Shown: positions 1 to 64,000 of the stretch, piece by piece
Layout: each line of letters opens with the position of its first letter
How positions within the stretch are numbered: position 1 is the first letter of the stretch
Position numbers and translations under genes: made by a program
The notes under the pieces: model-generated
Told to the model about the DNA's origin: nothing
The model's input: the letters and a program-made list of their open reading frames with translations, nothing else
The model's database searches: none
Source of the DNA: Rhodohalobacter barkolensis
GTDB lineage: Bacteria > Bacteroidota > Rhodothermia > Balneolales > Balneolaceae
Reading direction: 5' to 3'
Length of the DNA: 64,000 nucleotides
Assembly (NCBI RefSeq): GCF_002834295.1
Contig: NZ_PISP01000001.1
Location: 558,001 to 622,000, forward strand

Positions 1-927
1 CCCCAGGAAAAAGAAGATAACAAAGTAGACAATTAGGGATGTTTCCAGTGTTGGGATATCTAAAATTGCAGGAAGCTGTTCTTCGGCTTGTGCCAGTTCA
101 CCCGACATTTGTGATGACGCTGCATCTGCTCCAAGGATTGAATTCGCCAACGGTCCGGCAATAGCTGACAGACCTGCAAATGCAAGTAACCAGATACCAA
201 ATTGAGTGATTGCAATAGCTCCCACACCCGCCATTTTACCAGTAAGCAGTTCAATTGGCTTAACCGATGAGGCGATGACTTCGATAATTCTGTTCGTTTT
301 CTCTTCAATAACACCACGCATGATATATCCACCATATCCGAATATTGCGCCAAAGATGATTAATCCCATAAACATCCCTACGATCGATAAAAATTCGGTG
401 TCATCGTCGGTCTCTTCGCCTTCACGGCTCAACCTGCGGGAGTCCACTTCAACCCTGCTTTCAAATATGTTTCGGATATCTTCGCTAACATCTTCACGAC
501 GCAGTCTTTCCTGGCGAATGGATTCTCTGAAATCAGAACGAACGGCCGTCAAAAGCTGCAAACCTCCGCTTCCGCTGTAGATCAATTCGAGATTTTCATT
601 TTCGCTAATGTGCGAATCATCAATAAGTACATATCCGGTAATTTCCTCTCGCTGCACCATGGCACGAAGGGTATCCACAGGGCTGTCTGAATAGTCGATG
701 TACCGATTTTCATCAATTCCCTGAAGATTAGCAATCACTTCACCGGTTTCATCATAAACACCGATGGTAAAATCAATTTCACTGTCCCATGCAGCAATAA
801 AAATTCCAACGCCAATGAATACTGCAAATCCGAGCGGAACCAAAATGGTAGCCCAGATAAATCCTTTGCTTCTAACCCGGGTGAGATATTCACGCTTTAA
901 AACAAGGTAGGTTTGCCTCCAATTCAT
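1..927 (-). CDS. ABC-2 type exporter permease (NatB-like), 3' end cut by window edge
   Basis: Inner-membrane permease subunit of an ABC-2 exporter. The frame starts with ATG at 927 and stays open to base 1, giving 309 residues with the C-terminus missing. It begins MNWRQTYLVLKREYLTRVRS, typical of the NatB/YhaP family, followed by one membrane segment at about residues 20-45, a large extracytoplasmic domain (about 46-180), and a second membrane block containing GVIEEKTNRIIEVIASS, a motif seen in this family just before the later helices. Its ATG overlaps the stop of the upstream ATPase gene by 4 bases, so the two are co-translated as one transporter. The substrate cannot be told from sequence; sodium or peptide/toxin export are family possibilities. 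Confidence 0.88.
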   Translation of the reverse strand, partial: MNWRQTYLVLKREYLTRVRSKGFIWATILVPLGFAVFIGVGIFIAAWDSEIDFTIGVYDETGEVIANLQGIDENRYIDYSDSPVDTLRAMVQREEITGYVLIDDSHISENENLELIYSGSGGLQLLTAVRSDFRESIRQERLRREDVSEDIRNIFESRVEVDSRRLSREGEETDDDTEFLSIVGMFMGLIIFGAIFGYGGYIMRGVIEEKTNRIIEVIASSVKPIELLTGKMAGVGAIAITQFGIWLLAFAGLSAIAGPLANSILGADAASSQMSGELAQAEEQLPAILDIPTLETSLIVYFVIFFFLG

Positions 928-1856
928 GATAGCTCAGCCTCCTGCTGTTTTTTGATATTGTCTTCACCGACGGTTGAAATAAATATCTCATTCAGTGATG
1001 GTTCAACAAGCTGAAACTTGTGAATCTCGGCTTTTTCCATAGCTTTTCTTAGAATCTCCTGTGAGTTCAATCCGTTTAAGATTCGAATTTCTGCAAAATT
1101 TGTTGATCGGTTGTTAATTCGCACATCATCCAGTTCATCCAGGAACCCGCCGTCGCCCTGGAATTCTATTAAAACCGTATTCTTTCCGAAGTCTTTCTTG
1201 ATCTGGCGTAGGTTTCCGGTTAATACAACTTTTCCGTTGTTGAAAAGGCAGATATCATCACACATCTGTTCCACCTGCTCCATGCGGTGAGTAGAAAACA
1301 GTATTGTACTTCCCTGTTCCTTCAGCTCGATGATAATCTCCTTCAGCAGTTCACTGTTGATCGGGTCGAGACCACTGAACGGCTCGTCAAAAATGTATAT
1401 TTCCGGGTTGTGAACTATTGTTGCAATGAACTGTATCTTTTGGCTCATTCCTTTTGAGAGTTCACCTACAACTTTTGAGTGCCAGTCGTAAGCATTGAAG
1501 CGATGCAGCCAGTACTTAATTTTTTCACGCGCATCATTTTTGTTCATCCCTTTTAACTGAGCGAGATACATGAGCTGTTCACCAACCTTCATCTTTTTAT
1601 ACAAACCCCGCTCTTCGGGCATATAACCAATCATCTTCTGAGTTTTGGGGCTTACCTGCTGACCATTAATGGTGATCTCACCTTCGTCCTGAAGAGTGAT
1701 ATAATTGATCATCCGGATGGTAGTTGTTTTACCGGCACCGTTGGGTCCAAGGAGTCCGAAAATTCTGCCTTTTTCCACTTCGAAAGATACGTCGTCAACA
1801 GCTTTTGTTTGGCCAAAGCTTTTAGAAACCCCCTCAACTGATATCGTTACACTCAT
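924..1856 (-). CDS. ABC transporter ATP-binding protein (NatA-like)
   Basis: ATPase subunit powering the ABC-2 permease encoded directly downstream. Visible motifs are Walker A GPNGAGKTT at residues 37-45, a signature region ELSKGMSQK (a variant of LSGGQ) and Walker B with the D-loop IFDEPFSGLDP, then a switch histidine in STHRMEQ. The 310 residues include an additional C-terminal domain of about 90 residues, as is usual for NatA/YhaQ/DrrA-type exporters. The ATG at 1856 is the first in frame and the gene ends in an ATGA overlap with the permease. The leaderless-looking upstream region 1857-2079 is AT-rich and shared with the divergent glgA gene. Confidence 0.93.
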   Translation of the reverse strand: MSVTISVEGVSKSFGQTKAVDDVSFEVEKGRIFGLLGPNGAGKTTTIRMINYITLQDEGEITINGQQVSPKTQKMIGYMPEERGLYKKMKVGEQLMYLAQLKGMNKNDAREKIKYWLHRFNAYDWHSKVVGELSKGMSQKIQFIATIVHNPEIYIFDEPFSGLDPINSELLKEIIIELKEQGSTILFSTHRMEQVEQMCDDICLFNNGKVVLTGNLRQIKKDFGKNTVLIEFQGDGGFLDELDDVRINNRSTNFAEIRILNGLNSQEILRKAMEKAEIHKFQLVEPSLNEIFISTVGEDNIKKQQEAELS

Positions 1857-2079
1857 TTAAAAAAGTTAGTTAAAGAATTGATTCTAGATGATGATAGCAC
1901 TTAGGATACTTTAAAAAAAACAAAGAAAGAAATTATTTGGATACTCAGGGTGTGATCTTTCAGTTCAAGAGAACGATTCATTATTTATCTTAATGATTGC
2001 GCATCATTTATTATTTTCTTAATTGAATACAGTAGTATCAACCTACGGACATTTAAAAATTTAGTTATATCTCTTCATT

Positions 2080-3516
2080 ATGAATATTGTTCATATATCG
2101 GCTGAGTGTTACCCATATGCGAAAGCCGGTGGACTCGGGGATGTTGTTGGGGCTCTTCCGAAGTATCTTAATCAGAGTGGTCACAGATCACACGTTATTA
2201 TTCCATTTTACTATAACAACAAATTAAAGAAAGCGAATAAAACACTCGTCTATGAGAGTAATGCTCTTTTAGGGGGTGAACCATTTATTTTCAGGGTGTA
2301 TAAGATTGATGATAGTCAAGATTTTGATCTGTTTGTAATTGACATTCCCGGGCGTTTTGACAGGCCAGGTGTTTATATCGATCCTTGGTCCGGTCATGCC
2401 TATTGGGATGAGAAAGAACGGTTTTTCAGTTTTCAGATCGCTGCCTTGGAGTGGTTAAAGATCCAGGACGAAAAACCGGATATCATACATTCACACGACC
2501 ACCATACCGGGTTGATTCCGTTTATGATGAGCCAGGCTTTCCGGTTCGAAAAATTCAGAGAAACACCGTCTGTCCTTACCATTCATAACGGGGAGTATCA
2601 GGGCAGATATAACCGGGATGATTATGATCTCCTGCCTGCGTTTAATCTGGAAAATCTGGGGCTTTTAGATTGGGATGGAGCGTTGAACTCACTGGCTGCA
2701 GGGATTAAATCTGCTTGGAAAGTGACAACCGTATCGGAAGGGTATATGAACGAACTTCTGGAGTATTGTCACGGATTGGAGCAACTGCTTCGTCACGAAA
2801 AAGAGAAAACCACAGGAATTGTTAATGGCATCGATTCTGATGTCTGGAATCCCGCAGATGACCCGTATATATCCGATCACTTTTCAGTTAAAAATTTCAA
2901 AACGGGTAAGAAGAAAAATAAAAAGGTTCTCTGTGATGAATTTTCAATTAACCATAATCGTCCCCTGTTTTCATTCATCGGTCGGTTGGTTCGCGAAAAA
3001 GGTGCCGATCTCCTTCCGGGTCTGATAAAAAGTTGCCATGAAAATGGAATAGAAGCTTCATTTTTGGTTCTGGGAACGGGTGACCCCGGTTTGCATCAAA
3101 TCTTTGAAAATCTTCAAAGTGATTACGTCGGATATTTTGATACCCGGCTGGAATATAACGAGAAGTTAGCTCACCAGATTTATGCGGGTAGTGATTTCCT
3201 GCTTATGCCTTCCAGGGTTGAACCTTGTGGATTAAATCAGCTTTATGCCATGCGTTATGGTACAATTCCGGTGGTAAGAAAAACCGGAGGATTAGCCGAC
3301 ACAGTCATAGATTTTGAAGAGAAGAACGGCTATGGTGTAGTTTTTGATGAGTTTGATCAAAAGGAGGCTGTGGAAGCAGTTAAAAGGGGAGTGGAACTAT
3401 TCAACATAAAACAGTTATTTAATAAGAAAGTAAAGCAGGTAATGTCACTCGATTATTCCTGGAAAAGTTCAACCGGCAATTACATAAAATTATATCATTC
3501 ATTGCTAAATAAATAA
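2080..3516 (+). CDS. glgA: Glycogen synthase (ADP-glucose starch synthase, GT5)
   Basis: Cytoplasmic glycosyltransferase that extends alpha-1,4-glucan chains from ADP-glucose. The N-terminal ADP-glucose-binding motif KAGGLGDV sits at residues 15-22, after the usual MNIVHISAECYP start. The C-terminal GT-B half carries SRVEPCGLNQLYAMRYG and KTGGLADTV (about residues 377-410), the catalytic and nucleotide-sugar loop of GT5. The length of 478 residues is normal for bacterial GlgA. It is followed after 11 bases by glgC, so the pair forms a short glycogen-synthesis operon; no branching enzyme gene is seen in this window. Confidence 0.96.
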   Translation: MNIVHISAECYPYAKAGGLGDVVGALPKYLNQSGHRSHVIIPFYYNNKLKKANKTLVYESNALLGGEPFIFRVYKIDDSQDFDLFVIDIPGRFDRPGVYIDPWSGHAYWDEKERFFSFQIAALEWLKIQDEKPDIIHSHDHHTGLIPFMMSQAFRFEKFRETPSVLTIHNGEYQGRYNRDDYDLLPAFNLENLGLLDWDGALNSLAAGIKSAWKVTTVSEGYMNELLEYCHGLEQLLRHEKEKTTGIVNGIDSDVWNPADDPYISDHFSVKNFKTGKKKNKKVLCDEFSINHNRPLFSFIGRLVREKGADLLPGLIKSCHENGIEASFLVLGTGDPGLHQIFENLQSDYVGYFDTRLEYNEKLAHQIYAGSDFLLMPSRVEPCGLNQLYAMRYGTIPVVRKTGGLADTVIDFEEKNGYGVVFDEFDQKEAVEAVKRGVELFNIKQLFNKKVKQVMSLDYSWKSSTGNYIKLYHSLLNK

Positions 3517-3527
3517 GGGGTTCAACT

Positions 3528-4799
3528 ATGAAAGAGAAGACCATTGCAATTATTTTGGGGGGAGGAAGAGGTACAAGGTTACATCCTCTTACCTATCACA
3601 GAAGTAAACCGGCAGTACCCGTTGCGGGTAAATATCGGTTAGTAGATATACCGATCTCCAACTGTTTAAATTCCGGGATTCGAAAAATATTCGTACTTAC
3701 TCAGTTCAATTCCGCTTCGTTGAACCGACATATAAAGAATACGTACAACTTTGATCTCTTCTCTCACGGATTTGTTGATATTCTCGCTGCCGAACAGACT
3801 CCTAAAAGCAGTAACTGGTTTCAGGGAACTGCTGATGCAGTGCGCCAATCCATTCATCACCTCGCCAATCATGAATATGACTATGTGTTGGTTTTATCCG
3901 GTGATCAGCTCTATCAAATGGACTACGATAAGCTGATTCAGGATCATAAGCAGCAGGGAGCCAACTTAACGGTAGCAACCATACCTGTTACGGCAGAGGA
4001 TGCTTCCGGATTTGGCATTATGAAGACCAACAAAGATGGTCAAATCGACTCTTTTGTAGAAAAACCTGCTCCGGAGGAGCTGTCTAAATGGTCATCAGAA
4101 ACTACCCCGGAGCTGAAAGAGGAGGGTAAAGTTTACCTGGCTTCGATGGGAATCTATGTATTCAATAAAGACGATCTGAACAGACTCTTTGAAGAGAATC
4201 CTGACGCTACTGATTTTGGTAAGGAAATTATCCCCAAAGCGATAGATGAAGGTGCAAAAGTGAATAGTTACCCGTTTGTAGGATACTGGACGGATATCGG
4301 TACAATCTCCTCCTTTTTTGATGCAAATATTGCGTTGACGGAAACGTTGCCGAAGTTTAATCTCTTTGATAATGAGCGTCAAATCTATACACGTGCACGT
4401 TTGCTGCCAACTTCAAAATTGACGGGTACATCGCTCGAATATGTAATTGTAGCGGAGGGATGTATCATCGAGGCCAGTCGGATAGAACGATCTGTAATTG
4501 GTATCCGATCCAGAATCGGCAAAGGAACCACAATCGAGTCCTCAATTGTGATGGGTAACGATAATTTCCCTACACCGGTTGATTTGGATATGCAGAGCAG
4601 TGAGATGCCGTTGATGGGGATCGGTCAGAGATGTTATATCAGCCGCGCCATTGTAGATAAAAATGTTCGCATTGGGAATGACGTTCGAATTGTAGGCGGA
4701 TCTCACCTCGAGGATGGAGAATATGATCATTATCATGTTGTAGACGGAATAGTCATCGTTCCAAAAGGAACGGTTATACCGGACGGGTTTACAATTTAG
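3528..4799 (+). CDS. glgC: Glucose-1-phosphate adenylyltransferase
   Basis: Makes ADP-glucose from glucose-1-phosphate and ATP, the committed and allosterically controlled step of glycogen synthesis. The N-terminal nucleotidyltransferase motif GGGRGTRLHPLT and KPAVPVAGKYRLVDIPISNC are at about residues 11-47, the catalytic VLSGDQLYQMDY follows, and the sugar-phosphate-binding FVEKP is present. The C-terminal third has the hexapeptide left-handed beta-helix pattern (IEASRIERSVIGIRSRIGKG and IVDKNVRIGNDV). Length 423 matches the family. It lies 11 bases behind glgA, with GGGG-rich sequence before the ATG that can serve as a ribosome site. Confidence 0.96.
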   Translation: MKEKTIAIILGGGRGTRLHPLTYHRSKPAVPVAGKYRLVDIPISNCLNSGIRKIFVLTQFNSASLNRHIKNTYNFDLFSHGFVDILAAEQTPKSSNWFQGTADAVRQSIHHLANHEYDYVLVLSGDQLYQMDYDKLIQDHKQQGANLTVATIPVTAEDASGFGIMKTNKDGQIDSFVEKPAPEELSKWSSETTPELKEEGKVYLASMGIYVFNKDDLNRLFEENPDATDFGKEIIPKAIDEGAKVNSYPFVGYWTDIGTISSFFDANIALTETLPKFNLFDNERQIYTRARLLPTSKLTGTSLEYVIVAEGCIIEASRIERSVIGIRSRIGKGTTIESSIVMGNDNFPTPVDLDMQSSEMPLMGIGQRCYISRAIVDKNVRIGNDVRIVGGSHLEDGEYDHYHVVDGIVIVPKGTVIPDGFTI

Positions 4800-4893
4800 T
4801 GCGATATATTTTTGTGGAAACTATTCCTGGTTTTGGGAGAAGTGCGTAATTTCATTCTGCTTACTGACGACTGTTGGTGGGATTAATCTAAAA

Positions 4894-5526
4894 ATGTATG
4901 GAATTATGTTTACGGATGAACAGTGGATTCATTGGTTTGATAAATTGGCTGAAGACGACTATGTAGTTGTCGATGATTTTCTGTCGAATGAGCAGTACCG
5001 CCTCACTATGAACTTCTTTAAACAGGCTGAAGAGAAGAATCATTTAAAAAAAGCCGGAATTGGGTCCTCAGGAGAGTTTCAAATCAAATCGTCTGTACGG
5101 GGTGATTTTATCTACTGGCTTGAAGAAGAACGGGACACCGAACTATCTTCTTTTTTTGATATAGTACATGATTTAATCGCAAATCTAAGGCGGTTCTGTT
5201 TTCTGAGTTTGTCCGGATCGGAATTTCACATTGCAAAGTACCCCGAAGGATCTCACTACGATCGTCATCTCGATCAATTTAATGAGCGGTCTAACCGTCA
5301 AATTACCGTGCTGATCTATCTGAATGAAAACTGGAAGAAGGGAGATGGCGGTGAGCTGGTAATCTACAAGGATGATCAGGAGATTGTTGTTGAACCGATT
5401 GCAAAGCGACTGCTCTTGTTCAAAAGTGATATGATTGAACACGAAGTATTAACGACGAACGTGCCCCGCTACAGTTTAACCGGCTGGCTGCTGCATCAAC
5501 CGGCCTCAGTAGGTTATCTGATTTAA
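4894..5526 (+). CDS. 2OG-Fe(II) oxygenase (SM-20/prolyl-4-hydroxylase-like)
   Basis: Non-heme iron, 2-oxoglutarate-dependent oxygenase of 210 residues. The iron triad is readable: H and D in SHYDRHLDQF (the H-x-D pair) and a distal H in DMIEHEVL, followed by RYSLTGWL, whose arginine would hold 2-oxoglutarate. The family (SM-20, PhyH-like P4Hc fold) hydroxylates protein prolines or other substrates; the target here cannot be stated. It follows glgC after 94 bases, which may or may not be the same transcript. An in-frame ATG four codons later (4906) is an alternative start; both precede the conserved domain. Confidence 0.85.
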   Translation: MYGIMFTDEQWIHWFDKLAEDDYVVVDDFLSNEQYRLTMNFFKQAEEKNHLKKAGIGSSGEFQIKSSVRGDFIYWLEEERDTELSSFFDIVHDLIANLRRFCFLSLSGSEFHIAKYPEGSHYDRHLDQFNERSNRQITVLIYLNENWKKGDGGELVIYKDDQEIVVEPIAKRLLLFKSDMIEHEVLTTNVPRYSLTGWLLHQPASVGYLI

Positions 5527-5556
5527 AAAAATCATAAAACAGTGAGTTCTGAAAGT

Positions 5557-5781
5557 TCAGGAATCATCCGTTTGCTGCAGCGTTTCTTTGCTCAATAAAT
5601 CAATCTCCGTCAATTCCATATTGACCTGCTGAGGTTCAGCTTCTTCAGGATCTGAATTTTCGTGAATGGCTTCCGTTTCAAGCCGGTTTTCCTCGTGAAT
5701 AGTTTTGTCAAGTACTTCACAACCGATAACAAGTAAGATGGATGTAATGAGCAGGGAGATACTGGTGAGTATCGTTTTCAT
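5557..5781 (-). CDS. Small predicted lipoprotein, unknown function
   Basis: A 74-residue protein with a classical lipoprotein leader: MK, a hydrophobic stretch and the lipobox LVIGC at about residues 17-21, followed by a very acidic, glutamate-rich tail (HEENRLETEAIHENSDPEEAEP). I recognise no domain. It is convergent with the upstream oxygenase gene, ending 30 bases from it. The leader makes it more convincing than a random frame, but the short length leaves doubt. Confidence 0.55.
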   Translation of the reverse strand: MKTILTSISLLITSILLVIGCEVLDKTIHEENRLETEAIHENSDPEEAEPQQVNMELTEIDLLSKETLQQTDDS

Positions 5782-5993
5782 TCCAGTTAAAAAATGCTTT
5801 TGAATTAATAAGTTTCCTTTAGCTTTGAATACTTTTCGAATGGGAAAATGTTCCCAATAAATTTAAGCTTTGCAGGGATAAATTAGCGGCCACAAAAGTA
5901 TGGGATTCGATCGGATTTAATCAACAAAATTTACAACCGATAGTAATTACCTTTCTATGATTAAAGAGATGTCTACCCAAGAAAATCAGGTAA

Positions 5994-6029
5994 CAAAAAA
6001 AGCCACCCTGAAAACTCAGAGTGGCTTTT
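5994..6029 (-). terminator. Rho-independent terminator of sucD
   Basis: Arms at 5998-6011 and 6016-6029 pair over 14 bases with one mismatch (core GCCAC/GTGGC) around a 4-base loop. On the minus strand the stem is followed by a run of seven T, 25 bases after the sucD stop. It is a strong intrinsic terminator for the minus strand. Confidence 0.85.
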
Positions 6030-6053
6030 GAAATTTTTAGTACCGAAAAAGAG

Positions 6054-6920
6054 TTAGAGAATCTCCTTCAGTGTTACGCCGATTTCTGCAGGACTTTCTG
6101 CTACGGTTACTCCGGCATCTTTCAGTGCTTTCTTCTTGTCGTCTGCACCGCCTTTTCCGCCTGAGATAATTGCACCTGCGTGTCCCATTCGTCGTCCGGG
6201 AGGCGCTGTGCTTCCGGCGATAAATGCTACAACAGGCTTGTCTACGTTTTCTTTGATGTAAGCGGCAGCATCTTCTTCAGCAGACCCGCCAATTTCACCG
6301 ATCAATACGATAGCGTCTGTATCCGGATCATCCTGGAAAAGCTTTACAGCATCAGTGTGCGTGGTTCCGATAACCGGGTCACCACCAATTCCAATCGCCG
6401 TGCTCTGTCCGAGCCCAACCTTTGTTAACTGATCAACAGCTTCGTACGTCAGAGTTCCAGAACGGGAGATCAGCCCTACGTTGCCGGGAGTGAAAATCAT
6501 AGCCGGCATAATACCAACTTTAGCTTCGCCCGGGGTTATGACACCGGGACAGTTTGGTCCGACCAGAGTAGCACCGTGACGGTCGCAAACTGTTTTTGCT
6601 TTTACCATATCCTGTACCGGAATTCCCTCAGTAATACAGATGATCACTTTAATTCCGGAAACAGCAGCTTCAATAATTGCATCAGCCGCAAATGGAGGCG
6701 GTACAAAAATTACAGAAGTATTTGCACCTTCTTCGTTTACAGAATCAGCTACAGTATTAAAAACAGGTCGGTCTAAATGTTTTTGGCCACCTTTGCCCGG
6801 TGTAACTCCACCAACTACATTTGTTCCGTATTCAATCATTTGGCCGGCATGAAATGTCCCTTCACTACCGGTAAAACCCTGCACAATCAGCCGGGTATCT
6901 TTACCAACTAATACACTCAT
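6054..6920 (-). CDS. sucD: Succinate-CoA ligase (ADP-forming) alpha subunit
   Basis: TCA-cycle enzyme subunit that carries the phosphohistidine intermediate while succinyl-CoA is converted to succinate with nucleotide triphosphate formation. The CoA-binding Rossmann part starts with [27 protein letters not shown] is the following loop, and the active-site histidine is in GHAGAI (His247, matching His246 of the E. coli protein). The 288-residue length is standard. The beta subunit gene sucC, often adjacent, is absent on both sides, so the subunits are encoded at separate loci. It is a single-gene unit with its own terminator. Confidence 0.97.
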
Positions 6921-7161
6921 GAATCAGGTTAGTTTATTTTAAAATTTTGATTAAAATATCTAACCTTGAATATACCATCATTGATCAGATTTTCCCAAGA
7001 GAGCCTCTAACAAATCTTGACTAAGACGGCCCCATACAAATAAATCCTTTGTTGAATCTGAGCGGGAGATTTGCTCATCTGTTTTAAAAATTAAATTCCT
7101 CGATTTAATTGAAATCCGGGATCTATTTAGTCTGATCTATTTTGTATTTTCAAAACTCATT

Positions 7162-9162
7162 ATGATGATACCCGAGAATAAAAAAGAAGAAATACGTGAG
7201 ACGGCAGATATCGTTGAGGTAGTCGGCGATTACGTGAAGCTCAAGAAGTCCGGAAGCGGATTTGTCGGACTCTGTCCATTTCATAATGAGAAAACCCCTT
7301 CATTTCATGTGACCCCGAATATGGGGATCTACAAATGTTTTGGGTGCGGAGAGAGCGGAGATGTTTTCAGTTTTGTGATGGCAATGGAGGGTGTGGGTTT
7401 CCCCGAGGCGCTGCGCTCACTGGCCGATCGCTACGGTATTGATATTCCGGATGAGCACGTTGAAGGAGATGACGAGAGAACTAAAAAAAGAGAAGGTGTT
7501 TATCATGCGCTGAAATATGCAGGACTTTTCTTTTACCGACATTTACTCGAAACCGAAGACGCGGAGAAAGCCAGGGCATATTTAAAAAAACGGGGATATG
7601 ACAAATCCATTATCCGAAAATTTGGATTGGGCTACGCTCCGAAAAATTCACAACTTTTAAAAGCGGCTGAGAAAGAGGGTATCCCTGAAGAGTATCTTGC
7701 CGAGGCGGATCTTGTAAAACCCAGCAATCGCGGGGATGGATTTTACGATACATTCCGGGATCGGCTGATGTTTCCAATCTTCAATCCATCCGGCAAAGTC
7801 ATCGCTTTTGCGGGACGAATACTGGATGAGGAAAAGAAAACAGCCAAATACGTAAATTCGGCTCAAACCCTTGTTTACAATAAAAGTGAAGTAGTTTATG
7901 GAGTGAACTTTTCAAAAAATGACATCAGAAAAGAGGGTGAGGTAATTCTGGTTGAGGGTTACACGGATGTCATTTCCATGCACCAACACGGTGTAAAAAA
8001 TGTGGTATCGTCGAGTGGAACATCTCTTACGGCAGGACAGATTAAGATTTTGCAGAGGTACGGTAACCGGATTGTGATGATTTACGATGCCGACAGTGCC
8101 GGACAGAAAGCGATGGAGCGTGGGATGAATATCGCGCTGGAGCAGGGCATGGAAGTCTTTTTAATGCAGCTGCCCGATGGTGAAGATCCCGACTCGTTTG
8201 TGAAACAGTTTGGGCAGGAATCATTTTTAGATTATAAACGGAAAAACGCCGAAGATTTTGTCACATTCTCGATCCATAAAGCGGAGAAAGAGGGACGGAT
8301 GGAGAGTCCCGGTGATCGAACAGCGGCAATCAAGTCTGTGTTAGAAAGCATTGCGCTGATTCCGGAAGAACTGGACCGGCAGGTGTACGTTCAGCATCTT
8401 CATCAGCAGACACAAAAATACCGAAAAGGGAGTGATCGTGAACTCTTTCAGCTGCTGGACAAAATTGTTGCGGATCAACAGAAACGAAGTCGGTACAAAG
8501 AGAGGAATCAATCGGCTCCTTCTGCTCCGGTTCCGCATTCCGTAGGGGATGAACCTCCACTTCAGCAAAGTGAGTATCCGGAATCCACGCCTGCTCAAAA
8601 GAAAAAGCCTCATTACGAAAAAGAGATTATTCGACTGATGCTGCAATTTGGTGAGAGGATGATCAAATTTATTGGCCATAATGTTGCGGAAGATCATTTT
8701 GAGGATGATGAACTGCGTGAGTTCTATAGAGATATCATCAAACGCCACATTGAAGAAGAGGAAGTAACGGTTCAGCACTACACAAACCGTGAGAAACCAT
8801 TTCCAACTTTGGTTGGCGATATCGTTTTGGAACGTTATTCAGTGAGTGAGAAGTACGTTCAAAAAACAGGGAATGATGTCAAAAAAGACAGGAATCCATT
8901 TAAGACGGCAAAATACTCCATGAAACCTCTGCGGCTTTACTTTCTGGAACGAAAGAGAAGAGAGCTTACGGAGAGAATGAAAAAAAGCGAAGATGAAGAA
9001 AAGTCGAAACTGATGAAGTCGATCACCAAGCTTCAGAAAGAAATCACTCGAATTCAGAAAATATCTGCCGATGAACTGTTTGAAGACCCCGACTTTCTGA
9101 AGAACGATAGCTCTGCTTCTGTTTCCGGACGTTTTGAGTATAAAATGAAAGGGGATAAGTAA
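7162..9162 (+). CDS. dnaG: DNA primase
   Basis: Synthesises RNA primers at the replication fork. The N-terminal CHC2 zinc ribbon is visible with C38, H41, C59 and C62 in CPFHNEKTPSFH...YKCFGCGESGDV. It is followed by the RNA-polymerase core and Toprim fold (VEGYTDVISMHQHGVKNVVSSSGTSL and MIYDADSAGQKA from about residue 259). The C-terminal 200 residues, rich in charged helices, would be the DnaB-binding domain. The 666-residue length is normal. The gene opens with two consecutive ATG codons (7162 and 7165); either may be used. It stands alone, not in the rpsU-dnaG-rpoD arrangement of proteobacteria. Confidence 0.97.
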   Translation: MMIPENKKEEIRETADIVEVVGDYVKLKKSGSGFVGLCPFHNEKTPSFHVTPNMGIYKCFGCGESGDVFSFVMAMEGVGFPEALRSLADRYGIDIPDEHVEGDDERTKKREGVYHALKYAGLFFYRHLLETEDAEKARAYLKKRGYDKSIIRKFGLGYAPKNSQLLKAAEKEGIPEEYLAEADLVKPSNRGDGFYDTFRDRLMFPIFNPSGKVIAFAGRILDEEKKTAKYVNSAQTLVYNKSEVVYGVNFSKNDIRKEGEVILVEGYTDVISMHQHGVKNVVSSSGTSLTAGQIKILQRYGNRIVMIYDADSAGQKAMERGMNIALEQGMEVFLMQLPDGEDPDSFVKQFGQESFLDYKRKNAEDFVTFSIHKAEKEGRMESPGDRTAAIKSVLESIALIPEELDRQVYVQHLHQQTQKYRKGSDRELFQLLDKIVADQQKRSRYKERNQSAPSAPVPHSVGDEPPLQQSEYPESTPAQKKKPHYEKEIIRLMLQFGERMIKFIGHNVAEDHFEDDELREFYRDIIKRHIEEEEVTVQHYTNREKPFPTLVGDIVLERYSVSEKYVQKTGNDVKKDRNPFKTAKYSMKPLRLYFLERKRRELTERMKKSEDEEKSKLMKSITKLQKEITRIQKISADELFEDPDFLKNDSSASVSGRFEYKMKGDK

Positions 9163-9212
9163 ATGTGAGATGTGAGATGTGAGACGTGAGATTTGAGACT
9201 TGAGAAATGGGA
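9163..9212. repeat. Short imperfect tandem repeat behind dnaG
   Basis: About six imperfect copies of a 7-8 base unit (TGTGAGA, TGTGAGA, CGTGAGA, TTTGAGA, CTTGAGA) follow the dnaG stop directly. The strand-biased purine run has no coding look. It is a microsatellite-like or decayed repeat. Confidence 0.7.
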
Positions 9213-9252
9213 TTATCATTCAAAATTCATCATTTAGTAATTCAACATTTTT

Positions 9253-10059
9253 ATGAATAACGACCTAAACATTGCCTTGAACGCCGCACGCAAGGGTGTC
9301 GAGACTATTAAAAGCTATCAGTCGAAAGCATTGAATACGCGTGAGAAGGGACATCACGATCTGGTGACGGATGCAGATCTGGAGACGGAGAGGAATATTC
9401 TATCCTATCTTAAGGAGCACTGTCCGGATGATATGATATTGGCTGAGGAGACGAAAGCTCACGAAAAGTTAAGTGGTGCACGGACATGGATTGTTGACCC
9501 CATTGACGGGACTACTAATTTTGCTCACGACTTTCCGGTATACTGTGTTTCTGTAGCGATGTGGGAAAATAAAGAGGCGCAAGTGGGTGTGGTAATTGAA
9601 GTGAATCGTAACGAGGAATTTACGGCAGTAGCCGGTGAAGGAGCGTGGCTGAACGGAGAAAAAATCAGGGTATCCAATACGTCAGAACCGAAAGATGCGT
9701 TTATCGGAACCGGTTTTCCCTATAATGATCTTTCACTTGTTGAATCTTACCTAAAACTCTTTCGACACCTGATGGACGAACTTCAGGGAATTCGCAGGCC
9801 CGGAGCGGCTACCTTTGATCTTTGCTGTGTAGCCTGCGGAAGGTTTGATGGATTTTTTGAATATTCTCTCCAAGCCTGGGATGTTGCCGCAGCTGCGCTC
9901 ATTGTTAAAGAAGCGGGCGGTGTAATAACTGATTGGAAAGGCGGTGATGACTGGCTCTTTGGTCAGCGAATTATCGCTGGAAATCCGAAGATTCATCAGG
10001 TGCTTCTGGATCGGGTTGAAGAGTTTATACCAATTGAACAGAGAGAAGCAGTGGTTTGA
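9253..10059 (+). CDS. Inositol monophosphatase family protein (SuhB-like)
   Basis: Mg-dependent phosphatase of the inositol monophosphatase fold, 268 residues. The metal-binding signatures are present: the glutamates of ILAEETKAHE, WIVDPIDGTTNFAHDFP at about residues 79-95 (D82 and D85), and the C-terminal WDVAAAALIVKEAGG. Family members hydrolyse inositol phosphates, fructose-1,6-bisphosphate or 3'-phosphoadenosine phosphate; E. coli SuhB also acts in rRNA antitermination. Which substrate applies here cannot be decided. The gene is monocistronic, 90 bases after dnaG. Confidence 0.93.
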   Translation: MNNDLNIALNAARKGVETIKSYQSKALNTREKGHHDLVTDADLETERNILSYLKEHCPDDMILAEETKAHEKLSGARTWIVDPIDGTTNFAHDFPVYCVSVAMWENKEAQVGVVIEVNRNEEFTAVAGEGAWLNGEKIRVSNTSEPKDAFIGTGFPYNDLSLVESYLKLFRHLMDELQGIRRPGAATFDLCCVACGRFDGFFEYSLQAWDVAAAALIVKEAGGVITDWKGGDDWLFGQRIIAGNPKIHQVLLDRVEEFIPIEQREAVV

Positions 10060-10065
10060 GTTTTA

Positions 10066-10310
10066 AATGAACCGTCTGACGGATGACCTATTTCAACCTG
10101 ACAGCGTGCCCGACTGCATTTGGAGGGTTCCTGTCAGCGTTGAGTTTGAATTCAGTACCGACGCTTTCAGGACTTTCACTTCGTGTTCAAAAAATGAGCG
10201 CTCTGCTCCAGACGCTGACAGGTCATGGGTTAATACTATAAAATGGAAAACCCCACCAAACGAATGTCTGATGGGGTTTGGTTAAATTTTGATGATAACC
10301 GTCTGACAGG
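10066..10310. repeat. Cluster of CTGACAGCGT-type half-site repeats
   Basis: Half-sites of one motif occur in both orientations: CCTGACAGCGT near 10098, CCTGTCAGCGT near 10131, CCGACGCTTTCAGGA near 10158, AGACGCTGACAGG near 10209, and CGTCTGACAGG near 10300. The same words build the boundary of the tandem repeat at 16234 and recur at 55510-55545. The small frame at 10067-10285 is an accident of this repeat. It looks like a non-coding dispersed repeat. Confidence 0.7.
10248..10279. terminator. Bidirectional terminator-like hairpin
   Basis: Arms 10248-10258 and 10269-10279 (AAACCCCA core) pair over 11 bases with one mismatch around a 10-base loop. T-rich sequence follows on both strands only weakly. 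It could end the inositol-monophosphatase transcript. Confidence 0.5.
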
Positions 10311-10362
10311 TAAGAATGTTATTGTGAGTTCAATATAGAGTCATTGAATTTGGATTAGAATA

Positions 10363-10488
10363 GTCCCCTCATTTTCAAGGAGGGGATTTAGGGGAGGTTC
10401 AAACAAAGCCGGGTACCAATTCTCAAACTTTAAATCTTTTGCAAGTAAAGAAAACCACCCCCAACCCCTCCTTAAGAAGGAGGGGAGA
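10363..10488. repeat. Inverted pair of GGGG-rich hairpin repeats
   Basis: The first copy (10363-10400) reads TCCCCTC...GAGGGGA then a purine tail GGGGAGGTTC. The second (10451-10488) is the reverse orientation, with a tail AACCACCCCCAA before the perfect hairpin CCCCTCCTT-AAG-AAGGAGGGG at 10465-10485. A smaller relative, CCCCTC-TCAA-GAGGGG, lies at 21597-21612. The layout resembles a REP-type palindrome doublet. Confidence 0.75.
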
Positions 10489-10521
10489 CATATTAATCCG
10501 TCGGAAGGGGATGTGATTTAT

Positions 10522-11805
10522 TTACCTCTCAGCACTGCGCTGTTCTACTTTTTCGTGATACTTTTCATAAAGCTGACGATGCATGTCCATCATATCGCTT
10601 TCTCTTCCTTCAACATAAACCTGTTCAATCTGAGTGCTGTACTCAATTGGATTCCCGGTTGTTATGAGAAGAGTTGCATCCTTTCCAACTTCAAGAGTTC
10701 CGATTCGATCATCCAGACCGAGTATAGTGGCCGGAAAGGAAGTTACGGATCTGAGGGCTGTATCCGCATCTAACCCAAATGCGGCTGCGGCACCGGCTTC
10801 GTATGGAAGTCGATGAGCGTACGGAGCACTGGATCCGCCGGCAATGGCAAACTGTACTCCGGCTTCGTGTAGTTTAGAAGGCAGACTATATCGTGCATCA
10901 TAGCTCTCCCAGTCCCTGTTCGAAGAGGTGAGAACACTTGTAACAATAACAGGTATCTGCTTTGTTTTGAGGTGATCGGTTACAAGGTGCGCATCCGAAC
11001 CGCCCAGAATAATCAGCCGAACTCCTTCCTCTTCAGACCATGTAATCGCATCCTGAATCTGACGAACTTCGTTTGCATTCACAACGACCGGGACATCCCC
11101 TTTGAGTACAGGTATCATCGCTTCCCATCGGCTGTCGAGATCATGGCGTTGGGCCTGTCCGGAATCCATCGCCTCACGTGCAGTTCGATAAGCTTTTGCA
11201 TCTGCAAACGTGTCCCTAATCCTGCGAAGATTATCTTCATAATTATCATTACCGGCATTTGGCCAGTTTACTATCAGTCCGGTACTTGATTTCAGGATCA
11301 TTTCATCCCATGACCAACCGTCCATTTTCATGGCTGATGATTGTCCGGAGATGATTCCGCCACCGGGTGATGTTACAGAAGTTAAAACACCGGCAGAACG
11401 TGCAATACCAATATGACGACTTTCCGGATGAAAAGCTCTTTCGGGCAGTACATTCGGGTTTATTAAACCCTGTTCGTTGACATCAACTGTCATATCCACG
11501 GCTCCAATTTCATAAATTCCCATTTGGTTATAGGAATCGATTAAACCTGGATAGATCTGTTTTCCGGAAACATCTTTTGTCCGAACACCTGCAGGAACGT
11601 TGATATCAGAACCCAGAGCGGTAATTTTTCCATCTTCGAAAATGATGGTTCCATTTTCAATAACATCACCTGCAAGTGTATGAATGGTGCCACCTACAAG
11701 TGCGATAGGCTCACTCTGTTTGGGTGCAGGTATTTGGGCTTCCAAAGCGGGAGCAAACATCAGACAAACTGCAAACAGTGTAAGCGATAAGATTACGTTT
11801 TTCAT
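10522..11805 (-). CDS. Secreted amidohydrolase-fold protein, degenerate metal site
   Basis: Predicted exported protein of the amidohydrolase/imidazolonepropionase-like superfamily. I prefer the ATG at 11805, because it begins MKNVILSLTLFAVCLMFAPALEAQ, a clean signal peptide. An upstream in-frame ATG at 11874 has a good GGAGG site and overlaps the preceding gene's stop (TAATG), but would put about 23 residues before the leader. The fold markers VGGTIHTLAGDVIENGTIIFEDGKI and the closing DRIGTLEVGKDATLLITTGNP are clear. The strand after PGLID, where active members have HxH, reads SYNQ, so the two first metal ligands are missing. It is probably partnered with the 988-residue homologue directly upstream. 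Confidence 0.8.
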   Translation of the reverse strand: MKNVILSLTLFAVCLMFAPALEAQIPAPKQSEPIALVGGTIHTLAGDVIENGTIIFEDGKITALGSDINVPAGVRTKDVSGKQIYPGLIDSYNQMGIYEIGAVDMTVDVNEQGLINPNVLPERAFHPESRHIGIARSAGVLTSVTSPGGGIISGQSSAMKMDGWSWDEMILKSSTGLIVNWPNAGNDNYEDNLRRIRDTFADAKAYRTAREAMDSGQAQRHDLDSRWEAMIPVLKGDVPVVVNANEVRQIQDAITWSEEEGVRLIILGGSDAHLVTDHLKTKQIPVIVTSVLTSSNRDWESYDARYSLPSKLHEAGVQFAIAGGSSAPYAHRLPYEAGAAAAFGLDADTALRSVTSFPATILGLDDRIGTLEVGKDATLLITTGNPIEYSTQIEQVYVEGRESDMMDMHRQLYEKYHEKVEQRSAER

Positions 11806-11873
11806 GGTTGATAAATTTGAGATGTTCAATCGATTTTGCTGATTGTGAAGAGAAATTGATTTTACTTTTTCCA

Positions 11874-14840
11874 TTATTTCTCCTCCATAATTAGTCGAAT
11901 GAGCTGTGCGCGCTCTTCCTCAACTGTTTGGCGTAGTTCCCTGTCTTCATCGAGGTCGAAATATTTACGGCCGTCTATCCAGGTCTGCTCTGCTTTGGTG
12001 AGGGTAGAGAGCGGATCTCCGTTCCAAATTACAAAATCGGCATCCTTGCCGTTTTCGAGTGATCCGACCCGATGGTCTACACCAAGAAGCTTGGCTGTAC
12101 TGATAGTTACCAACGAAAGCGCATCTTCAGGATCCATTCCGGCCCGTACCATCTTAGCCGCTTCCCAGTTCATACGGGATGCAATCTGGCTGTTGTCGGA
12201 GTGAAGGGAGGTGAGTACACCTGCTTCTGTCAGAAGTTTGGCGTTGTAGAGTATTCCGTCCTGGGCTTCCATTTTAAAAGATGACCAATCGGACCATACA
12301 ACAGCACCGGCACCGTGTTCAGCCAATTCGGGAGCTACCTTGTACGCTTCAACACCGTGATGGAATGCTTTGATCGTGAAATCAAAACGTTCAGCCAGGC
12401 GCATCAGCATCAGAATTTCATCCTGACGGTAGCTGTGCGATTGTACCAGAATATCTCCATTCAGAATGTCTCGCAGTGCATCGAGTCTGAGATCTTTGCG
12501 AGGAGGTATTCCTTCTCCGGTCTCATTCCACTCATTCCAGCGTGCTTCATAATCGCGGGCCATTCTAAAACGATCTTCAATCATCTGTTCGGTACCCATC
12601 CGGGTTTCCGGGTAGCGGTCTGAACCAACACGTTTTGGATTTTCACCCAGTGCGAATTTTACGGTACGGGGAGCATCATCAATTTTAAGATCATCAGATA
12701 AAGAACCCCATCTCATCTTGATATGTACGTTCTGTCCGCCAATGGGATTTGCAGATCCGTGCATAACATGAGCTGTAGTCAATCCACCGGCAATCTGGCG
12801 ATACATCCAGATGTTATTGATGTTTAGAACATCACCCATGCGAACTTCTGCCGTGATTACGTTTCCAACTTCGTTTACACCGTTCACACCGGAGTGGATG
12901 TGGGCGTCGATCAGACCCGGGGTAACATGTTTGCCTTCTGCATCAATTTCGACGGCATTTCGTGGAGCACGCAGGTCCTGTCCAATTTCTTCTACTTCGC
13001 CGTTCGAGATAATCATATCAGCATTTTCGAGAATACCCTCGGGTCCCATTGTCCAAATGGTTGCATTCCGAACGATCACATTTCTTGGCTGCTCGGGAAT
13101 CGCGTTTCGACCGTACTCCATAGCAGGACGCAGTTCGGAGAGTTGAAGATCCCGATTCATGGTTTCTGCTGAATCCTCAGACTCACTCTCTGTTACAGAG
13201 CCGGTGCGTGTGGCACTAAACTGAACCCGGTCTCTGCCGGTTACTTCAGCCCAGCCACGAAGATTGTCTCCATCTACGGATCCGGTTAACCGTACCGGTC
13301 CTTCGAGACCCAGTTCGTTGCCGGAAAAGTCGGCTCTGAATCGTCTGGCCTGATCCTGCATGGAAGCAGACATCAGATCAATTTCGTCGCCGTTTATTGT
13401 TACGGTTCCGTTCAGTCGGCCGGGTCGGGACTCTTCAACCACCAGTGTACCGTCTATTGATCCATCGGTTGATACAATTTCCCATTCACCGCGCGGGTCA
13501 AGTTCCTTTTCGGGGTTTATTCGATAGTGAGAACCATCAACCCAGAGATCGATGATTTTGGCACCATTTTCAAAAAGGTCTCCATCAGCTACAATGATGT
13601 TCGCTGCTTTGCCGGCTTCAAGTGTTCCGTGTGTGGAATCTATTCCCAAAAGACTGGCAGGGTTGGATGTTAACGCAGCCAGTGCAGTCTCTTTATCAAG
13701 ACCCAGTTGTACAGCTTTTCTCAAATTTCCTAAGAAGTCACCCGGTTTTTCCAATCCTGCGGTTGTGAATGAAAACAGAACACCCGCATCTGCCACTCTT
13801 GCAGGATTTTCAGGAGCAAGATACCAGTGGCGAAGTTCCGCAAGATCTTCACTGAGCGCGTCCTCAGGTGTTTCAACATCCGGAGCTTCAGGATAGTCAA
13901 GAGGCAAAATAAGGGGAGCATTATGCTCACTTAATACATCCAGAACTTTATATTCGTGACCATTTCCCAAAATCCAGGGATTGATAGAACTGAATTCATC
14001 TTTAAAACGCAATGCACGTAAAATTTCTTCATCACTTTCGGTATGAAATATCAGCGGCTGATCTCCATGAACGGCATCACGAAGGGAGGCAAGCGGTGCA
14101 TTCGATTCCGGCCGTTCCAGTGAAGGATTACTTCTGTACGCCTCATGAGCTCTTTCATACCAATCGGCATCGTAAAGTGTCTGACGAATAAGGGCGATGA
14201 CACCAATTTGAGAAGTGGGATAGGTAAAACCGAAGTCCCGGTTTGTGGAAAGAGATACACCCTGTGCAATTCGATCCATAACCACACGATCGGAAACATC
14301 TCCGTCTTTGAGACTGATAACGGCTGCTTCACCTTTAAAAATACCGAGTGGCGGCATAGAAAGAGCCGCTGTAAAACCCTGGCTTCTCAGCGCAGAATTA
14401 CCATCATCTTCTGTATCAAATTCTTGTTCTGCTTTAAGATGTGATCGCAAGTTCGGGTTCCAGGAGTTGTTTCCTCGATCGAGTTCAACACGAGGTTCAT
14501 TCATCCCAACATCGCTGTAAGAGTCGATAAATCCGGGGTAGAGGGTTTTCCCTTCCATATCCCAGACACGGGCATCGGAGGGAGGAGAAACGCGTCTTCC
14601 AACGGCTTCAATCACACCGTCTCGGATCACCAGCGTAGCGTTGTTGATGGTTTGACCCGGTGCAGTTACAATAGTAGCATTAGTGAAAGCATGAACATTT
14701 GGTGTATTGTCTTTCATGCCGTCAGTAGGGGCTGTTTGGGCAACCAGCAGTGCCGGAAGGGCAGCGGTAATCATCAAAACAGCCATACACTTCAGAAGTG
14801 TCGTATTAATTTTGTCAAAGAGATGGTACATATGATTCAT
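11874..14840 (-). CDS. Secreted two-domain amidohydrolase, N-terminal domain degenerate
   Basis: A 988-residue exported protein with a signal peptide (CMAVLMITAALPALLVAQ) and two amidohydrolase repeats. Repeat 1 (about residues 45-430) has the fold landmarks TNATIVTAPGQTINNATLVI and GTLEAGKAANIIVADGD, but reads PGFIDSYSDVGM where a metal-binding HxH is expected. A beta-rich linker of about 110 residues with an antiparallel pattern follows. Repeat 2 (about 590-970) keeps PGLIDAHIHSG, QSHSYRQDE, AFHHGVEA and SLHSDNS, so its metal site looks complete. The family acts on cyclic amides or dipeptides, often as imidazolonepropionase- or Xaa-Pro-like enzymes; the substrate is unknown. Its stop overlaps the next gene's possible start, so the two are one operon. 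Confidence 0.85.
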   Translation of the reverse strand: MNHMYHLFDKINTTLLKCMAVLMITAALPALLVAQTAPTDGMKDNTPNVHAFTNATIVTAPGQTINNATLVIRDGVIEAVGRRVSPPSDARVWDMEGKTLYPGFIDSYSDVGMNEPRVELDRGNNSWNPNLRSHLKAEQEFDTEDDGNSALRSQGFTAALSMPPLGIFKGEAAVISLKDGDVSDRVVMDRIAQGVSLSTNRDFGFTYPTSQIGVIALIRQTLYDADWYERAHEAYRSNPSLERPESNAPLASLRDAVHGDQPLIFHTESDEEILRALRFKDEFSSINPWILGNGHEYKVLDVLSEHNAPLILPLDYPEAPDVETPEDALSEDLAELRHWYLAPENPARVADAGVLFSFTTAGLEKPGDFLGNLRKAVQLGLDKETALAALTSNPASLLGIDSTHGTLEAGKAANIIVADGDLFENGAKIIDLWVDGSHYRINPEKELDPRGEWEIVSTDGSIDGTLVVEESRPGRLNGTVTINGDEIDLMSASMQDQARRFRADFSGNELGLEGPVRLTGSVDGDNLRGWAEVTGRDRVQFSATRTGSVTESESEDSAETMNRDLQLSELRPAMEYGRNAIPEQPRNVIVRNATIWTMGPEGILENADMIISNGEVEEIGQDLRAPRNAVEIDAEGKHVTPGLIDAHIHSGVNGVNEVGNVITAEVRMGDVLNINNIWMYRQIAGGLTTAHVMHGSANPIGGQNVHIKMRWGSLSDDLKIDDAPRTVKFALGENPKRVGSDRYPETRMGTEQMIEDRFRMARDYEARWNEWNETGEGIPPRKDLRLDALRDILNGDILVQSHSYRQDEILMLMRLAERFDFTIKAFHHGVEAYKVAPELAEHGAGAVVWSDWSSFKMEAQDGILYNAKLLTEAGVLTSLHSDNSQIASRMNWEAAKMVRAGMDPEDALSLVTISTAKLLGVDHRVGSLENGKDADFVIWNGDPLSTLTKAEQTWIDGRKYFDLDEDRELRQTVEEERAQLIRLIMEEK

Positions 14841-15050
14841 AGAATCTAAGTATGGTTCGGGTTGTAGTTAAAGCAAGTCGTGGTAAAAAAATTTGATTCA
14901 GAGTACTAGAAATGATTGAGCAGAATTTTTAAGCCATCGGGCAAGAGTTGTCAATCTTAGACAATTTATAAATCCAAGCTGCTATTCAAAATAAAATATC
15001 GAAAGAGGAGGGTGGGTGAGGAAAAAAGATGTAAATAGGCGCGCAAAAGA

Positions 15051-15082
15051 AAAGGCACTCCGTTTTCACACGAAGTGCCTTT
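15051..15082 (-). terminator. Intrinsic terminator of the 16.1-15.1 kb minus-strand operon
   Basis: AAAGGCACT...AGTGCCTTT arms pair over about 11 bases with one mismatch around TTTTCACA. On the minus strand CCTTTTCTTTT follows, 21 bases after the membrane-protein stop. Confidence 0.75.
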
Positions 15083-15102
15083 GTTTGATGGGAAATGATA
15101 GA

Positions 15103-15528
15103 TTAATCCTTTTGAGCAGGGAATAAGTCCTTATTTATTATAAAGACGAGAGGAAGAGCATAGATCCAGTGGCGAACCATCGAGCCTACCGCCATATCCA
15201 CACCCATGTCAAGTCCGGCTACTCCGGCACCTACTAGTGGAAACATGAAGAGCCATACAAGCGCAATAGTTTCTCCGGTTGTATAGATAAACGGTCTGAT
15301 CCATTTAGGTCCCCAAAGGGATGGGGCAATTCCTGCATAGAGTACGGCAAGCAGAACACCATTTCCGTAGTGACCGGCAACTCCGTAGGCTAATCCCAAT
15401 CCTGTCTTTTCTCCGAGCAGGGCGGGAATATCCCACCAGCCCATTCCCATCATCAATCCGAACAGATCGAAAAGGATGGTTCCTGCAATTCCGGCTAAGA
15501 TCGCTTTTGTCCAATTAATAGTATGCAT
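15103..15528 (-). CDS. Four-helix integral membrane protein, unknown function
   Basis: 141 residues with about four hydrophobic helices (ILAGIAGTILFDLFGLMMGM, VLLAVLYAGIAPSLW, ETIALVWLFMFPLVGAGVAG, WIYALPLVFII). The glycine-rich layout resembles the YagU/DUF6789 type of small membrane protein, but I cannot assign it firmly. It starts 12 bases after the stop of the AhpD-like gene, so both are probably co-transcribed; this suggests a link to redox or peroxide stress, which is inference only. Confidence 0.75.
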   Translation of the reverse strand: MHTINWTKAILAGIAGTILFDLFGLMMGMGWWDIPALLGEKTGLGLAYGVAGHYGNGVLLAVLYAGIAPSLWGPKWIRPFIYTTGETIALVWLFMFPLVGAGVAGLDMGVDMAVGSMVRHWIYALPLVFIINKDLFPAQKD

Positions 15529-15540
15529 ATCAAAGTCCTC

Positions 15541-16089
15541 TTAGTTTTGATTTACAGTTAGTTCCGGAGCTTCAGGAAAATCAATAGGTATTTCCGTGAT
15601 ATTATGCAGAAAGTTCGTAATCGATTTTTCGCCTACATTTATGATGACATCAATTAGATTTTCCTTACTGTAACCGGCATCAAAAAAAGTTTGGAGCGTC
15701 TCGTCGGAGATGTTTCCGCGGTTTTCAATAATTTCACGAGCCAGTCCGGCAAGAGCGTTAAATTTATCATCGAACGATGCCTTACCTTGACGTAATTCCA
15801 GGGTTTGCTCTTCTGTAAACCCATTCATTTTTCCCAGCTGAGTGTGAGCGGCCAGGCAGTAGTTGCATCCGTTGATTTCACTCACGGCCAGATTGATTAC
15901 CTCCTTCTCTTTGTTATTGAGAGATGTTTTGCCGTTGGCAAAATTCATGTATCTGGCCAGCCCGTTTTTGGAATGCGCATAGGTGGCATAGATGTTAGGT
16001 ACAAATCCGAGATTGGATTCTAATTGATCAAAGATCTGTTTGTTTTGATCAGTGACTTCATTTTTCGTAGGTACATTTAATGGTCTCAT
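15541..16089 (-). CDS. Carboxymuconolactone decarboxylase / AhpD-like alkylhydroperoxidase
   Basis: 182 residues with the AhpD-fold core. The motif CNYCLAAHTQLG provides the CxxC pair and the following histidine that, in AhpD and PA0269-type peroxidases, reduce peroxides. Upstream ARYMNFANGKTSLNNKEKEVINLAVSEINGC is the usual helix pair. It leads a two-gene operon with the small membrane protein. A thiol-peroxidase role fits an organism that also encodes a bacillithiol enzyme nearby, but a direct connection is not shown. Confidence 0.9.
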   Translation of the reverse strand: MRPLNVPTKNEVTDQNKQIFDQLESNLGFVPNIYATYAHSKNGLARYMNFANGKTSLNNKEKEVINLAVSEINGCNYCLAAHTQLGKMNGFTEEQTLELRQGKASFDDKFNALAGLAREIIENRGNISDETLQTFFDAGYSKENLIDVIINVGEKSITNFLHNITEIPIDFPEAPELTVNQN

Positions 16090-16233
16090 AACTGTTTCTG
16101 TTTGTTGGTTTGTGTTTGTTACACTGCCAACATCGCTTAATTACGCACGCCTATAAATGCTCATAATACCTCTCTTGTTGTCAATTCTTCCCGTATGAGG
16201 CCTGGGACCCATAATGATTGATTTGTATTACCA

Positions 16234-17183
16234 GACGCTGTAAAATCCGGTAGGTGTTGAGAGGTCTTGGAATTGACCTGCAAGCGTCCGGCAGGACCTG
16301 GCAGCGTCGATAATGCAAATTTGTTCATCAATGGTCAGATTTTTGGAATACATCATTCCGTAGGAATATCCTGGTTTTAGAAAATCGTGGAATATGAAAG
16401 TTTCGCTCCGTAGGTGCGTCCTTAATCAATCTGAAAAATTTTATCAGATGGTCAGTAAATTTAAACAGGAGGCTCCGCTGGAGCCTGATCATGACACGGT
16501 TATGCATTTCTATAAACAGGTAACTCCTGCCGGAGTAAGTCTGACTCAGAAATGAGAATGAAAATTTTGGAGATGCCATTAATTGAGATCTTCATCTACG
16601 GATCAGGCTATTCGTTGCACGATCTTCTCAGCGTGACTCTGCGAAATCATCTGCGCAACTCTGCGAGAAACCCATATCTTGATTTTTCATCGACGCTGTC
16701 AAATCCGGTGGGTGTTGACAGGTCTTGGAATAGACCTGTAAGCGTCCGTCAGGACCTGGCAGCGTCGATAATGCAAATTTGTTCATCAATAGTCAGATTT
16801 TTTGGAATACATTCATTCCGTAGGAATATGCTGGTTTTAGATAACCGTGAGCCAAGTTGCAATCGCTCCATAGGAGCGTCCTCCTAACACGTGATGTGTC
16901 GTTTGAAATGAAATCACACCAAGGAGGCTCCAACGGAGCCTTGTAATGGTATGGGTTGTTTCTTTTCTATAAACAGGTAACTCCTGCCGGAGTAAGTCTG
17001 ACTCAGAAATGAGAATGAAATTTTTGGAGATGCCATTAATTGAGATCTTCATCTACGGATCAGGCTATATGTTGCACGATCTTCTCAGCGTGACTCTGCG
17101 AAATCATCTGCGCTACTCTGCGAGAAAACCATATCTCAATTATCATCGACGCTGTCAAATCCGGTAGGTGTTGACAGGTCTTT
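16234..17183. repeat. Tandem 457-base repeat, two copies plus start of a third, made of palindromes
   Basis: Units begin with GACGCTGT-AAATCCGGTRGG at 16234, 16692 and 17148 (periods 458 and 456); the third is cut after about 36 bases by the AraC gene. Each unit has the same order of modules: a folded GACGCTG...CAGCGTC boundary, ATTCCGTAGGAAT (16355, 16815), a CGCTCC..GGNGCG palindrome (16404, 16864), GGCTCC..GGAGCC (16471, 16926), then TCTATAAACAG plus ACTCCTGCCGGAGT (16523, 16980), and a conserved tail with CTGCGAAATCATCTGCGC. The two copies differ in palindrome arms and centres but stay paired. Frames inside it are not protein-like. Confidence 0.92.
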
Positions 17184-17184
17184 T

Positions 17185-18027
17185 TTAACTTTGGTTTTTT
17201 TTCAAAAACTGAGTGGTGGTCATTCCGGTCTGTTTTTTGAACAGTTTGCTAAACTGTGCCGGGTCATTATATCCAAGCTCGTAACCGATCTCCTTCGCGG
17301 TTTTATCCGTATAGAGCAGCATCCGTTTGGCTTCCATGATTACTCGTTTATGGATTACCTCGAGAGGAGTCATATCTGAGTTTTTACTAAAGACATTAGC
17401 GATCGTCTTAGTTGATTTGTATAAAAGATCGGCATACTCCGAAACACTTTTTTTCGATTTAAAATGCTCCTCAACCAGTACATTATACTGTCGTATCAGG
17501 TCTATCTCAGTTTGGTTATCTCCATCTTTTAAAAGCTGTTTATTCGCGAGACGGGTACAGCGGATGATGAATCGCTTCAACAGAATACGCAGCATCTCCT
17601 CCTGACTGCTTTCCTTCATATCAAACTCTTCGGCAAGTACATGAAAGAGTGTTCTTAGCCGATGAGATTCTTCGTCATTCAGGTTCAGGATGGGGTTGAA
17701 GTTGGATCCGAAAAAGAGCAATCCGTTACACGAGACCTCACTGTCGTTTGTATGAACACAGTAAAACTCCCGGTTGAACCGTAGGAATTTCAAGTCATCA
17801 AGATCTTTACTATTTCCGAAGTTTACTTTTTGAAGGTAAGTCGTACAGGTAATTTGTCCGGAATTTAGTTCTACGGAACGATCATCCACTGAGAAACAGA
17901 CCGGACGAGTGCTGTCATTCCAGATAAACATCAGAAAGCTGCCGTCTTTACCATGGGATCGAGGCACACCTTTAGAGATATTAAATTCCGCTTCAACTTC
18001 CCGGTTACGAAATGTTTTTTCCATCAT
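17185..18027 (-). CDS. AraC family transcriptional regulator
   Basis: 280 residues. The C-terminal 100 residues form the double helix-turn-helix of AraC/XylS: SVSEYADLLYKSTKTIANVFSK for the first and TAKEIGYELGYNDPAQFSKLFKKQTGMTTTQF for the second, with the typical GYNDPAQFSKLFK signature. The N-terminal 180 residues have the beta-rich, cupin-like effector domain pattern. It starts 31 bases after the bshB1 stop, so it may be co-transcribed with it. Two ATG codons open the gene. The 3' end abuts the truncated third repeat unit. Confidence 0.92.
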   Translation of the reverse strand: MMEKTFRNREVEAEFNISKGVPRSHGKDGSFLMFIWNDSTRPVCFSVDDRSVELNSGQITCTTYLQKVNFGNSKDLDDLKFLRFNREFYCVHTNDSEVSCNGLLFFGSNFNPILNLNDEESHRLRTLFHVLAEEFDMKESSQEEMLRILLKRFIIRCTRLANKQLLKDGDNQTEIDLIRQYNVLVEEHFKSKKSVSEYADLLYKSTKTIANVFSKNSDMTPLEVIHKRVIMEAKRMLLYTDKTAKEIGYELGYNDPAQFSKLFKKQTGMTTTQFLKKNQS

Positions 18028-18058
18028 AAATCATAAGATGACACTTCTGCGGTCTATC

Positions 18059-18799
18059 TTACCTTTTTGGCTTAGTACTCATAAATAGATCAAAACCGGT
18101 CATCGGTATCGGTTTACCGTGATAGAGAAATCCTTCGGCGTACTCAAACCCACCGAGGTGGCCAAAATATTTGGCGCGAGCCCGCAGAGCTTCAAAAAAA
18201 TTTGGATCTGAGATATAGGTTTCCGGCTCATCCCCGGGATCAGCAACGTTAAATTGCGTTGCAAAAGCTTGAATGGCTTTTTCTTTGATTTCTAAGGTGT
18301 TTGTAATATCGAAGACAAAGTCGGGCTCAAAAGGCCGGTCCTGCATGTAGTGGATGATATGAGCCGGACGGTGCGGTTCCTGTAAATTTCCGTTTTTATC
18401 CTTTGTTTCAATTTTGACGAGACCGCTGTAGAAGATGGCATCCACCAGGAGGCGGGATGCATCACCATGATCCGGATGGCGGTCGGAGGGAGCTGTAATC
18501 AAACAAACATGGGGACGATATTTGCGAACAGCCTGAATAATTGGGAGATGTAACTCCCGTGTGTTTTCAAGCTGAGTGTCGGTTAAACCGAGATTTTCCC
18601 TGGCTGCCAGGCCGAGAATATCTGCGGCTTTTGCAGCCTCTTTCATTCTGATTTTCGGTGTTCCGCGAGATCCCATTTCTCCTCGGGTCAGATCAACTAC
18701 GGCAACTTTTTTTCCCTGCTGAACCAACCCTGCAAGTGTTCCTGAACAACTGAGTTCAGTATCGTCGGGGTGAGCCCCAAAAGCTAAAATATCGATCAT
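18059..18799 (-). CDS. bshB1: Bacillithiol biosynthesis deacetylase BshB1
   Basis: Zinc-dependent LmbE/PIG-L family deacetylase that converts GlcNAc-malate to GlcN-malate in bacillithiol synthesis. The zinc motif AHPDDTEL is at residues 9-16 and HPDHGDAS at about 108-115. The stretch LTRGEMGSRGTP and the overall 246-residue length match BshB1 rather than generic PIG-L proteins. It is followed at 31 bases by an AraC-type regulator. The low-molecular-weight thiol of this organism is therefore probably bacillithiol, provided bshA and bshC lie elsewhere in the genome. Confidence 0.92.
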   Translation of the reverse strand: MIDILAFGAHPDDTELSCSGTLAGLVQQGKKVAVVDLTRGEMGSRGTPKIRMKEAAKAADILGLAARENLGLTDTQLENTRELHLPIIQAVRKYRPHVCLITAPSDRHPDHGDASRLLVDAIFYSGLVKIETKDKNGNLQEPHRPAHIIHYMQDRPFEPDFVFDITNTLEIKEKAIQAFATQFNVADPGDEPETYISDPNFFEALRARAKYFGHLGGFEYAEGFLYHGKPIPMTGFDLFMSTKPKR

Positions 18800-18954
18800 G
18801 TTCTGTCTGTGTTATAATTGATTTATATTTTTTCAAATATAATGAAACGAAAGCAGTTTATTTCCGTATCGTCTGCTGATCGTCATGTTATTATACGTCG
18901 ACGCGCATCATTTAAATTTTTAAATTGAATGAAGCGTTCAAAAAACAAAAATTT

Positions 18955-20187
18955 ATGTATCGAATTCTTACCAGTATAACCGAGGGGTTTAAGATTGCAC
19001 TTTCATCTTTATGGGCAAATAAGATGCGGGCAATTTTAACCACAACCTGTATTGTGATCGGGATTGTTTCCGTAACGGCAATGAATACAATAACAGACGG
19101 TGTAGACCGCTCCTTTGATGAAAGTATGGATATGCTGGGAAGAAATGTGGTGTTTGTTGAGAAATGGCCATGGGGTTTTGGTGGAGAGTATAAATGGTGG
19201 GAATATCGAAACCGCCGTGAACTGGAACTCAAATACGTTGATCAAGTGCGTGATCTTGTTCCCAATGCGTCTGCAGTATCGGGACGTGTCTATCGTTCTA
19301 CATCCGTTCGTTATGAAGACCGAAGCGCTGAAGGAGTTGGACTCAGCGGGGCAACAGCCACCTATTTCCAGACAGCCGGACTAAATATTGATGATGGCCG
19401 TGCTTTCAGTGAAGCCGATGAACAGCGATCAGCCAGAGTTGTAGTGATTGGCAGCGGAGTGGCAGAAGCTCTTTTCCCCGATGTAGACCCGATTGGTAAA
19501 AGGGTGCGCATTAGAGGCCAGCGATTTACGGTGATCGGTACGCTGGAGAGTCAGGGTAGTTTTTTGGGAATGGAAGATCTGGATAATGAGATGGTAATTC
19601 CGATTGGCGCTATGGCAACAATTTACGATTTGCGATATGGCCTTAGATTATCAGTGCAGTTTCCCAATGAAGAAATGTTGGTCGACGGTGAATATGAGGT
19701 GATTGGGGCCATGAGGCAAATTCGCGGACTCGATCCGATGGAGGACGATGATTTTGCGATCAATAAAGCGGCACTTTTTGAGCAGGAGTTTCAGAGCATG
19801 AAAGTAGCCATCTACGGAATCGGGATTTTTCTCACTGGCCTTGCACTGTTTGTGGGCGGTATCGGAGTGATGAATATCATGTTTGTTTCTGTAAAAGAGC
19901 GAACCAAAGAGATAGGAATACGGAAAGCAGTGGGTGCACAGTCGTGGGAAATCCTGCTGCAGTTTTTAATGGAATCGATTGTAATCTGTCTGTTTGGCGG
20001 GGTGATTGGCGTACTGCTTTCGATTGGGGTGACTGAGCTCATCAACCAAATTTTTGTGGCCTACCTGGACTGGACCACCGTTCTGAACGCCATTCTGCTC
20101 TGTACATTTATAGGTATACTTTTCGGTTATTTGCCATCGAGCCGCGCAGCAAAATCTGATCCAATTGAATCACTGAGGTACGAGTAA
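18955..20187 (+). CDS. MacB-like ABC transporter permease (first of a pair)
   Basis: FtsX/MacB-fold permease of about 410 residues with an N-terminal helix (IALSSLWANKMRAILTTTCIVIGI), a large periplasmic MacB_PCD domain and three C-terminal helices (from IGIFLTGLALFVGGIGVMNIMF). The closing SSRAAKSDPIESLRYE is diagnostic. I start it at the ATG 18955; a TTG ten codons upstream is less likely. There is no nucleotide-binding domain, so it depends on a separate ATPase, probably the one at 25944-26675. The next permease begins one base after its stop. Confidence 0.93.
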   Translation: MYRILTSITEGFKIALSSLWANKMRAILTTTCIVIGIVSVTAMNTITDGVDRSFDESMDMLGRNVVFVEKWPWGFGGEYKWWEYRNRRELELKYVDQVRDLVPNASAVSGRVYRSTSVRYEDRSAEGVGLSGATATYFQTAGLNIDDGRAFSEADEQRSARVVVIGSGVAEALFPDVDPIGKRVRIRGQRFTVIGTLESQGSFLGMEDLDNEMVIPIGAMATIYDLRYGLRLSVQFPNEEMLVDGEYEVIGAMRQIRGLDPMEDDDFAINKAALFEQEFQSMKVAIYGIGIFLTGLALFVGGIGVMNIMFVSVKERTKEIGIRKAVGAQSWEILLQFLMESIVICLFGGVIGVLLSIGVTELINQIFVAYLDWTTVLNAILLCTFIGILFGYLPSSRAAKSDPIESLRYE

Positions 20188-20188
20188 T

Positions 20189-21415
20189 ATGAATATCATT
20201 GAAGTTTTCAGACAGGCAGTTGACTCTATCCGGGCCAATAAACTACGCTCGTCACTTACGCTATTGGCCATCGCAGTAGGGGTATTTGCCATTATCAGTG
20301 CCAATACCGCTGTGCTTGTACTTGATACTTACTTCAAGGATACACTTAGCTTGATGGGTGGGGATGTGATCACGGTTTCCAAAACTCCGGCCATCTCCAT
20401 GGGTCCGACGGATTGGGAAAAGTATCGAAACCGGGAAGATTTAACCATTGCACAGATGGAAAGGCTGGAAGACCTTACATACATAACCGAAGGAGTAGGT
20501 CCAAACAGAACGTATCGCACGACGCGTGTCTCTTACAATGATGAGGAAACGGAACCCAATATCGGTATTCGCGGAGGTAATGAGAACTATCTCGATAACA
20601 ACGCATACACCATTGAAGAGGGCCGGAATTTTATGCCCGAGGATATGGACTATGCCCGATCGGTTGCCATTATCGGGGCTGACGTTAAAGATGCTCTGTT
20701 CGAAAGAGAACAGGCTCTGAGTAAAACAATTCGAATAGAGGGACGACCTTACACGGTGATTGGTGTCACCGAAGCAAAAGGGAATGTATTTGGCAGCACA
20801 ATGGATCGATTTGTGGTGATCCCATATACAAATCTGGCCGGTATTTACGGTAAGAATCAGAATATTGGAATTCAGGTACGTGCGGGTTCTGTGGACCGCA
20901 TTGAAGCTGCAATTGATGAAATTACCGGTGTGTTGCGCGCAATTAGAAAAGTTGACCCGGCCAATCCCAACGATTTTGAAATTAGCACCAACGAAACACT
21001 TGGAAATGCTTTCGATAGCTTTACCGGAATACTCTACATGATCGGTTTTGTGATCGGTGGAATTGTATTACTTGGAGCCGGAATTGGTGTAATGAACATT
21101 ATGCTGGTTTCCGTGAGTGAACGTACAAGAGAGATCGGTGTTCGTAAAGCTGTCGGAGCCACCCGAAAAGCAATCGTTTCTCAATTTCTGATGGAATCGA
21201 TAGCCATCTGCCAGATTGGAGGAGTCATTGGGATAATCATTGGTGCGGGATTAGGAAATGCTGCAGCCATATGGCTCGACTCAAGTATTGTGATTCCGTG
21301 GCAGTCTGCTGTTGGCGGCGTAGTCGGTATGACAATTGTAGGTGTCGTATTTGGTGTGTATCCGGCCTTCAAAGCGGCTCAACTTGATCCGATAGAGAGC
21401 CTTCGCTACGAGTAG
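20189..21415 (+). CDS. MacB-like ABC transporter permease (second of a pair)
   Basis: 408-residue paralogue of the preceding permease, with the same architecture: an N-terminal helix after SIRANKLRSSLTLLAIAVG, a periplasmic domain, then IGGIVLLGAGIGVMNIMLVSVSERTREIGVRKAVGA and the terminal FKAAQLDPIESLRYE. The two permeases are likely a heterodimer. Spacing of one base from the previous stop implies translational coupling. The partner adaptor, outer-membrane factor and ATPase are encoded 1.8-5.3 kb downstream on the same strand. Confidence 0.93.
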   Translation: MNIIEVFRQAVDSIRANKLRSSLTLLAIAVGVFAIISANTAVLVLDTYFKDTLSLMGGDVITVSKTPAISMGPTDWEKYRNREDLTIAQMERLEDLTYITEGVGPNRTYRTTRVSYNDEETEPNIGIRGGNENYLDNNAYTIEEGRNFMPEDMDYARSVAIIGADVKDALFEREQALSKTIRIEGRPYTVIGVTEAKGNVFGSTMDRFVVIPYTNLAGIYGKNQNIGIQVRAGSVDRIEAAIDEITGVLRAIRKVDPANPNDFEISTNETLGNAFDSFTGILYMIGFVIGGIVLLGAGIGVMNIMLVSVSERTREIGVRKAVGATRKAIVSQFLMESIAICQIGGVIGIIIGAGLGNAAAIWLDSSIVIPWQSAVGGVVGMTIVGVVFGVYPAFKAAQLDPIESLRYE

Positions 21416-22053
21416 TGTGAACTATGTAAAGGGTCGCTTGACCCGTATGTGGAGCCCAAGATTGTTAGATTATCCTGAATATTTGATTTGCTTATTCACC
21501 CGCCTGACGGAAATCAAAAGTGTGGTGATGAACGCTTACTGACCATAGAGCACAAACAACAAATCGAAATCCATTTTGACACACCCATGCCTCAATCCCC
21601 TCTCAAGAGGGGAAGCATTGAAACCTTAATTTATGCTCGATATGCCTGAATCTGATTAGCTCTCCCGATCAAAAACATTGGGACAGGCAATACGCAGTGC
21701 GGGGTAAATATCGAATATAAAATTCCCGCCGAATAGAGTGATTTGCCTGAACTGTTGTATAGGATTTTGGCGGATTTTTAAGGTCTGATTTTAAACAAAA
21801 TTTCTCTTCTACATGAATTAAAGACTGCATTGTTTTGTCCAAAAACTGTAAATCTGTTTGCAAATTTCACTGTTCTGATGATCAAACAGCCTCTGTAATA
21901 GGATGGGAGAGTCGTTTATTATCAGAAATTTAGAATCGAACTGCTCTTATTGAAAAACCGTTTTATCATTACCTGCCAAGGTGTTATTTTAACTTTACAC
22001 CGTTAACAAAAAAACGGGTTTAAAAAATATTTCAATTGAAAACGGTTTACGCC
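21416..22053. other. Gene-free stretch with a small hairpin repeat
   Basis: About 640 bases without a convincing gene. It holds GGGTC-GCTT-GACCC right after the permease stop (21430-21443) and the hairpin CCCCTC-TCAA-GAGGGG at 21597-21612, a relative of the repeats at 10363-10488. The rest is AT-rich; the promoter of the following three-gene operon must lie near its end. Confidence 0.6.
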
Positions 22054-22257
22054 ATGAATGAAGATATTATCAGCGATTTGAATGAAGAGTTGGAAGGTGT
22101 GATTGAGGAAGGATATTCTTTTCTGCAGGATGAAGAACTGCAGGAAAAGATACAGGAGTTAAAAACTGAATCTGAACTTCTCATCAGAAAACATCCGATA
22201 AAAAGTGTGTTAATTGGTGCAGCAGCAGGATATCTGTTAGCCAGGCTACTAAAGTAA
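22054..22257 (+). CDS. YqjD/DUF883-like small membrane-anchored protein
   Basis: 67 residues if started at ATG 22054; a TTG six codons upstream is possible. It has a charged amphipathic helix (SDLNEELEGVIEEGYSFLQDEELQEKIQELK) and a C-terminal membrane anchor with the pattern HPIKSVLIGAAAGYLLARLLK, the hallmark of YqjD/ElaB/DUF883 proteins, which in E. coli sit in the inner membrane and bind ribosomes in stationary phase. It is first in an operon with YqjE-like and YqjK-like genes. Confidence 0.8.
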   Translation: MNEDIISDLNEELEGVIEEGYSFLQDEELQEKIQELKTESELLIRKHPIKSVLIGAAAGYLLARLLK

Positions 22258-22267
22258 ATCAAACTTC

Positions 22268-22681
22268 ATGAATGAGAGTCAACAAGATAGCGAGCAGAAG
22301 GATAGTTTCAGAAGAGAAATACGGGTGTATGTAGAAAAGCGTATTCAGTTGGTAAGTGTAGCAATTTCTGAACAGATTTCTTTGATGATTGCACAGTCAT
22401 TTCAGAAACTGGCCGGTATGCTTCTGATCAGTTCTGCCATACTTTTTTTATGGCTGGCACTCTCATTTTTTTTAGGCGACCTGTTGAATAATACCAGCCT
22501 TGGTTTTCTGATCGCCTCCGGTCCGCTATTTATATTTGGATTTATTTTTATTCGGTCAAGCTCGAAAAAAATTACGGATCGAATACAGGCACAACTCATA
22601 TCCAGATTAATGGATGGTTTCGAAGAATCTTTTAAGATTGAAAAATTAAATCAAGAAGAGGACAGCTCTGGAAAAGAATAA
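22268..22681 (+). CDS. YqjE-like / phage-holin-III family membrane protein
   Basis: 137 residues with two adjacent hydrophobic helices (AGMLLISSAILFLWLALSFFLG and TSLGFLIASGPLFIFGFIFI) flanked by basic and acidic amphipathic tails. This is the layout of DUF1469/YqjE, often labelled phage holin superfamily III although no phage is involved. The gene starts 10 bases after the YqjD-like gene and ends 10 bases before the next, so the trio is one operon. Envelope stress is the usual association. Confidence 0.82.
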   Translation: MNESQQDSEQKDSFRREIRVYVEKRIQLVSVAISEQISLMIAQSFQKLAGMLLISSAILFLWLALSFFLGDLLNNTSLGFLIASGPLFIFGFIFIRSSSKKITDRIQAQLISRLMDGFEESFKIEKLNQEEDSSGKE

Positions 22682-22691
22682 AAACATAACA

Positions 22692-23063
22692 ATGGCTGAA
22701 GTGAAGGAGCGAAAGAGAAAGCTTGAAGAGGAGATCCGTTTACTCGAATCAGGCTTTGAAGCACGCATTTCTAATGTAAAGAAGGGGATAGGCAGCGCCG
22801 TCAATCCAAAAAAATATGTAAAGAAAAATCCGTTAAAATCTGTTGCCGTAGCCGCTGCGGCAGGATTTACCCTGGGGATGTTAAAAAGAAGCAAAAAATC
22901 CCGCAACTATTCTAAAGTAAAATCAAACCCGGGAAGTGGAATTTCGTCTATTCTAATGAACGAATTAAAGCACATGGCTGTACAGAAAGCGATGTACTTT
23001 ATTTCTGATTTGGTGGATCAGCAAATCGCCGACAGAAAAAGTTCATCCTCAAAAGAGAAATAA
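22692..23063 (+). CDS. YqjK-position small protein with glycine-rich helix
   Basis: 123 residues: a charged N-terminal coiled segment (KERKRKLEEEIRLLESGFEARI), then KYVKKNPLKSVAVAAAAGFTLGMLKR, a short hydrophobic helix after an NP-K motif similar to the anchor of the first gene of the operon, and a basic tail. No named family is certain. Its place as third gene after YqjD- and YqjE-like genes suggests the same envelope-associated complex. Confidence 0.72.
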   Translation: MAEVKERKRKLEEEIRLLESGFEARISNVKKGIGSAVNPKKYVKKNPLKSVAVAAAAGFTLGMLKRSKKSRNYSKVKSNPGSGISSILMNELKHMAVQKAMYFISDLVDQQIADRKSSSSKEK

Positions 23064-23193
23064 CTACCATTTCTCCACTCTAAATCAGGTTTTTGTAAAA
23101 AAACGTATTAAATCACTAATACGTACCAATTTTACTGTAACTCTGTTTAAACTTTCTCGTGTAACATCAATAAATAACTTCAACTACCGAACG

Positions 23194-24543
23194 ATGCAGA
23201 AACTATTACTAACCACATTACTGTTTTTATTTCCAATTTTGAGTGTAGCCCAGTCGCAGTCTATGACGATTGAAGAAGCTATTCAAACCTCTCTTGATAA
23301 CAACTATCAATTAAAGCAGGCAGAAAATACACGTGACCTGTCGGATACAAGAGTTCGGAGTGCACAGGCTGATTTTCTTCCCTCACTGAATGCCAGCTTT
23401 AGCGGTTCAAGAAACGTGGGTCGGCAGTTTGTTCAGGAAGATCTCTCTTTCGAAGACAGAACGACTTATGGATTGAATGGTGGATTGAACGCTAACATTA
23501 CCATTTTTGATGGATTTACTAACATCTCAAATCTGCGTGCCGCGCAGGCAGATCAAGAGTCGGAGCAGCTGAGCTTTCAACGTCTTAAAGAGAGTGTCAT
23601 GTTCGATACAGCAAGCCGGTTTCTGGAAGTGGTGCTCAATCAGGAACTGTTAAAGATTGCTGAAAGCAACCTGGAAGCATCTACAAGTCAGCTTGAACGA
23701 ATTACGGCACAGGTTGAGGTGGGATCGCGGCCAACCGTTGACCAATATAATCAGGAGTCGGTAGTGGCAAATGATGAGCTGGCGGTTATTCAGCGCGAAA
23801 ATGCACTCGAAGTGAGTATGGGGCGTTTGGTCAGAATTATGCAGGATGAATCGATTAATCAAGTTGATCCGGTAATGCCAACCGTTGATGAGTTGGCACT
23901 GATGCCACTAGATTTGGATCTGCAAGAGATGATTTCTGCCGCTATGGAACAGAGAAGCGATATTCGTGCGCAGGAATATGACATCGAGAGTAATTTTCAG
24001 AACTACAGAATTGCAAGAGGCCAGCATCTGCCAACGATTTCTGCAAGTGCAGGATTTAACGGTAGCTATAGCGATCAGTTATTAGACCCAATAACCAGAG
24101 AGACTGTCTCTTTTCAGGATCAGTTTTTTGATCAAAACGTTCGACGGAATCTGGGCTTTTCTATTCAAATACCAATCTTTAACCGATGGAATACACGAAC
24201 CAATATTGAAAGTGCGAGAGTACAGCTTCGCAACAGCGAACTGGCGATGGAGAACGTTCGATTCCAGGTTACGGAAGAGGTACGGCAGGCATACAACGAC
24301 TATCAGTCTGTAGTTAAAGAGTTGGAGTCCACAGAAAAAGCATTGATTGCAGCCGAGAGAGCTTATGAAACTGAACAACAGCGCTATGAGGTCGGTTCAT
24401 CAACGTTGATTGAGCTCAACCAGGCGAATGCAAACTTCGTACAGGCACAGAGTAACCGAATTCAAGCCGTATACAATTTTGTGTTCCAGGAAAAACTGCT
24501 CGATTTCTATATCGGTCAGCTGGATAATGAATTTCAATTTTAA
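23194..24543 (+). CDS. TolC family outer-membrane efflux protein
   Basis: 449-residue outer-membrane channel subunit. A signal peptide (LLLTTLLFLFPILSVAQS) precedes the first OEP repeat, MTIEEAIQTSLDNNYQLKQAENT, and the second repeat is visible around RSDIRAQEYDIESNFQNYRIARGQHLPT and IPIFNRWNTRTNIESA. Two long coiled-coil halves are typical of TolC. It leads a tight unit with a MacA-like adaptor (25 bases later) and an ABC ATPase, so it is the outer-membrane exit of this efflux pump. Confidence 0.93.
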   Translation: MQKLLLTTLLFLFPILSVAQSQSMTIEEAIQTSLDNNYQLKQAENTRDLSDTRVRSAQADFLPSLNASFSGSRNVGRQFVQEDLSFEDRTTYGLNGGLNANITIFDGFTNISNLRAAQADQESEQLSFQRLKESVMFDTASRFLEVVLNQELLKIAESNLEASTSQLERITAQVEVGSRPTVDQYNQESVVANDELAVIQRENALEVSMGRLVRIMQDESINQVDPVMPTVDELALMPLDLDLQEMISAAMEQRSDIRAQEYDIESNFQNYRIARGQHLPTISASAGFNGSYSDQLLDPITRETVSFQDQFFDQNVRRNLGFSIQIPIFNRWNTRTNIESARVQLRNSELAMENVRFQVTEEVRQAYNDYQSVVKELESTEKALIAAERAYETEQQRYEVGSSTLIELNQANANFVQAQSNRIQAVYNFVFQEKLLDFYIGQLDNEFQF

Positions 24544-24568
24544 TAAAAACTAAATTAGACGTAAGGTG

Positions 24569-25942
24569 ATGGGGAAACAAAAATCCGCTACAAAAAAGCT
24601 TTTAAAAATTCTGGGTATCATTCTTTTTGCATTTGTTACGCTGGCGGTGATTGCAAAAACAGCCGGCTGGCTGGATGGCGGTTCAGCGGAGAAAGAGGTT
24701 GAAACCCGTGAAGCTGAATTAAGAACCATCACCCAGCTGGTTTCAGCATCGGGTAGAATACAACCGGAGACTGAGGTTATTATTCGTCCGGATGTATCCG
24801 GTGAAATCATTGAGCTGAATGTAAAAGAGGGAGATTTTGTACGTGAGGGAGAACTTCTACTGCGCATCAAACCTGATATTTATGAAGCCCGAATTGATGA
24901 ACTGAACGCTTCACTTCTTACGCAACAGTCCAGAATGGAGCAGGCGCGGTCGAACATGCTACAGGCCGAGGCAGAATTCCGGAAGAACGAGCAGCTTTAT
25001 GAGCGTGACTTGATTTCTGAACTGGAGTACATGCAGGTCAAAAACAACTATGAGGCTCAGCAAGCGAACTTCAAGGCAGCCGAGTATCAGATTGAAAGCG
25101 CTCGTGCTCAGCTTAGAAGAGCTGAAGAAGAGTTACAGCAGACAGTAATACGATCTCCCAGAGACGGTACCATAAGCCGATTGTCGGTAGAGAGCGGTGA
25201 ACGTGTTCTGGGTCAGGCACAAACAGCCGGAACGGAGATGATGCGCATTGCCCGTATGGAACAGATGGAGGTTGAAGTAGATGTAAACGAGAACGACATT
25301 GTGAACGTCTCTCCAAATGATACTACGCTGATTGAAGTGGATGCCTACCCGAATCGAATTTTTGAGGGATTGGTTACTGAAATTGCCAACTCCGCAGATG
25401 TGAGTGGTGGCGGATCAGCCGATCAGGTGACGAACTACAAGGTAAAGATTCGAATCATCACTCCACATAATCTGGATCAGGCTGCAGATCGTGTTTTGGC
25501 ACAATCAGAAGAGGTATCTGAAGTACCTGAATCGGTACCAAACTTTAAACCGGGAATGTCGGGTACGGTCGATATCAAAACCAATACGGTATATAACGTT
25601 GTTGCAATACCAATACAGGCGGTAACGGTTCGTGACTTTTCACAGGACTCCACCCAAACTGACGGTGAAGAATCAGATGAGGATGAAACTTCCGATGAGG
25701 AGACCCGTAATCAAGAAGAGGATTTCCGCAGAGTAGTATTCCTGAACGATAACGGCAAAGCCAAGCGGGTAGAGGTGGAAACCGGAATCAGCGATAACAC
25801 TCATATTCAAATTATGAGTGGTGTGGAAGCAGGTGATGAAGTGATAACGGGAAGCTACAGAGTGCTTTCCAGAGACCTGGATGACGGCGATCCGATCATT
25901 GTACAAAACAGAAATGAAATTGCAGCAAGCGGAGGAAACTAA
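24569..25942 (+). CDS. MacA/HlyD-like periplasmic adaptor
   Basis: Membrane-fusion protein linking the inner-membrane permeases to the TolC-like channel. An N-terminal anchor ([22 protein letters not shown]) is followed by the lipoyl half [30 protein letters not shown], a long coiled hairpin, the second lipoyl half [23 protein letters not shown], and beta-barrel and MP domains. An acidic insertion rich in D/E (about residues 355-378) interrupts the C-terminal domain, an oddity perhaps linked to salinity. I start at ATG 24569; the preceding in-frame GTG at 24566 is equally close to the AAGG site. Confidence 0.92.
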
Positions 25943-25943
25943 G

Positions 25944-26675
25944 ATGGCTAAAAATATTATAGAAATTACGGACCTTTCACGTCACTATAAGATGGGTGAA
26001 ACCCTGGTGAGGGCACTGAACGGTGTTACATTTAATGTGGAAGAGAACGAGTATATTGCCATTATGGGTCCTTCAGGTTCCGGTAAATCGACGCTGATGA
26101 ATATGATCGGCTGCCTCGATACGCCAACCTCCGGTGAATATATTTTGAATGGGAATCGAGTGAGTGAACTGGATGACGCCGAGCTGGCCCAGGTGCGTAA
26201 CCGCGAGATCGGGTTTGTATTTCAGACCTTTAATCTGCTGCCCCGAACAGACTGTCTCAGTAACGTGGAGCTTCCGCTAATCTACTCCGGTATTCGCAGT
26301 TCTGAACGGAAAAAACGAGCCATTGATACGCTTACCAAGGTAGGACTAGGTGATCGTGTAGATCACAAGCCGAATGAGCTCTCGGGGGGACAACGACAGC
26401 GTGTAGCTATTGCCCGGGCATTGGTAAACAACCCATCCATACTTCTGGCCGATGAGCCGACAGGAAACCTCGATACCAAGACAGGAGAGGAGATCATGAA
26501 CCTGTTTGAAGAGCTTTACCGTGCCGGAAACACTATTATTCTGGTTACTCACGAAAATGAGATTGCAGAACATGCCCGGCGGGTGGTACGTCTTCGAGAC
26601 GGACTGGTTGAGTCTGACGAAAAAGTAGAAAAGCCGGTACTGTCCAACCGCGATTTGAACATGCAGCCGGCGTAG
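25944..26675 (+). CDS. MacB/LolD-type ABC transporter ATP-binding protein
   Basis: 243-residue ATPase. Walker [10 protein letters not shown] is at residues 42-50, the signature [15 protein letters not shown] and Walker [13 protein letters not shown] follow, with the switch VTHE. The start at 25944 follows GGAGG eight bases upstream and lies one base after the adaptor stop; a longer frame from 25881 would overlap the adaptor gene. The LolD/MacB subclass drives FtsX-fold permeases, so the probable partners are the two permeases at 18955-21415, which lack an ATPase of their own. Confidence 0.93.
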
Positions 26676-26759
26676 ATCAATACGAAATATCTTCCGATTA
26701 TTTTATCTATCTGACCGACTTTTGCAGATAGGTGGAGAGAATTACTTTTTATACTTTTT

Positions 26760-26798
26760 AAAAATGGGTTCGGACTTTTTTTAGTCGGTCCCATTTTT
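26760..26798 (+). terminator. Intrinsic terminator of the TolC-MacA-ATPase operon
   Basis: AAAAATGGG at 26760-26768 pairs with CCCATTTTT at 26790-26798, with an inner GGACT/AGTC helix around a T-rich loop. The T run of the second arm serves as the release tract, about 85 bases after the ATPase stop. Confidence 0.75.
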
Positions 26799-26876
26799 GT
26801 ATAATATTTTAGTTTAAGTGGTTTGATTAATTAAAAGTCTGACTCCAATAGTTTTTTTAGAGTTCTATTATTCGAA

Positions 26877-27326
26877 ATGAAATCAACTCAAAAACATACG
26901 ATAGCCTTTATTCACTACTTAGTGTTATTGAGTGGAATCGTACTCTTTACAATCTTACCTATTGACAATCATGTTGGTGATGACGAATCATCGCTTTTTG
27001 TGAGTCATGATATTGAATACGAGTCTGTTGACGAACCGGAAGAAAAAGATTCTAAACATCCAAGTGACTTCCTTGATCTTACCTTTAAGGAAACACCTGA
27101 GAAAAAAGAATCATCAATTGGCTTTAGCAGTCTTGCCATACTAAAGCAAGGAATTACCGCTTCAGAAATCGGTATAATCAAGCTTATACTGGATAGATCT
27201 TATTACTTAAAAAGAGCCGGGCAATTATCAATTGATTACAGTCTCGCTTTCATAAACAAGCCTGTAAATCATGTATCTCTTCCTTTTCATATTCTTGCCA
27301 GCAGTATTGCTATAAATGCACCATAG
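26877..27326 (+). CDS. Hypothetical membrane-anchored protein
   Basis: 149 residues with an N-terminal hydrophobic segment (TIAFIHYLVLLSGIVLFTILPI), then an acidic extracytoplasmic stretch (DDESSLFVSHDIEYESVDEPEEKD) and a less hydrophobic C-terminal half. I recognise no family. It has its own spacing of 200 bases from the upstream operon terminator and 237 bases to the serine hydrolase, so it is probably monocistronic. Reality is supported by frame length and leader, not by homology. Confidence 0.55.
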   Translation: MKSTQKHTIAFIHYLVLLSGIVLFTILPIDNHVGDDESSLFVSHDIEYESVDEPEEKDSKHPSDFLDLTFKETPEKKESSIGFSSLAILKQGITASEIGIIKLILDRSYYLKRAGQLSIDYSLAFINKPVNHVSLPFHILASSIAINAP

Positions 27327-27563
27327 TAATATAAAAGTATGGTGAGCTTCTCACCCTTAAGAAGTTCCTTAGTCTTGCCTTAAGACTGTCAAACAATACC
27401 CGGAATTCAACTAAACAGTTCTGATTTATCTGCATAAGAAGGATCATTTCTGTTGTAGCTGTAATTCTTTTTATGCCCTTGGAAAGGTTTGTTCAAGAAT
27501 AATCCAAACTTCGGTAGAATAACTGGGGAATAGATGTATCTCAAAATATTCTACTAAAAAAGT

Positions 27564-29348
27564 ATGAAGAAAATGAAGAACATAAAGTATATAGCAATCT
27601 TGCTTACTGTTTTATTAACAACAGCGTGTATAAATAAAAGTGATAATCAAACTCAAAATAATGATCAAAACTCATTTGTGAGTACTGAATGGATAGCAAT
27701 AAACTCCCAGCCCGCACTGAATATTGACCGATACCTAACCGCTATGGAAGTACTCGGTTTTTCCGGAGCGATTGTAGTGAGCGACAGTGATGAAGTAGTG
27801 CTAAGTAAAGGTTACGGTTATGCAAACCGGGAAAAACGTCAACCTTATACGCCACAAACTGTACAATCGAGCGGATCGATAACTAAACAGTTTACTGGGG
27901 CGGCTATTTTACTTCTGGAAAGTCGGGGAGTGTTATCCGTAAACGATACCATATCGAAATATTTTGATCAGTTTTCGGAAGAGATGCAGAATATTACAAT
28001 TCACCAGCTACTTACTCATTCCTCAGGTATGCCGGGTGGTATCGGGGCAGATGAGGAAGCCATAGGGGAACCGGCTTATTTAGACAGATTGGTGGCGGAG
28101 TCTCTTCAATCCAACCCAGGTTCCGAATACGCGTATTCAAACACCGGTTATTCATTATTGGCTATGATTATAGAGCAGGTAACAGGGCAGAGTTACGAAA
28201 AATTTCTGCGTGAAGAGTTATTATTACCGGCCGGTATGAAATATACCGGATATATTTTGCCTGATTGGGACCTGGACGAACTGGCGATTGGCTATCGAAA
28301 CGGTGAACACTGGGGTATAGTTTATGAGCGTGGTTGGATTGACGATGGACCTAATTGGCATTTACGAGGTAATGGTGGTATTCATACCACAGTAAGGGAT
28401 ATGGCCAAATGGTTTAAAACCGTTCAGGGGCTTGGTGTTTTGGGTGAAGATGTAGTCGAACGTTGGACTACAGGTTATGTAACTGAGAATGGTGGTGTTT
28501 CGAATTACGGTTATGGCTGGAGTGTTTACGACCATGATAGATGGGGAAAAGTTATCACTCATAGCGGCAGTAATCGTATTTTTGAAGCCGATTTTGTATG
28601 GCTGCCGGAGAAAGATCTATTCTTTTACATTCATGGAAATTCATCTATGGTGTCTGCTGCAAACCAGAGTGGCAACATTCTTGCAGCTGTATTTGATTCT
28701 ACTTTTGTAATGCCACCCTTGGTGGAACCGGATACATCAGCAAAACATGATATTGCTCAACAAAGAGAAGGCGTATATTATCTGAATGAAAGCAGCTTAG
28801 AACTGACAGCAGATGATGCAAGATTAATGGCCAAATTATGGGGACAAACTGTTTTTGATAAGATGTTTAAACATGATGATGAACAAATAAAATGGTTTAC
28901 AGAACTTAACAGGCGTACAACGGATGTGATGAATAAGCTTAAGGCCGGGCAGGATGACGCTCTAGCCGACTTGATGCGCCAAGGCGAAGACCCTATTGAA
29001 CCCACCAGTGCCATATTGAAACGTATTAGCCAAATTGGTAATCTCGATTCTCTCCATGTGATAGGAACGTTTGTAAATAATCCTGATTCCCGGTTTTCTG
29101 AATATGGTCCCTGGACCACCTTTATTTATGCAGAATTTGCAAATTGGAACCAGTATTGGAATTTCGTCTGGAATGATGACGGTACTTTTCAGGGTGAATA
29201 TAGTGGACCCTGGCCATCATTTACTCTGATTCCAACCGATAATGATAGCTATACCGGTGTGAGACAAGATGGAAATTGGGAAACAGTAGAGCTTGAGATA
29301 CGGGGTGATTGTATAATACTAATGGAATCAAAAGCTTGTAAAGAATAG
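27564..29348 (+). CDS. Serine hydrolase, beta-lactamase/penicillin-binding-protein-like lipoprotein
   Basis: 594 residues with a lipoprotein leader (ILLTVLLTTACINK) and a class-C beta-lactamase-like domain. The nucleophile motif SITK (S-x-x-K) is at about residue 104 in SSGSITKQFTGAA, the YxN motif is YSN in YAYSNTGYSLLAMI near residue 190, and HSG in ITHSGSNR is the third motif. Family members act as D-aminopeptidases, esterases or carboxypeptidases rather than as resistance enzymes. The C-terminal 230 residues form an extra domain I do not recognise. It is convergent with the AsmA-like gene. Confidence 0.88.
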   Translation: MKKMKNIKYIAILLTVLLTTACINKSDNQTQNNDQNSFVSTEWIAINSQPALNIDRYLTAMEVLGFSGAIVVSDSDEVVLSKGYGYANREKRQPYTPQTVQSSGSITKQFTGAAILLLESRGVLSVNDTISKYFDQFSEEMQNITIHQLLTHSSGMPGGIGADEEAIGEPAYLDRLVAESLQSNPGSEYAYSNTGYSLLAMIIEQVTGQSYEKFLREELLLPAGMKYTGYILPDWDLDELAIGYRNGEHWGIVYERGWIDDGPNWHLRGNGGIHTTVRDMAKWFKTVQGLGVLGEDVVERWTTGYVTENGGVSNYGYGWSVYDHDRWGKVITHSGSNRIFEADFVWLPEKDLFFYIHGNSSMVSAANQSGNILAAVFDSTFVMPPLVEPDTSAKHDIAQQREGVYYLNESSLELTADDARLMAKLWGQTVFDKMFKHDDEQIKWFTELNRRTTDVMNKLKAGQDDALADLMRQGEDPIEPTSAILKRISQIGNLDSLHVIGTFVNNPDSRFSEYGPWTTFIYAEFANWNQYWNFVWNDDGTFQGEYSGPWPSFTLIPTDNDSYTGVRQDGNWETVELEIRGDCIILMESKACKE

Positions 29349-29405
29349 TAATGACTGACTATTGAATTGGAGAATAGATCTAAAACACCCTTTTGTTGAT
29401 CTTAC

Positions 29406-30941
29406 CTATGTTCGTAGAAGAATGTCGTAAATACCGGATCGTAGAGTTTGCCAAAGGTATTTAAAGAAGGATGATTCAGGATCGCGTACGTGATCAATAT
29501 CCCCTGTTCGACCTTGGTGAGTGGAATCTGCTAAATTCTCGGATCTCACAACTGCTTTGTTGGCCACATAGCTTTTTATGGAGTTTGCGAAATTTACGTG
29601 ATAATCATCTCTGTCTACGATTTCCATTTGAAGGTTTTCATATAAAAGATGCATGTTTCCTGAACTGGTATCGTCCACCATTTCAAAATTAAAATCAAGT
29701 TCGTGAGCAAATCCACTCACAATTTCCATACCGCTCAGATCCATAAAGATGGAGTTCAGCTCTGTCAAATCGAAGGGTTGCAAGTTGCCGGTACCCGTCA
29801 TATGAAAAGGGTCGTCATTTAGAGTAAAACTTAATTCTGTTTTGAGTTCAGAATGGTTTTGGAGGTATGTAACTGCATTCAGGTTTGCCGGTTCTGATGA
29901 AAGTGAATTTACATCACGAAGCTGAATCGTAGAGTTCATAAAGGAGATGGTTCCGGGTCGAGTGCCTTTTTCATCTTGTTCGGAATATTGAATGTTTGTG
30001 TTTCTGAAGTGCAGGGAGTCGATTTGAACGGCAAATGGCAGATTCTGAATAGATTTATTGAGGAGTGTAGGAGCTTTTTTGTCCGGCTTATCAGGCAGTT
30101 GTTTGTTTTTGGCTACAAGAATATGGAATGAATCGAAATCCAATAACCGAGCTTTGAGTATATTCTGATTCTGAAAAGCGGACGGATCAACTCCAGAGGC
30201 TGTTAAATTCACTATTTCCATATCAAACATATTCGCTTCAAACTCATGGGAATTCATAAACTGATTGTATCCACCCACCGGGATCAGCTTCATGGACGAT
30301 AACGTCAATAGGCTATCCCGGTTCTCGAAATGTAATCCGGAAAGTGATAGTCGATTCCGATCTTCTGAGAAAAGAAATCCGAGTGAGTCAACAGAAACAT
30401 TGTATTGCAGCGATTTCACGGAGTCGGATTTGGAATTAAGTTCCAATTGAAGTCCTGTATTCAGATTGAGGTCGTTTATGCGCTTACTTTCCCTTCCATC
30501 TTTATTTACAATAATTGTTCCGTTAGTCAGATCAAGAGATTCTATTTCAAGCTTTCTAAAAGAAGATTCATTATTGGATTCATTATCACCTGTTTCCGGT
30601 GAGCTATCCCAATTAATAGTGAATGTATCCATCTTAATTTTTGAAAGGATGATTTTCTTTTGGAAATACAGGCTCGGATTTATTCCGGAAATGAGGAGGG
30701 TATCAGTCTGGAAAATAGTGTGGTTCTCGTCGGATGAAGAAATGGACATCTGGCCGATAGACACAGCTCTTTGCAGCGGTAACACACGGGCAGAAATAAT
30801 TTCTACATTGTAGTCCGACCCCAGGGCACTGGCCAGCATGTCTTGAACCTGTTCCTGATCAACACCGTACTTCAGCCATGTGAATATCCCAAAAAGGATG
30901 ACCATAAAAGTGAGTACCAGAATAAGTAGCAATTTTTTCAT
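29406..30941 (-). CDS. AsmA/DUF748-like envelope protein
   Basis: 511 residues with one N-terminal membrane anchor (LLLILVLTFMVILFGIFTWL) and a long beta-rich remainder that begins YNVEIISARVLPLQRAVSIGQMSIS and repeats patterns such as SLDLTNGTIIV and LRDVNSLSSEPANLNA. This is the look of AsmA/TamB-type proteins that bridge the envelope and help move lipids; the assignment is by pattern only. It is followed by no close gene on its strand and has a 343-base region upstream. Confidence 0.65.
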   Translation of the reverse strand: MKKLLLILVLTFMVILFGIFTWLKYGVDQEQVQDMLASALGSDYNVEIISARVLPLQRAVSIGQMSISSSDENHTIFQTDTLLISGINPSLYFQKKIILSKIKMDTFTINWDSSPETGDNESNNESSFRKLEIESLDLTNGTIIVNKDGRESKRINDLNLNTGLQLELNSKSDSVKSLQYNVSVDSLGFLFSEDRNRLSLSGLHFENRDSLLTLSSMKLIPVGGYNQFMNSHEFEANMFDMEIVNLTASGVDPSAFQNQNILKARLLDFDSFHILVAKNKQLPDKPDKKAPTLLNKSIQNLPFAVQIDSLHFRNTNIQYSEQDEKGTRPGTISFMNSTIQLRDVNSLSSEPANLNAVTYLQNHSELKTELSFTLNDDPFHMTGTGNLQPFDLTELNSIFMDLSGMEIVSGFAHELDFNFEMVDDTSSGNMHLLYENLQMEIVDRDDYHVNFANSIKSYVANKAVVRSENLADSTHQGRTGDIDHVRDPESSFFKYLWQTLRSGIYDILLRT

Positions 30942-31284
30942 TGCAGTACAGGATTTACAGGGTTGAAAATGGCCTATAAAGCATAACGTTGCCTTCCAGG
31001 CCTGTTATTATCAAAGGGAATTTATGTGTATTGGTTCTTACTTATTAAAGAACAAACCGGACTGTTAAGGTGCATTGTACTGACGTTTAGAGGACTCATA
31101 GATATTACAGTACGAATACAAGTGCATTTCAATTACATCCAGACAGCGGTGATTTAATGATGCACGAAGATTCATGAACATCATATATAAAAAAAATGGC
31201 AGGCTCTATTATCGAGTCTGCCTATTTTTTAAAGCTTACCATGAGTTCGAATACGTTTACGCATTCATTTGAGATGAATGAGTT
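30942..31284. other. Intergenic region between two minus-strand genes
   Basis: 343 bases that hold the promoter side of the AsmA-like gene and, at 31198-31222, the terminator of the DUF2959 gene. I see no small gene or repeat in the remainder. Confidence 0.6.
31191..31228 (-). terminator. Bidirectional intrinsic terminator after the DUF2959 gene
   Basis: GGCAGGCTC (31198-31206) pairs with GAGTCTGCC (31214-31222), one G-T pair, loop TATTATC. T-rich tracts follow on both strands (TATTTTTT on plus, ATTTTTTTT on minus). Confidence 0.82.
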
Positions 31285-31926
31285 TTAACTCTGTCTCATT
31301 TTGACTCGTGCATCGGCAATAGCGTTCTGAAGATTCTTTAATTCATTGTTCAGTTGCATACCATTATCTACTACATCATCTGAAATAGATGAGATTGAAG
31401 TGATTCCTTCGCTTGTCAAATCATTCGATAAAAACCGTTCGATTTCATTGATATCAGAAACATAGGCCAGGAATGCTTCCTTTACGCCAATATTATTTTC
31501 AGCAATCTTGTCGTAAGTTTTTGCAAGTTCAACACGGCGCTCATCACTCTGCTTCTGGATTTCAGGATTATCATAGCTCTCTTTATCGCTATCCCATGCT
31601 GCAAAATATTCTTCCCCGCTGGTTTCCATCAGGTCGGCATGTTTTGCAAAGTCTTTTTCCATGTTTTTAATTTTGGATGCATTATCCGAAAAGAGATCAA
31701 ACGCTCTTTTTAAATCTGACTGGCCCGGTTTGGTAAGTTCATCCAGGGAAGCGTCGATGGATTCAATCTGCACAACGATGCGCTTGATATCATTATCAAC
31801 CGTTTGCATGGATGATTGAACGTCCTCAGACCGCTGCATTCCCGTTGTAGCACAAGCAGATACAGCAAATACTGTAGCCAAACAAAACAGTAATAATAAA
31901 TGTCCGTTGGTTAGTAAATTTTTCAT
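31285..31926 (-). CDS. DUF2959-like coiled-coil lipoprotein
   Basis: 213 residues: lipoprotein leader (LLLLFCLATVFAVSACATTG), then an almost entirely helical, coiled-coil body (SMQTVDNDIKRIVVQIESIDASLDEL, KIKNMEKDFAKHADLMETSG). The spacing and words match DUF2959, a lipoprotein family of unknown role. Its promoter region carries both regulatory elements of the island: the GTTGTGAA palindrome 36 bases before the start and the three-box element 88 bases before it. It is monocistronic and ends at a strong terminator. Confidence 0.82.
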   Translation of the reverse strand: MKNLLTNGHLLLLFCLATVFAVSACATTGMQRSEDVQSSMQTVDNDIKRIVVQIESIDASLDELTKPGQSDLKRAFDLFSDNASKIKNMEKDFAKHADLMETSGEEYFAAWDSDKESYDNPEIQKQSDERRVELAKTYDKIAENNIGVKEAFLAYVSDINEIERFLSNDLTSEGITSISSISDDVVDNGMQLNNELKNLQNAIADARVKMRQS

Positions 31927-31961
31927 AATCGTTTATATTGGTTCCCACAACTTGTGGGACA

Positions 31962-31983
31962 GTTGTGAAATAATTATCACAAC
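31962..31983 (-). promoter_or_regulatory. Palindrome TGTGA-N8-TCACA upstream of the DUF2959 gene
   Basis: GTTGTGA and TCACAAC form 7-base inverted arms around AATAATTA, 36 bases before the start. Nineteen bases, GTTGTGAAATAATTATCAC, recur with one change at 45582-45600 before the DUF3494 gene. It could be an operator or a 5'-UTR hairpin. A second palindrome, CCCACAA-C-TTGTGGG, lies just downstream at 31944-31958. Confidence 0.6.
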
Positions 31984-32013
31984 TCAATATTATCAAACAG
32001 TGAGTAAAAACCC

Positions 32014-32049
32014 TTACATGTAGCAACCAATGTGTTACATAGATTACTG
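32014..32049 (-). promoter_or_regulatory. Three-box ATGTAA element before the DUF2959 gene
   Basis: Read on the minus strand: CAGTAA (32044-32049), ATGTAA (32035-32040), ATGTAA (32014-32019); box starts are 9 and 21 bases apart. The same geometry is found at six or more other promoters in this island. Confidence 0.55.
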
Positions 32050-32191
32050 TAAAGGCTTAAATAATGTAGAAATGAGGGTAAGTATTGAAAATCAGGGGGG
32101 GGGTATCATCCTCAGAAAATTGGAGATTTCGAAAGGTATAGAATGCTGTTTTTACATATCAAATTTTAATGAGTTCACTTTAAAACTCATA

Positions 32192-32848
32192 TCAGATGTT
32201 TGCTTTCGTAATTCCCGAATTCAGGATGGCTTCCTGTTGCCCTGCAATTTTTAAGCGTTCCTCTTTTAAACGCTTAAAATCGAGAGGAGTGAGTCCCGTT
32301 ACTTTCTTCATCTGGGCAGCCAGGTAGTGCTGATTTTTGTAGTTAAGCAGCTCAGCAATCTCCGACAAAGGCATATCCTCGTACAGCAGCATCTCTTTGG
32401 CACGTTCAATTTTTTGAATAATAATAAATTGCAGAACAGACATTCCTTTCACATCAGAAAAGATTTTTAAAATGGAATCTGTTTCTTCACCTGCATAGTC
32501 ACTGATTAGATCCGAAAATTTCAGTTTTGGCAGTGCGTCCGAATAGTGAATTACCTGAACAATGGTCTGAATGATTCGGTTAATGAGCATACTATCATGC
32601 TCATCAAGTAGAACCAGTCCAAACTTTGATAAACTCTTTCTTAACTCCTGATACTGATCAACTGTAAATTCATTGAGGAAATGTACGGCTCCATGTACGG
32701 TAATTTCATAATTAAACCCCAACCTGTCTAATTCCGACTGCAGGACGATTTTATCCCGCAAACAGACCATATACTTCACAAACAGTTTCTTTCCGGAGGT
32801 TTCTGAATTTTTATGATTATGATTTTTGTTATTGGTTGAATCAATCAT
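32192..32848 (-). CDS. AraC-type HTH regulator with unusual N-terminal domain
   Basis: 218 residues. The C-terminal half is an AraC double HTH (MSVLQFIIIQKIERAKEMLLYEDMPLSEIAELLNYKNQHYLAAQMKKVTGLTP region, about residues 130-200). The N-terminal domain starts KLFVKYMVCLRDKIVLQSEL and is clearly homologous to the N-terminus of the regulator at 50391-50951, unlike the cupin-like domain of most AraC proteins. The two paralogues lie near the two ends of the envelope-stress island. A role as its regulator is inference from position and from direct-repeat promoter boxes of about two helical turns, which suit AraC proteins. Confidence 0.85.
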   Translation of the reverse strand: MIDSTNNKNHNHKNSETSGKKLFVKYMVCLRDKIVLQSELDRLGFNYEITVHGAVHFLNEFTVDQYQELRKSLSKFGLVLLDEHDSMLINRIIQTIVQVIHYSDALPKLKFSDLISDYAGEETDSILKIFSDVKGMSVLQFIIIQKIERAKEMLLYEDMPLSEIAELLNYKNQHYLAAQMKKVTGLTPLDFKRLKEERLKIAGQQEAILNSGITKANI

Positions 32849-33012
32849 CTACTGCCTTAAAAAAATGAAATTATATTTATTGTTTAATGGTTTATATAAA
32901 TGCTCTGTATAGTTTTTATAAAAAGAGGATGACAGGCTCTCTCTTCCTGCCACCCTCTCTCTCGCTCTCTATGAAAAAATGTTAAATACTCCTGTGCTGT
33001 TGTTACTCAATT

Positions 33013-33366
33013 TCACCTCAGCCTTACTCCGCCAAGTTCATCCAATCTCTTGGCTAATTTTTCTGAAGTAAGCCAGGTTCCGGTTACATAATCCCGAATA
33101 TTCTCATCTCTTAAATCTTCAGACATTGCTGACATCGATTCGATGGTGTTAACTGCAAAAATCAGTGATTTTTTCTCACCACTTTTATTTCCTTTCATAT
33201 AATATTTTTCAGCATTTCTGTACTGATCCATAAATGTTTGAATAAAGATCTTGTTTTGAACGTCATCCACAAAACTGTCGTAATTCGACATCACACCACG
33301 GCATTCGTCCTCATTAATATCTTCCAGTTCAGAAAGTACCTTATACATGTTATTTAATGGGTTCAT
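33013..33366 (-). CDS. Hypothetical 117-residue helical protein
   Basis: A soluble, charged, mostly helical protein (MYKVLSELEDINEDECRGVM, then QTFMDQYRNAEKYYMKGNKSGEK) with no leader. I recognise no family. Its ATG overlaps the stop of the upstream cupin gene by one base (also 117 residues), so the two are translationally coupled and probably act together. Confidence 0.65.
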   Translation of the reverse strand: MNPLNNMYKVLSELEDINEDECRGVMSNYDSFVDDVQNKIFIQTFMDQYRNAEKYYMKGNKSGEKKSLIFAVNTIESMSAMSEDLRDENIRDYVTGTWLTSEKLAKRLDELGGVRLR

Positions 33367-33719
33367 TAGCTTACCTCGTCATATCCACTTTTAATAATAG
33401 TTGATATCATTTTAAACCTATTGTTCGCATTGATTGAATGGCGGGAGTGAGCAGGTATGATAATAGACTCACCGGTCTCCAATAGTTTTGAATCTCCATC
33501 GATAATGATTTCAGCTTTCCCGTCAATGATTTGAATAAATGTATCGAAGGGAGATGTTTTCTCTTCCAGTTTTTCACCGCTATCGATCGAAACAGCCGTA
33601 ATGTTTCCCGTTGATTTTTTGATAATTGTTTTGATCACAACCGAATCATCGACGTATTCAATGATTTCGACAACGATATGAGCTTTCGATTTTTCAAACT
33701 CTAATACTTCATCTTTCAT
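33366..33719 (-). CDS. Cupin-domain protein
   Basis: 117 residues with a single-domain cupin pattern: SPFDTFIQIIDGKAEIIIDGDSKLLETGESIIIPAHSRHSINA. The second cupin motif (PAHSRHSI) keeps histidines; the first lacks the usual HxH, so metal binding is uncertain. It is first in a two-gene operon. Another small cupin of similar type is at 51999-52295. Small cupins of this kind are often found with stress genes, but the function is not known. Confidence 0.8.
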   Translation of the reverse strand: MKDEVLEFEKSKAHIVVEIIEYVDDSVVIKTIIKKSTGNITAVSIDSGEKLEEKTSPFDTFIQIIDGKAEIIIDGDSKLLETGESIIIPAHSRHSINANNRFKMISTIIKSGYDEVS

Positions 33720-34278
33720 GATATTGAAATAGTGTAATGATGGTTTTCGCGGATGTTAGTCTCAATTCCTCGAGAAACCGTCAATCATTCTCCAAGAAAC
33801 ACTTCGTTTTTCCTGTTACGTCTGATAAGATTGGAAAACTCTACTCCAGATGCGTTACAACCGAAAATTGTATTGTTATATAAATTACAGTTTTGAGGGA
33901 TTGTAGCTCTTTACCGTGATCCATTTTGATTGAAACTTTTAGAATTGCGGTGTGATTATAATCCCTTTTTTCAACAGCCGGAGTGGTTTTGGATATTTTC
34001 AACAAACCTATATGATTTCAAACCTTTTCTTATCGGTTTACCTCAGACGAACTTCGCCGTTGTTAGAGTTCTATAGATTTAAGCAAGCTAAAGCCGTATG
34101 TTAGCAAAGACTATTGGTTCTGGGCCGGATCGAAGAGCGAATCATATTCTCTTTTATCTCTAAGAATTGGATATACATGAGATATATGTAATACCTACCA
34201 AAAACTTATGTAATATGATCCCGCGAACGAATTCCCATTTTTTAATTGAAATGTGTATCAAATTTAAGCTAGATCATC
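33720..34278. other. Divergent promoter region between cupin and desaturase genes
   Basis: 559 bases without a gene. The end nearest the desaturase holds a three-box element (34178-34213). The rest is AT-rich and shows no hairpin or repeat that I can support. Confidence 0.6.
34178..34213 (+). promoter_or_regulatory. Three-box ATGTAA element before the desaturase gene
   Basis: TGAGAT (34178), ATGTAA (34186-34191) and ATGTAA (34208-34213); box starts 8 and 22 apart, the last box ending 65 bases before the ATG. Confidence 0.55.
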
Positions 34279-35388
34279 ATGCCAGCTATTGAAAAAGTTA
34301 CGTTTAACAACCGTACAAGCCGTGAATTCGGCAAAACCGTTAAACAAAGGGTCGACCAATATTTTGAGGTGAATGGAATCTCAAAAAACGCTAATTCAGC
34401 AATGGTTGTAAAAACTATACTGCTGCTCACTCTCTATCTGGGGGCATATGCTTTAATAATTTCCGGGCAGCTATCTCTCGGAGCAATGTGGTTCCTGACA
34501 TTTGTGATGGGTATAGGTATGGCGGGAATCGGGTTTTCAGTTTCTCACGATGCACTTCACGGTGCCTACTCTTCAAATAAACATATCAATCGAGCTTTGG
34601 GATTTACATTCGATATGCTGGGTGCCAATGGTTATATCTGGAAAATAACCCACAACATCATTCATCACACCTACACCAATATACACGGCCATGATGAGGA
34701 TCTTGAGGTAGCAGCGTTTATACGACTTTCCCCTCACTCCGAATATAAAATGGTCCACAGGGTACAGCACATTCTGGCCTTTTTTGCTTATAGCCTGGCT
34801 ACGTTCTTCTGGGTATTTATCAAAGACTACGTAAACTTCCTTAAGCCGAATATTGGCCCATATAACAATAAAAACCATCCGATCAGCGAATGGGTGATCC
34901 TGTTTGTGACAAAGGGAGCATACTATACATTTATGCTGGTACTGCCACTGCTTCTGCTCGACATTACCTGGGTTCATCTTTTAATCGGCTTTACAACACT
35001 GCATCTAACCGCCGGACTGATTCTGGGAATTATTTTTCAGCTCGCGCACGTAGTAGAGGAGACCGATCATCCGCAGCCTGATGAAGAGAATATGATTGAT
35101 GAACACTGGATGATCCACGAAATGGTGACCACAAACAATTTTGCCCGCGATAACAAAGCACTCTGCTGGTTTGTAGGCGGACTCAATTTTCAGATTGAAC
35201 ATCACCTGTTCCCAAAAGTTTGCAGTATCCACTATCCGGCCATCAGCCCGATTGTTGAACAGACCGCCCGTGAGTTTAATATTCCTTACAATCATCACGA
35301 CACATTTTTTGAAGCGGTGGCATCACACTACCGAACTCTTAAGAAATTTGGTGATCCTGAGTTTGAATACTCTGAAGCAACGGCTTGA
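34279..35388 (+). CDS. Membrane fatty acid desaturase (front-end/linoleoyl-CoA type)
   Basis: 369-residue diiron integral membrane desaturase. The three histidine boxes are clear: SHDALHGAY near residue 90, HNIIHHTYTN near 124, and QIEHHLFP near 303, the last with the Q-x-x-H-H of front-end desaturases. Four hydrophobic segments lie between the boxes. It introduces double bases into acyl chains of membrane lipids, probably for fluidity control. There is no fused cytochrome b5 domain. The upstream three-box promoter links it to the surrounding stress genes. Confidence 0.93.
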   Translation: MPAIEKVTFNNRTSREFGKTVKQRVDQYFEVNGISKNANSAMVVKTILLLTLYLGAYALIISGQLSLGAMWFLTFVMGIGMAGIGFSVSHDALHGAYSSNKHINRALGFTFDMLGANGYIWKITHNIIHHTYTNIHGHDEDLEVAAFIRLSPHSEYKMVHRVQHILAFFAYSLATFFWVFIKDYVNFLKPNIGPYNNKNHPISEWVILFVTKGAYYTFMLVLPLLLLDITWVHLLIGFTTLHLTAGLILGIIFQLAHVVEETDHPQPDEENMIDEHWMIHEMVTTNNFARDNKALCWFVGGLNFQIEHHLFPKVCSIHYPAISPIVEQTAREFNIPYNHHDTFFEAVASHYRTLKKFGDPEFEYSEATA

Positions 35389-35472
35389 AAAAGTGCTCCG
35401 GGATGAGCAGGATATTTGTTAAAAATAAGAGATGCCCAAAATACCACTGCCCCGGCCGGGGCAGTATAAGTT

Positions 35473-36540
35473 TTACTGTGCTGCAGGTTTACAGCCCCAT
35501 CCTGAATGCGTACTCCGGCCCGATTGCCGTCCAAAACGCGCCGGTTTATACCACATCTCCACACCTTGTTGATAGGCATCAGCTTCAAATGGGTTGATCG
35601 CGGAACAGTCCACATTGTCCTGAAACTGCACGAATCGATCTGAAGTCTGATTAGATGAAGTGAGTGAGGCAAGAGTATCGATATAGGGCTTAACCTCCTC
35701 TAAATCATAAAGAGTAAGTGTAATGGTGGTCTGTATCGTCTCTTCCAGTCGCTGATAAGTTTGATCCGCCATCGACCGTGCCAACTTCATAGAAGATACA
35801 CCCGGCTCTTTTTCAAGAAGAGTTATTGCTTCTGTATCAAAATGGGAGAGATGTAAATTTTGAGGGGAAGCGAGCATGGTATCCGTGAACGGCATAAGCA
35901 ATTCAGCCATTTTAGGTGTTCCATTGTTGCAAGTAGAAAGAACAACCAGGTTGAATCGATCTTCATCGGAGTGCAAAAAATTCTGAATCCCACTAGCAAA
36001 TGAAGCGGTATTCACATCAATATCGGGCAGGGTATGATGGTAACCCTTTCCGTTTTCCGGTGGAATTTCGTGCCCAAAAAAGAGGAAGTAACTCTGATGT
36101 TCATCTGTCCGATTCTGTGTCCGGATTTCTCTTAATAAGTTGGCTTCTGAGGCAAGAAAGGATTCTTTTTTATCGGCGTGCCGATACTTGATTGTGTTGA
36201 CTAGCTGACTCTTTTTATAGTGATAAAGACGACTTCTTTTTCTTGGGAAAAGCCCTAAAAATTTTGTCTCAGGTCGTTGATAGTAAATAAATACTTCTCC
36301 CGTCAGTGCTTCTTCTGCTACTTTAAATGCGGTATCAAGAACTTCAGAATTCTCCCGTATGGGTTCACCTTCCGGGGTATGATAAAGGTAATCAGAGTCG
36401 GCATGAATATAGTAGACAATTGAATAGTCGATATCGGATTCATCTGCTTGAAGGTTGTCTCCGGTAAGTTCAGATGTGTGGCTGCATCCCGAATAGATCA
36501 ATCCGGTTAAAATTATAAGAGCAAGAAATTGATATCTCAT
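35473..36540 (-). CDS. Lipoprotein with clostripain-like (C11/caspase-fold) features
   Basis: 355 residues with lipobox LIYSGC at about residues 14-19. The body starts DYSIVYYIHADSDYLYH, then a conserved-looking YFLFFGHEIP and, after a hydrophobic strand, FNLVVLSTCNNGTPKMAELL. A histidine after one strand and a cysteine after the next is the dyad layout of clan CD peptidases (clostripain C11, caspases). I infer a surface-anchored clan-CD peptidase or an inactive relative; no direct homologue is known to me. It is convergent with the desaturase. Confidence 0.6.
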   Translation of the reverse strand: MRYQFLALIILTGLIYSGCSHTSELTGDNLQADESDIDYSIVYYIHADSDYLYHTPEGEPIRENSEVLDTAFKVAEEALTGEVFIYYQRPETKFLGLFPRKRSRLYHYKKSQLVNTIKYRHADKKESFLASEANLLREIRTQNRTDEHQSYFLFFGHEIPPENGKGYHHTLPDIDVNTASFASGIQNFLHSDEDRFNLVVLSTCNNGTPKMAELLMPFTDTMLASPQNLHLSHFDTEAITLLEKEPGVSSMKLARSMADQTYQRLEETIQTTITLTLYDLEEVKPYIDTLASLTSSNQTSDRFVQFQDNVDCSAINPFEADAYQQGVEMWYKPARFGRQSGRSTHSGWGCKPAAQ

Positions 36541-36779
36541 ATGATAAAATCAAAAATGGTTTAGTAAATCGAATCATTGGGACGGTAATAAATATGAGAC
36601 CCATGTGTAGAAGTGGTGGAAAGATAGACTTAATAATTCGTTTCAAACAAAAACGTTTCGATTTCTTACAGATTTATATAAGACCAATTAAATAAAGAAT
36701 AGCCCATCCGTCATCATTCGGAATCGTTCCGACAGATAACAGATAAGGCTATTCACTCCTGAAAATTTATTTCATATGC

Positions 36780-37223
36780 TTACAATAGCAGCAGTATGAT
36801 AAGGATCAAGAGAGCTGTTGTAACACCTATAGTGATAGTTCGATTGGCCTGTTCAATGAAATCCTGAGAAAAGTTTGAGAAGTCGTCCAGATCCTCATCC
36901 ATAATTTCATCAAAACCATCCAAACCGTTTAACTCACTCTTTTTTTCTGTCAACCCAAGCTTATAGCTGTCGAGCATGGCAGTTTCATCCTCGGTCAGGG
37001 AGGCCTTTGATTCTATCTGATCTATTGCGTGAATCATTTTATCAAATGATTCATTTAAAATAGCTCGTTTTTCATCCGCATCATCTGTTTCCTGCACTTC
37101 CTGAACGGTTTTATTAAAATGCTCTTTAAACGTTTCAGTAATATTAGTTGACTGTGCAAAAGACGCTGTTTGGAATACAAAAACCAATAGAATTGAAGTG
37201 AGAATTGTGTTTAGTGTTTTCAT
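36780..37223 (-). CDS. Hypothetical exported helical protein with C-terminal anchor
   Basis: 147 residues: signal peptide (ILTSILLVFVFQTASFAQS), a helical, acidic middle (FKEHFNKTVQEVQETDDADEKRAIL...), and a C-terminal hydrophobic helix (ITIGVTTALLILIILLLL) that would keep it in the inner membrane with the middle in the periplasm. No family recognised. It lies with other small envelope proteins of the island. Confidence 0.7.
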   Translation of the reverse strand: MKTLNTILTSILLVFVFQTASFAQSTNITETFKEHFNKTVQEVQETDDADEKRAILNESFDKMIHAIDQIESKASLTEDETAMLDSYKLGLTEKKSELNGLDGFDEIMDEDLDDFSNFSQDFIEQANRTITIGVTTALLILIILLLL

Positions 37224-37521
37224 CGTGACATTGATTTGGGTTAGTGATTTTTAGTGCAACGTGATCTTCGTTGGTGATTCAAGTACTGATAACTAAAAAG
37301 TCTCTTCCCGGTTGGCAGAGAGATTTCCCGAAGTGAATTCTTCGGAAACTGGTATGCTCAATCTATTGACAATAGATTCTATGCGTGAAAGCTGATTGGG
37401 TTTGAACTTCTCTTATTTCTCATTATGCCTGTTTAAATACCCAAATCTTTCCTTTGGGAAAGGGCTATAATTCTAAATAATGATCTCTTACCCATAAATC
37501 AATTCTGAAGCTGAATTTATA

Positions 37522-37800
37522 TCAGTTAAATTCTTGATTTATTTCAGGTATAACCCTTTTCGCTTTGGCATTAGCCTTTTTGCTCAAACGTTTCGTTTCT
37601 TCTTCCAGATTTTCAAATGGATGGGAAACAAAGTCTGTAAATTCGTTAAAATTGTCCAGGAGGAACTCTTTGTACTCCTGACTTTTCCTTGCGAACTTAG
37701 TTTTTGGTTTTGCCCCTTTACCGGTTGCAAGCAGTACTCCTGCGATGACACCCGCAGCTCCTACAAATAGGGTTGTCATAATTACGGATGAGTTTTTCAT
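37522..37800 (-). CDS. YtxH-domain protein, cassette copy 1
   Basis: 92 residues. The N-terminal glycine-rich membrane helix MTTLFVGAAGVIAGVLLATGKG followed by KPKTKFARKSQEYKEFL is the YtxH signature (general stress family). The tail is a charged helix (ENLEEETKRLSKKANAKAKR). It is a close paralogue, of equal length, of 40883-41161. Together with the Lmo0937-like peptide and the lipoprotein downstream in numbering it forms a cassette present twice in this window. Confidence 0.88.
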   Translation of the reverse strand: MKNSSVIMTTLFVGAAGVIAGVLLATGKGAKPKTKFARKSQEYKEFLLDNFNEFTDFVSHPFENLEEETKRLSKKANAKAKRVIPEINQEFN

Positions 37801-37953
37801 TCTTTGATTCCTTTTAAATATTAATGAGAGATTTTTTGATTCCGTATTTGTTTTAATCCGCGACCATTTTAAAGTCGGGTTATTTCAGGCCAGCAATGTA
37901 TTTTTAAAGTTTTCGGGCCTGATTTAATTACTCTCAGACTGATATTACTGAGG

Positions 37954-38109
37954 CTAAGCTATTCTTTTGCCCTGTATAATTTGAAATAGTATGGCAATAA
38001 CGGCGATAACCAGCAGAATATGAATTAACCCTCCGGTACTGTAGCCTACAAAACCGACTAACCAGGCAATGACTAATATTACGGCAATAAGATATAATAG
38101 ATTTCCCAT
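37954..38109 (-). CDS. Lmo0937-family small membrane protein, cassette copy 1
   Basis: A 51-residue protein made of two hydrophobic helices, beginning MGNLLYLIAVILVIAWLVGF and ending IIQGKRIA. The GNLLYxIAVILVIxWLxGF pattern is that of the Lmo0937 family, common in stress gene clusters. It lies between the cassette's lipoprotein and YtxH genes. The paralogue at 41285-41440 differs at only a few residues. Confidence 0.88.
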   Translation of the reverse strand: MGNLLYLIAVILVIAWLVGFVGYSTGGLIHILLVIAVIAILFQIIQGKRIA

Positions 38110-38140
38110 GACAATTGGTGTTTAGGGTTTACGTTTTTGG

Positions 38141-38602
38141 TTAATTTCCGGTTGTAGAAGTGATACCGGACGTTGTAAAGAAATCATCTAAAGAATTTTC
38201 AAGGTCATCCATTCTGCTACTGAAACTGTCTTTAAAATCATCCCAGTTTTCTCTCCCTGTAGCTTTATAGTTGTCCATTTCGCGTTCCAGTTCTCGATGT
38301 GTGGCTTCATACTCGGCCAGCTTTTCTACTTGTTTGACTTTAATATCAGTATCCGATTCGTTTTCTATTTTCTTCTTGATCTCACCAATGGTTCGGTTAT
38401 ACTCCATGATTCTTTCATCATTTTCGGCTCTATACATTTTGAGCTCGGCTTCCACTTCACTTTTTGCTATTTCCAAATCACGGTCTGCTTCAATGACGGA
38501 TGTTTCAGCGTCCTGCATCTTATTGGACGGACTATCACAACCTGATAAAATAAATCCTGCGATAAGGGTAAGGGTTGCGAGTAAACTTATTGAGTGTTTC
38601 AT
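38141..38602 (-). CDS. Coiled-coil lipoprotein, cassette copy 1
   Basis: 153 residues: lipoprotein leader (LLATLTLIAGFILSGCDSP, lipobox LSGC), then a long charged coiled coil (SVIEADRDLEIAKSEVEAEL, later EKLAEYEATHRELEREMDNYK) and a short tail DDFFTTSG. No enzyme motif is visible; it is probably an outer-membrane-anchored spacer or stress lipoprotein. It is the first gene of the cassette, with a perfect TGTGA-N6-TCACA palindrome 52 bases before the ATG. Confidence 0.85.
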   Translation of the reverse strand: MKHSISLLATLTLIAGFILSGCDSPSNKMQDAETSVIEADRDLEIAKSEVEAELKMYRAENDERIMEYNRTIGEIKKKIENESDTDIKVKQVEKLAEYEATHRELEREMDNYKATGRENWDDFKDSFSSRMDDLENSLDDFFTTSGITSTTGN

Positions 38603-38627
38603 TAAACTTGGTTTTTGATGTTCTATT

Positions 38628-38669
38628 CAGTACCTGCAGCGTGCAGGTGTAGATGTGAATGAATTCACA
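38628..38669 (-). promoter_or_regulatory. Hairpin CCTGCAGCGTGCAGG and TGTGA-N6-TCACA palindrome, copy 1
   Basis: Upstream of the lipoprotein gene lie CCTGCAGCGTGCAGG (about 38633-38647) and TGTGAATGAATTCACA (38654-38669). The latter is a perfect CRP/FNR-like inverted repeat. Both are conserved, at the same distance, before the second cassette copy. Confidence 0.65.
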
Positions 38670-38798
38670 ACAGTAATGTGTGGGAATAAAAGCTGAATAG
38701 CGTTATAAAGTGGTGGTACAGAGTTATATATTTAACAGGTATTTGGGATTTTTAACCTGTTTATGCTATTGCCCCGGATAGTTTTGCTTAAAAGTGGA

Positions 38799-39905
38799 TC
38801 AGTCTTTTTTCTGATCGCTTTCTTCATAGTCAATAATGTTTCCCAAAAGATATCCATAGGGTTTAAGCACCTGTACCTGGGAAAATCCAACGCGTAATAT
38901 TCCTATCAATGGTATGAATAAAATCATCCCGGCAATGCCCCATATTTCTGCTCCAATCAGTAGCGCAATAACTGCTACAAACGGATTGATTGAAACTTTT
39001 GAACCTATAATTTTTGGGGTGATAAAATTACCTTCAAAAATCTGAACCGTTACGAATACAAGGATTACCAGAAGGGGTAGTAGAAATGAGTCACCGGTAA
39101 GCGTGGCATATAGTACTGCCGGGAGCGCGCCAAGTAATGAGCCCACATAGGGTATAATTGCTAAAAATGAAGCAAATACAGCAAAAAAGATAGCATACTC
39201 CAATCCTATGATAAGCAGGCCGATGGTATTCAAAGCAGCTATAATGCCAATAACTATAAAAACTCCAACCAAATAGTTTTGAGTTACCGTTTGCACTCTT
39301 TTTATAACAGAATCAATTTCCGAATTATGACTTTTCTCAAATGTTTTTTCAATGAAGGTTCGGTACATCTTTTTGTAGTAAAGCATAAAAAAGATGAAAA
39401 TTGGCAATAGGCTCAAAAATATGAGTGTACCTTTAGTGGCCTCAGCCATAGAACTCATGAACTCGCCACCGGTTTCAAAAAGAGTTTTTAATCCATTTTT
39501 AATGTACTCGGTTAACCGATCTTCAGAAATCCCGGTCATTCCCTCTAAGAGGTGAATGCCGGTGTAGGATGTATTCTTTATTTTGTCGGCAATATCCGGC
39601 AAGCTATCCGAAAACTGTATAAGCTGAACGGTTATCAATGCGATAACAACGGATAGCAGAACTGTGATTATTGTAAGGGCCAAAAGAATACTTATCACTC
39701 GCCCCAATTTCCATGATTCCAATCGCTTAATGACAGGGTTTAATAACATTGAAAACAGAGCTGCAAAAGCCAGGGGCATCAAAATAAATCTCCCATAACT
39801 CAAGATGAGCACCAGAAGACACAAGCCAATCAAAATTAAGGGTGCTTTTAACCAGAATGGGTAAAGGTCACTTTTTTGAATCCGGAAATTACTCTCATTT
39901 AACAT
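38799..39905 (-). CDS. AI-2E family transporter (PF01594-like permease)
   Basis: 368-residue multi-pass membrane protein, with about eight helices. The family pattern is clear: two N-terminal helix pairs (PLILIGLCLLVLILSYGRF, LAFAALFSMLLNPVIKRLE), a long extracellular segment, then the conserved IIPYVGSLLGALPAVLYA and FEGNFITPKIIGSKVSINPFVAVIALLIGAEIWG. Members of this family export small molecules or ions; only TqsA is tied to AI-2. It sits between the two cassette copies and has a three-box promoter element 66 bases upstream. Confidence 0.92.
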   Translation of the reverse strand: MLNESNFRIQKSDLYPFWLKAPLILIGLCLLVLILSYGRFILMPLAFAALFSMLLNPVIKRLESWKLGRVISILLALTIITVLLSVVIALITVQLIQFSDSLPDIADKIKNTSYTGIHLLEGMTGISEDRLTEYIKNGLKTLFETGGEFMSSMAEATKGTLIFLSLLPIFIFFMLYYKKMYRTFIEKTFEKSHNSEIDSVIKRVQTVTQNYLVGVFIVIGIIAALNTIGLLIIGLEYAIFFAVFASFLAIIPYVGSLLGALPAVLYATLTGDSFLLPLLVILVFVTVQIFEGNFITPKIIGSKVSINPFVAVIALLIGAEIWGIAGMILFIPLIGILRVGFSQVQVLKPYGYLLGNIIDYEESDQKKD

Positions 39906-39970
39906 AGTTCACCAATTAATGGGTATTATTATAAATAAGGAAAGACAGGTTTATATACCTCCGATTATTA

Positions 39971-40006
39971 TTACATATTAACTGTCGGTGGCTTACATAT
40001 TTATCA
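39971..40006 (-). promoter_or_regulatory. Three-box ATGTAA element before the AI-2E permease gene
   Basis: On the minus strand: TGATAA (40001-40006), ATGTAA (39993-39998), ATGTAA (39971-39976); box starts 8 and 22 apart; last box 66 bases before the start. Confidence 0.55.
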
Positions 40007-40044
40007 GGTTAGTGTAGTTGATCTGACGAAGCTTTTTAAAAAAG

Positions 40045-40080
40045 CTGTAAATCATGTAAGAAAACTTGAACGATCTGTAA
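40045..40080 (+). promoter_or_regulatory. Three-box element before the small basic protein gene
   Basis: CTGTAA (40045), ATGTAA (40054-40059), CTGTAA (40075-40080); box starts 9 and 21 apart, ending 64 bases before the ATG at 40145. It is back to back with the element at 39971-40006. Confidence 0.5.
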
Positions 40081-40144
40081 TGCTATTCGGACTCCAGTTC
40101 ATCAGATTTGTTTAGAGTCTTTATTGTAATAAATCAATGAGCGA

Positions 40145-40333
40145 ATGAACGAGAAGAAGAAGAAGAAGAAGCGAAACCGAATCAAGCAATCTGAAAGGCC
40201 AACAAAAAAACATCAAGAGAAAGATTCGGATAAGAGATATCCCAATCCTGATGATCCTTACGAAGAAACTGGCCCACCGATAAAGGAGATGCCGATTACC
40301 GGCGGTCCGCATAAAGAAGAGATTCTGGATTGA
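40145..40333 (+). CDS. Small basic, proline-rich protein
   Basis: 62 residues with a lysine-rich start (MNEKKKKKKRNRIKQSERPTK region) and a distinct C-terminal half, YPNPDDPYEETGPPIKEMPITGGPHKEE. The composition looks like a disordered, nucleic-acid- or envelope-associated stress peptide. Support comes from a plausible promoter element and from the non-random C-terminal half, not from homology. Confidence 0.55.
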   Translation: MNEKKKKKKRNRIKQSERPTKKHQEKDSDKRYPNPDDPYEETGPPIKEMPITGGPHKEEILD

Positions 40334-40510
40334 GTATCAGAATTAAACTTTAAAATACAGTAAATAATCAACCATTCAGCCAGATAATCATCATACGATT
40401 AATGGCAAACGATTCAGAATCAAAAGTTTTCGGATGTGGAAGTAGTAACAGAGTGAGCATGAAAACCACATTAAGACAACCAAAATAACTCTCAAATCAG
40501 AGGGATCATT

Positions 40511-40630
40511 ATGAATAATCTTTTTAAAGGTGCACTTGCCGGATATGGAGCTATGAAGTTGGGAGGTGGCTGTTTTGGTACCATTATCATTTTTCTGGCT
40601 ATCTGGTTGCTTCTTGGAATGTGGAGTTAG
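40511..40630 (+). CDS. 39-residue glycine-rich single-helix membrane peptide
   Basis: ATG at 40511 follows AGAGGGATC, a good ribosome site. The product starts MNNLFKGALAGYGAMKLGGG and continues with one hydrophobic helix (TIIIFLAIWLLLGMW). It is too short for most gene finders, but start, site and membrane helix agree. I do not recognise a family. It lies between the two cassette copies. Confidence 0.6.
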   Translation: MNNLFKGALAGYGAMKLGGGCFGTIIIFLAIWLLLGMWS

Positions 40631-40794
40631 GATGAAAACTTATGTTTATAATAAATGAGAATCAAAATCTGTAGACAAAACCATTATAGACCATAAAAGC
40701 AGTTGAAGAGGGGAGAACAGAGCCGCAAGAAACGATACCTATTGAGTCATTCTTATAGATGTTGGAATTTTAAGGCGAGGACTTATTTTATAAA

Positions 40795-40838
40795 GATGTA
40801 GTGCCTGAATTCCGTAAACAGTGTTCAGGTACTACATC
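40795..40838. terminator. Strong hairpin between convergent genes
   Basis: GATGTAGTGCCTGAA (40795-40809) pairs with TTCAGGTACTACATC (40824-40838), 15 bases with one mismatch, loop 14. It lies between the convergent peptide gene (plus) and YtxH gene (minus), so a bidirectional terminator is the simplest reading, although the T tracts are weak. Confidence 0.55.
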
Positions 40839-40882
40839 TTATTATACAGCGTACATTATACACTGCTTTATCAAGGTTAACG

Positions 40883-41161
40883 TTAAACCATATTTTGTTT
40901 TACTTCAGCCTTGATCTTTTTTGCCTTGTTAATGGCTTTCTCACTCAAACGTATGGTTTGATCTTCTGCATTTTCAAAGGGGTGGGATACTGAATTGGCT
41001 ATATCATAAAAATTATCGACGAGATAATCTTTGTATTCATGCCCTTTTTTAGCAATTCTATTTCTTGTTTTTGAACCCTTTCCGGGTGCAAATAGAGTTC
41101 CTGCGATAATACCTGCAGTTCCTACAAAAATGGTAGTTGCAATAACGGATGAAATTTTCAT
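40883..41161 (-). CDS. YtxH-domain protein, cassette copy 2
   Basis: 92 residues when started at ATG 41161, equal in length to copy 1 (37522-37800). A longer frame runs to 41272, but the extra 37 residues are not shared and would overlap the likely upstream gene spacing. The N-terminal helix (VIATTIFVGTAGIIAGTLFAPGKG) and KTRNRIAKKGHEYKDYLVDNF are the YtxH core; ISHPFEN-type words after it are nearly identical in both copies. Confidence 0.88.
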   Translation of the reverse strand: MKISSVIATTIFVGTAGIIAGTLFAPGKGSKTRNRIAKKGHEYKDYLVDNFYDIANSVSHPFENAEDQTIRLSEKAINKAKKIKAEVKQNMV

Positions 41162-41284
41162 TCTTTGATTCCTTTTAATTATTAATGTGTGATTTTTGGC
41201 TCTGTATTTTTTTAGTTTCAGACCAGCGAAGCGCTTGTTTAGTTTTCTGGCCTGATTTTCACTCTCTGACAAATTGTAATGCGG

Positions 41285-41440
41285 CTAAGCTATTCTTTTG
41301 CCCTGTATAATTTGAAATAGTATGGCAATAACGGCGATAATCAGCAGAATATGAATCAAACCACCGGCACTGTAGCCTATAAAACCGACTAACCAGCCAA
41401 TGACTAAAATGACAGCAATGACGTATAATATATTTCCCAT
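41285..41440 (-). CDS. Lmo0937-family small membrane protein, cassette copy 2
   Basis: 51 residues, beginning MGNILYVIAVILVIGWLVGF and ending IIQGKRIA, with two hydrophobic helices. It differs from copy 1 (37954-38109) at only about six positions. Gene order, spacing and flanking bases are preserved between the copies, which shows segmental duplication rather than independent acquisition. Confidence 0.88.
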   Translation of the reverse strand: MGNILYVIAVILVIGWLVGFIGYSAGGLIHILLIIAVIAILFQIIQGKRIA

Positions 41441-41494
41441 GACAGTTGGTGTTTAGGGTTTAGATTTAAATTAATTTCTGAGTGTAGAAGTGAT

Positions 41495-41932
41495 TCAGGA
41501 CGTTGTAAAGAAATCGTCTAAGGAATCTCCAAGATTATCCATTCTGCTGCTGAAACTGTCTTTAAAATTGTCCCAGTTATCTCTTCCTGAAGCTTTATAA
41601 TTATCCATTTCACGTTCCAGTTCACGATGTGTGGTTTGGTACTCGGCCAGATTTTTTTCCATTCTGACTTTTGTATCCATGTCAGATTCTTTTTCGATTT
41701 TCTGCTCGATCTCACCAATGGTCCGGTTAAACTCTATGATTCTTTCATCATTTTCGGCTCTATACATTTTGAGTTCAGCTTCTACTTCACTTTTTGCCAT
41801 TTCTAAATCACGGTTTGCTTCGATGACGGACGTTTCCGCGTCCTGCATCTTATTGGACGGACTGTCACAACCCGACAAAATAAATCCTGCGATAAGGGTA
41901 AGGGTTGCGAGTATACTTATTGAATGGTTCAT
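41495..41932 (-). CDS. Coiled-coil lipoprotein, cassette copy 2
   Basis: 145 residues, near-identical to copy 1 (38141-38602) over the leader and the first half of the coiled coil (GCDSPSNKMQDAETSVIEA), more diverged in the middle. It ends DDFFTTS, eight residues shorter than copy 1, which has SGITSTTGN. Start, leader and lipobox agree with copy 1. Confidence 0.85.
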   Translation of the reverse strand: MNHSISILATLTLIAGFILSGCDSPSNKMQDAETSVIEANRDLEMAKSEVEAELKMYRAENDERIIEFNRTIGEIEQKIEKESDMDTKVRMEKNLAEYQTTHRELEREMDNYKASGRDNWDNFKDSFSSRMDNLGDSLDDFFTTS

Positions 41933-41962
41933 AAAAATTTGGGTTTGATCTTGTATTCAGTT

Positions 41963-41999
41963 CCTGCAGCGTGCAGGAATAGATGTGAATGTATTCACA
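41963..41999 (-). promoter_or_regulatory. Hairpin and TGTGA-N6-TCACA palindrome, copy 2
   Basis: CCTGCAGCGTGCAGG (about 41963-41977) and TGTGAATGTATTCACA (41984-41999) precede the second lipoprotein gene by the same 52 bases as in copy 1. The two central bases differ (GA against GT) while both arms are unchanged. Confidence 0.65.
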
Positions 42000-42127
42000 C
42001 AACTGTAATGTGCAGGAATAAAAGCTGGATAGCGTTATAAGGAGGAGCTACAGAGTTATATATCTAACAGTTATATGAGGATTATTGCTCTTGCCATATT
42101 TTGGAATCAATTATTACCCTTGTAATC

Positions 42128-42162
42128 TGTGATATATGCAAACATGCGGTGATTAGCTATAA
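42128..42162 (+). promoter_or_regulatory. Three-box element before the histidine kinase gene
   Basis: TGTGAT (42128), ATGCAA (42136-42141), CTATAA (42157-42162); box starts 8 and 21 apart; the last box ends 67 bases before the ATG. The words are weaker than in other copies but the geometry is kept. Confidence 0.45.
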
Positions 42163-42229
42163 CGAGCAGTCGATCTTCAATCTCTATATTGTTAGAGTAA
42201 ATTAATATTAAGAGATAAATCAAGAGCTC

Positions 42230-43132
42230 ATGGAAATACAGAAAAATGATCAGTCTCATAAATCTAATGAAACAGAACTGCTACAGAATATTACTCAGGT
42301 AATAAACCATAATTTAGAACTAGAAAAAAAATATGAACTGCTTTCCTCTCGGGTGGAATATCTGAAGAATCATGTACAAAATTTAAAGCATGATCTGCAA
42401 AGTCCGCTGGGTGGTATTATCGGTATGCTTGACATATTGATCAGTGATGACGAAGACCAGGTTGATGTGGAAACCCGGGATCTCATAATGATTAAAGATT
42501 CAGCTAAGTCCTTATTAGACCTTGTAAATGATAATTTTGTAAGCCGGGACGATCTTGAGAGTGAGAATCTAAGTACGAATATCGATAGAAGAATTTCTTC
42601 TGCTATGAAAGAGATTCATCGGCTGTATCTCCCCATGGCCAAAAACAAGGGGATTAATCTAATGCTCAGAAATAGAATAGAAACAGAAATTGAGCTCCAG
42701 TCCAACTTATTTCTAAATCTGATACAGATCACCGGGAACTTGATTGCGAATGCCGTCAAGTTTACTCCATCCGGCGGAACGGTTAAAGTGGAGTTTACGC
42801 TGGGTGCAGAGGAAGGTGGAAGTATTCTGAGCATGAGCGTATCGGATACCGGTAAAAGTATGTCTGCAGATCAGGTCTCAGCATTCAATGAGGGAAAACC
42901 GGTTGCAAGATCGTTGGGAACTGACGGCGAAGAAGGTTCGGGTATTGGCCTTCAGCACGTTAAACAGATGGTGATTGAAGTTGATGGGCGAATTGCTGTT
43001 GAAAGCAAAAAAGGCTCAGGAACAACATTTTCATTGTCATTCCCTCTGCCGGGTGTAAATTTGCACAAAAGGGGGGCATTCCACTTTGTAACTAAAATCA
43101 GGTCGGTATTGTTGAATGGATCTCAAAGCTGA
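42230..43132 (+). CDS. Soluble sensor histidine kinase
   Basis: 300 residues: a short coiled-coil N-terminus (LEKKYELLSSRVEYLKNHVQ), an HisKA H-box with the phospho-acceptor H54 in LKHDLQSPLGG, and an HATPase_c domain with N-box QITGNLIANAVKFTPSGG, G1 DTGKSMS and G2 GSGIGLQHVK. There is no membrane segment or recognisable sensor domain, so it probably senses through the coiled coil or partner proteins. No response regulator gene is adjacent, making it an orphan kinase inside the stress island. Confidence 0.9.
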   Translation: MEIQKNDQSHKSNETELLQNITQVINHNLELEKKYELLSSRVEYLKNHVQNLKHDLQSPLGGIIGMLDILISDDEDQVDVETRDLIMIKDSAKSLLDLVNDNFVSRDDLESENLSTNIDRRISSAMKEIHRLYLPMAKNKGINLMLRNRIETEIELQSNLFLNLIQITGNLIANAVKFTPSGGTVKVEFTLGAEEGGSILSMSVSDTGKSMSADQVSAFNEGKPVARSLGTDGEEGSGIGLQHVKQMVIEVDGRIAVESKKGSGTTFSLSFPLPGVNLHKRGAFHFVTKIRSVLLNGSQS

Positions 43133-43264
43133 AATCCATTTTCCCTATAGAGTTTTAATGATTCAGTTATTTTGACTTACAATCATATAATTTGAAAAAC
43201 CTTCAGCTGATTTAACTCATGTTGAGCAGTGAAGTTTTTGTACTGTAAATAGAATCAATGATTA

Positions 43265-43933
43265 CTATTTTTCTACTACAACAAAAACTGTCTGAACATC
43301 GACTGGAGTTTCAGCGATAACAGCAAACTTAGTTCCGGAAGAAAAATCAAAATCTTCATATCCGGATTCTACAATAGACAGAATTTCGTTTACTTTTTCA
43401 ATATTAAAATTCCGTTCTCCATTCTCTGTTCGAAAAGAAGATGGGAGGTCTTCAGTAGATATAGTGTCAAGGTCAAACTCCGGATTTGCTCTAAGTGACC
43501 AGATTGCGATTTGGAGTTCACGCCAGGTTATATCTGGATCACTGCTTCTAAGGTCTTGGCTGATATTTAGCAGATAATTAACAGGTTTCCACTTTTCAAC
43601 CATATCTGTTGAATAAAGTTTAATGCCATTGTATGTGGAATTGCTGCTTTGAATGGGTTTGGTCCAGTCTATACACCAGGCTTCTTTAGTGCCGTTTTCT
43701 ATAAAATCATTAGGACTGATATCACTTAGAAGTAAACTAAAATAGGCTGTTTGGTGATTTTTATTGACCAATATGGTTGCATTTTCTCCACCCGGAATGA
43801 GCAGTACATCCTCGACGGGATCAAGTGTATCTGTTAGATCAGGTTCGGATCCGCTGACTGTATTTTCACATGAGATACTAAAAAGTACCATTATAGCGAG
43901 CAGATAAATTTTGTAGTAGATTATAGCTTTCAT
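43265..43933 (-). CDS. Hypothetical lipoprotein
   Basis: 222 residues with a lipoprotein leader (YLLAIMVLFSISCENT) and a mixed alpha/beta body (ATILVNKNHQTAYFSLLLSD, AWCIDWTKPIQ, VIAETPVDVQTVFVVVEK) that resembles secreted, anchored domains of Bacteroidota-type surface proteins; I cannot name it. It shares both promoter elements with the DUF2959 gene: a TGTGA...TCACA palindrome 36 bases upstream and a three-box element 87 bases upstream. It is convergent with the histidine kinase. Confidence 0.75.
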   Translation of the reverse strand: MKAIIYYKIYLLAIMVLFSISCENTVSGSEPDLTDTLDPVEDVLLIPGGENATILVNKNHQTAYFSLLLSDISPNDFIENGTKEAWCIDWTKPIQSSNSTYNGIKLYSTDMVEKWKPVNYLLNISQDLRSSDPDITWRELQIAIWSLRANPEFDLDTISTEDLPSSFRTENGERNFNIEKVNEILSIVESGYEDFDFSSGTKFAVIAETPVDVQTVFVVVEK

Positions 43934-43968
43934 TTGAGTATCCTGTTTGTTCTCTTGAAAAAGGGTGT

Positions 43969-43989
43969 TTGTGAATTTATTTCACACAA
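43969..43989 (-). promoter_or_regulatory. Palindrome TGTGA-N7-TCACA upstream of the lipoprotein gene
   Basis: TTGTGAATTTATTTCACACA lies here, with GTGAA and TTCAC arms around five bases; its edge is 36 bases before the ATG, the same distance as before the DUF2959 gene. Confidence 0.55.
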
Positions 43990-44019
43990 GTAATTTGAGA
44001 TTTATTTATACAATGTTCC

Positions 44020-44055
44020 TTACATGTTATTAGGATTTGCTTACATGTTTTACAT
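44020..44055 (-). promoter_or_regulatory. Three-box ATGTAA element before the lipoprotein gene
   Basis: On the minus strand ATGTAA occurs three times, at 44050-44055, 44041-44046 and 44020-44025; box starts are 9 and 21 apart. All three boxes are exact, making this the clearest example. Confidence 0.62.
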
Positions 44056-44172
44056 ACTTTGATTACAACCCAGGTTAATAATCTTGAATTCAATTGAGGG
44101 AAGGTTCGTCATTCAAAGTGAATGATGGCCAGATAACAAGTGGATCTGAAAAGTTTATTTGACCCGGTAAAT

Positions 44173-44203
44173 AAAAAAAAGGACACTGAAAGTGTCCTTT
44201 TTT
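44173..44203 (-). terminator. Perfect intrinsic terminator after the DUF3494 gene
   Basis: AAAAAAGGACACT pairs without mismatch with AGTGTCCTTTTTT around the loop GAA, with T runs on both strands, about 50 bases after the stop. Confidence 0.9.
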
Positions 44204-44251
44204 GTAGTAACTATAGATTGCCAAAATGCTATAAATCAAGTCTGATTTTTA

Positions 44252-45562
44252 TTAGTTCGTTGAAGTAGTACGCCCGGCCATCATATTTCTTGGTTCGGTT
44301 ACGGTATTATCATTGAGTGTAATTGAAGCCTGACTGAACATTCTTCCGGTTAGTGTAGCACCGTCTTCAAGCGTGATCTCATTCATAGATAGAATAATGC
44401 CTTCAAAATTGGCATTCTTACCGATGGTTACTTCGCCTTCTACATACCAAAAGATATTATCCGACTGTGCTCCATCATTTAAAGTGAATACAATATTTTC
44501 ATCTATAGTAAGATCACTACCAATTTTGATAAGCCATACATCATCTTCACCACCATAAAGTTTGACATCGGATGCAATATGAAGAGAATCGCTCCATTCA
44601 TGTACTCCGGGGGTTAAATCATTACTATGGAAGCCTCCTGTTTCGTGAACTGTTACATCATCACCGTTCTGCATGGATGCGTAACTATAAGCAGTCAACA
44701 TATCTTCTATCGCTTCACTGACATCAGGGGATGTTGTGTCGCTTAAATTCGACTCCAGTACTAAAGCCTGGCCGGTTACTCCTTGTCGTTCAGAATCAGA
44801 ATTATAATTCTCTTTCTTTAATCCATCTTCAACAGATCCTTCTCCAATGTGGCCCGTAATCATGGATTCTGATTTATTGATAATATTTGTTTGGGCAAGA
44901 ATAACGAATTGTCCGGCTTTACCGAGGTCAATCCTAATTTTGTTGGCATTTAAAGTTGTATCTGCAGTGTTTTCACTGTATTCATTTTTATGCATACCCT
45001 GCATTTTGTTCTGTTTATCAGAGTATCTTGCATCAGAAGTGCCTGACGTTGTAAAGCTCCATTCATGATCGTTCTCAAGAGCAATATTCTCTGAATTTTT
45101 CACGCCTTCAGTTACAGTAAAGGTGTATAGAGTTCCATCCTCTAAATCAGAGTTAGGTGTAAAAGTGGCAATTTTATCTGAATAGCTGATGGTTCCACTC
45201 ACTGAATTAGTTGTATACTCCCAGCTGGATTTTGAATCAGGATTTGAGCTATCTCTTATTTGCTCGTTCAACATTATTTTGCTGCTATCGTCGACTATTG
45301 TATCTGCTCTTGTAGCATACAAAACAAGTGTCGATGCATTGATACTTGCTTCATTCATTTCACTGCTGAATGTAATTTCGATTACAGTACCCGGGTCAGT
45401 ATTCATCTCACCACCCATGGGTGTCGTTGATATTATGACAGGTGTTTTAGCTTCCGGATCAACAATCTTATTGTTGTCCTGGGCAAAGGCTCCGGTAGTA
45501 AAACCGGCGAACAGTAGAGCTGTGAGCGTGATGCTTTTATAGGCTTGTTTATATTTTCTCAT
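44252..45562 (-). CDS. Secreted protein with Big_5-like and DUF3494 (ice-binding-like) domains
   Basis: 436 residues: signal peptide (ALLFAGFTTGAFAQD), an Ig-like Big_5 domain at about 30-170 (TPVIISTTPMGGEMNTDPGTVIEITFSSEMNEASI...), and a DUF3494 domain at about 200-430 (DLGKAGQFVILAQTNIINKSESMITGHIG, then VWLIKIGSDLTI, IFWYVEGEVTIGKNANFEGIILS, ATLTGRMFSQASITLNDNTV). The last is the beta-solenoid ice-binding fold. In non-polar bacteria such proteins act as adhesins or surface proteins, so ice binding should not be assumed. There is no anchoring tail. A GTTGTGAA palindrome is 20 bases upstream. Confidence 0.88.
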   Translation of the reverse strand: MRKYKQAYKSITLTALLFAGFTTGAFAQDNNKIVDPEAKTPVIISTTPMGGEMNTDPGTVIEITFSSEMNEASINASTLVLYATRADTIVDDSSKIMLNEQIRDSSNPDSKSSWEYTTNSVSGTISYSDKIATFTPNSDLEDGTLYTFTVTEGVKNSENIALENDHEWSFTTSGTSDARYSDKQNKMQGMHKNEYSENTADTTLNANKIRIDLGKAGQFVILAQTNIINKSESMITGHIGEGSVEDGLKKENYNSDSERQGVTGQALVLESNLSDTTSPDVSEAIEDMLTAYSYASMQNGDDVTVHETGGFHSNDLTPGVHEWSDSLHIASDVKLYGGEDDVWLIKIGSDLTIDENIVFTLNDGAQSDNIFWYVEGEVTIGKNANFEGIILSMNEITLEDGATLTGRMFSQASITLNDNTVTEPRNMMAGRTTSTN

Positions 45563-45581
45563 GATTTTGATATTAAATATT

Positions 45582-45600
45582 GTTGTGAAGTAATTATCAC
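45582..45600 (-). promoter_or_regulatory. GTTGTGAA palindrome upstream of the DUF3494 gene
   Basis: GTTGTGAAGTAATTATCAC differs by one base from the site at 31962-31980 before the DUF2959 gene. It lies 20 bases before the ATG, so probably in the 5' UTR. Confidence 0.58.
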
Positions 45601-45862
45601 GCCTTTAAACTGCTTATAAATTGTCTTTGTGTCGTTACAGCTTCCTGATGTTGAGTTGCAGATTTCATTGAAGCGTTCTGTACATACCTATCCTTTTCTT
45701 GATGTGATATCACCGCTTTACACTTTTAAAGGAAGAGATTCTAAATACATAAAGTGCCGTCTGTTGGTTGGATACCCTAGTTTCATCATTAACCCGGCTA
45801 ATATGAGTACACTGAAACAGATTGATCCGGATTCATTCAAATCTGTAAACACTATAAAAATC

Positions 45863-45906
45863 TGTGATATATGTAACACTTACATCATTTCACATAATGC
45901 ATGTAA
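45863..45906 (+). promoter_or_regulatory. Three-box element before the two-helix membrane protein gene
   Basis: TGTGAT (45863), ATGTAA (45871-45876), ACATAA (45892-45897), with box starts 8 and 21 apart, plus a further ATGTAA at 45901-45906. The 15 bases TGTGATATATGTAAC recur with one change, inverted, at 51514-51528. Confidence 0.5.
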
Positions 45907-45988
45907 GGTTCAAAGTTCTGAAATTTGTTGGGTGAAGAGCATATTTAGATGTTCATTTAGGCTAAAACAATAACTAAGTGGGGAGATT

Positions 45989-46186
45989 ATGAAACAAACA
46001 TTAGGCGGAATACTGAGCATAGGTGGGTTGATCGGGGTAATATTTTTTGGATATCAATACATGCAAGACTCTGAAACATTTTCAGTATTGGGAGCAGATG
46101 TCGCGGTAAGCTCAGGCGACTACGTTCCTATTTTGATTTCGCTCATTGTTCTCATTGTTGGGATTCTTATTTATCGGTCGAAATAG
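45989..46186 (+). CDS. Small two-helix membrane protein
   Basis: 65 residues: helix 1 LGGILSIGGLIGVIFFGYQYM, a short polar hairpin (QDSETFSVLGADVAVSSGD) and helix 2 YVPILISLIVLIVGILIYRSK. The ATG follows GTGGGGAGATT, a good ribosome site. The pattern resembles small DUF3185-type membrane proteins found in stress clusters. The function is not known. Confidence 0.78.
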   Translation: MKQTLGGILSIGGLIGVIFFGYQYMQDSETFSVLGADVAVSSGDYVPILISLIVLIVGILIYRSK

Positions 46187-46380
46187 CTGGAAAATATTGA
46201 GTTGTTTTGCTATTGAAATAGTAGGTAATTGTGTATGAATTGACAAATAAAACACTTGATCCAAAGAGTGAGACAAGAGAAATAAAAACCACAGATAGTG
46301 AAATATTGTGTTTTTGTCAGTTTTGGATCATTTAATCAAACTGTATCCAAAGAGAGTATAAAATTTAGTAGAGAGGAGAT

Positions 46381-47877
46381 ATGAAATCCACTATTTCAAA
46401 GTTGTGCATTTTGATAGTCATTGGGCTTACTGTTTCTGCCTGCAGCATTCAAAGAAGTGCAATAAGCGGAGATAAAAGGGCATATGGCTACAGTTGGGAA
46501 CAGGAAAAACAGATTGGACAGGAAGCCGATCAGCAGATTCAGCAACAGTACGGCCTGTACGATGATGATGATCTGCAAGACTATGTTGATGAAATAGGGC
46601 AGGAGATGCTCGCAGTAAGTCATATCAACCGGGAGGACACTCCATCTGTTTATGCGGGTACTGATTTCTATTTTCGTGTATTGGATAATCCGGTTGTTAA
46701 TGCTTTTGCTTTGCCCGGAGGGTATATTTATGTGACCCGTGGATTGCTATCGCATTTGGAAAATGAAGCTCAGCTAGCTGTGGTGTTGGGTCATGAGATT
46801 GGTCATGTGGTTGCACGCCACGCTTCCCAACGGGCCTTTGAACAACAGATGGGACAGATTGCCCTGATTGGAGGTGCCATAGGCGGTGAACTATTAGGCC
46901 TTCCAGGTGGAGATATACTTGGTATTGGCAGTCAGGCTGCCCAACTCTTGTTTTTAAGCTACAGCCGGGATGATGAACGTGAATCGGATCAACTTGGTGT
47001 GGAATATGCATCCATGCAACACTATAAGGCAGCTGAAGGGGCACAGTTTTTTGTTTCTTTGGAGCGGATGTCAGAACAAGCGGGCCAAAGCCTTCCTAAC
47101 TGGCAATCTACACACCCCGATCCGGCCGAAAGGGCAAATAGTATTCCGGAGCTTGCCGAAGAGTGGAGGGCTAAAGGGTATGAACAGACGATAGACAATA
47201 AAGATCAGTATATGGAGAAGCTTAACAATTTGATCTATGGAGAGAATCCGCGGGAGGGATTTACACGTAACGGATTATTCTATCATCCTGATTTGGAATT
47301 TCAATTTCCCTACCCGGATGGATGGCAGGTGATTAATCAACGGTCATTGGTTGCTGTTGTTAACAAGGATCAGGATGCCGTTTCTATTATGACGCTGGAT
47401 GGGGAATCAGCAAATGCAGAGGCTTCGGTCAATGAGTTTTTGAATCAGGAGGGAATTAATACGGAAGGTAAATCCAGGACACAAAGTAACGGACTAAACG
47501 CTTATCGAGCTGAAGCCACAGGGCAGACTGAGGATGGAACCCAACTTAAATTCTATGTTTATGCGATTGAGTATGATGGCTCTATATATCGCTTTTTGAA
47601 CTACACAACCGCTGATAAATATAGTAACTATGCTTCTCGCTTTGATGAGGTCACCGGGGGGTTCAGAGAGTTGACTGATCGAGATATTTTGAATATTCAG
47701 CCGGTTCGTCTGCAAGTAGTTAAAACCAACCGTTCAGGAACCTTCCAATCCTTCCTTCCAAGGAACCTCGATGACTTTTCAATTACAGTTTCGCCGGAAG
47801 ACCTTGCCATCATGAACCAGGTTGAACTCGATGAACAGATCAGTGTCGGTACCTGGCTAAAGCTCCCAAATCAGTAA
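46381..47877 (+). CDS. M48 family metalloprotease lipoprotein (BepA/LoiP-like)
   Basis: 498 residues. A lipoprotein leader (LIVIGLTVSACSIQ) precedes the M48 domain with the zinc motif LGHEIGHVVARH (HExxH at about residues 138-142) and the third-ligand region SRDDERESDQLGVEYA. FALPGGYIYVTRGLL just before the motif is the usual M48 strand. The family degrades or rescues misfolded outer-membrane proteins in the periplasm. A C-terminal 220-residue extension with FYVYAIEYDGSIYRFLNYT and a final ISVGTWLKLPNQ has a TolA-like and LysM-like look. A ribosome site GAGAGGAG precedes the ATG. Confidence 0.92.
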   Translation: MKSTISKLCILIVIGLTVSACSIQRSAISGDKRAYGYSWEQEKQIGQEADQQIQQQYGLYDDDDLQDYVDEIGQEMLAVSHINREDTPSVYAGTDFYFRVLDNPVVNAFALPGGYIYVTRGLLSHLENEAQLAVVLGHEIGHVVARHASQRAFEQQMGQIALIGGAIGGELLGLPGGDILGIGSQAAQLLFLSYSRDDERESDQLGVEYASMQHYKAAEGAQFFVSLERMSEQAGQSLPNWQSTHPDPAERANSIPELAEEWRAKGYEQTIDNKDQYMEKLNNLIYGENPREGFTRNGLFYHPDLEFQFPYPDGWQVINQRSLVAVVNKDQDAVSIMTLDGESANAEASVNEFLNQEGINTEGKSRTQSNGLNAYRAEATGQTEDGTQLKFYVYAIEYDGSIYRFLNYTTADKYSNYASRFDEVTGGFRELTDRDILNIQPVRLQVVKTNRSGTFQSFLPRNLDDFSITVSPEDLAIMNQVELDEQISVGTWLKLPNQ

Positions 47878-48053
47878 GATAGGATATTAAGTTAGAAAAT
47901 TATGAAACATATAACTTTATGATCTTCAAGCTTACTAAAGAACTACTCAATTAAAAGCATATCTATAACTTAAAGCGGGTTTGCTGTAACAACATATCTT
48001 TATTGATTCTATACATTGCTTCATAGTTAATTAGTTAATCAAACGGAGCAACC

Positions 48054-48173
48054 ATGGACAAACACAATAGAGATCACAAGAAAAACAAAGACGAGAAGAA
48101 ATCTGTTAACAAAAATCCGCAATACAAACCGGAAAAGGCTAAGGACGAAAAAGTGAAAAGCAAAAAAGCCTAA
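48054..48173 (+). CDS. 39-residue lysine-rich peptide
   Basis: The ATG at 48054 follows CGGAGCAACC. The product starts MDKHNRDHKKNKDEKKSVNK and is almost wholly K, D, N and E, thus disordered. A perfect-looking terminator starts 19 bases after its stop, which supports a real short transcript. The function is unknown; it could be a salt- or desiccation-related peptide, by composition only. Confidence 0.6.
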   Translation: MDKHNRDHKKNKDEKKSVNKNPQYKPEKAKDEKVKSKKA

Positions 48174-48191
48174 GCACAATTCTTCTTTATT

Positions 48192-48227
48192 AAAAAGGGC
48201 TTCTGATCACTCAGAGGCCCTTTTTTT
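48192..48227. terminator. Bidirectional terminator between convergent small genes
   Basis: AAAAAGGGCTTCTGA and TCAGAGGCCCTTTTT pair around TCAC with one G-T pair, and T runs follow on both strands. It serves the lysine-rich peptide (plus) and the Pmp3-like gene (minus). Confidence 0.9.
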
Positions 48228-48246
48228 ATTCAAAAAAGTGTTTAAG

Positions 48247-48405
48247 TCAATGTTTAGCAATAACCCATACTGCATGTATAATACCCGGAATGTAACCAAG
48301 AATTGTCAGCAAAATATTCAGCCAGAATGCACCTGTAATTCCAACTTCTAAAAATACTCCAAGCGGTGGCAGAATGATGGCAAAAATAATTTTTAAAATA
48401 TCCAT
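48247..48405 (-). CDS. YqaE/Pmp3 family membrane peptide
   Basis: 52 residues, two helices, starting MDILKIIFAIILPPLGVFLE and continuing FWLNILLTILGYIPGIIHAVWVI. The LPPLGVFLE...LNILLTxLGYIPGIIHA pattern is diagnostic of Pmp3/YqaE, proteins induced by salt, cold and membrane depolarisation in bacteria, fungi and plants. It fits the surrounding island of stress genes. Confidence 0.93.
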   Translation of the reverse strand: MDILKIIFAIILPPLGVFLEVGITGAFWLNILLTILGYIPGIIHAVWVIAKH

Positions 48406-48463
48406 AGAAGTGTTTTCTAAATTTTTAGTTCATCGAATTATTTGAATGCGATGATGCATTCCG

Positions 48464-48772
48464 TTAAAGTGTTTTCAATTTCACTTTTAAGTCCTCATCT
48501 ATAGGAATGATTTGTTTTTCTTTTTTTGGACCAATTGCGTTAATAATATTACGAACTGCATTGTATAGCATAAGTACTACGGTGATAACAGCCCCCGCAA
48601 GAAAAGAAGAAATGATTAAAGCAGCAAAATAAAGGAAATAGAACCATTCAAGTTTGGTATCAGTTGAAGTGCTCAAGCCAAACAAGGTCAGCATAAGTGC
48701 AAGTACGGTAATCAGTGCAAGCATCATTGTTCCACTAAATGTATGTACGCTTGGCAAAACTGATTCCAGCAA
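48464..48772 (-). CDS. Small two-helix membrane protein (phage-holin-like pattern)
   Basis: Two long hydrophobic helices (MLALITVLALMLTLFGLS and FYFLYFAALIISSFLAGAVITVVLMLYN) and a charged tail ending PIDEDLKVKLKTL. The frame opens with TTG at 48772, immediately after the TGA of the preceding broken frame; ATG codons at 48727 and 48724 are alternatives that would still contain both helices. It was probably coupled to the small gene upstream of it (48773-48933), now frameshifted. Confidence 0.6.
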   Translation of the reverse strand: MLESVLPSVHTFSGTMMLALITVLALMLTLFGLSTSTDTKLEWFYFLYFAALIISSFLAGAVITVVLMLYNAVRNIINAIGPKKEKQIIPIDEDLKVKLKTL

Positions 48773-48933
48773 TCACCGGGCTTCTGAAGTGCTAATTTTG
48801 CCAATCATCCAGCTCGTTCCCATAATAGTTATAGCGGCTAAACATCCGCCTAATGCAGCACGGCGTCCATCTGCTTTTAACGTTTCTCTTTGCTGTTCAT
48901 TGATGGATTTAATTCTCTCATTTTTTTATTCAT
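48773..48933 (-). pseudogene. Small membrane protein gene broken at a seven-A run
   Basis: An ATG at 48933 starts MNKK, then reaches a run of seven A and stops 14 codons later. One more A would carry the frame into SINEQQRETLKADGRRAALG, a hydrophobic helix and a stop (TGA 48773-48775) just before the next gene's TTG. The second-frame sequence looks protein-like (charged helix, GGCLAAITIMGTSWMIG), so a homopolymer frameshift, genuine or a sequencing error, is likely. If corrected, the product would have about 53 residues. Confidence 0.45.
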
Positions 48934-49179
48934 TAATAAACCTCAGAAGGTGACAGATGAGCAAGTGATCGATTCTGATAAAATTCTATCTATTTACTTT
49001 AGTTTATCTCTCTGGTATAAAGATCAAGAAAATTTACGAGAAAATGTTATGCTCTATATTATACTTCAACGTTATATTAGTTTTGTTGACGTATATTCTT
49101 TCGTCTAAGAGAATATATACGGGGCTCGTTATGTTTACATGAAAAGCATGGTAACGGTTTAACACTTAAAAGTTCTTTT

Positions 49180-49647
49180 TTGAAAACAAACCCATCCACA
49201 CATCAAAAATCCAGGAAATTTGCGGAACTGTTAGATAGCTGGTTTACAATACCGGGTACAAATATAAAAGTTGGATTGGATCCAATTCTGGGCCTGGTTA
49301 CCGGTCTTGGGGATCTGGCAGGGGCCTCTCTTTCAGTCTACTTTATGTTTTATGCTACAAAACTGGGAGCAAAAACGTCCGTTCTTCTGAGAATGTTTAT
49401 GAATATCCTGGCCGATTTGATCATTGGAATGATTCCTGTTTTGGGTGATCTCTTTGATGTGGCCTGGAAAGCAAATCTCCGGAACGCCAAACTCCTCGAA
49501 AAGCAGGAAGCGGAGCCTGATAAACTTGGAAATGAAAGTACCGTTATGATGTGGGTTCTCTTTATCGCACTTGTTCTGATATTGATTGGGATCGTAATAG
49601 CCATAGTTTGGGCGGTAGCTGAGGCTTGGAATCTTCTCTTCCGATAA
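49180..49647 (+). CDS. DUF4112-domain membrane protein
   Basis: 155 residues. LLDSWFTIPGTNIKVGLDPILGLVTGLGDLAGASLS followed by MFMNILADLIIGMIPVLGDLFDVAWKANLRNAKLLEK is the DUF4112 signature, with paired GLGDL/VLGDLFD motifs. The C-terminal 35 residues add one more helix (VMMWVLFIALVLILIGIVIAIVWAV). There is no ATG; the start is TTG at 49180, because an ATG at 49139 meets a stop after seven codons. The family function is unknown. Confidence 0.88.
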   Translation: MKTNPSTHQKSRKFAELLDSWFTIPGTNIKVGLDPILGLVTGLGDLAGASLSVYFMFYATKLGAKTSVLLRMFMNILADLIIGMIPVLGDLFDVAWKANLRNAKLLEKQEAEPDKLGNESTVMMWVLFIALVLILIGIVIAIVWAVAEAWNLLFR

Positions 49648-49855
49648 ACCTTCTTTTTTAAGTAAATGTAAGTTGACAAAATTGCAATGTTAACACTTAC
49701 ATTAACGTTATATAAGACCTTAGATTGATCATATAATTAATTAAAAATCCATGTTGAAAAATAAGAGCTAATGAAGAGGGATACAGAAAGTTAATTATGA
49801 AACTTTGATTCAAAATTTAAATTAGAAACACTAAACCTTAAATAAATCACTAATT

Positions 49856-50302
49856 ATGACAATGTTCGACAAGAAGAGAGTTCAAGATATTATTCGTCAG
49901 TTCGACACAAAACAGCACAGAAAAAGTAATTCAATGGAAATTGATAAAGTTGTTCTGATTGCTATTTCAAGTGTTTTAGGAGGAGCCCTTTTGGGGATAC
50001 TGTTTGCTCCGGAAAAGGGAAAAAAAACCAGAAAGACTTTGGCCAGGAAAAGAGATGAATATCTTAATGAGATCAGAAAGAACAGTGAAGATCTGAGCCA
50101 GCAGCTGAAAAACTATACCGATACAGTGCTTGATAAATCCAAGGCGACAGCCCAAAATTTAAAGCAAGATGTAGAGGATTATGCCGAATGGACCTTTCAG
50201 GAACTGTATGATCAGGCAAAAGAGCTTAAGATTAAAGGATATTCCCAAATGAATAAATCTGAGTTAATCCAGGCTTTGGAAGATCTTAAAGTTGAAAAAT
50301 AA
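49856..50302 (+). CDS. YtxH-domain protein with Rho_N/SAP-like C-terminus
   Basis: 148 residues. A soluble N-terminal extension precedes the YtxH membrane helix (VVLIAISSVLGGALLGILFAPEKG then KKTRKTLARKRDEYL), followed by a coiled coil and an unusual C-terminus, LYDQAKELKIKGYSQMNKSELIQAL, which fits the Rho N-terminal/HeH (SAP-like) helix-extension-helix motif that binds nucleic acids. A membrane-tethered nucleic-acid-binding protein is thus possible. It is the third YtxH gene of the island and is longer than the two cassette copies. Confidence 0.85.
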   Translation: MTMFDKKRVQDIIRQFDTKQHRKSNSMEIDKVVLIAISSVLGGALLGILFAPEKGKKTRKTLARKRDEYLNEIRKNSEDLSQQLKNYTDTVLDKSKATAQNLKQDVEDYAEWTFQELYDQAKELKIKGYSQMNKSELIQALEDLKVEK

Positions 50303-50390
50303 GCTTAAGATATTTTTGCAAAAAGGGGCTCTCCGTAAAGAGTCTATAAAAGATCAAAGAAGGGAAGGTGTTTGAAGATTTAATGGATTT

Positions 50391-50951
50391 TTAAAAATCT
50401 TCCAGATTTTTTTGACGCACTTCTTTCAGTTCTTTAAAGTAGGTAGGAGTTAATCCCGTAACTTTTTTGAACTGGTTCGAGAGATGAGCTACACTGCTGT
50501 AATGCAGTCTATGTGCGATTTCGGTAAGGGTAAGCTCATCATAGATCAGAAGCTCTTTCACTTTTTCAATCTTATGCAGGATAATGTATTGCTGAATGGT
50601 AATTCCCTTCACTTCCGAAAATGTATTGGAGAGATAAGTATAATCGTAATTCAGTTTTTCACTGATGTAGTCCGAATCGTTCACTTTTGGTACTTCATCG
50701 GAGTAGTGTATCATTTCAATAATCACGGCCTTGATCTTCTCAACCAGGATGTTCTTTTTATCGTCCAGAAGTTCAAGACCTGATTTCTTCAGGTTTTTAG
50801 AAAATTCTTCCAGCTGATCTTTAGTAATCTCTTCCTTGATGTCTACAAAGCCAAGTTCTACTGATGAACAGGTCAATCCAAGTTTTTCAAGCTCGCTCTT
50901 GACCACCATCTTGCAGCGTAAACTAACCATATATTTAATATACAGTTTCAT
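50391..50951 (-). CDS. AraC-type HTH regulator with unusual N-terminal domain
   Basis: 186 residues, paralogous to 32192-32848: both begin with (K)LxxKYMVxLRxKxVxxSELxxLG and end with an AraC HTH pair (here GITIQQYIILHKIEKVKELL and LTEIAHRLHYSSVAHLSNQFKKVTGLTPTYFKELKE). The first 80 residues alternate strands and helices in a small ferredoxin-like pattern; a sensing role is a guess. Genes of this type are abundant in Bacteroidota-group genomes. It closes the stress island at its right end. Confidence 0.86.
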   Translation of the reverse strand: MKLYIKYMVSLRCKMVVKSELEKLGLTCSSVELGFVDIKEEITKDQLEEFSKNLKKSGLELLDDKKNILVEKIKAVIIEMIHYSDEVPKVNDSDYISEKLNYDYTYLSNTFSEVKGITIQQYIILHKIEKVKELLIYDELTLTEIAHRLHYSSVAHLSNQFKKVTGLTPTYFKELKEVRQKNLEDF

Positions 50952-51493
50952 ATTAGGCTATAAGCTTTAAATAAATTCTTAGTAATAAGATGATATTAAT
51001 CATAATTCAATGAGCTGAAGCTACTTAGCTTATCTATTGTGTGAAATTTAGTCAGTATCCTTAAAATCTGATTCCCGTTGTATTAAACAAAATATTTCGA
51101 AGTATCTGTTAGCTCATTATACTTTAGACTGGATCAAAAGCCTAAAATTTATTTGTCTAAGAAAGCTGATGCTTTTTTTCCTTTGTTTAAAACCAAAAAG
51201 GTTGGCTGGAAGACTTTCTCTTTTCCCTTCAGCATGTCACACAACTATTATATTTAATGTTATGTTAAAGGGTAAATACTAATTTTATGTAATAGTTAAT
51301 CGTGTGCATCTGTAATCAATGCTTGAATCAGTATCAATGTGGTATGAATACAAACTATTATTAGGATCCATTTATACTATTAATGATTGTATTAATTGTT
51401 TTATTCAGATCCCCATCATTTGAGAGACAAATTCTGAAGTTGACTTTCAATCTTATCATTCTTAATAAATTAAACAATATAAAGTCGCTTCTC

Positions 51494-51528
51494 TTATCTA
51501 TTTAATTTTAAGCGTTACATATATCACG
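51494..51528 (-). promoter_or_regulatory. Isolated three-box element in a gene-free region
   Basis: On the minus strand CGTGAT (51523-51528), ATGTAA (51515-51520), AGATAA (51494-51499); box starts 8 and 21 apart. The next gene on this strand, the AraC regulator, starts 540 bases away. Confidence 0.45.
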
Positions 51529-51804
51529 GTTATTTCTGTCGTTTGTTAGGATCAATATATTTGTTTGATCTGAAACGTCTACCGGGTTATTCTTGATCTT
51601 ATTTAGTAAATCTAACGACTCTATTTAGAAACTGTTCCTGAATTTAAAATTTATGCTTCCGGTAATTCCTTAAATATTGCTTTTCTTACTTTTAAATAAA
51701 GATATTTTCAGGTAATATTAAATAATCAGTCTATCGGAAAACTATATATATTATAGGTTTTTGAGGATTGTAGATTTATTCCCTGCAATTAAAAAGAGGA
51801 AAAA

Positions 51805-51915
51805 ATGTCATTTGAGATAGGAGTTATCATTACGGGTACGGTACTCATCCTTATAGCATAGGTTGGCAGCATCTCTGCAAAAAACTGCGGAGGTGTTTTA
51901 AAATATCTCAGATAG
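51805..51915 (+). pseudogene. Possible 35-codon membrane peptide frame with internal TAG
   Basis: ATG at 51805 follows AAGAGGAAAAA, a good site. It encodes MSFEIGVIITGTVLILIA, then TAG at 51859, then VGSISAKNCGGVLKYLR and TAG. The whole would make a short single-helix membrane peptide with a basic tail. This may be decay by one base change, or chance. Confidence 0.25.
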
Positions 51916-51998
51916 ACATCGTCTGCATTCACAAAATTCGCTAATAATCTTAAACAGTACTTGGTTCCCAATATTGATCCTAAATAAAATTCATCATT

Positions 51999-52295
51999 AT
52001 GACAGTAAAAGAGATAAAAAAGCAACTCGAATCGTCAAAAAATCCGGTGGCAAAGGCATTTCATATCGGTGACCATTTCAAAGTTCTTCTCTTTGGATTC
52101 AAGAAGGGAATGAAGCTGGAAGATCATAAAGCTCATCATCCTACAAAGCTTTTAGTTATTGAAGGTGATGTGATCTATCACCAGAATAAAAAAGATATCC
52201 GGCTTAAGCAGCACGATGAGGTTGATATTCCGGCTGAAGTTGCTCACTCCGTTGGAGCACTTGAAGACAGCATGATTCTTTTGACCCAGGGTTGA
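51999..52295 (+). CDS. Small cupin protein
   Basis: 98 residues with a complete single cupin: HIGDHFKVLLFGFKKGMKLEDHKAHHPTKLLVIEGDVIYHQN (the DHKAHHP stretch supplies histidines) and the second motif RLKQHDEVDIPAEVAHSVGALED. Proteins of this length are stand-alone metal-binding sensors or enzymes of unknown substrate; similar ones accompany stress and nitrosative response genes. There is no operon partner; the gene-free region upstream must contain its promoter. Confidence 0.85.
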   Translation: MTVKEIKKQLESSKNPVAKAFHIGDHFKVLLFGFKKGMKLEDHKAHHPTKLLVIEGDVIYHQNKKDIRLKQHDEVDIPAEVAHSVGALEDSMILLTQG

Positions 52296-52391
52296 TTTCT
52301 GTCTACGACGTTATAAGTTGTCCATTCAAATAGCCGTGAAACTCCAAATCGCTGAAGTAGTTCGGTAAAATAGAGTGAATGCCTTTAAACA

Positions 52392-52997
52392 TTACCTTTT
52401 GGAGCCTTTCTTAAAATCAAACAGATAAAAGACACTTATCTGAAGACCGCGATTACTGGATCTGTATGTATCATCCGTAGAAATTCTGATCAATCCGAGG
52501 TTATACCGGATGTCAATCCCCAAACCATTGGGCATCAGTGGATAACTTAAACCTGCACTTAAGCTTAAATCTACTTTTCTGAACCTGTTTGCAATATCAT
52601 GTGTAGCTCCGTCATAATCTGCCCACGCGTTCATTAGAAAACCCAGCTGCGGACCCGCTTGTACCCGTATGTTGTTATCAAACAGGTATTGAAAAAGGAT
52701 TGGCACATTAATTTGATCCAGTCTTACTACAGCGTCTGAACTTTTGAGGTATACTCCCTGTGGAGAGTAATTTAACTCGGTTTGAAGCGTAAGCGGCCTG
52801 ATGCGAACAGGATAGAATCGGCCAATAAAGCCGTACTGAAGAGTCGTACGGCTACCGGTATCAGCTTCGCCCTCAAAATTAAGGGAGTAGATATTAAATC
52901 CACCTTTAAACCCAATTTCAGTCTGTTGTGAAAATGCTTTATCGGACCCCGCAACTATTAAAAATGCGGATATAATTACTAACCAAAAATACTTCAT
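52392..52997 (-). CDS. Outer-membrane beta-barrel protein (PorT/OmpX-like)
   Basis: 201 residues: signal peptide (WLVIISAFLIVAGSDKAFSQQ), then TEIGFKGGFNIYSLNF, an alternating pattern of amphipathic strands ending in aromatic residues (LQTELNYSPQGVYL, LGIDIRYNLGLIRIS, LQISVFYLFDF). The PorT/outer-membrane-beta-barrel family of the Bacteroidota group fits best. It is monocistronic. Confidence 0.85.
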   Translation of the reverse strand: MKYFWLVIISAFLIVAGSDKAFSQQTEIGFKGGFNIYSLNFEGEADTGSRTTLQYGFIGRFYPVRIRPLTLQTELNYSPQGVYLKSSDAVVRLDQINVPILFQYLFDNNIRVQAGPQLGFLMNAWADYDGATHDIANRFRKVDLSLSAGLSYPLMPNGLGIDIRYNLGLIRISTDDTYRSSNRGLQISVFYLFDFKKGSKR

Positions 52998-53214
52998 TTA
53001 AAGCCTCTCTTAAGTGTTTCATATGTAGCCTTTGTTAAAGAAAATGTTCCGGCAGAATAGCATATTGAAACTATCTTGTTTCAAAATGAACCTGACCTTT
53101 CGAAGTGATTTAAGTAGACCTTATGTTTACGAGTAGTAAAGCATCAATTTATAATCTTAAGAATTATCGAGATCTTCTTATCTACGGTGTAACCCGATTT
53201 CTTAAAATTCTGAT

Positions 53215-53796
53215 ATGAGTTCAACAAAGGACAATATATCCATGCGAGAGCATATGCTGGCCGGCAAGCCTTATAAAGCAAAGGATGCAGAGCTTGACCG
53301 GATGCATGCAAAAGCCCTGAAGGTAATGCACACGTTTAACAATTCCGGCCCTGAAGAGCGTAATAAGCGAATGTCTCTGCTGAATGAACTATTCGGGGCT
53401 CTTGGGGCAAACTCTGAAGTGAATCCGCCCTTTTACTGCGATTACGGAGTTCACATTTATGCTGGGGAGAAATTCTTTGCAAACTACGACTGTGTCATTC
53501 TCGACTGTAACGAAGTTCGAATTGGAGACAGGGTACTTCTGGGTCCAAAGGTTCAGATTTATACGGCAACTCATCCTTTACATCCGGCCGAGAGAAGAGA
53601 AGAGTGGGAGTTGGCGCATCCCGTTACAATCGAAGATGATGTTTGGATTGGAGGCGGTGCGATTATCTGTCCGGGTGTTCATATAGGTGCCGGCACAACT
53701 ATCGGTGCCGGGAGTATTGTGACTCGAGACATACCCGCGAATGTTCTTGCTGCGGGAAATCCGTGTCGGGTGATTCGTAAATTGAATACGGATTAA
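53215..53796 (+). CDS. Maltose/galactoside O-acetyltransferase family protein
   Basis: 193 residues of the left-handed beta-helix (LbH-MAT/Maa/LacA) acetyltransferase family. The N-terminal Mac domain MREHMLAGKPYKAKDAELDRMHAKAL is clear, NPPFYCDYGVHIYAGEKFFANYDCVILD marks the helix start, and THPLHPAERR carries the catalytic histidine. The C-terminal hexapeptide repeats end VTRDIPANVLAAGNPCRVIRKL. It acetylates sugars with acetyl-CoA; the natural sugar is unknown. Confidence 0.94.
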   Translation: MSSTKDNISMREHMLAGKPYKAKDAELDRMHAKALKVMHTFNNSGPEERNKRMSLLNELFGALGANSEVNPPFYCDYGVHIYAGEKFFANYDCVILDCNEVRIGDRVLLGPKVQIYTATHPLHPAERREEWELAHPVTIEDDVWIGGGAIICPGVHIGAGTTIGAGSIVTRDIPANVLAAGNPCRVIRKLNTD

Positions 53797-53987
53797 ACGG
53801 GACCTTTCAATGCTGTTTATTTAAACTTGAGATGCAAAATATTTAAGAAGTCGGGACATTTTCGTCAACTATAGATTAGCATTCATTACAATAGCTGATT
53901 TCAAGCTTATGGGATGATCAAATGAAACATTTTTCCCCCTCACGAATAAGTACTCCATTATATCGAACCTTAATATCATTCATCTCT

Positions 53988-54449
53988 ATGAAACGTCTAT
54001 CCGTTCTGATTTTATCCATTGCATTTCTTTTTTCACTAAATAATAAGGCAATTGCTCAAAACACCGAGTTGGGAGTGATTATTGGTGAACCGACCGGAGT
54101 GAGTGCGAAATTCTGGACATCGGGCAGATCAGCAGTGGACCTGGGAGTCGCGTGGTCTTTGGGCGGGTCGGGTACAATTCATGATCCTTCAGGTAACATG
54201 CATATTCATTCAAACTATCTATGGCATTTCTGGACAGATTCGGGCGTAGCGTTTTATGCGGGTCTCGGTGGACGGCTTCTGTTTGATAACGATACCGAGT
54301 TTGCCGCACGAATCCCGATTGGGATGCAGTTTAACATAGCTCGTCGTCTTGGGATTTTCTTTGAACTGGCACCGACGCTGCCCATCATGCCGGAAACCGA
54401 ATCCGACTTTGATATCAACGGTGGGGCGGGAATACGATTCAGGTTTTAA
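53988..54449 (+). CDS. Small outer-membrane-type protein with signal peptide
   Basis: 153 residues when started at ATG 53988, where MKRLSVLILSIAFLFSLNNKA is a proper signal peptide; an in-frame ATG at 53922 would add 22 residues before it. The body shows glycine-rich beta strands (LGVIIGEPTGVSAKFWTSG, VDLGVAWSLGGSGTI, YAGLGGRLLFDN, IPIGMQFNIA, GGAGIRFRF) consistent with an eight-strand barrel like DUF3996/BAPKO-type proteins. Confidence 0.78.
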   Translation: MKRLSVLILSIAFLFSLNNKAIAQNTELGVIIGEPTGVSAKFWTSGRSAVDLGVAWSLGGSGTIHDPSGNMHIHSNYLWHFWTDSGVAFYAGLGGRLLFDNDTEFAARIPIGMQFNIARRLGIFFELAPTLPIMPETESDFDINGGAGIRFRF

Positions 54450-54501
54450 ATCCAGTTTCAGCTTTAAACCCGGAATTATAAAGCCATACAGCATTTCCGA
54501 T

Positions 54502-54522
54502 GTATTCCGTGCTTCTGTGGCT
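54502..54522. repeat. Inverted 21-base repeat, copy right of nei's 3' end
   Basis: Starts GTATTCCGTGCTTCTGTGGC. The exact inverse is at 55415-55435, on the other side of the nei gene, and a shorter inverse copy (19 bases) is at 55960-55978. Confidence 0.8.
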
Positions 54523-54526
54523 CATC

Positions 54527-55345
54527 TCACAGGTTTTGACATGACTCACAAATGTATATCCTACGACCGGACATCCGTGTTTTGAGAATATTTTCCCCGC
54601 ATACGTGACACGGTTTGTCCTCTCTGCCAAACAGATAGTGGCGATAATCTTTCCGCTTTTTTCCCTCAGATTTCAATCTGACAGCTAAACCCTCTGGGGT
54701 CGTAAGTCCGCCGGTTTGATAGGAGCGGCCGGTAATAGTTAAGGCCGACTTTGAGAAACGTTCAACTGCTTCATGCGAAAGATCCATGGGACGCATTTTT
54801 GGATGAATTTGCGCATCAAATAAAATTTCAGTCCTCAGGTAGTTGCCAACGCCGCTCAGAAATCCCTGGTCAAGCAGGAGGGAGGCGAATGATTTTCTAC
54901 GGAACTGATCGTCTATGGTCCGCTCCGAAATGGTTTCGGGACTTACACCTTTCAGAAGGTCGGGGCCCAGTCTATTTAAATATGGATGTTCGTGCAGAGA
55001 AACGGAATCCATTACATCAATCTCACTTGCACTGTAGAGAAGGGCTGATTTTTGATGAGTCCGGATCTCCAAACGCAGCTCTCGGTTAGTAGTCGGATAT
55101 TCTCCCGCCGATTTGATGAACCACTTTCCATAAAGCTGATTGTGAGAGTAGATGTGATAGTCATCTTCAAATGAGATTACCAGGCCTTTGCCGTAGGCCT
55201 CTACGTTTTCAACCTTCTTGTCGGTCAAGTCACTTTCAAATGGTTTCAGGTGGTCGTGATAGAAATAGAGATAGATTGGGGCTTGATCTCCGATAGCGTT
55301 TCGGATCTTATCGGCCTCGCGATGAACTTCAGGTCCTTCAGGCAT
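54527..55345 (-). CDS. nei: Endonuclease VIII-like DNA glycosylase (Fpg/Nei family)
   Basis: 272-residue bifunctional glycosylase/AP-lyase of base-excision repair. After the start methionine, PEGPEVHREADKI provides the catalytic Pro2 and Glu3 in the Nei style, the H2TH region contains SGVGNYLRTEILFDAQIHP, and the C-terminal zinc finger has C246, C249, C266 and C269 (CHVCGENIL...YICESC). It removes oxidised pyrimidines. The gene is flanked by exact inverted 21-base repeats. Confidence 0.93.
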   Translation of the reverse strand: MPEGPEVHREADKIRNAIGDQAPIYLYFYHDHLKPFESDLTDKKVENVEAYGKGLVISFEDDYHIYSHNQLYGKWFIKSAGEYPTTNRELRLEIRTHQKSALLYSASEIDVMDSVSLHEHPYLNRLGPDLLKGVSPETISERTIDDQFRRKSFASLLLDQGFLSGVGNYLRTEILFDAQIHPKMRPMDLSHEAVERFSKSALTITGRSYQTGGLTTPEGLAVRLKSEGKKRKDYRHYLFGREDKPCHVCGENILKTRMSGRRIYICESCQNL

Positions 55346-55414
55346 TTTACGAATTGATTTAGAATTGCTTGTTTGAGTGGAATTAAACGATAATTAGAAA
55401 TGGATCATTCTGAT

Positions 55415-55435
55415 AGCCACAGAAGCACGGAATAC
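55415..55435. repeat. Inverted 21-base repeat upstream of nei
   Basis: AGCCACAGAAGCACGGAATA and one more base; exact inverse of 54502-54522. A related 19-base copy at 55960-55978 is followed by its own imperfect inverse (TTCCGTG...TTCCGTGGC, 55989-56015), forming a long hairpin. Confidence 0.8.
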
Positions 55436-55504
55436 GATGAATTTACTTTTCGCGGTGATAAATCCCGCGCTCGTTTGTAAAACCCATGAATGGCTTCTAT
55501 TGTA

Positions 55505-55550
55505 AATAGACCTGTCAGCGTTCAATGAACCTGACAGCGTCCAATATTCT
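55505..55550. repeat. CTGTCAGCGT / CTGACAGCGT repeat pair
   Basis: GACCTGTCAGCGTTCA and AACCTGACAGCGTCCA are 18 bases apart. These are the words of the repeats at 10066-10310 and of the unit boundary at 16234, 16692 and 17148. Confidence 0.7.
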
Positions 55551-55600
55551 CACAGAGTGATGTCTTTTATTGCTTCCGTAACAAGTTAAAGTTTAGTTTC

Positions 55601-55775
55601 AACTCCGGAGGGGTATTCTGTTTATAGCATTTAATACGAAATATTGTAAAAGCTCCATAGGAGCTTCCTGTTACGGTGAACGAAATGATAAACTCCAAAC
55701 TAAAAGAACACTCCCACGGAGTGATAACCTTCTTTCATCCGTCCACCTATAAACAGAATATTCCTACGGAATGTG
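55601..55775. repeat. Array of variable-arm palindromes with CTATAAACAG box
   Basis: In order: CTCCGGAG with the inverted box CTGTTTATAG (55602-55627), AAGCTCCATAGGAGCTT (55650-55666), CACTCCCACGGAGTG (55709-55723), and CTATAAACAG followed by ATTCCTACGGAAT (55747-55771). The family matches the palindromes of the 16.2-17.2 kb repeat. Confidence 0.8.
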
Positions 55776-56140
55776 GTGAATTCATAAGAGTTTGCCACCA
55801 AGGCACAATGACACGAAGCATAACGAAGAGATGAAGTATAAAAATGCCCGATAAGGGGCTTCATATGCGAGCCTGCCTGCGCTGAAGCTTTGGAAGACAG
55901 GCCGGTCATTCATGGCCGGTAAAGAGTTGTAGAAAACGGAATGTTTTCTTAATTCTAAAAGCCACAGAAGCACGGAATTCATTGAAGCTTCCGTGCGGTT
56001 CTGTGTTTCCGTGGCAATAGAATTTACTTCTTTTATTGAGGCCGTATTACAAATCATATTACCGACATTCACATTTATACCAGCTTTACAAATTCTAAAC
56101 AAATCGGAACCTCTGAAGTAAGTTTTGTTGTTCTGCGGAT
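55776..56140. other. Remaining intergenic sequence before the CrtI-like gene
   Basis: Contains the third CCACAGAAGCACGG copy and its hairpin (55960-56020). The rest shows no gene; small frames on the minus strand lie across repeats and are not convincing. Confidence 0.6.
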
Positions 56141-57640
56141 ATGAATCATACAGACGAAATTTACGATTTTATTGTGATCGGCTCGGGGATGGGAGGATTA
56201 ACGTCAGCGTCCCTTTTAGCAAAAGATGGACATTCGGTTCTTGTACTGGAAGCCGCACTTGCCATTGGCGGATGCAGCTCATCCTATTATAGGAAAGGAT
56301 TTATCTTTGAGTCAGGTGCAACCACACTGATCGGATTTGACAAGCATCAGCCACTAAAAAAGCTGGAAGAAACGCTCGGTATTTCTATTCCAAAAGTGAA
56401 GCTCAACCCATCGATGAAGGTTCATCTGGATGGAAAGGAGATCACCCGGTACGAGGATCGAGAGAAGTGGATCATGGAAGCTGTTCGGCATTTTGGGGAA
56501 CAGAAAGCACAGGAAACATTTTGGCGTAAGGCATTCCGAGTAGCTGATGTGGTATGGAGAGTATCAGAAAAGAATACCGCATTTCCTCCGCAATCGGCAA
56601 AAGACTGGCTCAGTCTGCTTAAAAATGACCCACGTGATGTTTGGGTATTGCCTTATGCGATCAAATCGGTAAAAGAGTTTGCCAGAAATTGTAATATCAC
56701 AAACCCGGAGTTTTTCAGGTTTATGGACGAACAGCTGCTGATTTCGGCTCAGTCCAAGTCGGATGACACACCGTTTCTTTTTGGAGCACCGGCCATCACC
56801 TATACAAACTGCTCCAACTACTCCGTACCCGGCGGACTGAAAAAAATGGCGGAAACGATACGGGATTTTATCACAGAGAATGGTGGTAAAATTCAAACCA
56901 AAGAGAAGGTGTTATCTCTTGAGAAGAAGAACGGAACTTTTAAAGTGACAACGTCCAAAAATCGATCATACCATGCCAAACAGGTTATCTCGAATATTCC
57001 GGTTTGGAATATGGAGGATATTACATCAGGTGAGATGGTAGATTATTTCAAAAAAGAGTCCGCGAAATACAGTGAGGCCTGGGGAGCGTTTACGATGGGT
57101 GTTGTTACCGATGATGTCTACCCCGATGAGATGCCGCTTCACCATCAGGTGCATATCAAAAAACCAATACCGGGGATTCACTCTGATTCAATATTTGTCT
57201 CGTTTTCCCATGCGGATGATGAGGAGCGAGCTGAAAAAGGATCTCGTGTTCTCAATATTTCAACTCATACAGAGACCGACTACTGGTTTGCGCTCAATGG
57301 GCATTACGATACTGAAAAGGAGAGGGTTCATCAGCAGATCATTGATGTTCTCAAAGAACAGCTTCCGCATTTTGGTGAGGCAGAAATCAAGCTTGCATTT
57401 TCGTCAACTCCGGTGAGCTGGGAGAATTGGGTGTATCGAAAAAAAGGACGCGTAGGAGGCATTCCTCAGAGTATGGGCCGTTCATTGCTCGATTGGACAC
57501 CCAATACACCACCCTTCGAAGGCCTCTATCTCTGCGGTGATACGGTGTTTCCGGGACAGGGAATTCCGGGCGTAACTTTAAGCGGATTTCACGTATATTA
57601 TAGGGTTCAAGAACAACTCAAAAAACAATCGTTTCATTGA
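56141..57640 (+). CDS. FAD-dependent oxidoreductase, phytoene desaturase / CrtISO-like
   Basis: 499 residues. The dinucleotide-binding GSGMGGLTSASLLAKDGHSVLVLE is at about residues 14-37, FESGATTLIGF marks the CrtI-type second motif, and the C-terminal LYLCGDTVFPGQGIPGVTLSGFH is the FAD-binding carotenoid desaturase/isomerase signature. It may desaturate or isomerise carotenoids or act on a lipid such as retinol; no other carotenoid gene is in the window. It leads an operon with two rhomboid proteases, whose first gene overlaps its stop by four bases. Confidence 0.9.
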   Translation: MNHTDEIYDFIVIGSGMGGLTSASLLAKDGHSVLVLEAALAIGGCSSSYYRKGFIFESGATTLIGFDKHQPLKKLEETLGISIPKVKLNPSMKVHLDGKEITRYEDREKWIMEAVRHFGEQKAQETFWRKAFRVADVVWRVSEKNTAFPPQSAKDWLSLLKNDPRDVWVLPYAIKSVKEFARNCNITNPEFFRFMDEQLLISAQSKSDDTPFLFGAPAITYTNCSNYSVPGGLKKMAETIRDFITENGGKIQTKEKVLSLEKKNGTFKVTTSKNRSYHAKQVISNIPVWNMEDITSGEMVDYFKKESAKYSEAWGAFTMGVVTDDVYPDEMPLHHQVHIKKPIPGIHSDSIFVSFSHADDEERAEKGSRVLNISTHTETDYWFALNGHYDTEKERVHQQIIDVLKEQLPHFGEAEIKLAFSSTPVSWENWVYRKKGRVGGIPQSMGRSLLDWTPNTPPFEGLYLCGDTVFPGQGIPGVTLSGFHVYYRVQEQLKKQSFH

Positions 57641-58263
57641 ATTACGACAGGAATAACTATTCACCCAACACACAATTTTCAATATTTCCACCTGCAGTAA
57701 AACATCTCATTATTGTAAACCTGCTGGTATTTGTGGCGCTCATGAATCCCATGCTCCAACAGTATCTGATGGTCTTTGGTGCCCTGTGGCCGGTTGATTC
57801 CGGAAATTTTGCTCCCTGGCAGCTGATATCCTATATGTTTATCCACGCCAGTTTTGGACACATCTTCTTTAACCTATTTGCTCTGTGGATTTTTGGTCAG
57901 GGCATTGAAAATTTCTGGGGAACCAAACGCTTTGCAATCTACTACTTTTTAACCGGTATCGGTGCGGCACTCATACACATGTGGATTGGCGGAACCGGAG
58001 CACCTACGGTTGGAGCATCAGGTGCGGTTTATGGAATTCTATTGGCTTTTGGTATGATGTTCCCGGATCGATATATCATGCTTTTAATTCCTCCTATACC
58101 GATTAAGGCAAAATACTTTGTAGCCATTTTTGGTGTTATTGAATTGATGTCCGGCATTATGAGAACCGACAGCGGAATAGCACACTTTGCTCACCTGGGC
58201 GGAATGGTTGTGGGTTATATTTTGATCCGTTACTGGGGCTTGAAAGGCGAACGACGAGCTTAA
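57637..58263 (+). CDS. Rhomboid family intramembrane serine protease (first)
   Basis: 208 residues, six helices. The catalytic dyad is visible: S128 in VGASGAVYG and H186 in HFAHLGGMVVGY, with the oxyanion-hole N79 in HIFFNLFALW and H76 nearby. It cuts single-pass substrates within the membrane. The start is TTG at 57637 in a TTGA overlap with the upstream stop; the first ATG in the frame would remove the first helix, so TTG is preferred. Confidence 0.9.
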   Translation: MNYDRNNYSPNTQFSIFPPAVKHLIIVNLLVFVALMNPMLQQYLMVFGALWPVDSGNFAPWQLISYMFIHASFGHIFFNLFALWIFGQGIENFWGTKRFAIYYFLTGIGAALIHMWIGGTGAPTVGASGAVYGILLAFGMMFPDRYIMLLIPPIPIKAKYFVAIFGVIELMSGIMRTDSGIAHFAHLGGMVVGYILIRYWGLKGERRA

Positions 58264-58275
58264 TCAGATCGAAGA

Positions 58276-59166
58276 ATGAATATGTATCAGCAAGACTCAT
58301 TTTGGAACTCTTTTAAACGCGGCTTCCTGCGAATGCCAACGGTGATTCGAACGCTCATCGCTGTCAATGTGATCGTGTTCATATTTCAGGCTTTTTTTGG
58401 CGGTATTCAGATTGGGAATCAGTCGCTGAACCGTATTATCGTAAACTGGTTTGGGTTTGATCCCGATTTAGGAACCGCCATTACCCAACCGTGGCGTTTT
58501 GTGACCTACATGTTTCTGCACGGCGGCGGATTTCACCTGCTATTTAACATGCTCTGGCTTTGGTGGATGGGAAGAGCTGTGGAAGAGGGACTGGGCCCTC
58601 GTACATTTTCCGTGATCTTTTTCGGAGCCGGCATCGGTGGAGCTGTTTTCCATATCGCCCTCTCATTTCTTTATGGGACCAACATGGTGATTGGGGCGTC
58701 AGGCGCTGTTTTTGGTGTGATGGTGGCATTCGCTTACATGTATCCAACCATGCCGATTATGCTCTTTTTACTGCCTCCGATTCAGGCTAGGTATGTTGTT
58801 GCCGGCTTGATTGTGTTTGACGTACTCTTCATAGGAGCAGGAGATAATGTAGCACGGCTGGTGCACCTTGGGGGTGCCGGTATTGGATACCTTCTGGTAA
58901 GAGCTCATTACAATGGAACTGATCTGTCTAAGTTTGTAAGACCCATTGAAAGGATTTGGAATCCGGAGCTGTCAGGATCTTCTTCCAAAAAGAAAAAGCG
59001 GAAGAAAAAGAATAAGGATATGTATTCGGTGAGTGATGTAGAGATCCTGGATGAGGAGGAAATATCAGATTTGGATGAAATTCTTGAAAAGATCTCCAAA
59101 CACGGTTACGACGGCCTGACTTCGGAAGAGAAAAAGAGACTTTTCGATTTGAGTAAGAGAAACTGA
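58276..59166 (+). CDS. Rhomboid family intramembrane serine protease (second), with C-terminal tail
   Basis: 296 residues. Dyad S142 (IGASGAVFG) and H197 (VHLGGAGIGY), with N91 in HLLFNMLWLW. The C-terminal 70 residues add a very basic stretch (KKKKRKKKNKD) and an acidic helix pair ending in ISKHGYDGLTSEEKKRLFDLS, a short tail domain typical of Bacteroidota-group rhomboids. It starts 12 bases after the first rhomboid; both are active-site complete, so a heteromeric or two-step role is conceivable. Confidence 0.92.
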   Translation: MNMYQQDSFWNSFKRGFLRMPTVIRTLIAVNVIVFIFQAFFGGIQIGNQSLNRIIVNWFGFDPDLGTAITQPWRFVTYMFLHGGGFHLLFNMLWLWWMGRAVEEGLGPRTFSVIFFGAGIGGAVFHIALSFLYGTNMVIGASGAVFGVMVAFAYMYPTMPIMLFLLPPIQARYVVAGLIVFDVLFIGAGDNVARLVHLGGAGIGYLLVRAHYNGTDLSKFVRPIERIWNPELSGSSSKKKKRKKKNKDMYSVSDVEILDEEEISDLDEILEKISKHGYDGLTSEEKKRLFDLSKRN

Positions 59167-59169
59167 CTT

Positions 59170-59212
59170 TTAGTTGGCAGTAGGTAGTTAGCAATTGGCA
59201 ATAGACTGTTTT
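59170..59212. repeat. TTGGCAGT repeat left of the four-helix-bundle gene
   Basis: AGTTGGCAGTAGGTAGTTAG and GCAATTGGCAATAG here are inverted relative to TTGCAAATTGCCAACAGC and AAACTGCCAACAATTG at 59656-59693 on the other side of the gene. Confidence 0.7.
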
Positions 59213-59260
59213 TGATGATATTTGATATCTTGGTTTAAATTTTTAATAAATCAATGGATT

Positions 59261-59638
59261 ATGGGGGATTTTAAGGATCTGAAGGTTTATCAAAAATCAT
59301 ATAATCTTGCGATGGAAATTTTTTTTATTTCAAAATCATTTCCATCTGAAGAAAAGTATGCGCTTACCAGTCAGATTAGAAGGTCATCACGGTCCGTATC
59401 AAGATCAATTGCCGAGGGTTATCGGAAGAGAAGATATCCCAATCATTTCATCAGTAAAATGAGTGATGCGGATATGGAAAACTCCGAGACTCAGGTTTCA
59501 TTGGATTTCGCTTGTAGTTGCGGATACATCACCGAAGGTGAAAACCGCAAGTTACAGTCTATCTCTGAAGAAGTTGGAAAAATGCTTTATCACATGATGA
59601 CGTATCCTGAAAAGTATCAAGCCCGAGGAACGAATTAA
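59261..59638 (+). CDS. Four-helix-bundle protein (23S rRNA intervening-sequence protein family)
   Basis: 125 residues started at ATG 59261; a longer frame from 59222 adds an unrelated leader. MGDFKDLKVYQKSYNLAMEIF, then LTSQIRRSSRSVSRSIAEGYRKRR and SDADMENSETQVSLDFACSCGYI are the S23/TIGR02436 signature. The fold is that of bacterial accessory variability determinant (bAvd) and IVP proteins, of unclear cellular role. The gene is bounded by inverted TTGGCAGT repeats, as often seen with this family, suggesting a small mobile unit. Confidence 0.9.
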   Translation: MGDFKDLKVYQKSYNLAMEIFFISKSFPSEEKYALTSQIRRSSRSVSRSIAEGYRKRRYPNHFISKMSDADMENSETQVSLDFACSCGYITEGENRKLQSISEEVGKMLYHMMTYPEKYQARGTN

Positions 59639-59655
59639 TGATGTTTGTTGGTAAT

Positions 59656-59693
59656 ATTGCAAATTGCCAACAGCAAACTGCCAACAATTGTAT
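59656..59693. repeat. TGCCAAC repeat right of the four-helix-bundle gene
   Basis: TTGCAAATTGCCAACAGC and AAACTGCCAACAATTG mirror the left flank at 59170-59212 in inverse orientation. Confidence 0.7.
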
Positions 59694-59723
59694 AGCAAAG
59701 AATTTAATTTAAAATAGCAGATC

Positions 59724-60944
59724 ATGCAGAACCCAATAAAGCGCAGAAAATCCATCACCGTAAACGTTGGAGATATCCCTGTGGGTGGTGGAAATCCCAT
59801 CGTCGTTCAGTCGATGACCAATACGGATACGGCTGATATAGACGAGACGGTTGATCAAATTGATCACCTGCATCAGGCCGGATCGGAACTGGTTCGGATT
59901 ACGGTCAATAATGATGCTGCGGCGAAGGCGGTACCACATATCAAAGAAAAACTACTGAACAGGGGAGTGACGGTCCCGATTATCGGAGACTTTCACTACA
60001 ACGGTCATAAACTGCTGCCCGGCTATCCTGAAATGGCAAAAGCTCTGGCTAAATTCAGAATCAATCCGGGAAATACCGGAACCAAAACCCGGGATAAAAA
60101 TTTCTGCACTATTGTAGAGCAGGCAATCAAATATGATAAGCCGGTACGAATTGGAGTAAACTGGGGTTCGCTGGATCAACAGCTGCTGGCTCAGTATATG
60201 GACGAAAATAACAGCAGAAATAAGCCGAAGTCTTCCAAAGAAGTGATGCTCGATACAATGGTGGAGAGTGCGAGGAGATCAACCGCTCTGGCTGAGGACG
60301 TAGGTTTGCCATCCAATAAAATTATCGTCAGCTGTAAAATGAGTGGCGTTCAGGATTTGATTAATGTTTACAGGAGAATTGCCAAAGATTTAAAGTATCC
60401 GCTCCATCTAGGGTTGACCGAAGCCGGGATGGGCATGAAGGGAACCGTTGCCAGTTCAGTGGCTTTGGGTGTTTTATTGCAGGATGGAATTGGAGACACA
60501 ATTCGCGTATCTCTCACACCCATGCCGGGTGCCGATAGGGCCGAAGAGGTGCGAATTAGTCAACAGATATTACAGTCACTTGGCATTAGAAGCTTTATTC
60601 CCCAGGTAACGTCCTGTCCGGGTTGCGGCCGTACCAAAAGTACCTATTTCCAGGAGCTGGCTGATGAAATTCAAAATTATGTGGTAGAGTCGATGCCGGT
60701 TTGGCGTGAGGTTTATCCCGGGGTAGAAGAGATGGATGTTGCCGTAATGGGTTGTGTCGTCAATGGACCCGGTGAGTCACGCCATGCCAATATTGGAATT
60801 TCATTGCCTGGCACATTTGAAGAGCCCAAGGCTCCGGTCTATGTTGATGGAGAACATTTCACAACATTGAAGGGAGATGGAATCGGTGCAGAGTTCAGGA
60901 AGATTCTGGACGACTACGTTGTAAAGAATTACGGTAGAGAGTAA
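59724..60944 (+). CDS. ispG: 4-hydroxy-3-methylbut-2-en-1-yl diphosphate synthase
   Basis: Iron-sulfur enzyme of the MEP pathway (isoprenoid precursor synthesis). The [4Fe-4S] ligands are in SCPGCGRT (two cysteines near residues 298-301) and in [16 protein letters not shown] (cysteine near 341). The N-terminal TIM-barrel starts [29 protein letters not shown]. The length, 406, fits the short bacterial form without the plant/chlamydial insertion. It feeds carotenoid or quinone synthesis. It is monocistronic and followed by an 84-base repeat array. Confidence 0.97.
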
Positions 60945-60957
60945 GTGTTTTTTTGCT

Positions 60958-61330
60958 GAGCACGGGAGATTCTTCGTTCCACTCAGAATGACGAGTATGG
61001 TCATCCTGAACGGCAGTGAAGGATCTCACACAATGGGGCTTTAACCTGGGAGATTCTTCGTTCCACTCAGAATGACGAGTATGGTCATCCTGAACGGCAG
61101 TGAAGGATCTCACACAATGGGGCTTTAACCTGGGAGATTCTTCGTTGCACTCAGAATGACGAGTATGGTCATCCTGAACGGTAGTGAAGGATCTCTACGC
61201 TTTGGGCTTTAACCTGAGAGATTCTTCGTTCCACTCAGAATGACGACAATGTCATCCTGAACGGCAGTGAAGGATCTTTTCACTATGAAGCTGAAACCCG
61301 GAAGATTCTTCTCCCGAATTCTCAGGATCA
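60958..61330. repeat. 84-base tandem repeat, four copies plus a remnant
   Basis: Units start with GGGAGATTCTTCG at 60964, 61048 and 61132 and GAGAGATTCTTCG at 61216, with a remnant near 61299; the period is 84. Each unit contains arms AGATTCTTC...CAGAATGAC and GTCATCCTGA...GAAGGATCT that pair imperfectly over about 26 bases, so each can fold as a hairpin. Copies 1-2 are almost identical; copies 3-4 carry changes. Confidence 0.92.
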
Positions 61331-61429
61331 GAATGACGCAGTGGTTTTTACCCCCATCATCTATCTGATTTAAATTGCAACAAACCCTCCTAAAGTTGTT
61401 GAATTTAACAGCTAAATTGCAGATTTTAA

Positions 61430-61443
61430 TGTAAGCGCTTACA
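61430..61443. promoter_or_regulatory. Perfect LacI-family operator
   Basis: TGTAAGCGCTTACA is a 14-base perfect palindrome with the central CG of LacI/GalR/CcpA-type sites, 60 bases before the regulator gene. Autoregulation of the regulator-amylase operon is the simplest reading. Confidence 0.8.
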
Positions 61444-61503
61444 CTTTATTCAGGGCGGTGATACCGGTCGGAATGGATCAAAATTTAACTGCAGAGGTTC
61501 CAA

Positions 61504-62514
61504 TTGCCTATAACCATATATGACATTGCCAAAGCTGCCGGTGTTAGTATAGCCACGGTGTCCAGGGTGTTTAATCAGGCAGAGAATGTTAAACCGCAAA
61601 CACGGAAAAAAGTCTTAAAAATTGCGGACGAAATGGGGTATCATCCGCATGTTTATGCACAAGGTTTGGCCAGTAAGAAAAAGAACCGGATTGTAATGCT
61701 GGCACCCGTCATGTCCAATTACTTTTTTACGGAAGTTCTCAGGGGAATTCAGGATAGCCTCGCGGAAGAACATTTTGAGCTTAATATTGTAAACATTGGA
61801 CGGAAAAAGGACGCTTTTAAACTCGTCGAAGAGACGATTAAAAAACGGTGGGCTGAGGGGTATCTGTTGGTATCACTTCACTTTTCTGAAAAAGAGTTGA
61901 AATTACTCAAACGCCATAACATTCCGGTTTGTCTGGTGGATGATTTTAGTAACTCATTCGACTCGGTTAGCTTCAATAATGAAGAGGGAGCTTACCTGGC
62001 AACGAAGTATCTTATCTCTAAAGGAAACCGACAAATCGCAGTTCTATCAGCGAATGCGAACTCGATTCCCATTCGTGATCGCTTAAAAGGGTACAGAAGG
62101 GCTTTGGACGAATTTGAAATACCATATGATGAAAACCTGATTATTACCGGAGACAGTATGGAGCGCGACGGATTTACCGAGTTGAGCGGTTATCAGGCTA
62201 TGAATAAAATTTTAAACCTTGATCCTATACCCGACGCTGTGTTTTGCACGTCCGATACCAAAGCTGTAGGTGCCCAAAAAGCGTTAAAGGAGCATGGCGT
62301 GCATCTCCCGCTCATCAGTTTTGATAACCTAACGATTGCGGAGTACATCGGGCTCTCGACAGTCAATCAACCCATGTACGACATGGGATTCCGAGCTACC
62401 AATAAACTCATTCAGAGATTGCACAACCCGGATCTGCGTATTAGCAACGAGGTTCATCATCCGGAACTTGTGATTCGCTCTTCATCAGAGAAATTAAAAG
62501 AAGTAACATCATGA
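61504..62514 (+). CDS. LacI family transcriptional regulator
   Basis: 336 residues: the N-terminal HTH ITIYDIAKAAGVSIATVSRVFNQ and hinge helix MGYHPHVYAQGLASKK, then a periplasmic-binding-protein-like effector domain (DDFSNSFDSVSFNNEEGAYLATKYLISKGNRQIAVL, FDNLTIAEYIGLSTVNQP). The start is TTG at 61504 after AGAGG; no ATG precedes the HTH in this frame. Its ATGA overlap with the next gene, a secreted alpha-amylase, indicates control of alpha-glucan use; the effector may be a maltodextrin. Confidence 0.94.
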   Translation: MPITIYDIAKAAGVSIATVSRVFNQAENVKPQTRKKVLKIADEMGYHPHVYAQGLASKKKNRIVMLAPVMSNYFFTEVLRGIQDSLAEEHFELNIVNIGRKKDAFKLVEETIKKRWAEGYLLVSLHFSEKELKLLKRHNIPVCLVDDFSNSFDSVSFNNEEGAYLATKYLISKGNRQIAVLSANANSIPIRDRLKGYRRALDEFEIPYDENLIITGDSMERDGFTELSGYQAMNKILNLDPIPDAVFCTSDTKAVGAQKALKEHGVHLPLISFDNLTIAEYIGLSTVNQPMYDMGFRATNKLIQRLHNPDLRISNEVHHPELVIRSSSEKLKEVTS

Positions 62515-64000
62515 ATTTAGATCTTAGAAAAACGGCCTTTCTTCTTCTCCCGCTAATATTGCTGGCGCAAACCTTAGCGGCACAAGTCATAACAACCGAA
62601 CCTGCTTTTCCTACGGAGGATGAGCCTCTTACAATTATTTTTGATGCATCTGAAGATCCGGGAGGAGAACTGGAGGGATACACAGGTAATCTTTATGCTC
62701 ATACAGGTTTAATTGTATCAGAATCAGATCAAGGTACTTCAGAATGGGAGTATGTGATTGGTACCTGGGGAGATAACAGTGCTCAGCCTCAATTGACAAG
62801 CTTGGGCAATGATCGTTGGGAGCTGGAGATTAATGACATTCGGGACTTCTATGATGTCCCGGCCACTGAGGATAAAATTTATCAAATTGCTATTGTCTTT
62901 CGCAGTTCGGATGGCAATAGCCAGTCTCGGCCGGATCTTTTTATTGATCTCTACGATGATGAACTTCTGGTTCGTTTTACCCGGCCGGATGTATCTGCCC
63001 TGAATCCCTTTTTTGCTGAAGTGGGAGAGACGGTCAACCTGCAGGCGGAAGCATCATCCACCAATCCAATCCAGTCATTAACTCTCTTTGAAGGTAATAC
63101 CGAACTGGCCAGTACCACCGAAACTTCCCTGGAGTACGACTATAATGTAACAAGCTCCGGACGTACCGATTTTGTCATAGAAGTAGAGGATGATCAGGGA
63201 AATGTTGAGTCTGACTCCCTCTATATAATGGTAAATCCTCCCGTAAATGTACAGGCTCGCCCGAATGGGATAGAAGATGGAATTCACTATCACGAGGATC
63301 CATCTACCGTTACCTTCTCCTTTTATGCACCGGATAAGCAATTTGCTTACCTGATTGGGGATATGACGGACTGGGAAATCAGTGAAGATCATTTCATGAA
63401 TCTGGATGAAACTGATCCGACCGGAAACCGTTTTTGGATTACATTGAACGATTTAACACCGGGTGAGATCTATCGCTTTCAGTATTTTATTGATGGTGAA
63501 ATCCGTGTAGCTGATCTCTATTCAGAGCTGATTCTGGATAGAAATAACGACCAGTATATTGATGAGTCGATCTATCCAAATATGCCACAGTATCCGCATG
63601 GTTTAACGGAAGATGCCGTTACTGTTATTGAGCCGGGTAGTGAAGAATATGAGTGGCAAGTACCCGATTTTGAACGGCCTGCAAAAGAAGAGCTTGTGGT
63701 TTATGAGTTGTTGCTTAGAGATTTTGTGGAAGAGAGTTCGTTTGATGTTTTGACCGACACGCTCGACTACCTTGAAAATCTGGGCGTGAATGCCATAGAA
63801 CTGATGCCGGTTTCCGAATTCAGCGGTAATCTGAGCTGGGGTTATAATCCTGTTTTCCACGGAGCGCTGGACAAAGCGTATGGGTCAAAAGATTCTTTCA
63901 AGCGATTTGTGGATGAAGCTCACTCCAGGGGGATAGCTGTCCTGCTTGATGTAGTTTACAACCACGCTGAAGGAAACTCTCCTTTGATTCGAATTTACGG
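62511..64000 (+). CDS. Secreted GH13 alpha-amylase family protein, 3' end beyond window
   Basis: The frame opens at ATG 62511, overlapping the LacI stop (ATGA), and runs to the last base, giving 496 residues and no stop. A signal peptide (AFLLLPLILLAQTLAAQ) is followed by two N-terminal beta domains (about 25-240) with a CBM/Ig-like look, a CBM48/E-set-like module (FSFYAPDKQFAYLIGDMTDWEI) at about 265-345, and the start of the GH13 barrel (ELLLRDFVEESSFDVL, LGVNAIELMPVSEF, then region I DVVYNHAEG). Catalytic residues lie beyond the window. It probably degrades starch or glycogen outside the cytoplasm. Confidence 0.93.
   Translation, partial: MNLDLRKTAFLLLPLILLAQTLAAQVITTEPAFPTEDEPLTIIFDASEDPGGELEGYTGNLYAHTGLIVSESDQGTSEWEYVIGTWGDNSAQPQLTSLGNDRWELEINDIRDFYDVPATEDKIYQIAIVFRSSDGNSQSRPDLFIDLYDDELLVRFTRPDVSALNPFFAEVGETVNLQAEASSTNPIQSLTLFEGNTELASTTETSLEYDYNVTSSGRTDFVIEVEDDQGNVESDSLYIMVNPPVNVQARPNGIEDGIHYHEDPSTVTFSFYAPDKQFAYLIGDMTDWEISEDHFMNLDETDPTGNRFWITLNDLTPGEIYRFQYFIDGEIRVADLYSELILDRNNDQYIDESIYPNMPQYPHGLTEDAVTVIEPGSEEYEWQVPDFERPAKEELVVYELLLRDFVEESSFDVLTDTLDYLENLGVNAIELMPVSEFSGNLSWGYNPVFHGALDKAYGSKDSFKRFVDEAHSRGIAVLLDVVYNHAEGNSPLIRIY

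Follow-up and report, generated by a model that had tools for sequence, protein, structure and literature searches.

An amidohydrolase domain with a complete metal site and two paralogues that have lost it in Rhodohalobacter barkolensis

Genes and Domains of the Locus

The window is a stretch of 64,000 nucleotides of Rhodohalobacter barkolensis DNA (contig NZ_PISP01000001.1, positions 558,001 to 622,000) that carries two adjacent genes, P1 and P2, whose frames match the open reading frames of the window exactly (Table 1). The 988-residue P1 features two amidohydrolase domains, D1 followed by D2, that are separated by a beta-rich linker, and P2 is a protein of 450 residues. The stop codon of P1 and the start codon of P2 overlap (TAATG), with GGAGGAG ahead of them. 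Both N-termini appear hydrophobic by eye and both proteins are probably exported, in line with an earlier note on this DNA that took all of the domains to be exported. The linker has no Pfam family above the cut-off, the best being Fervidolysin_SD2 at 14.8 bits against 26, and one unfused D1 gene (locus L100) has a tail that it matches weakly. The neighbours of the locus are not conserved, with every cluster found in at most 5 of 24 loci of at least 11 kb, so no pathway was assigned.

Table 1. Features of P1 and P2 in window coordinates.
Feature	Position	Strand	Basis
P1: putative signal peptide, D1 (pseudoenzyme), linker, D2 (catalytic)	11874..14840	-	ORF, Pfam, pairwise comparison, AlphaFold model, orthologues
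P1 putative signal peptide, residues ~1-35	14736..14840	-	hydrophobic N-terminus by eye
D1, amidohydrolase-fold pseudoenzyme domain, residues 44-448	13497..14711	-	sequence and profile alignments
D1 motif DSYSD, residues 106-110, where DxHxH is expected; Y108 and D110 instead of both His	14511..14525	-	alignment
D1/D2 linker, residues 449-580, ~8 beta strands	13101..13496	-	P1 model, Pfam scan
D2, catalytic amidohydrolase domain, residues 581-970	11931..13100	-	Pfam, alignment to 3ooq, fold search
D2 metal ligands H647 and H649 (HxH)	12894..12902	-	alignment
D2 ligand E733 (beta 4, GENPKR)	12642..12644	-	alignment
D2 ligand H802 (beta 5)	12435..12437	-	alignment
D2 ligand H828 (beta 6)	12357..12359	-	alignment
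D2 ligand D882 (beta 8)	12195..12197	-	alignment
P2, separate 450-aa pseudoenzyme	10522..11874	-	ORF, pairwise comparison, AlphaFold model, fold search
P2 putative signal peptide region, residues ~1-47; alternative start Met24	11734..11874	-	hydrophobic stretch by eye
P2 motif DSYNQ, residues 113-117, where DxHxH is expected; Y115 and Q117 instead of both His	11524..11538	-	alignment

The Metal Sites

D2 features the motifs DAHIHSG, GENPKR, QSHSYR, FHHG and LHSDN and carries all six metal ligands of an amidohydrolase (the HxH pair, a beta-4 acid or Lys, two further His, and an Asp), as do 103 of 103 counted homologues. The six ligand-column residues of 3ooq, an amidohydrolase from Thermotoga maritima, are identical to those of D2. 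The HxH site reads DSYSD in D1 and DSYNQ in P2; HMMER alignments to 3ooq place these motifs in common columns, and profile-profile alignment gives the same placement at this site for D2 against D1 (E 8e-47) and against P2 (E 1e-54). At the columns for H, H, E, H, H and D, D1 of the window reads Y, D, R, H, G and A and retains one ligand of six, the His at beta 5; P2 reads Y, Q, G, N, G and G and retains none. No more than two of the six ligands are kept in any homologue of D1 (95 of 95) or of P2 (96 of 96), so that the ligand set of an active amidohydrolase is missing from both, and this loss is far beyond chance. The counts cover about 100 homologues, a subset of both genome samples described below, and a gap was scored as a ligand not kept; the D1 of locus L159 reads N at two ligand positions and retains two of the remaining four. 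Four rows with truncated frames were excluded, namely three D2 rows with 6/6 each and the D1 of locus L059 with 0.

The earlier note, which was made from the sequence alone, had described two repeats in P1, the second with AHIHSG, HS, HH and HSD and the first with SYSD where the downstream protein has SYNQ, and had concluded that one active domain is paired with two degenerate ones. This description holds at the level of residues, and the two repeats are 25.8% identical over 395 aa (E 1e-28). The same note allowed for other side chains that complete the D1 site, and here the alignment suggests otherwise, as the former ligand columns appear lost and mostly variable. Five of the six exceed the domain median in variability, in D1 as well as in P2, and Gly occupies the beta-6 position of 66 of 68 D1 and 59 of 61 P2 sequences. 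The D1 beta-6 position can be aligned to Asn/Ser or to Gly, none of which is a usual ligand. The D1 domains of loci L087 and L088 keep both HxH histidines and have none of the other four ligands.

Fold and Family Membership

All three domains are 26–28% identical, with D1–P2 and D2–P2 at 27–28% (E 1e-32 and 2e-29). The closest solved fold to D2 is 3ooq (Z 45.3, 371 residues aligned, rmsd 2.1, 33% identity) and the same structure is closest to P2 (Z 47.7, 370 residues aligned, rmsd 2.5, 28% identity). The top sequence match of D1 is also 3ooq (E 5e-24), and P2 matches it with E 3e-37. D1 and P2 thus belong to the amidohydrolase superfamily over their whole domains, D1 by its sequence; the structure matches of the P1 model cover the D2 part. 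PF01979 scores 107.6 bits for the whole of P1, with the best stretch at residues 860–952 in D2, and 31.8 bits for P2, against a cut-off of 25. The AlphaFold models have a mean pLDDT of 89.2 (P1) and 91.7 (P2), and the pTM of 0.86 over 954 residues of the P1 model fits a defined arrangement of D1 and D2. D1 and P2 retain the fold despite the missing metal sites.

Both proteins fall short of the curated NCBIfam cut-offs of two enzyme types, imidazolonepropionase HutI (TIGR01224; 89.7 bits for P1 and 34.9 for P2 against a cut-off of 298.15) and the Xaa-Pro dipeptidase type (NF051886; 111.4 and 50.2 bits against 500). NCBIfam names gave no substrate, all being far under their cut-offs among the 25 matches listed for each of P1 and P2. 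Among the papers listed by searches of the open-licence literature there was no functional paper on 3ooq and none on the D1–D2–P2 family.

Gene Order, Fusions and Phylogeny

The order in the linked loci examined is D1, D2, P2. D1 lies in a frame of at least 980 aa in 86 of the 150 matches listed from 149 genomes of the window's phylum. In eight of eight loci chosen for a long D2 frame, D2 and P2 form a single frame and D1 is a gene of its own upstream; D2 is therefore fused with D1 in some lineages and with P2 in another. In a tree of 82 rows D1, P2 and D2 form three groups (SH-aLRT 100, 99 and 100), and every group mixes loci with separate and with fused genes, which fits a triad older than its fusions. 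The fused D2 rows of this tree are united with 79 only. A quick tree with an outgroup, in which the outgroup branches are long and one outgroup row is misplaced, puts D1 and P2 together (88, not starred) and D2 apart, and one shared loss of the metal site in D1 and P2 is possible. The other dead copy of the window's own genome (pairB) falls outside D1 and P2 in the outgroup tree, and its live counterpart (pairA), covered by three rows, carries Thr at the beta-4 column.

Occurrence across Genomes

Of the 296 genomes sampled from the window's phylum, 156 have D2, the identical 156 have D1 and 155 of them have P2, with a D2 cut-off of 1e-80 that was chosen after a gap from 1e-67 to 1e-91 had been seen in the list; the single exception (G064) has a stretch of N at that place. 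Ten families (f13, f18, f19, f20, f22, f23, f25, f26, f27 and f37) contain genomes with the complete set alongside genomes without it, and the set therefore seems to be moved or lost as a unit. In 121 Gemmatimonadota genomes triad-type D2, defined as E ≤1e-140 after a list gap from 1e-125 to 1e-145 had been seen, occurs in 67, with D1 in 67 of 67 and P2 in 66 of 67. These counts are of genomes and not of events, and joint inheritance can partly reflect the common operon and common descent. P2 does not adjoin P1 in 8 of the 21 loci L110–L130, and all eight genomes carry P2 on another contig.

In another 34 of these 121 genomes a D2-like gene is present and D1 is absent, and a P2-like gene is found in 30 of the 34; the others (G380, G384, G436 and G450) have no P2-like gene at E 1e-85. 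Additionally, the window's own genome features a further live/dead pair without D1 (locus L090). Some enzymes of this kind thus do without D1, and perhaps also without P2. The P2 search in Gemmatimonadota, which scores part of the candidates, can miss genes, since it gave no P2 for G340 and a P2 frame is present in the locus of that genome (L045). Single genomes include G379 with a P2-like gene and no D2, G348 with D1 only on a contig that ends ~600 bases beyond, and G280 with a borderline P2-like match (3.8e-81) and neither D2 nor D1 at the cut-offs.

Selection and Conservation

The D1 and P2 frames are open in loci from two phyla. In the sole pair of loci with unsaturated dS (L054/L055), dN/dS is 0.08 for D1, 0.07 for D2 and 0.11 for P2, and across three pairs, two of which have saturated dS, the values for D1 and P2 are 0.05–0.11. 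Positions conserved at 95% or more number 53 in D1, among them Tyr, Trp and Glu residues, and 62 in P2, among them W204 and P205, which are close in sequence to the former beta-4 site. D1 and P2 are under purifying selection, and both have lost the catalytic residues and kept the fold. The earlier note's suggestion of pseudoenzyme domains agrees with this, as the metal sites are gone, the fold and selection are kept, and the set is conserved with D2 in two phylum-wide samples.

Proposed Assembly and Alternatives

The retention of both dead copies next to the live domain across many distantly related bacteria suggests needed partners rather than leftovers. The most probable reading, at about two in three, is an exported hetero-oligomeric metallo-amidohydrolase in which D1 and P2 are obligate partners of the catalytic D2. 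D2 would have the sole metal site and would carry out the chemistry. D1, fused ahead of D2, and P2, translated directly behind it, would be catalytically dead paralogues that fill the places of further active-subunit copies in a homo-oligomer and keep D2 in the active assembly. Contact of D1 and P2 with D2, their role, the stoichiometry, export, the dependence of D2 on its partners and substrate hydrolysis are what we infer. We propose more tentatively, at somewhat under even odds, an obligate three-part holoenzyme of this exported kind in Bacteroidota, Balneolota and Gemmatimonadota, in which D2 would be inactive alone, the dead subunits would complete or gate its active site, and the D1–D2–P2 order is mirrored in both kinds of fusion.

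The conservation of D1 and P2 is compatible with a scaffold and with a regulator alike. As regulators or sensors, a role that has a minor but real chance, D1 and P2 would bind a ligand such as substrate, product or a cell-wall fragment in the emptied pockets and would switch or target D2 more than scaffold it. The conserved W204 and P205 of P2 agree with this role, and the excerpt of PMC5201418 describes a dead paralogue that activates its live partner in the trypanosome AdoMetDC/prozyme; however, the variability of the old ligand positions argues against one conserved ligand there. Three independent proteins that share an operon and form no complex are improbable: the P2 genes on other contigs indicate that linkage is not strict, but P2 is retained with P1 even when unlinked, and D2 is found fused to either partner. 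Changed chemistry, which the earlier note had offered as an option, would place a different catalytic site of D1 or P2 within the common barrel. The fold, purifying selection and the conserved Tyr, Trp and Glu residues of D1 could accommodate such a site, but this option is very unlikely because most former ligand columns are variable, the reverse of a re-purposed site; the Gly at beta 6 also speaks against it, and D1 and P2 are gained and lost together with D2, which suggests dependence and not an independent enzyme. Neutral decay of degenerate duplicates would account for the lost catalytic residues but is already contradicted by the open frames in two phyla, the low dN/dS, the conserved positions and the fusion of either one to D2, and it has next to no support left.

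Comparison with Known Systems

An obligate assembly of D2 with D1 and P2 would differ from 3ooq, whose deposited structure has one type of chain and a complete ligand set, in having one live and two dead domains. CRMPs (dihydropyrimidinase-related proteins) have the amidohydrolase fold without a catalytic metal site, and they are among the weak PDB matches of the window proteins. To our knowledge CRMPs are animal neuronal proteins that are neither fused nor paired with a live bacterial enzyme. AdoMetDC/prozyme and deoxyhypusine synthase have folds other than amidohydrolase. In the excerpts of PMC5201418 and PMC3663545, respectively, each of these two trypanosomatid systems is a hetero-oligomer of a live enzyme and one activating, catalytically dead paralogue, versus two dead paralogues in the triad. 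The excerpt of PMC7053772 describes pDHO of Pseudomonas aspartate transcarbamoylase (ATCase) as an inactive dihydroorotase homologue that assembles its partner and is necessary for partner activity, and mentions a pDHO domain of another organism without zinc ligands. As so described, pDHO resembles the proposed role of D1 and P2 in being an inactive homologue that is needed by its partner through assembly; however, the partner is the unrelated ATCase and not a live paralogue, and there is one pseudoenzyme and not two.

Each dead-paralogue case found in these excerpts involves a single dead copy, and two of the cases come from trypanosomatids, whereas here two dead paralogues accompany a live enzyme in at least two phyla, and natural fusions occur on each side. 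The triad is widespread and, with its fusions, offers many sequences for asking how homo-oligomers become obligate hetero-oligomers, and whether D2 needs its partners is directly testable because the proteins are ordinary bacterial ones. For annotation, two of the three "amidohydrolase" domains in such sets are without a metal site.

Gene Organization and Domain Structure

P1 is a 988-residue protein in which a pseudoenzyme domain (D1) and a putatively catalytic domain (D2) are joined by a beta-rich linker, and P2 is a separate 450-residue pseudoenzyme. The ORF reading of the window finds both genes where the earlier note had placed them. The note's claim that P1 holds two amidohydrolase domains agrees with the alignment of D1 against D2, and pairwise identity among D1, D2, and P2 is 26–28%. 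The nearest solved structure by sequence for each of the three is the Thermotoga maritima amidohydrolase 3ooq. The P2 model (pLDDT 91.7, pTM 0.90) matches 3ooq with Z 47.7, and the D2 part of the P1 model (pLDDT 89.2, pTM 0.86 over 954 residues) matches it with Z 45.3. The high pTM of the P1 model is consistent with D1 and D2 holding a defined position relative to each other. The linker has about eight predicted beta strands, matches no Pfam family above its cut-off, and is possibly a small barrel domain; it has a weak match to the tail of a D1 gene that is not fused (L100, in another genome).

Features in the window and the second pair in the same genome
Feature	Location	Strand	Remarks
P1	window 11874–14840	minus	988 residues
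P1 N-terminus			hydrophobic stretch ahead of D1
D1	P1 residues 44–448
Linker	window 13101–13496		between D1 and D2
D2	P1 residues 581–970
P2	window 10522–11874	minus	start codon overlaps P1 stop codon, preceded by GGAGGAG
Carboxymuconolactone-decarboxylase-family gene	window 15541–16089		just upstream of P1
Protein with weak DUF2938 match	window 15103–15528		below cut-off; after the preceding gene, likewise just upstream
Second pair (L090, G000:C3:317000-323000)	frames 2910–4295 and 1653–2897	minus	live, then dead member

Loss of the Metal Ligands

The six metal ligands are, in order, two histidines of the HxH site, Glu (beta-4), His (beta-5), His (beta-6), and Asp (beta-8). In the window, D2 features DAHIHSG, GENPKR, QSHSYR, FHHG, and LHSDN, and the HxH site reads DSYSD in D1 and DSYNQ in P2, which keep 1/6 and 0/6 ligands. 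The loss of HxH in D1 and P2, as previously claimed, is borne out by profile-profile alignment, which confirms the register at this site. A first set comprised 68 D1 and 68 D2 domains from fused genes and 61 P2 sequences (window included, all distinct), with 8 D1, 9 D2, and 9 P2 added from separate-gene genomes; all six ligands are kept in 77/77 D2, at most two in 76/76 D1, and at most one in 70/70 P2. In a second set (L151–L177) the D2 site is complete in 26/26, and at most two ligands are kept in 19/19 D1 (that of L159 having N at two ligand positions) and 26/26 P2. Four rows from truncated frames were excluded: three D2, each with 6/6, and the D1 of L059 (record labelled Planctomycetota), with 0/6.

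In D2 all six columns have zero entropy. Entropy percentiles, with 0 for the most conserved column, are 61, 88, 95, 68, 9, and 82 in D1 and 86, 85, 91, 91, 10, and 84 in P2, the conserved exception in both being Gly at the beta-6 His position. A rebuilt metal site in D1 or P2 should be conserved, and the former ligand columns are variable instead, which argues against it. dN/dS across the domains of three pairs is 0.02–0.11, with dS saturated except in L054/L055.

Gene Order and Joint Occurrence

P1 or part of it was found in 50 loci (L009–L058), titled mostly Balneolota (Balneolaceae, Balneolales, Balneolia), Bacteroidetes, and Gemmatimonadota. P2 lies directly behind P1 in 47 of them; L031, L035, and L039 make up the remainder, and their contigs stop before the P2 position. 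The P1 and P2 of L038, a record titled Opitutia bacterium T3Sed10_336 and labelled Verrucomicrobiota, group with Balneolota in the tree, possibly a transfer or a misbinned contig. Three separate genes in the same dead-live-dead order occur in 8 loci of other genera or families (L099–L105, L109), and L106 lies at the edge of a contig and holds the second and third genes. P2 is missing from the flank examined in 8 of the 21 loci L110–L130, and in each of these genomes it sits on a different contig. A D2-P2 fusion with D1 as its own upstream gene is found in 8/8 Gemmatimonadota loci chosen for a long D2 frame (L160, L161, L166–L171). Gemmatimonadota also hold dyads of D2-like and P2-like genes with no D1 beside them (L151–L158), the first gene having six ligands and the second none in 8/8 fetched.

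Among 296 genomes of the window's own phylum (best E ≤1e-80 for D2 and P2, ≤1e-70 for D1), each of the three is present in 156. The phylum is called Bacteroidota here since Balneolales, an order that GTDB places in it, supplies the nearest named relatives. The D1 and D2 genome sets are identical; the P2 set lacks G064, where the P1 frame runs into N where P2 would come next, and adds G280, a borderline match. In ten families some genomes carry the complete triad and others do not have the set, so it was apparently acquired or lost as one block on several occasions. Among the matches listed (150 rows, 149 genomes), D1 is fused (frame of at least 980 residues) in 86 and has a frame of at most 721 residues in 64; the G064 frame of 2531 is due to N's. 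The second sample was 121 genomes from the phylum of G338 (genome of L040, titled Gemmatimonadales). D2 at E ≤1e-140 is present in 67, with D1 in 67/67 and P2 in 66/67; the one without a P2 match (G340) nonetheless shows a P2 frame at its locus, L045. D1 occurs alone, close to a contig end, in G348. A further 34 genomes have a D2-like gene of the dyad type only, accompanied by a P2-like gene in 30 and by none in four, and G379 has a P2-like gene only.

Descent

An unrooted three-domain tree of 82 rows sorts D1, P2, and D2 into three groups (SH-aLRT 100, 99, 100). Inside each group the separate-gene rows part from the fused rows (79 for fused D2, 99–100 for the others), which is consistent with the three subunits having arisen before the fusions. 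When distant outgroups are added, D1 and P2 cluster together (88, not starred); a single loss of the metal site before the two diverged is therefore possible. In a D2 tree (52 rows), the D2-P2 fusion and the dyads each have their own group. The D1-D2 fusion appears at two points of the tree, perhaps through two gains or through one gain combined with a loss.

Proposed Role of the Inactive Domains

The simplest account of the triad would be an ancestral homo-oligomer that became a hetero-oligomer, in which one gene kept the putative catalysis and the other copies would have kept only the interfaces. That D2 is fused to one neighbour in some lineages and to the other elsewhere, and that the set seems to be gained and lost jointly, both speak for D1, D2, and P2 being physical partners. 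We give the hetero-oligomer explanation odds of roughly two in three, a figure slightly lowered because four genomes of the dyad type lack P2 and one P2-like gene stands alone. PMC7053772 describes pDHO, an inactive dihydroorotase homologue that is necessary for ATCase activity, and PMC5201418 describes AdoMetDC with its prozyme. Both are precedents for the principle behind D1 and P2 as partners. The amidohydrolase fold and the pseudoenzyme partner are each known already. No report on a D1-D2-P2 amidohydrolase family was found in the open-licence literature searched, and no description was found of one live paralogue combined with two dead ones, two fusions that mirror each other, and joint occurrence that is nearly complete in both phylum samples.

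A Second Live/Dead Pair

The window's own genome carries another live/dead amidohydrolase pair, L090, with the motifs PGLVDTHSHIG and then PGLIDARSVVG. Pairs of this type are also present in L107 and L108, and all three were kept out of the ligand counts and are reported separately here. In the tree with distant outgroups, the dead member of the pair in the window's genome falls outside the D1 and P2 group, and the live member of this pair type features Thr at the beta-4 column.

Follow-up and report, generated by a model that had tools for sequence, protein, structure and literature searches.

Divergent pairs of word-plus-hairpin units in Rhodohalobacter barkolensis are probable REP/REPIN-like partners of a subclass 1.2 Y1 transposase

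Short intergenic hairpins with a conserved 5' word are known from the REPtron, in which REP, BIME and REPIN sequences accompany a TnpA_REP (RAYT) enzyme. There, the hairpins form inverted pairs of two related types, the Y1 gene is bracketed, and each transposase has one family (PMC6006769, PMC8266576). Those TnpA_REP enzymes that were examined in vitro cut at CT dinucleotides (PMC8266576). Quentin et al. 2018 (PMC6006769) described TnpA_Y1 subclass 1.2, which is marked by the signature Y---Q--HH, the HUH motif DH[IV]H, a WQ signature and a specific C-terminal domain. In their Table 1 the REP entry for this subclass is 'no', and they state that subclass 1.2 does not share IS properties.

The window analysed here is a 64-kb stretch of the R. 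barkolensis genome, in which an earlier note had reported a constant box before a palindrome at four places. We found all four exact CTATAAACAG boxes (16510, 16967 and 55747 on the plus strand, 55618-55627 on the minus strand), each followed after 3 nt by a short hairpin. Two extra units carry a diverged box, CTAAAACCAG, at 16371 and 16831, so that CTATAAACAG or its diverged form lies 3 nt ahead of a short hairpin in six window units. These form three divergent pairs (16355-16536, 16815-16993 and 55602-55772) with the layout hairpin A - box - hairpin B ... hairpin B' - box' - hairpin A', hairpin B lying upstream of every box, mostly by 22-25 nt. The features are as follows.

16355..16536, no strand: pair 1, whole (sequence and alignment)
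16355-16367, minus: pair 1, hairpin A
16371-16380, minus: pair 1, box CTAAAACCAG
16404-16418, minus: pair 1, hairpin B
16470-16486, plus: pair 1, hairpin B
16510-16519, plus: pair 1, box
16523-16536, plus: pair 1, hairpin A
16815..16993, no strand: pair 2, tandem duplicate of pair 1
16815-16827, minus: pair 2, hairpin A
16831-16840, minus: pair 2, box
16864-16878, minus: pair 2, hairpin B
16925-16941, plus: pair 2, hairpin B
16967-16976, plus: pair 2, box
16980-16993, plus: pair 2, hairpin A
55602..55772, no strand: pair 3, divergent and REPIN-like, 171 bp (DNA homology to other copies stops at 55599 and 55772)
55602..55614, minus: pair 3, hairpin A of the ACTCC type, one stem mismatch (sequence)
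55618..55627, minus: pair 3, box CTATAAACAG (motif search)
55651..55665, minus: pair 3, hairpin B of the AGCTCC type (sequence and alignment)
55709..55723, plus: pair 3, hairpin B of the CACTCC type (sequence)
55747..55756, plus: pair 3, box CTATAAACAG (motif search)
55760..55772, plus: pair 3, hairpin A of the ATTCC type (sequence)

Pairs 1 and 2, with boxes 16510 and 16967, are parts of a 457-bp tandem duplication (96% identical); these two boxes are therefore not independent, and the four exact boxes represent fewer than four independent events. When folded as single strands, both tested pairs outperform each of 200 shuffled versions (z -6.6 and -4.1), a result that does not separate local hairpins from one long hairpin because one prediction pairs both arms together. 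A second palindromic repeat family, of the CAGCGTC / GACGCTG type, adjoins the pairs at window positions 16689-16769, 17142-17182 and 55509-55541.

Taken within the window, the boxes could be thought to reflect chance, a short AT-rich word falling near common palindromes. With one mismatch allowed, their number (7 against 3.95 expected) is unremarkable alone and two of the four exact copies are one duplication; it is the link to hairpins that stands out. A genome-wide word search, which had been proposed as a check, confirmed this link. The exact 10-mer CTATAAACAG occurred 28 times, compared with 8 for the reversed word, and 15 of the 28, with contexts read by eye, were directly followed by a TCC..GGA hairpin, indicating that the excess over background is hairpin-linked. 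A covariance model found 31 intergenic units dispersed in the 3.6-Mb genome; it was built from 21 units, whose sequences match by construction, and the structure of CM R1 spans hairpin B only. The genome was examined by searches and in 20 stretches of 20 kb. Settings of the box-hairpin scans were varied as the pattern emerged (words 9 or 10 nt long, between 1 and 3 mismatches, differing gap limits); formal controls accompany them only from the 80-locus word scan, with its four other words, onwards.

The palindromes behind the box had been taken as interchangeable, and this idea had to be rejected. Each intact pair examined in this genome and in the congener G009 joined one ATTCC arm to one ACTCC arm (14 of 14; p ~6e-5 against equal odds, with independence overstated, as several are duplicates). 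The 14 take in window pairs 1 and 3, added by hand, and leave out three short non-pair matches. The palindromes are therefore fixed partners and not swappable cassettes: within the genus, the hairpins belong to set partner types, which combine into a heterotypic inverted pair. Pairs measure 171-179 bp, and a longer variant 234-235 bp. Between genomes the hairpins differ, and the word too differs between transposase clades. At L229 (G009:C35:11200-13500) several divergent units lie in a row, and the 234-235 bp variant has an extra hairpin.

Comparison with empty sites in relatives, another of the proposed checks, yielded sites without the pair in congeners but not the exact insertion junctions. 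Pair 3 sits between a Fpg/Nei-family gene and an oxidoreductase gene, and is absent from the syntenic interval in G009 and G021, where the aligned parts lie 224 bp and 301 bp apart, compared with 658 bp here. The block absent from the congeners is longer than the pair itself. In the case of G009 it comprises ~545 bp and is bounded here by a 35-nt direct repeat (86%) at 55407-55441 and 55952-55986. Because the missing block exceeds the pair and is bounded by a repeat, what is seen is presence and absence, not exact insertion. At a second site, L025, the pair is likewise absent in G021:C52.

The earlier note had also advised a search for a Y1 transposase gene. The genome contains 17 matches to Y1_Tnp (PF01797), and one of these genes, L035 (G000:C2:488413-488862, outside the window), is bracketed by the window's unit family, with direct copies of the unit on both sides. 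In the L035 gene, on the minus strand, a 5-bp duplication near 1854 seems to shift the frame close to the start. Judged by its sequence, the transposase is a TnpA_Y1 of subclass 1.2 and not a canonical RAYT, an assignment made because it carries the Y---Q--HH and WQ signature given by Quentin et al. 2018. Y114, Q118, H121, H122, W94 and Q95 are invariant in 8 aligned own-genome proteins, and Y---Q--HH occurs in 110 of 119 full-length matches. The HUH motif of L035 is NHAH, compared with DH[IV]H in subclass 1.2, and in the own-genome alignment the Y motif is followed by about 30 conserved residues, a candidate for the specific C-terminal domain.

Gene bracketing extends to other members of the genus. 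Units flank subclass-1.2 genes on both sides at G009:C203, G009:C83 and G005:C18, and adjoin a gene or remnant at G035:C49, G026:C514 and G011:C103. In a quick protein tree L035 and the three proteins from the doubly flanked loci fall in one clade (98% SH-aLRT), which also holds Mucilaginibacter and Terrimonas proteins; other own-genome paralogues stand apart. Units are present in 11 of the 28 genomes of the genus. No unit was found in G003, G008 and G012 despite other subclass-1.2 genes there, which shows that the link between unit and gene is family-specific. No adjacent transposase gene was found in the genomes of some unit-bearing congeners. Among 244 genomes of the class, 11 have at least three distinct general-pattern sites, and 10 of these 11 match the transposase profile, compared with 86 of 244 overall (Fisher p 1.6e-4, a value that ignores relatedness and uses a cut of three set after the table had been seen). 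G015 has general-pattern sites, yet no match to the transposase profile. In the R. barkolensis genome, Y1 genes or remnants at L029, L030, L031, L032, L034, L040 and L041 are flanked by their own hairpin-bearing direct repeats, with different words (CTACCCATG at L031, CTAGGATGT at L032, CTACGGATA at L040). BLAST against a 464-kb genome sample returned few dispersed copies of the other paralogues' flanks, so dispersal is not claimed for these families.

One scan gave 80 related loci from Bacteroidota, Verrucomicrobiota, Poribacteria, Acidobacteriota, Thermodesulfobacteriota and others. At 53 of the 80, CTATAAACA (at most one mismatch) occurs together with a hairpin no farther than 700 bp from the transposase gene; outside ORFs the density of such sites is 2.66 per kb near the gene and 0.47 per kb farther off. 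The other 27 loci lack CTATAAACA, and some have other CTA words; words found in this group include CTACAAAGA, CTATTAACG and CTATAATTA. Independently of any word, a direct repeat common to both gene flanks (score at least 34) was detected for 29 of 63 genes compared with 7 of 237 shifted controls, and not every one of these 29 repeats contains a hairpin. Across 109 genes, CTA peaks 13 nt ahead of hairpins: it occupies this position in 15.7% at loci with the word and 9.0% at loci without it, against about 1% at most other offsets. In segments 1.5-3.5 kb from the gene the value is 6.9%, which we tentatively read as dispersed copies. A gap of 4 nt between word and hairpin is the commonest, loops mostly have 3 nt, and the spacing of sites on the same strand has its peak at 46-53 nt. 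At L073 (Desulfonema magnum), ten tandem word-plus-hairpin copies follow the gene at intervals of about 50 nt. Across the 80 loci there were 143 CTATAAACA-plus-hairpin sites, compared with 1-11 for the four other words; reversed-pattern controls gave 0-2 sites on each strand of a genome, and the enrichment of CTA is confined to essentially a single offset. These results leave chance proximity of word and palindrome with next to no credibility.

The boxes follow an orientation rule. The nearest ones point away from the gene by 29:4 upstream and 31:9 downstream, and under a generic CTA rule the counts facing away are 53:7 upstream and 52:16 downstream; the nearest boxes of L035 violate the rule. 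Boxes bracketing a gene have the divergent arrangement also seen in the gene-less pair. If the units were transcription terminators or mRNA-stabilising hairpins, placed beside genes by chance, their intergenic position would be natural and hairpins would often lie directly downstream of genes, as they do. However, such elements would not be expected to have a fixed word, CTA at exactly -13, a tandem spacing of 46-53 nt or divergent order upstream as well as downstream, and we consider this explanation very unlikely. The word label clusters on the TnpA tree of 109 proteins: it requires 23 changes, compared with a shuffled mean of 36.3 and with 0 of 500 shuffles as low, a result to which near relatives contribute. 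At L090 (Pedobacter changchengzhani), a direct repeat of about 507 bp occurs on either side of the transposase gene.

A serious rival, which shares much of the evidence, is that the units derive from an IS200-like element as miniature forms without the gene (MITE or PATE-like), having lost tnpA and being moved passively by the full element. A gene enclosed by the divergent frame that also characterises the gene-less pair would fit such an origin. Furthermore, NCBIfam names the protein an IS200/IS605 transposase, its REP_Tyr_transpos score of 27-31 bits is below the cut-off of 80, and the closest solved structures are IS200/IS605 transposases. However, the own-genome genes that were aligned are divergent paralogues present singly, with 29-47% identity to L035, unlike the near-identical multi-copy gene typical of IS200/IS605; G005:C21 has two equally scoring gene copies, so this argument may not hold everywhere. 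A single gene can be flanked by many units and tandem arrays, and the two ends of IS200/IS605 elements are not inverted repeats of each other. In addition, the survey found subclass 1.2 to lack IS properties (PMC6006769). On balance we regard an IS200-like origin as unlikely.

The reading that we favour, with a probability of about 0.75, is that the units are REP/REPIN-like partner elements of a Y1/HUH subclass-1.2 TnpA. The core of the unit consists of CTATAAACA, about 4 nt and a hairpin whose stem is 5-7 bp long and whose loop usually measures 3 nt. Within the genus, the word is preceded by another hairpin at a distance of 22-25 nt, and two divergent units make an entity of about 175 bp. We infer that the hairpins fold while the locus is single-stranded and that TnpA binds, reading word and hairpin together, then cleaves the strand near the CTA that lies 13 nt ahead of the hairpin, and rejoins the ends; units or pairs would thereby be copied or moved to other intergenic places. 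By analogy with the CT cutting of TnpA_REP, CTA is an attractive candidate cleavage site. Pairing with a guide sequence as in IS608, through the 4 nt before the hairpin, was considered and dropped: those 4 nt vary and the word is constant.

It is an evenly balanced question whether subclass-1.2 TnpA constitutes a separate REPtron type across several phyla, with a clade-specific CTA-initial word at a constant distance of 13 nt from the short hairpin that follows, divergent pairs that are either empty or contain the transposase gene between them, and each paralogue reading its own word. The data suggest that the units may be the partner elements missing from a transposase lineage surveyed as having none. 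If they are its substrate, a gap in the TnpA_Y1 classification, a subclass with no IS or REP partner, would be closed. The fixed word-hairpin distance and paralogue-specific words would then give a small HUH nuclease a DNA recognition code that can be tested. Such a partnership would also account for a hairpin repeat class recurring in Bacteroidota and other genomes.

The literature searched, with subscription papers and preprints outside its scope, returned nothing relevant for the word or for subclass-1.2 REPs, and the units are best read as a novel variant of the REP/RAYT kind for which we found no earlier description. Among known systems, TIRtrons (TIRYT; PMC3733652) resemble them in having Y1 genes between inverted repeats and small dispersed families, some self-complementary; the shared motif described there is GGGGWSAS, and the section consulted mentions no CTA word or 13-nt rule. 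IS200/IS605 (TnpA_IS200, subclass 1.1) has a related Y1/HUH protein and subterminal hairpins, whereas the units here are divergently inverted, with many gene-less copies and a low gene copy number, and the transposase has a C-terminal extension and the Y---Q--HH signature. The REP/RAYT-like reading of the earlier note holds well for the word-hairpin combination and the Y1 transposase, but not for hairpins as exchanged cassettes, nor for the type of enzyme: REPtrons use a REP-associated TnpA subclass, while this one is a class 1 enzyme of subclass 1.2, for which no REP is listed. The units are not canonical REPs, because the GT[AG]G at the 5' hairpin foot is absent, the preceding 4 nt varying (TTTG, GGAT, TATC, GGTC and others), and because the protein falls under the NCBIfam REP-transposase cut-off; their word, unlike that of REPtrons, lies 13 nt before the hairpin. 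As in the REPtron, a dispersed hairpin family has members on both sides of the transposase gene, and as in REPINs, two inverted units make up one entity of 171-179 bp with the outer hairpins as its ends.
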